Source: Candidatus Tectimicrobiota bacterium
Lineage (GTDB): Bacteria; JACPSX01
Assembly: GCA_016193065.1 (NCBI GenBank)
Contig: JACPSX010000264.1
Span: forward strand, 1-22,428
DNA length: 22,428 nt
Reading direction: 5' to 3'
Both the position numbers and the translations under genes were made by a program. Position 1 is the stretch's first letter; the number at the start of each line of letters is the position of its first letter. The notes below the pieces were generated by a model. The model was not told the DNA's origin and did not search any database. It saw only the letters and a list, made by a program, of their open reading frames with translations. Of this stretch, positions 1-22,428 are shown in pieces.

Positions 1-67
1 GCAAAGAGAACGAAACTGCCCTATGTCAAAGTGAAGGCAATATTTTGGGGAAACCGCCAGCAACTCA

Positions 68-97
68 TTGACAACGGGACGGCGGTCTATTTATACT
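68..97 (+). promoter_or_regulatory. Sigma70-type promoter of the molybdenum hydroxylase operon
   Basis: The -35 box TTGACA is at 68-73 and the -10 box TATACT at 92-97, with an 18-bp spacer. Transcription would begin near 104, leaving about 24 nt before the GTG at 128, which has GGGAG at 114-118. The promoter explains why the true start of the first gene lies downstream of an in-frame TTG at 68. Bases 1-67 hold no recognisable gene. One frame stays open from 1 to 138 and could be the tail of an upstream gene, but I do not recognise it. Confidence 0.7.
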
Positions 98-127
98 GCG
101 GGCCGATCTTGCCGGGAGCCACAAGCC

Positions 128-619
128 GTGAAAATTAAAAAGCGCTGGAAGGTTTTCTTCCTCATCAACGGAAAACGTCGCTCTCTTACCATCGAGCCTC
201 ACTGGACTCTACTGGAAGTCCTGCGCGATCAACTGGGCCTCACGGGGACCAAGAAAGGTTGCGACCGGGCGGAGTGCGGAAGCTGCACCGTTCTACTTGA
301 AAGGGAACCGGTCTATTCCTGCCAGGTTCTGGCCGTCCAGGCCCGCGGCCAGAGGATCACCACCATCGAAGGGCTGACCCGCAACGGCAAGCTCCACCCC
401 GTGCAGCAATCCTTCATCGATCACGACGGGGTGCAGTGCGGCTTCTGCACTCCGGGCTTCGTTTTGACGGCAAGCGCCTTCCTCGATCGTACCCGACGGC
501 CCACACCCGACCAGGTCAAGCAGGCCCTGTCGGGAAACATCTGCCGCTGCAACGCCTACGTGAAGATCATAGAATCCGTCCTTTCCGCTTCCAAGAGAGG
601 GAAGAGGATCCGTGACTAG
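128..619 (+). CDS. Xanthine dehydrogenase family [2Fe-2S] subunit (CoxS/HcrC-like)
   Basis: Small iron-sulfur subunit of a molybdenum hydroxylase; it passes electrons from the molybdenum centre to the FAD subunit. The 163-residue product has the usual length and two domains. The N-terminal plant-ferredoxin-like cluster uses Cys45, Cys50, Cys53 and Cys65 (GCDRAECGSC). The C-terminal helical domain carries the second cluster at Cys104, Cys107, Cys139 and Cys141 (QCGFCTPG and ICRC). All eight ligands are present. I chose GTG at 128 because GGGAG sits 9 nt upstream and the promoter's -10 box lies before it; the in-frame TTG at 68 overlaps the -35 box. The stop overlaps the start of the Mo-subunit gene by 8 nt, indicating translational coupling. 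The substrate cannot be told from this subunit. Confidence 0.93.
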   Translation: MKIKKRWKVFFLINGKRRSLTIEPHWTLLEVLRDQLGLTGTKKGCDRAECGSCTVLLEREPVYSCQVLAVQARGQRITTIEGLTRNGKLHPVQQSFIDHDGVQCGFCTPGFVLTASAFLDRTRRPTPDQVKQALSGNICRCNAYVKIIESVLSASKRGKRIRD

Positions 620-869
620 ATCTCTTGCCGTGGTGGGAAAAAGTCTCACGCGCCTCGGGGCCCTGGAAAAGGTCACCGGCCGCAGCCAGTATACGGGAGA
701 CCTGACGTTACCCGGAATGCTGCACGCCAAAATCCTGCGCAGCCCCCACCCACATGCGCGCATCGTGAGCATCGACACTTGCGCTGCACAGGCTCTGCCC
801 GGAGTTGCGGCGGTCGTTACTCCAAGGGACGTGGCTCCCGACACTCGCCTGCAGCCCGATCGTGCGTGA
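612..869 (+). pseudogene. N-terminal fragment of molybdenum hydroxylase large subunit, cut off by a frameshift
   Basis: This reading frame begins with GTG at 612, overlapping the end of the iron-sulfur subunit gene, and encodes the first part of the Mo-binding subunit. The stretches LEKVTGRSQYTGDLTLPGML and RSPHPHARIVSIDT, then PGVAAVVTPRDVAP, match the family N-terminus. At about residue 75 the family resemblance ends and a stop follows at 867-869. The continuation of the protein is found in another frame about 15-20 codons later. Between the two, the conserved segment that normally carries the VRYVGxPVA motif is missing. This is either a real inactivating deletion or an assembly error. Confidence 0.85.
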
Positions 870-2829
870 AGAAGTCGCCGAAGCGGCCCTGGATCTCATT
901 CAGGTGGAGTACGAGATCTTGCCGGCTTTCTTCGACCCCATGCAAGCCATGAAGCCGGATGCTTTTTCCATCCACCCCGGCGGCAACATAGCCGGGGGCA
1001 AGCCCATTGTTCTGGAGCGGGGCAGCGTGGAGGAGGGCTTTGCCCAGGCCGAACGGACCTTCGAGGGCACCTACACGACCCAGGTGCACTGCGCCGCCGG
1101 AATGGAGCCCCGGGTGGCCCTGGCCCAGTGGGATGGGGATTTTCTGACCGTCTGGAAATCCAGCCGGGGAATTCACATGCTCGATCGTCCCGCGCTGGCG
1201 CGGGGCCTCGGCATCCCCGCGCAGCAGGTCCGGGTGATCTGCCCCGCCATGGGGGGCGGGTTCGGCAGCAAGGACGAAACCCGAATGGGAACCCTCACGG
1301 CACTTCTGGCCCGCAAGTGCGGAAAACCCGTGCGCATGGAATACACGCGGCAGGAAGAGTTCGTGGCCGGACGCACCCGCCACCCTTCCATCACCCATCT
1401 CAAGGTGGGGATCGGCCGCAACGGGGAGATCACCGCGATCCACGCCAGAACCATCATGAGCAAGGGAGCCTACATGTCCTCGGGCAGCGCAGTGATCCGG
1501 CGCTGCGGACAAGGGGCTCTTTACCTGTACCAGACCCCCAACGCCAAGTTTGAAGGGACCCTGGTCTACACCAACGTCCCCCCGGCCGGTTCCTACCGGG
1601 CACTGGGAGCTCCGCAAGGGCAGTTTGCCCTGGAAGTCCACATGGACAAGATTGCAGAGGCTCTGGGCCTCAATCCCCTGGAATTCCGCCGCCGCCACCA
1701 CGTGAAGCCGGAGGGGCAACCCGGACGGCGCCTGACTCCCCCCGGAGAACTGGTCTCCGACCAGCCCGTGGAGGGAGGAATCCCGTTTTCGAGCAACCGG
1801 CTGTCCGAATGTGTGCGACTGGGGTCCAGGGCCATGGGCTGGCAGCGTCGTTGGCGTCCTCCCAATTCCTCCCCGGGCCCCAAGAAGCGGGGACTGGGCA
1901 TGGCCCTTGGACTTTACCGGGGAGGTCTCGCCCAGAAAGCCGGTGCGGAAGTGGAAGCCCGCCTCGATGGCAGCGTCGAGATTCGGGTGGGGACGATTGA
2001 CGTCGGAGAAGGGGCCTTCACGACGCTGCTCCAGATCGGTGCGGAAGCTCTGGAGATCGAACCGGCCCGCGTCACCATCCTGGGTGGAGATACCGCCACA
2101 ACCCCGGAGGCTCCGGTCACATCGGGTTCCTCGACCACATTCTCCATGGGAACCGCCGTGCAGCAGGCGGCAGCCACCCTGAAGGAGAGGATTCTCGACC
2201 GGGTATGCGCTCAGTTGGGGGCAGATCGAGAAAACGTGAAGTGGAACAAGGGCGCCATCCAGATGAACAGGCCCACGAAAAAGACGGTTGCCTGGAAGCA
2301 GGCGCTGGCTCTGCTTTCCCCCGAGGAGCGCCGGGTGCGGCTGGCGATCCAGCCGGGCAGCACGGAATTCGTCATTAATTCCTTCGCGGCTCACTTTGCC
2401 GAAGTCGAGGTGGATACGGAAACCGGGAAGGTTGCGGTCGTAAAATATGTGGCGGCCCACGATTCGGGCCGCATCGTCAACCCGGCTGCCGCCCAGAATC
2501 AGGTGGAGGGGGGCGTGATGCAGATGCTCGGGTATGCTCTGACCGAGGAATTGCTCGTCGATCCGAAAACCGGCATTCCTCTCAATGGAAATTTTCTGGA
2601 GCACAAGGTCCCCGTGATCGTGGACCTTCCGCCTCTCAAGACCATCTTCGTGAATGCTCCCGACCCTGCGGGTCCTTTTGGAGCCAAAGCCCTCGGCGAG
2701 CCTCCATCGATTCCTGTGGCGCCCGCGATTTCCAACGCGATATACAACGCAATCGGGATCCGGTTCCAGGATCTGCCGATCACTCCCGGCAAGATACTGG
2801 ACCAGCTCCCCCTGAAAGGGAGAGGTTAG
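805..2829 (+). CDS. Molybdopterin-binding subunit of a xanthine dehydrogenase family enzyme, lacking its N-terminus
   Basis: This frame holds most of the large catalytic subunit, which binds molybdopterin cytosine dinucleotide and hydroxylates or reduces the substrate. Family resemblance starts near residue 19 (IVREEVAEAALDLIQVEYE); the first residues from the TTG at 805 are not homologous, so this TTG is only the formal frame start. Visible motifs are MGGGFGSK (149-156) for cofactor binding, PPAGSYRALGAPQGQ before the central domain, DSGRIVNPAAAQNQVEGG, and GAKALGEPP with the expected catalytic Glu near 632. Together with the 612-869 fragment the locus spans about 739 codons, against roughly 750-790 for intact relatives. 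The enzyme is probably inactive unless the break is a sequencing artefact. The substrate class (purine, aldehyde, aromatic acyl-CoA) is not decided. Confidence 0.85.
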   Translation: MRRSLLQGTWLPTLACSPIVREEVAEAALDLIQVEYEILPAFFDPMQAMKPDAFSIHPGGNIAGGKPIVLERGSVEEGFAQAERTFEGTYTTQVHCAAGMEPRVALAQWDGDFLTVWKSSRGIHMLDRPALARGLGIPAQQVRVICPAMGGGFGSKDETRMGTLTALLARKCGKPVRMEYTRQEEFVAGRTRHPSITHLKVGIGRNGEITAIHARTIMSKGAYMSSGSAVIRRCGQGALYLYQTPNAKFEGTLVYTNVPPAGSYRALGAPQGQFALEVHMDKIAEALGLNPLEFRRRHHVKPEGQPGRRLTPPGELVSDQPVEGGIPFSSNRLSECVRLGSRAMGWQRRWRPPNSSPGPKKRGLGMALGLYRGGLAQKAGAEVEARLDGSVEIRVGTIDVGEGAFTTLLQIGAEALEIEPARVTILGGDTATTPEAPVTSGSSTTFSMGTAVQQAAATLKERILDRVCAQLGADRENVKWNKGAIQMNRPTKKTVAWKQALALLSPEERRVRLAIQPGSTEFVINSFAAHFAEVEVDTETGKVAVVKYVAAHDSGRIVNPAAAQNQVEGGVMQMLGYALTEELLVDPKTGIPLNGNFLEHKVPVIVDLPPLKTIFVNAPDPAGPFGAKALGEPPSIPVAPAISNAIYNAIGIRFQDLPITPGKILDQLPLKGRG

Positions 2830-2832
2830 ACC

Positions 2833-3810
2833 TTGCATCCCTTCCGCTACGCCGAACCCGAGTCCGTGGCAGAGGCCTGCCGGTTTTTGAAGCGGCAGGG
2901 GACTTCCGCCATGCCGATCGCCGGCGGGACGGACCTCCTGAGCGAAATCAAGGACGGGGTGGCCAAGCCGGAATCCGTTCTAAACTTAAAGAGGTTGCCG
3001 AGCCTGGCGCACATCCGTGAACAGGATGGGGCGCTGAGGATCGGCGGCATGACCACTCTGTCCCAGTTGCAGGTATATCCGGTCCTGCGCCGGAATTTCC
3101 GGATCATAGAAGAGGCGCTCTCCACCCTCGCCACCCCGCAGATCCGGGCGGTGGGAACCGTAGCAGGAAACCTCTGCCAGCGCCCCCGCTGCCTCTATTA
3201 CCGCCACCCTCTTTTCCTCTGCGCCAAGAAGGGAGGGACGACTTGCTTCGCGCTGGATGGCGACAGCCGCTACCACGCCATTTTGCAGAACGACCTATGC
3301 CCGATGGTCCACCCTTCGGATTTAGCCCCTGCGTTCATTGCCTTGGAAGCCCAGGTCTTGCTGGCCGGCCCGGAGGAGAAACGTCTCCTCCCTTTGGAGG
3401 AGTTTTTCCTGCTCCCCGGTCAGAACTTGAGCCGGGAGACGGTTCTAAAACCAGGGGAGATTTTGGTCGAAGTCCGGGTCCCCAAGCCGAAGGCGGGGAC
3501 CCGGGGGACGTATTTAAAGTTCCGGGAGCGCGGAGCGGGTGATTTTGCGCTGGTAAGCGCGGCGTGCTCCGGCCGGGTTCTGAGGGGGACGGTCGCCGAG
3601 CTTCGCCTGGTCCTGGGAGGGGTGGCACCCATTCCCTTCCGGGCCCGTCAAGCCGAGGAGATGCTCATGGGGCAGAGGCCCAAAAAGGAATTCTTCGCGG
3701 CAGCCGCCCAAGCGGTCCTCGCGGCAGCCACCCCCCTCTCCGGCAACCGCTACAAGATCGAAGCCGCCCGAACGCTCATGGTCAGGGCCATGCAGGCCGT
3801 CCTGAAGTGA
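2833..3810 (+). CDS. FAD-binding subunit of molybdenum hydroxylase, with a cysteine-rich insertion
   Basis: Medium subunit that accepts electrons from the [2Fe-2S] subunit through FAD. It is 325 residues long, typical for the family. FAD motifs are PIAGGTDLL (28-36) and AVGTVAGNLCQ (106-116). Between about 115 and 156 lies a loop with Cys115, Cys120, Cys130, Cys138 and Cys156 and the phrase RCLYYRHPLFLC. This resembles the insertion that binds an extra [4Fe-4S] cluster in 4-hydroxybenzoyl-CoA reductase beta (HcrB) and in PaoB/YagS. Start: TTG at 2833, with GGGAGAGG at 2818-2825 and only 3 nt after the preceding stop. The subunit order small-large-medium fits a CoxSLM-type arrangement. The gene itself looks intact although its partner is broken. 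Confidence 0.92.
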   Translation: MHPFRYAEPESVAEACRFLKRQGTSAMPIAGGTDLLSEIKDGVAKPESVLNLKRLPSLAHIREQDGALRIGGMTTLSQLQVYPVLRRNFRIIEEALSTLATPQIRAVGTVAGNLCQRPRCLYYRHPLFLCAKKGGTTCFALDGDSRYHAILQNDLCPMVHPSDLAPAFIALEAQVLLAGPEEKRLLPLEEFFLLPGQNLSRETVLKPGEILVEVRVPKPKAGTRGTYLKFRERGAGDFALVSAACSGRVLRGTVAELRLVLGGVAPIPFRARQAEEMLMGQRPKKEFFAAAAQAVLAAATPLSGNRYKIEAARTLMVRAMQAVLK

Positions 3811-3829
3811 GAAAATCCTCAATTTTCCG

Positions 3830-3858
3830 GATCTTCTCGCCGACAATTTTGCTATATT
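3830..3858 (+). promoter_or_regulatory. Possible promoter of the 3898-4935 gene pair
   Basis: A good -10 box, TATATT at 3853-3858, lies in a short AT-richer gap after the FAD subunit gene. The -35 region (around 3830-3835) matches the consensus poorly, so this is tentative. It would give a leader of about 30 nt before the ATG at 3898. Confidence 0.3.
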
Positions 3859-3897
3859 AAGCAGTTGGAATTTCCGTTGCCTTACGGGAGAGGGCGA

Positions 3898-4317
3898 ATG
3901 AAAAGCAAGATCGGGCTTTGGATGGTGATCGCACTGGGGCTGATGGCTGCCGGGATGGGTACCACAGGCCGCGGACCGGGAGAAATCCCCATCCCCAGCA
4001 AGGACTTCTCCGCCACCATCGTGGACCGCCAAAACATCGCCACCCATGTAACCCAGATCAGCTTCAACGGGCAGGCCACCCTCCAGGGAGCCCGCGGAGA
4101 AGGCTCGCTGATCATTCCCTTCGACCGGATCAAGACCATCTCGTTCAGCGAGGCCAACACCCAAAAGCGCCGCGCCCGCATCACCTTCAAGGATGCCGGC
4201 GAGAGCGTGGACGTGGTGGTCGACGGGCAACTCAAGGTTTACGGAAAAAGCCGCTTTGGTGCCTTTGAAATCACCATGAAAAACATCCAACGTATAGACT
4301 TCACAGAGACCCCTTGA
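3898..4317 (+). CDS. Hypothetical exported protein, 139 aa
   Basis: I do not recognise the family. The product begins with Lys-Ser-Lys followed by a hydrophobic stretch (about residues 5-20), which reads as a signal peptide or membrane anchor, so it probably acts outside the cytoplasm. The rest alternates polar and hydrophobic residues as in a small beta-rich domain, with phrases such as SLIIPFDRIKTISF and ITMKNIQRIDF. The ATG at 3898 is preferred over an in-frame TTG at 3865 because AGGG precedes it and it places the charged residues directly ahead of the hydrophobic segment. The next gene starts 15 nt after the stop, with its ribosome binding site overlapping the stop, so the two are probably co-transcribed. 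Confidence 0.75.
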   Translation: MKSKIGLWMVIALGLMAAGMGTTGRGPGEIPIPSKDFSATIVDRQNIATHVTQISFNGQATLQGARGEGSLIIPFDRIKTISFSEANTQKRRARITFKDAGESVDVVVDGQLKVYGKSRFGAFEITMKNIQRIDFTETP

Positions 4318-4332
4318 GGAGATCCCCAAAGC

Positions 4333-4935
4333 ATGTCCACTCTTAAAGAGCAATATTTCCAGAGATTCGCCTCTCAAGGACTGGCCCGCCTCACGGAAGA
4401 ATACCAGAAGAAGTATCATCCCAAGAAAGGGGACCGCTTCTTCTACAACGAGGTGACTTACGAGATCAGCAACGCCAACGTCGTGAACGGGGAGATCGAA
4501 TTCGAGATCTCCTCCAAGATTCCGCAAGATCTCCTCGCCAAGAAGATGACCCTGGAAGAGTACTTTGAGGCCGTCAAAAAGACAGTGCTGAAAGAGGCCG
4601 AGAAACCCGTGTCGATCGACATGGAGAACATTATTCGGGAAGTGCGGGCCGACGAGACCAAGGAGCGGGACTACGTAAAGCTGCTCTACCGCTACCCTCC
4701 CGACAAAGTTTATGACGAAAAAAAGGTCATTCGGGAGGCGGAGGAAATCCGGCAGGGTAAATCTCCCCTACCGGGGCCGGAGATCCCCGGCGTCTCAACG
4801 CTGGCCGGAAAGCTCGTCCTGCTGGCCGTAGAGCGGGGTATCCAGGAAAAGGCCAAGGCCCATCTCGAAACTCTCATAAAAGCCAACGATGAAGTGATTG
4901 CAGAGCTCAAGCAGAAGAGCCGCAAGGGATCCTGA
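4333..4935 (+). CDS. Hypothetical protein, 200 aa, charged and helical
   Basis: Not recognised. The sequence is highly charged, with many Lys and Glu residues, no signal peptide and no membrane segment, so it is likely cytoplasmic and largely helical. A central stretch (about residues 100-150) contains RYPPDKVYDEKKVIREAEE, and the C-terminus is helical with ALIKAN-like charged heptads. The start is well supported: GAGGAG overlaps the TGA of the upstream gene and lies 9-11 nt before the ATG. It forms a two-gene unit with the exported protein at 3898-4317. No catalytic motif is visible. Confidence 0.8.
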   Translation: MSTLKEQYFQRFASQGLARLTEEYQKKYHPKKGDRFFYNEVTYEISNANVVNGEIEFEISSKIPQDLLAKKMTLEEYFEAVKKTVLKEAEKPVSIDMENIIREVRADETKERDYVKLLYRYPPDKVYDEKKVIREAEEIRQGKSPLPGPEIPGVSTLAGKLVLLAVERGIQEKAKAHLETLIKANDEVIAELKQKSRKGS

Positions 4936-4956
4936 GAAAGTCCCTCAAAAAACCCC

Positions 4957-4985
4957 TTGCCTTTTTCTCTCCCTGCCTGTAAACT
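4957..4985 (+). promoter_or_regulatory. Candidate promoter of the PxxKW protein gene
   Basis: TTGCCT at 4957-4962 and TAAACT at 4980-4985 are separated by 17 bp, each matching the sigma70 consensus at four of six positions. A transcript starting near 4992 would carry the GC-rich hairpin at 4999-5020 in its leader. Confidence 0.35.
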
Positions 4986-4998
4986 ACCACTTTTGTGT

Positions 4999-5020
4999 GC
5001 CCGGGGTTCCGGCCCCGGGC
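4999..5020 (+). terminator. GC-rich hairpin, possible terminator or leader hairpin
   Basis: GCCCGGGG (4999-5006) pairs perfectly with CCCCGGGC (5013-5020) around a 6-nt loop and is followed by only three T residues. It may terminate the upstream gene pair weakly, or be a leader hairpin of the gene at 5056. Confidence 0.4.
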
Positions 5021-5055
5021 TTTCCTGTGATTGTCTATGAGAGGAGGTGATTCCA

Positions 5056-5343
5056 ATGATTTGCGCTACCGTGCGGTCCGGCACCGAATGCGTCTTTATG
5101 AAGGAAAAGGGGTGCTCTTTCAACGGCGGGGAGTGCTATCCCATTGTGGAGGCTTGCCAGGGTTGCGCCCATGTCCTGGAGCTGCCCACGGGGAAATTCT
5201 GTGATGCCTACGGAAACCCCGCCGTCAAGTGGGTGCTGGGCCGCTGCAATTATGCCACCCACGTAAACAACGGCCACCAGAACAACGGGTCCACCAAGAA
5301 GCTGAATCCTCTCAAGGCTTCCAAGAGAAGCGCCCGCGGCTGA
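5056..5343 (+). CDS. PxxKW family cysteine-rich protein, 95 aa
   Basis: Small protein with eight cysteines, at 3, 12, 20, 27, 34, 37, 49 and 64, and the family-defining PAVKW at 55-59, followed by a conserved RCNYATH. The cysteine pattern suggests a metal or iron-sulfur site, but the family's biochemical function is not known to me. The C-terminal 25 residues are basic and rich in Asn, Lys and Ser, probably disordered. The start is decided by an unusually perfect ribosome binding site, AGGAGGTGAT at 5042-5051, immediately before ATG 5056; a GTG at 5047 lies inside that site and is not the start. The gene is a single transcription unit convergent with rimI. Confidence 0.85.
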   Translation: MICATVRSGTECVFMKEKGCSFNGGECYPIVEACQGCAHVLELPTGKFCDAYGNPAVKWVLGRCNYATHVNNGHQNNGSTKKLNPLKASKRSARG

Positions 5344-5398
5344 CATAAACGCGGAGGAGAGGCCCCGGATCACACCGCACCCGGAGCCTCGAGCGGCT

Positions 5399-5878
5399 CT
5401 ACGGCAAGAGGAGCTCCATCATCAGGGCATCCTCGCGCGTGTCCTCATAGTAGCCCCGGCGCACCCCGATCGGCGAAAACCCCAGGCCGCGGTAAAGGTT
5501 TTGGGCGGGAACATTCGAGCGCCGTACTTCCAGGAGCAGCCGCCTGGCCTCGTGGGCTGCGGCAAACCTCCGGACCTCACGGATCAAACTGCGGCCCAGC
5601 CCGTGCCGCCGCAGGTCGGGGTGAACGGCGAGGTTCGTAATATGGACTTCGTCAACGACGTGCCAGAAACAGACATATCCCGCCACACCTCTGGGGAAGC
5701 CGCTGTTGGGGTAGCGAATCACCAGATTGTACGAGAGGCCATCGAGCTTCAATTCGTGAACGAAGGACGATCGGGGCCAGGGGGAGGAGAAGGAAAGGTT
5801 CTCGATGGCCATGACCGAGTCCAGGTCCTCAGGCGTCATGGGCTCGATGGTTGTTTTCCTGTCCACTTCCTGCGACAT
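5399..5878 (-). CDS. rimI: Ribosomal-protein-alanine N-acetyltransferase RimI
   Basis: GNAT-fold acetyltransferase of 159 residues. RimI transfers an acetyl group from acetyl-CoA to the N-terminal alanine of ribosomal protein S18; closely related proteins may have other targets. The acetyl-CoA binding loop RRHGLG and the preceding ITNLAVHPDLR strand are clear, as is the C-terminal NLYRGLGFSPIG followed by a Tyr-rich GYY segment typical of RimI. The gene starts 14 nt after the stop of the coiled-coil gene, so it is probably translated from the same message. The ribosome binding site is weak, consistent with coupling. Confidence 0.88.
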   Translation of the reverse strand: MSQEVDRKTTIEPMTPEDLDSVMAIENLSFSSPWPRSSFVHELKLDGLSYNLVIRYPNSGFPRGVAGYVCFWHVVDEVHITNLAVHPDLRRHGLGRSLIREVRRFAAAHEARRLLLEVRRSNVPAQNLYRGLGFSPIGVRRGYYEDTREDALMMELLLP

Positions 5879-5892
5879 TGCTATGGAAAGCC

Positions 5893-8184
5893 CTACTGCG
5901 CCTCCCGGGAACGGATGAGATCCTGCATCTTTTTTTCCGTCTCATCGATCAGAAAGCGCAGCTCGGAGGCCTTTTCCTGAGCCCGCTCCACGAGCTGGGT
6001 TTCCTGGGCGAGGTTGGTCAGTTTCACCTTCATGTCTTCGTAGGAAATCTGCAGTTGATTGAGGCGTTCCTCGGCGCGCTGGATCTCGGCCTTCCTGTGG
6101 GCCAACTCTTCCATCTCAGAGGAAACCTGGCGGTTCAGTTGGCTGAGGCCATCCACCCTTTGAGCCACGTCCTCAAGCCGCTTGCTTTCCGACTGCAGGG
6201 TCTTGATTTCCTGGCGAGCTTCCTCCAGGAGAGAATGAACCGTCGCCACGTCCTGCTGCACGCCCCTCAGGAGCTTTTCCTTCTCCGAGATCTGCCCCAT
6301 CCGGGTGTCGATGGTGTCGAGCATGGCGCTCAACTGCCCCACTCTCTTCTCGGTCTGCAGCAGCAATTCCTCCTCGTCCTTGAGAGAGTCGATGCGGACC
6401 TCCAGCTCCCGGATCTTCCCCTCGGAGGTGATCAGCTTCTCTTCGACCTCGTCCACGGCCCGTGTTTTTGCATTGACCCGCTCCACCTTGCCGTCAATTT
6501 CCTGGAGCATGACGATCAAGTTGTCCTTGATCTCGCTCAGCTTGGCGAACTCCTCCTGGCCCTTGACGAGCTGGCTGATCTTCTTGTCCACCGTCTCGCT
6601 GAGCTGCTCCAGTGTGATGACCAGCTTGTTAATCCGCTTTTCCTGGGCATCCACCGAGACCTTATCCTTGGTTAGATCCAGGATCCGGTTTTCCACCTCG
6701 TCCATGAGATCCCGCAGGGAATCCATGCGCTTGTCGACCTTTTCGATATAGGCAATCCGGTTGCTCGTCTTGTCCACCTTGAGGTTGGCGTCTTCCAGGT
6801 AAAAATCGAGCGCGTCGAGCTTCTTTTCCAGCTTGTCGACCAGGCCCTTGCGCTGGAGCTGGGTCTCCATTTTCATGTCGATGTTGATCACCGTATTGTT
6901 CAGGTCATTGAGCTTGCGCTCGACCTGTTCGACGAGCTGGCGGCGGGCGGCCACCTCCTCGACCTTCACGGTGACTTCCTGCGACAACTGGCCCAGACGC
7001 TTCAGGTTCGCCTCGATGGCATCCACCCCTTTGAGTTCCTCACGGAAACCCGCGAATTTTCCCTCCACCTCCCGCAGGCTGTAGGCAAAATCCTCCAGCT
7101 TGTGCCGGGTCTCCTCCACGTTGGCGGCCTGCACCATGAGGGTCTCCATCTTCTTTTCCACCTCGTCCGTGAGAAAAACGTGGAGTTGGCGGACCTTCTG
7201 CTCGATCTTGTCGACCTCTCCCTTGTCCTCGGCTACTTTGGCGACCTTCTCGGCCAACTGGGCGTTCAGGGCGTCCAGCTCCTTGAGACGCTGGCCCACC
7301 CTTTGCAAGACCTCCCCCCGCTGGGACAGGCTTCTCATCTCCATCCGGATCGCCTCCAGAGAGGGGCCCAGGACGTTGATCTCTTTGCGCATCTCCTCGA
7401 CCTGGCTGTCCTGCTTGAAGAGCTCATCCATGTTGCGCTGGCAGTTTTCCAGGGTCTCCCGCAGGATGTCCGCGTCCACCGTCAGGGTTTCGACGAACTC
7501 CCGGTCCTTCTGGAATTTGGTGAGAGTCCCCTCCAGTCCCTCGGAAAGGTTCTCCAGCGCGTCGATTTTTTGCGAAGCCTCGCTGATCACGTCCCGAAGA
7601 GCGCCCACCTGGTTCATCCGGCTCGTTAAAGCCTCGACCATCCCCTCCAGTTTCGCCACATTTTTATCCGCTTTCTTGATGAGCTTGTTCTCTTCGGCCA
7701 GTTTGTTGACCTTGGATTCCATATCCCACAGGAGGACGTTGAGCCGGCCCGCTTCCTCGTTGGCCTTCTCCACCAGGCGGCGTTGCTGGCTTAAGGCCTT
7801 GGTCTTGGCCATGACGTGCTCGACCAGGGAATTGAGGCTGGTCACCTCCCGTTTCACCGTGGCGCCGAGATCATCGAGCCGGTGCATCCAGCGTTCGGCC
7901 TCGTCGAGCCGCTCCTGGGCCCGGTCGATGGAGGAAACCCGGTCTTCCACCTTCTTGGCATTGGCCTGCAGGTGGGTAATCCTCTCCTCAATCGACTCGA
8001 AAACCCCGCTCTTGTCCGCCAGCTCCTTGGTCTTCATGTCGGCGTAATCGAGCATGGTCTTCAGACTGCGCCGCTCCTGGGCAATCTCCTGCAACAGCTC
8101 CCGGAGAGTCTCGATCTCCTGCCTGGCTCCCGAGGCTGTGCTTTCCCCAGACGAATCTCTGGCCACCTGATCCTGTTCCGGCAT
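5893..8184 (-). CDS. Long coiled-coil protein made of 31-residue repeats, 763 aa
   Basis: The whole product is predicted helical coiled coil with no signal peptide, membrane segment, nucleotide-binding motif or globular domain. From residue 30 to 761 it consists of units of 31 residues with hydrophobic residues at unit positions 2, 5, 9, 12, 16, 19, 23 and 26, and Glu/Lys/Arg between. I count 23 full units plus one 14-residue part-unit (92-105); only a 1-residue and a 4-residue insertion break the period. The protein ends two residues after the last unit. ATG 8184 is preferred over an in-frame TTG at 8211 because GGGAGGAA precedes it. General searches would probably label it SMC-like, but the ATPase heads are absent. 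It may be a cytoplasmic scaffold or filament. rimI follows 14 nt downstream. Confidence 0.9.
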   Translation of the reverse strand: MPEQDQVARDSSGESTASGARQEIETLRELLQEIAQERRSLKTMLDYADMKTKELADKSGVFESIEERITHLQANAKKVEDRVSSIDRAQERLDEAERWMHRLDDLGATVKREVTSLNSLVEHVMAKTKALSQQRRLVEKANEEAGRLNVLLWDMESKVNKLAEENKLIKKADKNVAKLEGMVEALTSRMNQVGALRDVISEASQKIDALENLSEGLEGTLTKFQKDREFVETLTVDADILRETLENCQRNMDELFKQDSQVEEMRKEINVLGPSLEAIRMEMRSLSQRGEVLQRVGQRLKELDALNAQLAEKVAKVAEDKGEVDKIEQKVRQLHVFLTDEVEKKMETLMVQAANVEETRHKLEDFAYSLREVEGKFAGFREELKGVDAIEANLKRLGQLSQEVTVKVEEVAARRQLVEQVERKLNDLNNTVINIDMKMETQLQRKGLVDKLEKKLDALDFYLEDANLKVDKTSNRIAYIEKVDKRMDSLRDLMDEVENRILDLTKDKVSVDAQEKRINKLVITLEQLSETVDKKISQLVKGQEEFAKLSEIKDNLIVMLQEIDGKVERVNAKTRAVDEVEEKLITSEGKIRELEVRIDSLKDEEELLLQTEKRVGQLSAMLDTIDTRMGQISEKEKLLRGVQQDVATVHSLLEEARQEIKTLQSESKRLEDVAQRVDGLSQLNRQVSSEMEELAHRKAEIQRAEERLNQLQISYEDMKVKLTNLAQETQLVERAQEKASELRFLIDETEKKMQDLIRSREAQ
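5902..8097 (-). repeat. Tandem 31-codon repeats within the coiled-coil gene
   Basis: Protein-level repeats with a 93-bp period, diverged at DNA level. Examples with the same phase are units starting LVEQVERKLNDL, LVDKLEKKLDAL and YIEKVDKRMDSL (residues 417, 448 and 479). A 31-residue period equals four heptads plus three residues, so each unit junction introduces a stammer in the heptad pattern. Confidence 0.9.
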
Positions 8185-8220
8185 GCTCGATTCCTCCCTG
8201 AGTCCTCCCAATGATCAGCA

Positions 8221-8237
8221 CCCCGGCTAAGCCGGGG
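8221..8237 (-). promoter_or_regulatory. Perfect hairpin in the leader of the coiled-coil gene
   Basis: CCCCGGC and GCCGGGG pair around a TAA loop. On the minus strand it lies between the promoter and the ribosome binding site and is not followed by a T-run, so it is not an intrinsic terminator in either direction. It may stabilise the messenger or modulate its expression. Confidence 0.5.
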
Positions 8238-8260
8238 AAAAACCCTGGGTTTCTAGCTCC

Positions 8261-8289
8261 CTTCTAAAGGATCTTCCCGGGCTTGTCAA
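8261..8289 (-). promoter_or_regulatory. Promoter of the coiled-coil-rimI operon
   Basis: On the minus strand TTGACA (8289-8284) and TAGAAG (8266-8261) are 17 bp apart. The -35 box is perfect and the -10 box matches four of six positions. The transcript would start near 8254 and include the hairpin at 8221-8237. Confidence 0.5.
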
Positions 8290-8402
8290 GCGAACGGAAA
8301 GCCGGCCAAACCTTCTCTCTTTCTATCTATATCGTCCCGGCCGGGCGGTATCTCCAGCCAATCATTGCGCCAGGCGACTATACCTTCTGGCCATTTTTGT
8401 CG

Positions 8403-8432
8403 TTGACCGATGGGTTATCACCCGGCTAAGAT
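8403..8432 (+). promoter_or_regulatory. Candidate promoter of the HldE-like kinase gene
   Basis: TTGACC at 8403-8408 and TAAGAT at 8427-8432 are separated by 18 bp. It overlaps the most upstream possible start codon of the kinase frame (8410), which supports a downstream start. Confidence 0.4.
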
Positions 8433-8508
8433 AAGGCATTTCAAAGAATATGGCGAAAACAGCCCTCTGGGGCCGGCCCTTATTTCCAATCAAATGCGGC
8501 AGAGCGAG

Positions 8509-9477
8509 ATGAAAAACTTTCTGGAACAATTCCCCCAGTTCGGCGTCCTGGTCGTCGGGGATCTGATGACGGACCGCTACCTGTGGGGGACGCCCGTGCG
8601 GATGTCCCACGAGGCCCCGGTTCCGATCCTCAAGATTGACCGGGAGGAATACAAGCTCGGAGGGGCGGCAAACGTGGCCAACAACCTCCGCGCCCTGGAA
8701 GCCAGGGTCTTCCTGTCCGGGATCGTGGGCTACGACGACGCGGCTCACTGGTTCCGCAAGGCCTGCATCGAGGCCGGGATCGACACGGGGGGGATTTTTC
8801 CCTCTGAAAACCGGCCCACGACCTTGAAGGCCCGCATCATGTCCACGGGCCACAACCGCCAGATGCTCCGCTACGATCAGGAATCCAGCGAGCCCATCGC
8901 GGAGTCGGAAATGGCCTCCCTGATCAAGTACGTGGAATCCCACCTGGAGGTGGTGCAGGCCATCGTGCTCTCCGATTACGACAAAGGGGTCTTCAGCAAT
9001 CCGGAGCTGGCCCGCAGCATCCTCGCCCTGGCCAACGAGCACGGTAAGCTGACCGTGGTGGAATCCAAGCCCCGTCACGCGGATTACTTTGCCAGCCCGA
9101 CCCTCGTCGCCTTTGACTACGATCAATCCCAGGAGTTCGTCTTCCGGCGCGTGAACAGCTTGATGACCGACAGCGCCACCATCGCCTACACGATCAGCGA
9201 CCTGCTGGGAGCCAAAGGGGTCATCATGATCAAGGGGGACGAGGAGATTTGCCTGTACACCTCGGAGCGTCAGGCCTTCCAGTTCCTGCTGCCGCGGGAA
9301 TCGATCGTGGACAGCACCGGGATGAAAGATACGCTGATCGGGGTGGTGACCCTGAGCCTTCTGGCCGGAGCCGATTTCGGCAGCGCCGTCCGCATCGCGA
9401 ACCAGGCCGTGGTGCGCAAGATCGGCAAGGTGGGCACGGCCACAGTTTCCCTCCGGGAACTCATGCAGCAAGAGTGA
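8509..9477 (+). CDS. PfkB/ribokinase-family protein, HldE (RfaE) kinase-domain-like, with altered active-site motif
   Basis: Related to D-glycero-beta-D-manno-heptose-7-phosphate kinase, which acts in ADP-heptose synthesis for lipopolysaccharide core. The N-terminal half is typical: VLVVGDLMTDRYLWG (13-27), SHEAPVP (33-39), GGAANVANNL (51-60) and LSDYDKGVF (154-162). The C-terminal half diverges. The usual GAGDT anion-hole motif reads GMKDT (271-275), keeping the catalytic-base Asp274 but not the Ala-Gly; the usual TPN..E and RGE.GM segments are also replaced. Length 322 aa fits the kinase domain alone, with no cytidylyltransferase domain. The ATG at 8509 gives an N-terminus like relatives; upstream ATGs at 8494 and 8410 are possible. 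It may be an altered-specificity or non-catalytic paralogue. It diverges from the coiled-coil gene and converges with pepA. Confidence 0.8.
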   Translation: MKNFLEQFPQFGVLVVGDLMTDRYLWGTPVRMSHEAPVPILKIDREEYKLGGAANVANNLRALEARVFLSGIVGYDDAAHWFRKACIEAGIDTGGIFPSENRPTTLKARIMSTGHNRQMLRYDQESSEPIAESEMASLIKYVESHLEVVQAIVLSDYDKGVFSNPELARSILALANEHGKLTVVESKPRHADYFASPTLVAFDYDQSQEFVFRRVNSLMTDSATIAYTISDLLGAKGVIMIKGDEEICLYTSERQAFQFLLPRESIVDSTGMKDTLIGVVTLSLLAGADFGSAVRIANQAVVRKIGKVGTATVSLRELMQQE

Positions 9478-9487
9478 CCCGGGTACC

Positions 9488-9525
9488 CGGCTCTGCGGGT
9501 GCCCGGCTCTGCGGGTGCCCGGCTC
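9488..9525. repeat. 16-bp tandem repeats between two convergent genes
   Basis: CGGCTCTGCGGGTGCC occurs twice in direct succession (9488-9503 and 9504-9519), with a third partial copy to 9525. It is preceded by the palindrome CCGGGTACCCGG (9479-9490). The 48-bp gap between the kinase and pepA stops is made almost only of these. They can form GC-rich hairpins and may act as a shared transcription end. Confidence 0.75.
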
Positions 9526-11031
9526 CTACTTTTTCTTTCCCATCTCGTTGAGCAGGAAGCGGGTCAGGAGCCGGACTCCAACTCCCGTAGAACCCTTCCC
9601 CATCCAGCCGTTTCCCGTCTCATTCCAGGCCGTGCCGGCGATGTCCAGGTGGACCCAGGGGACGTCCCCGACAAACTTGCCGAGAAATGCCGCCCCCGCA
9701 ATCGTCCCGGCCTTGCCGTCGCCCACGTTCTTCACGTCGGCGATGGAGCTCTTGATCGCCTCGTAGTACTCCTTCCAGAGCGGCAGTTCCCAGACCCGCT
9801 CCCCGGACTCCTCCCCGGCCCGGCGGATCTTCCCCTTGAGGGCGTCGTTGTTGCCCAGCATCCCGGTGGCGTGGCTCCCCAGAGCCACCACGACGGCTCC
9901 CGTCAGGGTGGCCATGTCGATGATCCCGTCGGGTTTGTAGCGCTGGACGTAGGCCAGGGCGTCGGCCAGGATCAAGCGCCCCTCGGCGTCCGTGTTGATG
10001 ATCTCGACCGTCTTCCCGGAGAGGGAGCGCACCACGTCCCCGGGCTTCACGGCCGCGCCGCTAGGGAGGTTCTCCGTGGCCGGGGCAAGAAAGATCAGGT
10101 GGAAGGGGAGCTTCAGGCGGGCGGCGACCCGGGCCAAGCCCATGGTGGCAGCCGCACCTGACATGTCGTATTTCATCTCCTCCATGGACTTGCTGGGCTT
10201 GATGGAGATCCCCCCGCTGTCAAACGTGATCCCCTTGCCCACGACGGCGTAGCGACCGCGGATCCGGCCTGAGGGCTTGTACTCCAGGATGATGAACTTG
10301 GGGGGCTGCTGAGAGCCCTGGGCCACAGCGAGCAGGGCCCCCATGCCGAGCTTCTCCATTTCCGCCCGATCGAGGATTCGGCAGTCCAGCCTCTCCTCCT
10401 TGGCGAGCTTGCGGGCTTCCTGGGCCAGGAACGTGGGGGTGGCCTTGTTGCCTGGATAGTTGGCCAGGGTGCGCGTCCAGTTCACCGCCTCCGAGATCGT
10501 CTCTCCCCGACGGGCCCCCCGTTGGGCCGCGGCGAGATCCTGGGACCTCTCGACCAGAAACTTCACCTCCTGCACGTCCTTGATCTTGTCCAGCTCCTCC
10601 GTCCTGTACTCCGTGAGCTGGTAGTTCGACAGCAGCGCCCCCTCCACGAGCGCCCAGAGCTTCTCGTCCAGAGGGAGATCCCTCCGGCTGGTCCCCGGAA
10701 CCGCGAGAGTAAAGCTCTTCACCCCGATATCCTTGGCCCGCCGCACGGCTGCGGCCGATCCCGCCCGCAGCTTTTCGCGGTCCAGCTCGCGCATCTTCCC
10801 GAGTCCTACGAGAAGGACGCGCTCAGCGCCCACGCCCCCTTGCGGGTAGAGGAGAAGCGTCTGCTTGGACTCCCCCTTGAAGTCCCCTTTCTCGCGCACC
10901 TTGCGGAGGAACCCCTGCAGGGCCTTGTCCAGGCGGTTTTCCACGGCGGGAAGCCGCTCCTCGAAAAGGTTCACCACCAGCAGTTCCGTCTTCTCCTGCT
11001 CCAACGCGCCGGCCTTCACGGATATCTTCAT
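9526..11031 (-). CDS. pepA: Leucyl aminopeptidase (M17 family)
   Basis: Cytosolic two-metal aminopeptidase that removes N-terminal residues from peptides; usually a hexamer. The 501-residue product is full length. The M17 signature NTDAEGRL is at 347-354. All expected active-site residues are present at a constant offset of four from E. coli PepA: metal ligands Lys266, Asp271, Asp289, Asp348 and Glu350, and catalytic Lys278 and Arg352. The N-terminal domain (1 to about 170) is more variable, as usual. The ATG at 11031 has GAGGAG about 8 nt upstream. It appears to be a single-gene unit with its own promoter and ends against the convergent kinase gene. Confidence 0.96.
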   Translation of the reverse strand: MKISVKAGALEQEKTELLVVNLFEERLPAVENRLDKALQGFLRKVREKGDFKGESKQTLLLYPQGGVGAERVLLVGLGKMRELDREKLRAGSAAAVRRAKDIGVKSFTLAVPGTSRRDLPLDEKLWALVEGALLSNYQLTEYRTEELDKIKDVQEVKFLVERSQDLAAAQRGARRGETISEAVNWTRTLANYPGNKATPTFLAQEARKLAKEERLDCRILDRAEMEKLGMGALLAVAQGSQQPPKFIILEYKPSGRIRGRYAVVGKGITFDSGGISIKPSKSMEEMKYDMSGAAATMGLARVAARLKLPFHLIFLAPATENLPSGAAVKPGDVVRSLSGKTVEIINTDAEGRLILADALAYVQRYKPDGIIDMATLTGAVVVALGSHATGMLGNNDALKGKIRRAGEESGERVWELPLWKEYYEAIKSSIADVKNVGDGKAGTIAGAAFLGKFVGDVPWVHLDIAGTAWNETGNGWMGKGSTGVGVRLLTRFLLNEMGKKK

Positions 11032-11085
11032 GGAAATCTCCTCATCACTCTTATGAATTGCAGATCAGGAACTTACGGAATGCTA

Positions 11086-11114
11086 ACTATACCAGAGGCG
11101 GGCCCAATTGCCTA
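11086..11114 (-). promoter_or_regulatory. Promoter of pepA
   Basis: On the minus strand TATAGT (11091-11086) lies 17 bp after TAGGCA (11114-11109). The -10 box is good (five of six) and the -35 box moderate (four of six). The leader would be about 50 nt. Confidence 0.5.
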
Positions 11115-11178
11115 GCTTGCAGAATACCCCCGGTTCCTGCCGAGCCTCTCTAAGACAAGCAACTTGGCTTTCTTTTGA

Positions 11179-11265
11179 CCAACCTTCACCACCCCCTCTC
11201 TTCGTGCCAAGAAGTACGACGAGGCGCGAGATATCTGGCAAGCCCGAGTGGATGGCGATTACTGC
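11179..11265 (+). pseudogene. Possible remnant of a RelE/ParE-like toxin gene
   Basis: One plus-strand frame between the pepA promoter and the next gene reads AKKYDEARDIWQARVDGDY (11206-11262) without an ATG and then runs into unrelated sequence. The phrase resembles the core of small RelE/ParE-type toxins, where an IWQARV segment is followed by a Phe/Tyr-rich strand. No start, catalytic end or antitoxin partner is visible, so at most this is a decayed fragment. I rely on memory of the motif. Confidence 0.3.
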
Positions 11266-11913
11266 TTACAGGGCCTTGCCGATAACGTCCAGATCATCCA
11301 ATTTTGACTTGATGCTCAAGAAGTCGTCCTCAATCTGTTGTAACCCAGACTGTAGTTCTGCGATCGCTGTAGTCGTGCTCTTTTTCTGTCGTCGGTTGAT
11401 ATCATCCATGAACCGGTTTACCAAGCGAAGAAACTCTTTCATCTCCTCCACCAAGTCATTATCGTTAACTAGCCACTCCGCACAGAGACCCTTGAGACGG
11501 GCATATGATTTCCTGAGAAGGGGCAGATTGCCCATCCAGCCTTTACGCTTCTGCAAGAAGAGCATCTTGTCCCTCACGACATGGCAGTGCGTCCGAACCA
11601 AACCATCCGTTTTGAGAAACACTTTTTTATAGGCGGCGCGGGTTTCGGGAAAATGCTTGGTAAACTTTTGGGGCGTGTTCATCTGGTAGAGGGGGCCGAT
11701 CGTATCCACAACCGTGTCGTAGCTCTTCCGCACTTCGGCAATCATCTCCTTAAGAGCATGCCTCACGTCTTGATGTTGCACGGCCCCGGACAAGGTCTTC
11801 ACGATCGTCACGAACTCCCCCAGCTTGACCTTCAGTTTCGCGAGGCCTAGGCTGAGCTCGATTTCGGGACTCAGTCTTTCCCAACCGAGTTCGTCGGTAT
11901 TCGCAAGGGTCAT
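11266..11913 (-). CDS. Hypothetical helical protein, 215 aa, last gene of the accessory operon
   Basis: Not recognised. The product is nearly all helix, rich in Lys, Leu, Asp and Glu, with no signal peptide or membrane segment and several possible coiled-coil stretches (for example around LVEEMKEFLRLVNRFMDDIN). Base composition is clearly lower in GC than in the flanking genes, a sign of separate origin. The start is well supported by GGAGGTCA ending 2 nt before ATG 11913. The upstream gene's frame runs through this start for 164 nt, but the strong ribosome binding site, AT-richer codon use and clean frame all favour this frame as coding here. Confidence 0.75.
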   Translation of the reverse strand: MTLANTDELGWERLSPEIELSLGLAKLKVKLGEFVTIVKTLSGAVQHQDVRHALKEMIAEVRKSYDTVVDTIGPLYQMNTPQKFTKHFPETRAAYKKVFLKTDGLVRTHCHVVRDKMLFLQKRKGWMGNLPLLRKSYARLKGLCAEWLVNDNDLVEEMKEFLRLVNRFMDDINRRQKKSTTTAIAELQSGLQQIEDDFLSIKSKLDDLDVIGKAL

Positions 11914-12415
11914 TTTGACCTCCTAGAGCGAGCGCCTCCTGGGCGTCCTCTGCGCTCCCGCTGATGTTAATCTGCCCGTTGCCGAAGCTGTCCGCAATGG
12001 ACGTCAGCGTCACACCGCTCACGCTCACGCCGCCTGAACCGCCGCAACTCGGCGGCAGGCCGTTGGGGCTCACGCCGAGAGCCGCCGCAACAGCCGGACA
12101 GAAGGCAAGCGAATGGAACGTTCCCGGCGAGATCGAGATCGCCAGGTCGCGCCCGGAGGCGATCGCGGTCGAAGTCTTGTTGACGTGATTGCCGTTGTTC
12201 TGCGTCGACGCCAGAAGGTTGCCGAAGAGCCCCAGCGCCTGCTTGCTGCGGTCGCTGTTGCCGATGCAGTGCACTTGGAGGCTGCTGAACTGCAGCGGCG
12301 AGAACGATCCGTTCGTCCCCGGCACGCCGCCGATCTGCATGTTCTTCTTGATCAGCTTCAAAATAGTGGGATTGGAGATTTCGGTGACCAGATCGAATCC
12401 TGCTAGCAAGCTCAT
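11750..12415 (-). CDS. Gly/Ser-rich hypothetical protein, C-terminus apparently replaced by a frameshift
   Basis: The first about 165 residues read as a real protein: MSLLAGFDLVTEISNPTILK at the start, hydrophobic beta-like strands, and SCGGSGGVSVSGVTLTSIAD followed by NGQINISGSAEDAQ. From about residue 168 the frame is an out-of-frame reading of the next gene and is Arg-rich, so the last 55 residues are probably not natural. In the neighbouring frame a TAG lies at 11925-11923, just before the next gene's ribosome binding site; a one-base indel near 11930-11970 would give a normal end there. The start has GGAGGTCA before ATG 12415. The family is not recognised; a lipid-binding beta fold is conceivable but unproven. 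Confidence 0.6.
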   Translation of the reverse strand: MSLLAGFDLVTEISNPTILKLIKKNMQIGGVPGTNGSFSPLQFSSLQVHCIGNSDRSKQALGLFGNLLASTQNNGNHVNKTSTAIASGRDLAISISPGTFHSLAFCPAVAAALGVSPNGLPPSCGGSGGVSVSGVTLTSIADSFGNGQINISGSAEDAQEALALGGQNDPCEYRRTRLGKTESRNRAQPRPRETEGQAGGVRDDREDLVRGRATSRREACS

Positions 12416-12555
12416 GCTGACCTCCTTGCAAACAGACCCTTCAGGTGGATCCGGTAGTTCTGAGGCGATTTGCTCGCTTTTAACGCCCTATAGGGCACGG
12501 CCGACAGGCCGGCCAACCGCGGCTCCGTAGCCAGGATCTCGGTCTTTGCCTTCTC

Positions 12556-13017
12556 CTACAGTTCCACACCGATGTCTTCAAACAGCAAGAACGGATGGAT
12601 CAGGAACAGGTTGCCTCCGTTCGGCACGGCCCGAATCCGCCGGAGAATCTCTTGCTCGTGCTTGAGCAGCTCGGCGTACGAGCCGATCGACAGACGGTTC
12701 ACGGTTGACTCCTCCCGGTCTGGCTGCAAGTCAAGAGCCAGACGCGCAGACAGCCGCCCGCGGCCGGACGACCGCCAACTCTGCTCGGCCACGTCCAGTG
12801 CCTCGTCACCCCGAAACACATGAAACGTCAGTTGCGACGTCGGCCGTCCGCTCGGTAGCCCCTGTGGAATCTCGATCTTCTGAACGAACTCGCCGCGAGC
12901 GCTGGTTATCGCGGTGGCGACATGAGATGAGCCGCAGTGGATGTCGACACGCAGAGCCTCGAGCTCTCGCTCGTTGGACGCGTCAACCACTACGCCTGTC
13001 AAGAGTAATGTGGACAT
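12556..13017 (-). CDS. Small protein with carboxypeptidase-regulatory-like beta domain, 153 aa
   Basis: The N-terminal half (1 to about 90) reads as a transthyretin-like beta sandwich of the carboxypeptidase-regulatory type: LTGVVVDASNE at the start, then VDIHCGSSHVATAITSARGEFV, in which small residues and a Gly-Glu-Phe turn occur where such domains have G.F. The C-terminal part (about 110-153) is helical and then hydrophobic, ending NLFLIHPFLLFEDIGVEL. There is no signal peptide. GAGGAGG lies about 8 nt before ATG 13017. A second domain of this type is found in the 723-residue protein upstream in the operon, suggesting a shared structural role. The domain assignment is by eye and moderate. 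Confidence 0.75.
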   Translation of the reverse strand: MSTLLLTGVVVDASNERELEALRVDIHCGSSHVATAITSARGEFVQKIEIPQGLPSGRPTSQLTFHVFRGDEALDVAEQSWRSSGRGRLSARLALDLQPDREESTVNRLSIGSYAELLKHEQEILRRIRAVPNGGNLFLIHPFLLFEDIGVEL

Positions 13018-13068
13018 GACGAACCTCCTCTAAGTCTTCAGTTGCAGGCGTCCCCGGTGACGCGTGGT

Positions 13069-13344
13069 TTAGAGACTGCTCACCTGTCTCAAGTGGGGCA
13101 CAGCAGCCAGTGAAGGCCTGTCTCTTAGGTCCACTGCGACTCTGGCGGCATGCCCGTCGAAGCGATACCGTTTGCCCGTGATCGGCCCCAGCACGGTTAA
13201 TCCCGTCTTGCCGAGGTACTCGAAATAAACGACGGCATAGCGCGTCGGCCGGGGTTGTGGAGAGGCACCTGGAGCGGGCTCAAAAGCCCGGCCCGTCTGA
13301 ACGATGCCGTGGAACTGTCCCCTTTGCTTGCCGCAACAGGACAT
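13069..13344 (-). CDS. Small CCG-motif protein, 91 aa
   Basis: Begins MSCCGKQRGQ, a vicinal cysteine motif followed by basic residues. The C-terminal half has the pattern YFEYLGKTGLTVLGPITGKR followed by a YRF and then VDLRDRPSLAAVPHLRQV. I recall this arrangement (CCG at the start, then GPxTGxxYRF and xSLxxVPxLR) from short uncharacterised proteins, some in phage-like loci; I could not check it. The ATG at 13344 is preferred over an upstream in-frame codon at 13365 because AAGGAGG lies just ahead of it. It starts one base after the stop of the DUF1360 gene, so translation is coupled. Confidence 0.75.
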   Translation of the reverse strand: MSCCGKQRGQFHGIVQTGRAFEPAPGASPQPRPTRYAVVYFEYLGKTGLTVLGPITGKRYRFDGHAARVAVDLRDRPSLAAVPHLRQVSSL

Positions 13345-13345
13345 C

Positions 13346-13666
13346 TCAGTCCTCCTTATCTTCAATGTATGCGGCCGGCGGTGCGCCGTGCTCGCGGTTC
13401 GTGACGCGCTCCAGCAAAATCGCTCCCGCCGACAACGCCGGCCACAACAGGAGCCGCTCCATCCACCCGTCTCCGAGGAGATAAGCGAAGGGAGCGGCGA
13501 TCCAAAGGCTCAAGCAATAAAAGCAATCGAGCAGGCTTCCCCAGAATCCCGCTCCTAGTCTCTGGCGCAAGCGGACCAGGAGATCCCACGGTCCGTCTTC
13601 CGCCTGGAGGAGATGGGTGATGCGCCAGACGCAGAGGATCCCGAGCCCAAGCCAATAAAAACGCAT
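13346..13666 (-). CDS. DUF1360-like membrane protein, 106 aa
   Basis: Short hydrophobic protein with about three membrane segments (near 1-18, 48-66 and 70-88). Features typical of DUF1360 are an early RITHLL, a central CFYCLSLWIAAP with the paired cysteines and Trp, and a final small-residue helix LLWPALSAGAILLERV. Relatives occur in phages and in Bacillus (sporulation-associated YjcA); their biochemical role is unknown to me. The start ATG 13666 has GGTGATC about 5 nt upstream, a moderate site. It follows the 723-residue gene after a 94-bp gap that holds a strong hairpin, and precedes the CCG gene by one base. Confidence 0.75.
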   Translation of the reverse strand: MRFYWLGLGILCVWRITHLLQAEDGPWDLLVRLRQRLGAGFWGSLLDCFYCLSLWIAAPFAYLLGDGWMERLLLWPALSAGAILLERVTNREHGAPPAAYIEDKED

Positions 13667-13718
13667 CGCCGATCACCAGTGGGCGCGAAGCGCGGCTCCC
13701 GGCGGCGCGCCCTCCGCC

Positions 13719-13753
13719 GCTGGGTCTGCCGCCTCGTGGACGGCAGACCCAGC
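13719..13753 (-). promoter_or_regulatory. Perfect 12-bp inverted repeat inside the accessory operon
   Basis: GCTGGGTCTGCC (13719-13730) and GGCAGACCCAGC (13742-13753) form a 12-bp stem with an 11-nt loop, 8 nt after the stop of the 723-residue gene on the minus strand. No T-run follows, so it is more likely a partial terminator or a messenger-stabilising hairpin that sets different levels for the large first genes and the small later ones. Confidence 0.6.
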
Positions 13754-13760
13754 AGAAAGC

Positions 13761-15932
13761 TCAGAAGGTCACCCCAAAGGTGAACTCGCTGAGATTGTTG
13801 TGGGAAAAGTCATAGTTGCAGCCGGCAATCGTGCGCTTATAGGCGCGCAGTTCCAACTGATAGCAGCAAGGTTCCGGGAACGCCGTGTTGACGGGAACGC
13901 TCAAGTGCAGCATGCCTCCGGCCCAGGTCGGAGCCGCAGCGCCCTGAGCTAATGCGGCGCCATACGTGGGGCCTTTCTGCAGCGCCGCCGGCGCGGGTCC
14001 CGCCGCTCCAACCGAGAGCGTCCCCACGGCCAAGAGGTTCACGAACAGGTTCTCGCCGTAGGTGGCAATCAGCGTGTAGTACGCCAGGTGTCCATCCGGG
14101 TCATAGGTCATGAAGTCGATTTCCAGGTTACCCCCTTTCTTGACATCCACATTGGTGCACGCCCCGACAGGGGTCACCGCGCCGTCTCCATCGATGACTT
14201 TGACGGCGGTGAAGTCGGTATCGGGCTCCAGGGTGCAGAGGTGGACAGTGCCCGGTCCGCACGGGTGGTCGGGGACGCTGGGCGGATGACCACTGGCCGG
14301 ACCAACCACACGATTGTCAATGGTCAGCACGAGGTAGTTGTCTTTGTCTGTATCGCACAAGGGGAGTATGCGCGAATTGACCAGGTTGCCCGCCGCGAGG
14401 TCCCAGCCCCGCAAGCGCAGGTAATACGTCCCATTCGCGAAGTTGTTCTCCGTGAGCCATACCATCAGGAGGTCCCTGTTGGAGATCCAGAAGCGGGTCA
14501 TTCCCCAGCTCCCGGGGTCGTTGTTCGCCTCGAAGTGCTCGCGGCTTTGGACGACGTTTCGTCCACTGATAAACGCAAAGGAGAAGGGGACAGAATGGAA
14601 ACCAACCGGACCTGCGGGCAATTGAGGCCCCCAGAAAGACCGCGCGAAGCCCCCGCTGGCCGGCGGCGGCATCGGGTTCCACGGCCCGGCGGCGGTCGGG
14701 GCCCACTCAAACTCGTAATAGTCCACCCCCGCTGTGTCCCCGAACACGCCGGAAATGGGTACCGCACCCGCGTACGGCCGGTCGCCGTGGCTCGCGGCAA
14801 CTCCGGGATTCGCGTAACCTGCCGGGGTCGCCGGTGCCCCGGGATTCCCACCGATATTGTTGACCTGATTGCTGCAGGCGTGGGAAATCACGATGCAGTT
14901 GCCTTCCGGGCAATCTTTGGGATCGTGGCAGATGGGGATGCAGCAGGCCCTCTCGTTGGCGATCAACGTCACGGTGAGGTCAGTCGGTATATCCCAGCGC
15001 ACGTCTGCAAAGCCCTCGTCCACGATCACAGTTCCTGGCTGAGGGCAGTCCTGCGTCACCCGGAAGACGATGTCCGGGGTGCAGTCCCACCACGGCGACC
15101 AGGGCCACCAGGGCCAGATGCGCAACTGCTCGAGTTCCGGCACGCGCGGTAACCGCTTTAACAGCCGGTCACGCAGGCTGGGCAGTACAGCCGGATCGAC
15201 GGTGGTCGATGCCGGCCGCGTGAGGACCCCTTCTTCGGCAAGCAACTGCTCGAAGATGGCGAGGGTGGGCGCGGGGCTTGGGGTTGGAAGCTTGGGGAGC
15301 TTCGGATCACGCTGCAGGACGGGTACGATCCGCTCGGCCAGGATCGGCTCGAGCCGCCAGACTCGATACTTCCACCACCACCAAGGCCACCAGCCGCAGC
15401 ACCAGCGGAACTTGATCTCAAAGGCGCCCGTCGCATCCGACGTGTCACAGCCCACTTGTTGGTTGCTGCTCCACCACCACCACCAGTCCACATCATAGGC
15501 GCAAACCTTGGCGCCGGGAACCGGGCTGCCGTCCGGACACAGGATGCGGCCGCGGATGGTAAAGGTTCGGCACCACCGCAACCACCAATACCAATAGTAT
15601 GGGTGGATCTGGATGGGCGGGAGCTTAAGTTCCCGCCGGTCCGCCCACTGCCGGGCCGACAGCTCGACGTTGATCGTCTGCATGCCCAGCAGCTCTTCAT
15701 CCGACGCATTTTCCGGGCCTACTAAAATACGCAATGCGCCAGGATTTGCGAAGAAGGTGAAGGTAGCGATACCCTGCCCCTTCGCGTCGAGCTTGACCGT
15801 CTGTGAAGAAACAGACCATTTGCGATTTTGGACGGCGACCTTAACTGACTGGTCAGGTTTGAAATCCCAGATACCGGATGCGTCTAAAGGTATCTCAAGC
15901 CTGTAGGTGTCGTGGTCTTCTCTTGCAGTCAT
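13761..15932 (-). CDS. Large tryptophan-cluster protein with carboxypeptidase-regulatory-like domain, 723 aa
   Basis: Not a recognised enzyme. Residues 1-110 form a beta-rich domain. A carboxypeptidase-regulatory-like domain lies at about 122-178 (IRGRILCPDGSPVPGAKVCA). Around and within it are four tryptophan clusters: YYWYWWLRW (112-120), five Trp in a row (150-154), WWPWWWW (181-187) and WPWWPWSPWW (273-282); 23 Trp in residues 114-282. About 200-270 is a Pro/Leu-rich helical linker. The C-terminal 430 residues hold Cys-rich beta segments (CCIPICHDPKDC) and further beta domains ending NNLSEFTFGVTF. There is no signal peptide. Its ATG overlaps the preceding stop as ATGA and has AGGAGG upstream. 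It is probably structural or surface-associated; many aromatic residues suggest carbohydrate or interface binding, but this is inference. Confidence 0.85.
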   Translation of the reverse strand: MTAREDHDTYRLEIPLDASGIWDFKPDQSVKVAVQNRKWSVSSQTVKLDAKGQGIATFTFFANPGALRILVGPENASDEELLGMQTINVELSARQWADRRELKLPPIQIHPYYWYWWLRWCRTFTIRGRILCPDGSPVPGAKVCAYDVDWWWWWSSNQQVGCDTSDATGAFEIKFRWCCGWWPWWWWKYRVWRLEPILAERIVPVLQRDPKLPKLPTPSPAPTLAIFEQLLAEEGVLTRPASTTVDPAVLPSLRDRLLKRLPRVPELEQLRIWPWWPWSPWWDCTPDIVFRVTQDCPQPGTVIVDEGFADVRWDIPTDLTVTLIANERACCIPICHDPKDCPEGNCIVISHACSNQVNNIGGNPGAPATPAGYANPGVAASHGDRPYAGAVPISGVFGDTAGVDYYEFEWAPTAAGPWNPMPPPASGGFARSFWGPQLPAGPVGFHSVPFSFAFISGRNVVQSREHFEANNDPGSWGMTRFWISNRDLLMVWLTENNFANGTYYLRLRGWDLAAGNLVNSRILPLCDTDKDNYLVLTIDNRVVGPASGHPPSVPDHPCGPGTVHLCTLEPDTDFTAVKVIDGDGAVTPVGACTNVDVKKGGNLEIDFMTYDPDGHLAYYTLIATYGENLFVNLLAVGTLSVGAAGPAPAALQKGPTYGAALAQGAAAPTWAGGMLHLSVPVNTAFPEPCCYQLELRAYKRTIAGCNYDFSHNNLSEFTFGVTF

Positions 15933-16177
15933 ACCCCCCTCCTTTCAATAACAACCGTTGATACCGCTAACCGTACTCCTTTCCCCTCACCTGAGCCGGC
16001 TTCCTTGATTGAAACCCTTATCCTTTCACCGCGACCGTCAAGGTTCAGCGCCTGGTTCCGTGTCGAAGCGCTCAGCCTGCCTTCGACCGCAAGCGACCAG
16101 AAGAGGCTGTCGTGTTGGGCGCGGATCGTCTGTTGTACCCTGTCCAGGAGCCTCGCTTTCGGCGAGCTCTCAGGCAT
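15929..16177 (-). CDS. Hypothetical protein, 82 aa, first gene of the accessory operon
   Basis: Not recognised. The N-terminal part (about 7-35) looks helical (ARLLDRVQQTIRAQHDSLFW), followed by a short beta-like C-terminal half (IRVSIKEAG, then VRLAVSTVVIERRGV). No signal peptide or cysteines. GGAGGTCA lies about 5 nt before ATG 16177, the same site type as elsewhere in this operon. The stop overlaps the ATG of the 723-residue gene by four bases, so the two are translationally coupled and the small protein may be a partner or chaperone of the large one. Confidence 0.75.
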   Translation of the reverse strand: MPESSPKARLLDRVQQTIRAQHDSLFWSLAVEGRLSASTRNQALNLDGRGERIRVSIKEAGSGEGKGVRLAVSTVVIERRGV

Positions 16178-16621
16178 GGAATGACCTCCGGCGGCCGCCA
16201 GACTCCACTCAGGGGCGATTCATTCTTGTACAGGATTAGCCTATTCCGCTTAGGATGCTCCGCGGAAGTTATCCACTGCCATCCATGAGAGAGGACATCG
16301 CGATCCATGCTCCGTCCCCAAGCGATGAGGCTATGGACAGGAAGAGAAACTGTTTACTGCTGATGGAAAAAGGGTAGCTCCCGATCCTGACTTGCGCAAG
16401 GGACTTTTTCGCCCTCCAGGACGCCCCCCAGGCATTCGGCTGGAGCGCCACGAGGGCACACCTCCCAGGGGAAGGGGGTATGTTCGGCGATTCCTTACGG
16501 GGATGGGAAATCGGAAAACAGGGGCGATTCAGAATTGAGGCCGCCGATTTCGAGACCGTCTTCGGAATAAGAGAACCTCGATTTCGCGTGGGCCGAAGGG
16601 GAGCAAATCGCGGCGGCCGAC
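16178..16621. other. Intergenic region upstream of the accessory operon
   Basis: These 444 bp must hold the promoter of the minus-strand operon, but I see no convincing -35/-10 pair. A minus-strand frame from 16308 reads plausibly for about 43 codons (to the ribosome binding site of the 82-residue gene) and could be a decayed gene end. Nothing else supportable is visible, and no terminator hairpin is evident after the methyltransferase gene. Confidence 0.5.
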
Positions 16622-17776
16622 TCACCGCCAGAGCTGCTCCGTGGCCAGCCGTGCGCCCTCCGCCATGGCCTGGAATTTGGCCCACACCACGGTCGGGTGG
16701 ACTTCCGGGTGATAGGTGGCCTGGGAAGAGAAGCCGCAGTCGCTCCCGGCGATCACGTTGTCCCGGCCCACCAGCTTGGCATACCGAGTGAGGCGCTCAG
16801 CGATGAGCTCGGGGTGTTCGACGATGTTGCTCGCGTGAGTGATCACTCCGGGGATGAGCACCTTGCCCTCGGGCAGCTTCACGGTTTCCCAGACGTGGTA
16901 CTCGTGCTCGTGACGCGGGTTCGCGGCCTCAAACGAGTAGGCGCCGGCATTCACCTTCAACATGACGTCCAAGATGTCCCTCAGCGGCGCGTCGTGGACC
17001 CGCGGCCCTTCATTAATCCCGTAGCACGTGTGGAAGCGCACCTTCTCCGGGGGGATCCCCCGCAGGCCGTGGTTGAGCGCCTCCGCATACATCTCGGCCG
17101 TCTTCCGCCGCTCGGCGGCGCTCTCTCGCGAATAACTGTACACATCCGTGAGGAAAGGGTCGTCCACCTGCACGAGGAAGCCCGCATCCACGATCGCCTG
17201 GTACTCCGTGTGCATGGCCTCCGCCAGCGCGTGCAGGTATTCCTCTTCGGTTCCGTAGTACTCGTTCCGGCCCACGCCGCTCGGCGCCACGGCGGGCATA
17301 AAGACGTCCTCGGCTCTCACCCCCTCCAGGGCGGCTTTGAGGTTGTCGATGTCTCGGCGCACGGCCTCTTGTCCCCGATAGCTGACGGGCCCGGTGCACA
17401 CCAGCGGGACCACAGGGGCGATGGAACCCCCAAGCATGGCCTGGCTGAAGTACTGCTGGTAGTACTCCGGGAAGGCCTCCACTTCCGCTGCAAAGATCGC
17501 CAAGCGAGCGCCGGGCTTCGGTTCAAAACCGCTAAGCCGCTCGCTCACGTACGTAAAGAAGCCAGGCTTTCCCTGCTCGCCGTCCGTCACAATGTCCATG
17601 CCGCTCTCGACCTGCTTGCGGACAATCTCAGCGACGGCGCTCCGCACCCGCCTGGTATAGGCATCGTGGTCGTAAGGCTCGCCGTTGACTTTCGCCTTCA
17701 TCATGTCGAGCAGGTCCTTGGGGCGCGGCAAGCTGCCGCAGTGGGTGGTCAGAATGCGATCGGTACTCCGCTTCAT
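16622..17776 (-). CDS. Cobalamin-independent methionine synthase II family (MetE C-terminal-like) zinc methyltransferase
   Basis: Stand-alone 384-residue barrel of the MetE-C / UROD-MetE-like superfamily, which includes methionine synthases using small methyl donors and epoxyalkane:coenzyme M transferases. The zinc site is complete: His249-x-Cys251 (FHTCYG), Glu283 (YSFEAANP) and Cys347 (GSDCGF), matching the HxC, E, C pattern of MetE. The start of the barrel is recognisable in TTHCGSLPRP (10-19) and the substrate loop in DGEQGKPGF (65-73). The MetE N-terminal domain is absent, so methyltetrahydrofolate-polyglutamate is not a certain donor. Start ATG 17776 has AGGAGG about 13 nt upstream and a closer AAGGA. 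A transposase remnant lies directly upstream and may have disturbed the original promoter. The exact substrate is unknown. Confidence 0.88.
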   Translation of the reverse strand: MKRSTDRILTTHCGSLPRPKDLLDMMKAKVNGEPYDHDAYTRRVRSAVAEIVRKQVESGMDIVTDGEQGKPGFFTYVSERLSGFEPKPGARLAIFAAEVEAFPEYYQQYFSQAMLGGSIAPVVPLVCTGPVSYRGQEAVRRDIDNLKAALEGVRAEDVFMPAVAPSGVGRNEYYGTEEEYLHALAEAMHTEYQAIVDAGFLVQVDDPFLTDVYSYSRESAAERRKTAEMYAEALNHGLRGIPPEKVRFHTCYGINEGPRVHDAPLRDILDVMLKVNAGAYSFEAANPRHEHEYHVWETVKLPEGKVLIPGVITHASNIVEHPELIAERLTRYAKLVGRDNVIAGSDCGFSSQATYHPEVHPTVVWAKFQAMAEGARLATEQLWR

Positions 17777-17994
17777 GTTCCTTTGACCCTCCTTGCCGGT
17801 TTTCCTCGAGCATCGGCGACTCTTTTGCACAGGACTTTGGACTCTGGGCAATCACGTCCGTCATACTGTCCGTAAAAGGGACGCGGACTAAAAGGGGGAC
17901 TTGTTTCCGGGTGGACGACCTTCGTCCTCTCGCTACCCCGTCCCATCCCGTGAGGCAGGGTCCCGGGGGGATCCAAACTCGACTGTCTGGGCAT
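17773..17994 (-). pseudogene. Degenerate N-terminus of IS200/RAYT-like transposase (copy A)
   Basis: The frame from ATG 17994 reads MPRQSSLDPPGTLPHGMGRG and then SERTKV, a mutated form of the N-terminus of REP-associated / IS200-type Y1 transposases (compare copy C at 22022-22105, which reads LDAPGTLHHVMGRG). After about 27 residues the resemblance stops and the rest is unrelated. The HUH and catalytic Tyr regions are absent, so it cannot be active. Confidence 0.7.
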
Positions 17995-18051
17995 GCCCTC
18001 TCATTACCCCAAGGAAGTGAACCCGTAAAGCTCATTCCGAAGCAACGTCCC
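17917..18051 (-). repeat. Dispersed repeat copy A: transposase 5' end plus leader
   Basis: About 135 bp closely matching 22028-22162 and in part 18906-18993 and 20406-20433. It includes about 26 codons of transposase and about 57 bp of conserved upstream leader, ending near AACGTCCC. It lies between mazF and the methyltransferase gene; the remaining bases up to 18132 hold nothing recognisable. Confidence 0.85.
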
Positions 18052-18132
18052 CTATCCCATTCTTTGTTGAGCGACTCCGCGAACACTGCGGACTCTGACG
18101 CCCACGCCATTTGAACACCTTGTGCGCCCTGG

Positions 18133-18489
18133 CTATTCAATTTCCCGGGGTTCGAGAATTAAGTGGAGGCCTTCCAGAATTTGATGCACGCGCTTCTTGG
18201 ATAGCACCCCAATGTATTCACCCAGCTCGCCCTTATCCACGGTGAAAATTTGCGAGACGGCCACGACACTCTGCTTGGGGAGGCCAGCCTCTCCCGGATC
18301 AAGGAGCACATTACCCGGAGCCGCCGCGCGCCTGAGGTTCGAAGTGAGCGCACACACTACTACAGTGTTGATGCGACTCCGATTGAAGACATTATTCTGA
18401 ACAACCACATGCGGATGCCGATAGCCGGGGCCGGAGCCATCAGGTTCGTCCAGGTCAATCCAGAAAACATCGCCTTGATTGATTACCAT
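18133..18489 (-). CDS. MazF/PemK-family toxin (endoribonuclease)
   Basis: Type II toxin that cleaves messenger RNA at short sequences. The 118-residue product has the family landmarks GDVFWIDLD (6-14), RHPHVVVQNN (24-33), ALTSNL (47-52) and LPKQSVVAVSQIFTVDK (70-86), giving the usual SH3-like barrel. The ATG overlaps the antitoxin stop by seven bases (ATGGTAA), so the toxin is translated after the antitoxin. Length and motifs are intact, so the pair is probably functional. Confidence 0.92.
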   Translation of the reverse strand: MVINQGDVFWIDLDEPDGSGPGYRHPHVVVQNNVFNRSRINTVVVCALTSNLRRAAAPGNVLLDPGEAGLPKQSVVAVSQIFTVDKGELGEYIGVLSKKRVHQILEGLHLILEPREIE

Positions 18490-18737
18490 TCGCCTTCCAC
18501 CACTTCGCGATGGAGGCGGCGCATCTTGCGCAGGCGCTTTTGCTCCGTGGGGTCGGGCGCGTCTTGATAAGCTTGGTTGATTTTCTCGAGAAGTTGCCGA
18601 TGTTGATGGCGCTGCATGAAGTCCTGCAGTGCCAGCGCAAAAAGGCGGCTGCGCGAGACCTTCATTTTGCGGGCCAGGGCTTCCGCTTGCTCAAAGAGCG
18701 ACTTTTGGAGAGAAATTGCAGTTTTGACATTCGCCAT
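18483..18737 (-). CDS. Ribbon-helix-helix antitoxin of the MazEF-type pair
   Basis: 84-residue antitoxin. The N-terminal part (about 3-42) matches a CopG/MetJ-type ribbon-helix-helix DNA-binding domain: a strand VKTAISLQ, then helix A (LFEQAEALARKM) and helix B (SRSRLFALALQDFMQ). The charged helical C-terminus (43-84) would bind and neutralise the toxin. The ATG at 18737 lies right after the operator repeat; AAAGG in the same repeat serves as the ribosome binding site. It is expected to repress its own promoter, which has a matching inverted repeat. Confidence 0.9.
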   Translation of the reverse strand: MANVKTAISLQKSLFEQAEALARKMKVSRSRLFALALQDFMQRHQHRQLLEKINQAYQDAPDPTEQKRLRKMRRLHREVVEGEW

Positions 18738-18739
18738 TT

Positions 18740-18772
18740 GGTTATACCTTTCTATGCAGCCCGAGTATAACC
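18740..18772 (-). promoter_or_regulatory. Inverted-repeat operator of the toxin-antitoxin operon
   Basis: GGTTATAC at 18740-18747 and its exact reverse complement GTATAACC at 18765-18772 are separated by 17 bp. One arm covers the -10 box and the other sits at the ribosome binding site, the expected place for autoregulation by the antitoxin or toxin-antitoxin complex. Confidence 0.75.
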
Positions 18773-18792
18773 TCGCGTTGTACTAGAGTCAA
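18764..18792 (-). promoter_or_regulatory. Promoter of the toxin-antitoxin operon
   Basis: On the minus strand TTGACT (18792-18787) and TATACT (18769-18764) are 17 bp apart, each five of six to consensus. Transcription would start near 18757, giving a short leader of about 20 nt. Confidence 0.8.
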
Positions 18793-18905
18793 TACCAAAT
18801 ATGCGGATCAGCTTATGGACAACTGCGCTGAAGGTGCGCGGTCTATCCTGCAAGCTCAGAGGCAAGGGTCCAAGCTCTGGCAACGCGGTGTAAGGTCTCA
18901 AGGCT

Positions 18906-18993
18906 AGGGTCCCGGGGGCATCCAATCTCGACCGCCTGGGCAGGCCCTCTCATTACCCAAGGGAAGTGAACCGGTCAAGTTCACTCAGAATCA
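18906..18993 (-). repeat. Dispersed repeat copy B: transposase 5' end plus leader
   Basis: About 88 bp matching copies A and C. The start codon is mutated to CTG (18943-18941) and the frame keeps only about 13 transposase-like codons (PRRSRLDAPGTL) before diverging. It lies in the gap between the toxin-antitoxin promoter and the end of the amylase gene. Confidence 0.8.
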
Positions 18994-19020
18994 AAAACCA
19001 ACGCGTTTGGCAAGAGACCG

Positions 19021-20331
19021 CTATTCGGGTACGTAGACCGCGTAGCCTCTGGGCGCCGCGTACACCTGGGACCATCCGCCCCCATCGGAGCGCTGATCCA
19101 AGGGCCTGTTCCGGTCGTGTCCCCACCAGGCGGCGCAGGTGAGTTTCGTATTGGGCCACTTCGTCTGCACCCAGGCGCCGCGCCAGGAGTCCGGGTCCGC
19201 GTTGACCACCACCACGAGCCCCCGCTGGTTCCCGTATCCGTGACGTTGGGCGATGTAGAGGCGGCGATCGCTGTACAGCAGAGCCGTCCCTCCTCCCGCA
19301 TAGTCCCGGTGGACCTGGCACAGCTTCGCAATCCCGTTCGGGCTGTTCGGCAGCGCCAGACCGTAGTTGTAGTAGTCCTTCCAGAACACGCAGGGCACCC
19401 CCTCGTGCGTCAGGATAAAGGCGTAGGCGAGCAGCTTGTCGCGGACAATGGGCTGGTTTCGATCGGTGTCGTGGTTGTCGCAGAAAGTCACGGAGTGCAT
19501 GGGGATATCAAAGACCAGCCCGCTTCCCCACAGCCCCCTCATGTCGTACCCGGAGTTGTTGCACATCTCGCGCAGGGAGTAAAAGAGCGGAAAGTCAAAG
19601 GCCGACGCCGACCACCGAATGTAATCCAGGTAGCCCTTCACGGCGTCCTTGTTCCCGTCCCAGTACTCCACCACGCCGAAGCACTTCTGCCACTCTTGAA
19701 TGCTCTGCACGATCCACGAGTCGAAATACTTGACGGCGTCGTAGCGGAACCCGTCGTACCCGATCCCGGCCTGCCGATCCCGGAGCCAGCGGATGGACTC
19801 GATGACCTCCAGGTAGGTGTACGGGTTGTCATGGCAGAGGTCGGGGAGCTCGTAGCCTTCCAGGTCGCCGTAAAAGGCGCCGGCATCGCGGGAGGAGTAC
19901 TCGCAGGGATGGAAATAGGTCCAGTCCCGGGGAAACTTTCCGGACTTCGGGGCGTACTTCGTCATCATCTCCTTGCCGGTCAGGGGATTGCGCTCCTTCG
20001 CGTCGCCGATGTCACAGTGGTTCAGCACGGCATCGGCGAGAACCATCATACCGTTCTCATGGGCTGTCTGCAGGAGCGCCCGCAGCTCCGCTTTGGACCC
20101 GAACCAGGTCTTTACTCCCCCCTTCTGGTCGAACTCTCCTTGATCGTAGTAATCATACGGGGCGTACCCCATGCTGTCCACGTGGCTCGATTTCGCCGAC
20201 GGCGGCAGCCACAAGCCCGTGATCCCGATCCCGGCGAGCTCGGGGACTTTGGCGCGTACGCGCTCCCACCACTCCCCTTCCTTCCCCTCGGCCCGCGGGC
20301 AATCCCAGTAGAAGGCTTGCAGGATTCTCAT
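19021..20331 (-). CDS. Alpha-amylase, glycoside hydrolase family 13, probably cytoplasmic
   Basis: Hydrolyses alpha-1,4-glucan bonds. All four GH13 regions are visible: region I DAVLNH (100-105), region II GFRYDAVKY with nucleophile Asp198, region III VVEYWDG with acid/base Glu222, and region IV FCDNHD with Asp288. The 436-residue length and the immediate start MRILQAFYWD without a signal peptide fit the cytoplasmic GH13_5-like amylases that act on stored or imported glucans. The last about 75 residues form the C-terminal beta domain. ATG 20331 has GGAGG about 8 nt upstream. It is a single gene; a transposase start remnant lies just upstream at 20406-20433, and I see no convincing promoter. 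Confidence 0.94.
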   Translation of the reverse strand: MRILQAFYWDCPRAEGKEGEWWERVRAKVPELAGIGITGLWLPPSAKSSHVDSMGYAPYDYYDQGEFDQKGGVKTWFGSKAELRALLQTAHENGMMVLADAVLNHCDIGDAKERNPLTGKEMMTKYAPKSGKFPRDWTYFHPCEYSSRDAGAFYGDLEGYELPDLCHDNPYTYLEVIESIRWLRDRQAGIGYDGFRYDAVKYFDSWIVQSIQEWQKCFGVVEYWDGNKDAVKGYLDYIRWSASAFDFPLFYSLREMCNNSGYDMRGLWGSGLVFDIPMHSVTFCDNHDTDRNQPIVRDKLLAYAFILTHEGVPCVFWKDYYNYGLALPNSPNGIAKLCQVHRDYAGGGTALLYSDRRLYIAQRHGYGNQRGLVVVVNADPDSWRGAWVQTKWPNTKLTCAAWWGHDRNRPLDQRSDGGGWSQVYAAPRGYAVYVPE

Positions 20332-20405
20332 GACGAGCCTCCTTTCCTCGTGCTACCGATACACAAGGAAGCTTCAGTGTGATCCACATGCCAAGTGCAA
20401 CATTT

Positions 20406-20433
20406 CTACTGTCTGGGCATGTCCTCTGGTTAC
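20406..20433 (-). repeat. Dispersed repeat copy D: start of transposase gene
   Basis: The leader GTAACCAGAGGAC is followed by ATG (20420-20418) and the codons for MPRQ, then a TAG stop. This matches the first codons and leader of copies A and C. It abuts the separate element at 20450. Confidence 0.65.
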
Positions 20434-20449
20434 CAAATTCAGAAATTCA

Positions 20450-20764
20450 GGGGACACCTTACTTAATTTGGTACCTCCTTGCTCCCTTCGGGCCTGGCTT
20501 CTGCCGCCTCAGTATCCGTTCTATGACCAGCTCCAGCTTTTCCGTAAAGCTTTCACTTCCAAGCGGCCTGCCGGTTCGCTCGTGTTTCCTGATGTCGCTC
20601 ATTTCTTCTCCCTCTCCGGCAGAGGACAGGTGGGCATCCGCCGGTTGCCCCGTTGGGTAACGTGGTGAGGTATGCCGGCAGCTATAACACGCGCAATTCG
20701 AGCCATGGGGCGAATTTAATGGAAGCAAATCACAAGTCAAGGAAGAATTAAGTACGGTGTCCCC
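20450..20764 (-). mobile_element. Internally deleted REP/RAYT-type element with 19-bp inverted ends
   Basis: The left end GGGGACACCTTACTTAATT (20450-20468) and the right end AATTAAGTACGGTGTCCCC (20746-20764) are inverted copies differing at one base. The 315-bp interior keeps only a transposase C-terminus, so the element is non-autonomous. The gtgtcccc ends are of the kind I associate with REP-associated tyrosine transposase elements. Short AATTC-containing 8-9 bp repeats flank both ends. Confidence 0.8.
20459..20602 (-). pseudogene. C-terminal remnant of REP-associated (Y1) transposase
   Basis: From about 20602 the frame reads MSDIRKHERTGRPLGSESF followed by a Leu/Glu-rich helix and a basic QKPGPKG tail. 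The HERTGRPLG motif and the basic tail are typical of the C-terminus of RAYT/IS200-type transposases. The N-terminal HUH and Tyr domains are missing, and the stop lies within the element's left inverted end. Confidence 0.75.
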
Positions 20765-20815
20765 GGAATTTCGGAATTCCCGGAATTCTGGAATTCGCGG
20801 AATTCGGACGGAATT
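20765..20815. repeat. Array of GGAATT half-palindromes
   Basis: GGAATT occurs six times, starting at 20765, 20773, 20782, 20790, 20799 and 20810, i.e. steps of 8, 9, 8, 9 and 11. The mirror flank of the element has AAATTCAG twice (20435-20450). Both probably belong to the element's REP-like ends. Bases 20816-20942 hold nothing else recognisable. Confidence 0.8.
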
Positions 20816-20942
20816 ACCTCCGCGAGCGATGTGGTCGCGGCGGCAAAGAACCTTTCGTCACGGAAGTTTCCCGCCCTTAACATCCGGGAGTCTCATAGGT
20901 GTCAGCCCCGGCCTGGCGAGCCCGTAAGCATCTCCTTGCCGC

Positions 20943-21440
20943 TCACCGCTCATCCTCCTGGGATTCCGCTCGCAGGGCTTGGAGGGCCTTCAGTTCAGGC
21001 AGAAGCCTGAGATCTTTGGGACGACCCGCGGCCTGCTTGGTGAGGATGAGGCCTTCCAGCGTTAACACCCAGACGCTGTACCCATACAGCTCCACCTCTT
21101 CCGCATGGGCTTTAACCGCTTCATAGTCTCCAAGCCCAGCCACCTCTCCCATCAGATCGAGATCGCCTCCCTCCGTGGTCAAGGTGAAATTCAGTCCGGC
21201 TTTGAGGGTCGTGTCGTCCAGCGCAAAGGGGAGATCGGCAGGGGCACCCCGGAGCCGGGGGTTGAAGGGGTGGAGGGCCTGGCTGAGCCGTTGGTAATTA
21301 TCCCGCTGCCGCTGGTAGCAAATGTCCAAGTCCGCTGTGACATACGAGGAGCCCTGCGCGACAGCGGCCATGCCGCCGATGATCACAAACGCCACCTCAG
21401 CCTTGCACAGGGCGGTCAGCAATCTCTCGGCCTCGAGCAC
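20943..21440 (-). CDS. Nucleotidyltransferase-fold protein, 165 aa (possible AbiEii/MNT-like toxin component)
   Basis: A small DNA-polymerase-beta-type nucleotidyltransferase domain: VAFVIIGGMAAVAQG (16-30) followed by VTADLDICY, giving the GG and Asp-x-Asp signature of the fold. A third acidic strand is visible in GGDLDLMGEV. The C-terminus is helical with KPR-type basic residues. GTG at 21440 is the likely start: it begins the homologous region (LEAERLLTALCKAEV) and has AGAGGAA upstream; a longer frame from 21557 is Cys/Arg-rich and looks non-coding. It overlaps its upstream partner gene by 44 nt. Such pairs are often toxin-antitoxin or phage-defence modules, but an ordinary AMP-transfer role cannot be excluded. 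Confidence 0.75.
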   Translation of the reverse strand: MLEAERLLTALCKAEVAFVIIGGMAAVAQGSSYVTADLDICYQRQRDNYQRLSQALHPFNPRLRGAPADLPFALDDTTLKAGLNFTLTTEGGDLDLMGEVAGLGDYEAVKAHAEEVELYGYSVWVLTLEGLILTKQAAGRPKDLRLLPELKALQALRAESQEDER

Positions 21441-21612
21441 GTCTCGGTTTCCTCTTGACGTAGCGCAGCGTCTCGACCAGTGCCAGCGCCGCTTGGTGAC
21501 GTTGCAAGCGTTCCGTCGGTGTCCACTCGAGGCGCTCGCGCAACATGGACAGGTCAACCCCGTCCTGTTCAGCCCAGGCCAGGATCTCTGCAGGAGAAGG
21601 AATTAGTTGCAC
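21397..21612 (-). CDS. Small partner gene of the nucleotidyltransferase, 71 aa
   Basis: GTG start at 21612 with GGAGGG about 8 nt upstream. The first 55 residues look like a short helical protein (MLRERLEWTPTERLQRHQAA and ALALVETLRYVKR). I recall similar Arg/Leu-rich proteins with a TPTERL phrase encoded directly before nucleotidyltransferase genes, which would make it the partner or antitoxin. The last 18 residues are basic and overlap the next gene, so the natural end may be earlier or the region may contain a frameshift. Confidence 0.6.
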   Translation of the reverse strand: MQLIPSPAEILAWAEQDGVDLSMLRERLEWTPTERLQRHQAALALVETLRYVKRKPRRARGREIADRPVQG

Positions 21613-22021
21613 CCTCTACCCTCCGTACGTCCTTATCCACGCTTATTGATAGTACAACTCCTTTGCCCAAAGCAAGCAATTCTTCCACACCCCTTGTAGG
21701 ACCGTCAGTAGACAGGCTCTGTTTCTCCGTGCCTGTTTTGGCAGTTTTCTCCGTCCGAGGGTCTGATGGATCAGGCATGAACCGCGCGCCGTAGCGCGCC
21801 GGCGCCATGCCTTTCTCAAAGTAAGCCGCGTCGCGGCAGCATTTTCTTCCTACTGTAACAGACTTCCTTCCTCCTGCCCCTAAAAAATTGTTCCCAGGGC
21901 CTTTCGTGGACGCGAAACGGGGGACGTTGCAATCTGTGCTCCAGGATACCCCATCTTGCCTATGGCCAGTTGACAAAACAGCCTCAATGCGACCCAGATA
22001 ATCCTCTCAATCGGTCCGGTT
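21613..22021. other. Gap without recognisable genes
   Basis: About 400 bp upstream of the nucleotidyltransferase pair. A minus-strand frame of 135 codons (21976-21569) crosses it but has no ribosome binding site, no recognisable motif and overlaps the start of the pair, so I do not call it. A possible -10 box, TACTAT, lies on the minus strand near 21650-21655 without a good -35. Confidence 0.5.
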
Positions 22022-22105
22022 TCAAAAGACCTTCGTCCCCTCCATACCCCGTCCCATCACGTGATGCAGGGTCCCGGGGGCATCCAATCTCGACTGTCTG
22101 GGCAT
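22022..22105 (-). pseudogene. N-terminal fragment of IS200/RAYT-like transposase (copy C, best preserved)
   Basis: From ATG 22105 the frame reads MPRQSRLDAPGTLHHVMGRG followed by MEGTKVF and a TGA: 27 residues that match the N-terminus of REP-associated/IS200-type transposases well. The rest of the gene is absent. The upstream leader repeat reaches 22162. Confidence 0.75.
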
Positions 22106-22162
22106 TCCCTCTCATCACCCCGAGGAGGTGAATCCGTCAAGCTCATTCACAAACAACGTCCC
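22028..22162 (-). repeat. Dispersed repeat copy C: transposase 5' end plus leader
   Basis: Closely matches copy A (17917-18051) over its whole length, in the same orientation. It lies just downstream of the CopG-like antitoxin gene at the window end. Confidence 0.85.
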
Positions 22163-22179
22163 TGATTGCCGCGTGTCGG

Positions 22180-22428
22180 CTAACCTGTCGCCCGTTTGCG
22201 AGCGGTCCGGGTTGAACGACGAGATGGAAGTTGTGCCTGAGCATCAACGTAAGCATCGATCAGACGTCGGATCATCCGTTGATATTGTGTGTGATGCTTC
22301 GCAGCCTCGGATTTGAAAAATTCGATGCTCCTCTTGCTCAAGGCGATCGTAACCTTTACCCCCTCTTCCCGAAATGCGAGTTCCTCAGGAGAAGGAAGAA
22401 AGTCCGGGATTACCTTGAGATCACCCAG
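22180..22428 (-). CDS. CopG/BrnA-like antitoxin, partial at window end
   Basis: The frame is open from the window edge to a TAG at 22182-22180 and encodes the last 82 residues. It contains VIPDFLPSPEELAFREEG followed by VKVTIALSKRSIEFFKSEA and YQRMIRRLIDAYV, the usual end of CopG-type ribbon-helix-helix antitoxins such as BrnA: a linker, a strand that contacts DNA, then two helices. The start lies outside the window. If it is a BrnA-type antitoxin, its toxin gene should lie just upstream on the minus strand, beyond the right edge. This would be the third toxin-antitoxin-like locus in about 4.5 kb. Confidence 0.75.
   Translation of the reverse strand: MGDLKVIPDFLPSPEELAFREEGVKVTIALSKRSIEFFKSEAAKHHTQYQRMIRRLIDAYVDAQAQLPSRRSTRTARKRATG

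Follow-up and report, generated by a model that had tools for sequence, protein, structure and literature searches.

Gene content of the locus

The stretch analyzed here (the window) comprises 22,428 nucleotides of contig JACPSX010000264.1 from a Candidatus Tectimicrobiota bacterium (GCA_016193065.1), and its ORF list contains a run of seven codirectional minus-strand ORFs from position 16177 to position 11266 (Table 1). The 82-aa and 723-aa ORFs overlap by 4 bp, followed by gaps of 94 bp between the 723-aa and DUF1360-like genes, 1 bp between the DUF1360-like and CCG genes (CCG ATG at 13344), 51 bp between the CCG and 153-aa genes, and 140 bp between the 153-aa and 221-aa genes, while the Gly/Ser-rich 221-aa ORF extends 164 bp into the gene after it. 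GGAGG-type sites precede six of the seven starts, the exception being DUF1360. The close spacing and common direction noted in an earlier sequence-only reading were thus borne out. A scan of the window for tRNAs, Rfam families, and convincing flanking repeats detected none, promoter- and terminator-like sites showed no excess over shuffles, and the PADLOC anti-phage defense models had no match among the seven proteins at E ≤ 0.01.

Table 1 Features of the seven-ORF run, with window positions
Feature	Position	Strand	Evidence
82-aa ORF, outside conserved unit	15929..16177	-	ORF; no relative in 54 loci
Large 723-aa protein, core gene 1	13761..15932	-	ORF; 32 further loci have a homologue upstream of DUF1360
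DUF1360-like 106-aa protein, core gene 2	13346..13666	-	PF07098 just under cut-off, phrog_781; homologues in 54 loci
CCG protein, 91 aa, core gene 3	13069..13344	-	Adjoins DUF1360 in 52/55 loci
153-aa protein, outside conserved unit	12556..13017	-	No family match; no relative in 54 loci
Gly/Ser-rich 221-aa ORF, outside conserved unit	11750..12415	-	GC3 profile; no relative in 54 loci
215-aa helical protein, outside conserved unit	11266..11913	-	ORF; sub-threshold family matches only; no relative in 54 loci
DNA block common to window and L016	13070..15957	.	blastn, single match

Four of the seven genes stand apart from the other three. Relatives of the 82-, 153-, 221-, and 215-aa proteins occurred at none of the 54 DUF1360 loci described below; the 153-aa protein had no Pfam, NCBIfam, or PHROG match, and the 215-aa helical protein gave sub-threshold Pfam matches only. 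When 42 genomes carrying the three-gene unit and 289 other genomes were searched with the 221-aa protein, only the query itself was matched, a weak result since the search had no known positive. The GC3 of this Gly/Ser-rich ORF falls from 0.9 to a range of 0.3 to 0.4 after about codon 160, and its coding signature ends near position 11935, so that the reading frame is probably wrong for the final ∼60 residues. It had previously been called broken, and the loss of GC3 together with the overrun into the next gene is consistent with a 3' frameshift or truncation, with no homologue as proof.

A conserved three-gene unit across distant lineages

The comparison started from a search of 290 genomes with the CCG protein, which returned one clear relative, in genome G203, lying beside a large protein and a DUF1360 protein 60% identical to that of the window. 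A weak CCG-like match in another genome (L123 in G086) was rejected as not belonging to such a trio. With the two DUF1360 sequences (window and G203) as the sole query against GTDB species genomes, 54 loci were recovered from about ten phyla, the taxa including Acidobacteriota, Bacteroidota, Pseudomonadota, Thermodesulfobacteriota, Myxococcota, Lentisphaerota, Verrucomicrobiota, Chlorobiota, Chloroflexota, Deinococcota, and one KSB1 bin. CCG adjoins DUF1360 in 52 of 55 loci with the window counted (51 by tblastn and L048 by clustering), and a homologous 700- to 800-aa protein lies upstream of DUF1360 in 33 loci (one phmmer-linked set, window counted). Because the query carried no CCG or large-protein information, both adjacencies are independent results. 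Gaps within the trio are mostly short, that between the large protein and DUF1360 often being ≤20 bp. Of 386 sampled genomes, 2 carry the DUF1360 subfamily, with one further match being marginal. Hence, the large Ig-domain protein, DUF1360, and CCG form a rare, usually single-copy, conserved three-gene unit, in which the arrangement of the DUF1360-CCG pair is nearly invariant while the large protein varies at its N terminus and keeps its C-terminal Ig-like region. The trio also occurs in cultured hosts, e.g., Thermoflavifilum thermophilum, Maribacter halichondriae, and Niabella pedocola.

The closest relative of the window trio was found at L016, on contig JACPAM010000245 of a genome labeled "Deltaproteobacteria" and grouped with Myxococcota. 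A blastn comparison of the two yielded a single match of 2,891 bp with 91.1% DNA identity, running from 25 bp upstream of the start codon of the large-protein gene to the CCG stop; outside these limits the two contigs share nothing. The large and CCG proteins of the two loci are 91% and 92% identical, respectively, compared with 42% for the housekeeping leucyl aminopeptidase of the two genomes. A second pair of loci, L031 and L040, shares a block at 75% with nearly the same limits, and the poorly resolved DUF1360 tree required 18 phylum changes against a possible minimum of 9. Such a pattern in the sequences suggests that the trio moves between lineages as one block, although the apparent transfer could include mis-binning, since the two key genomes, G000 and G290, are metagenome bins. 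A 240-aa ORF beside the L016 trio was considered as a transposase end and ruled out by Pfam, which gave a cupin domain; thus, we identified no mobile element. Searching plasmids for DUF1360 relatives gave no matches.

The single strand, close spacing, and ribosome-binding sites of the run would also suit one functional operon of all seven genes, the four extras being diverged or lineage-specific subunits. This is very unlikely, considering that these four genes occur at no other trio locus and that the DNA shared with L016 ends at the trio on both sides, and we infer that they are local neighbors of the trio. The proposal of an accessory operon as a candidate new system therefore holds for an unrecognized unit of three genes with a conserved neighborhood, and fails for a system of seven; the chance that the homologues would prove scattered, raised in the same reading, did not materialize for these three.

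Beyond the trio, 120 sampled flanking proteins belonged to unrelated housekeeping families with no recurrent partner, except for a family of 440-aa proteins that accompanies the trio in several Bacteroidota.

Properties and settings of the three proteins

The nearest named family of core gene 2 is indeed DUF1360, as first proposed, with an E value of 4e-4 to Pfam PF07098, though its 20.8 bits lie just under the cut-off of 21; phrog_781 was matched at 3e-4 (21 bits). Homologues across the 54 loci are 43 to 84% identical and share the near-invariant motifs WR.THLL..E(D)GP, R34, and (D)CxxC.S.W. Hydropathy peaks with medians of 1.35, 1.67, and 1.26 indicate that the protein likely has two to three membrane segments, the moderate values leaving their number uncertain. 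A literature search, which leaves most subscription journals uncovered, returned no description of DUF1360 function. Phage relatives share the motifs WR.T...E.GP and CFYCLS.W with core gene 2, which differs from PF07098 at large in forming a tight subfamily linked to both CCG and the large protein.

The CCG protein consists of an N-terminal MSCCGxxR, a low-confidence linker, and a small beta barrel (residues 38 to 90) predicted with a pLDDT of over 90. Across loci the motif reads M.CCG..R, or CNCG in many Bacteroidota, and its last Cys is near-invariant, as is the CxxC of DUF1360. No family match was obtained in Pfam, NCBIfam, or PHROG, nor any match in phage records and viral contigs, the CCG alignment being too variable for a profile scan of the latter. 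The barrel resembles in fold the N-terminal domain of Bacillus subtilis YqbF (2hjq; Z 4.8, 46 residues, rmsd 1.8), a weak match that is tied with GINS domains and comes with no sequence relation. Foldseek gave nothing for the barrel at E ≤ 0.001, and a PDB sequence search with profiles of all three core proteins returned nothing significant.

The sequence-only reading had placed DUF1360 and CCG proteins in phage-like loci and, on that basis, had suggested a phage-tail-like particle. For DUF1360 such settings exist: a relative lies between the terminase and portal genes of Microbacterium phage A3Wally, and another lies near the terminase of viral contig L070. A phage-tail-like particle containing the trio nevertheless appears most improbable. 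Packaging regions of tailed phages do carry DUF1360 relatives, and the CCG barrel has its YqbF likeness; on the other hand, that fold match is weak, CCG had no phage match, and the large protein had no relatives in phage records and viral contigs. Moreover, the window genome G000, a bin 86% complete, gave no match to the PF04984 sheath, which occurred in 13 of 43 trio genomes with no link of co-occurrence, and no tail or head family recurred among the 120 flanking proteins.

At L067, the gene row reads ClpB/ClpV-type ATPase, VgrG, DUF1360, CCG, PAAR, so that the pair sits between VgrG and PAAR as in a type VI secretion system (T6SS) island; near the window trio there is neither VgrG nor PAAR. 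This row, together with partner genes that vary among loci, could indicate that the cell delivers the large protein as an effector or contact protein, with DUF1360-CCG as its adaptor or immunity pair. We consider this quite unlikely, given that the VgrG-PAAR setting was seen at 1 of 54 loci; furthermore, family profile searches found no enzymatic domain in the large protein, and no secretion genes recurred among the proteins flanking the trio. Elsewhere, DUF1360 neighbors a subtilase and an acidic/Cys-rich protein (L057) or a clostripain-family protein, with no CCG found (L069). With L067 and the phages, these loci show that the large protein is not the only partner of DUF1360.

The structure predicted for the large protein is a chain of Ig/FnIII-like domains (mean pLDDT of 73), which fits the structural or surface role proposed at the outset. 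Its last domain (residues 568 to 723) is similar to the FnIII domain of Vibrio cholerae RbmA (Z 9.0, rmsd 2.5, 99 residues), and the Ig-fold model also resembles S-layer and pilin domains. The likeness to RbmA and other bacterial surface Ig-fold proteins is one of fold: compared with RbmA, the large protein is 9% identical and has no signal peptide, and since the Ig fold is found in very many proteins, such similarity shows no function. The absence of a signal peptide, already stated from the sequence, was confirmed by hydropathy (maximum over 19 residues of 0.05 within the first 60 residues), and most homologues likewise have no signal-peptide-like segment at the N terminus. Other earlier descriptions needed revision. 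Most homologues lack the Trp clusters, which mark a subgroup; carboxypeptidase regulatory-like domains, claimed for two proteins, were matched by PF13620 in the 723-aa protein (E of 0.01, 16.6 bits) and its L016 homologue (9e-4, 20.0 bits), both below the cut-off of 32.3 bits, while the 153-aa protein gave none at E ≤ 1.

The N termini of the large proteins differ between groups, whereas a C-terminal Ig-like region of about residues 490 to 723, with an invariant Cys, is conserved. At L025, L026, L042, L044, L060, and L066, upstream proteins that otherwise differ share this region (E values of 8e-5 to 2e-3, against 0.12 for the best shuffled or reversed control). In a search of 41 genomes, it was present in a single copy in almost all carriers; matches on the trio contigs were expected, the model having been built from them, and the informative part is the lack of further copies. 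Among 376 unselected genomes, seven carried the region at E ≤ 1e-4, but only two of the seven had a clear DUF1360; the large protein can thus occur on its own.

Cysteines invite another explanation, in which DUF1360-CCG is a thiol/metal couple (a membrane CxxC plus a Cys-Cys-Gly carrier) that modifies, matures, or metal-loads a Cys-rich large protein inside the cell. The near invariance of the DUF1360 CxxC and of the final Cys in the CCG motif, the 21 Cys of the window large protein, the invariant Cys of its C-terminal region, and its lack of a signal peptide would all suit this couple. However, the number of Cys in large proteins ranges from 9 to 29, and the core proteins are unlike known redox or metal families, with no solved relative; we therefore regard this explanation as rather unlikely.

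Proposed role and implications

The reading that we favor, tentatively and at a little short of an even chance, combines a trio moving as a block, membrane docking of the signal-less large protein by DUF1360-CCG, and the four remaining genes as neighbors. DUF1360 would be an integral membrane protein whose CxxC, by the positive-inside rule, would face the cytoplasm. The CCG protein would dock on it, perhaps via a joint metal/thiol site formed by the CC of CCG and the CxxC of DUF1360, and the two may recognize the large protein by its C-terminal region and either retain it at the membrane or aid its crossing, where the Ig-like domains could form an adhesive or scaffold layer. We counted several observations against docking, namely, the C-terminal region without DUF1360 in a few genomes (e.g., G255), the other partners at L057, L067, and L069, the generic nature of the Ig-fold matches, and the moderate hydropathy of DUF1360.

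A bolder version of docking, which we hold to be doubtful, is that DUF1360-CCG could be a two-protein membrane device for exporting or anchoring proteins that lack a signal peptide and have exchangeable N termini, which it would recognize by the C-terminal Ig-like region, the route being unlike those described and partly common to phages and a T6SS island.

Since the arrangement of this rare unit of three genes is preserved in about ten phyla, its members very probably act together. Two of the three families are unnamed, and the remaining one is a DUF with no function described in the literature searched. Whatever its role, the trio provides DUF1360, a gene that phages carry as well, with its first fixed partners, and if the pair does export or anchor signal-less Ig-domain proteins, it would represent a novel path to the cell surface.

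DUF1360 variants and other proteins

Coordinates of the proteins considered in this section are compiled below. In the Microbacterium phage A3Wally, the terminase genes are directly followed by the DUF1360 relative, the end of which extends into the beginning of the portal gene. The DUF1360 of a Geobacter bin, which has lost the second Cys and the usual C-terminus, is possibly a decayed copy. In the genome of the window, the contig end is reached on the downstream side of the 676-aa gene; a protein resembling its product in appearance lies upstream of DUF1360-CCG at locus L032. In the 276-aa protein of L057, the N-terminal half is very acidic and the C-terminal half is repeated and rich in Cys, Arg and Tyr.

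Locations of window ORFs, trio relatives and a neighboring protein
Feature	Location	Strand	Remark
772-aa ORF	window 5893-8211	-	single long coiled coil by its reading
Alpha-amylase family protein	window 19021-20331	-	PF00128
676-aa protein	G000:C103, L002:189-2219	-	weak local similarity to 723-aa protein, E 2e-4
DUF1360 relative, phage A3Wally	L080:3998-4282		
DUF1360, Geobacter bin	L068, near 9995-10310		
276-aa protein	L057:9087-9917		adjoins signal-less subtilase

Neighbors of the trio and possible exchange at one site

A 440-aa family (sequence marks PCCPEL..DDHCDV... and TLLPGEKVRL), without a match in Pfam or PHROG, repeatedly adjoins the trio, chiefly in Bacteroidota, lying upstream of the large gene at L038, L052, L054, L055, and L058 and downstream of CCG at L039; L036 and L029 are further loci with this family. 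The upstream chromosomal neighborhood of L042 is the same as that of L059 and L061, and DUF1360-CCG is present there with a large protein that differs in type, suggesting exchange at a single chromosomal site.
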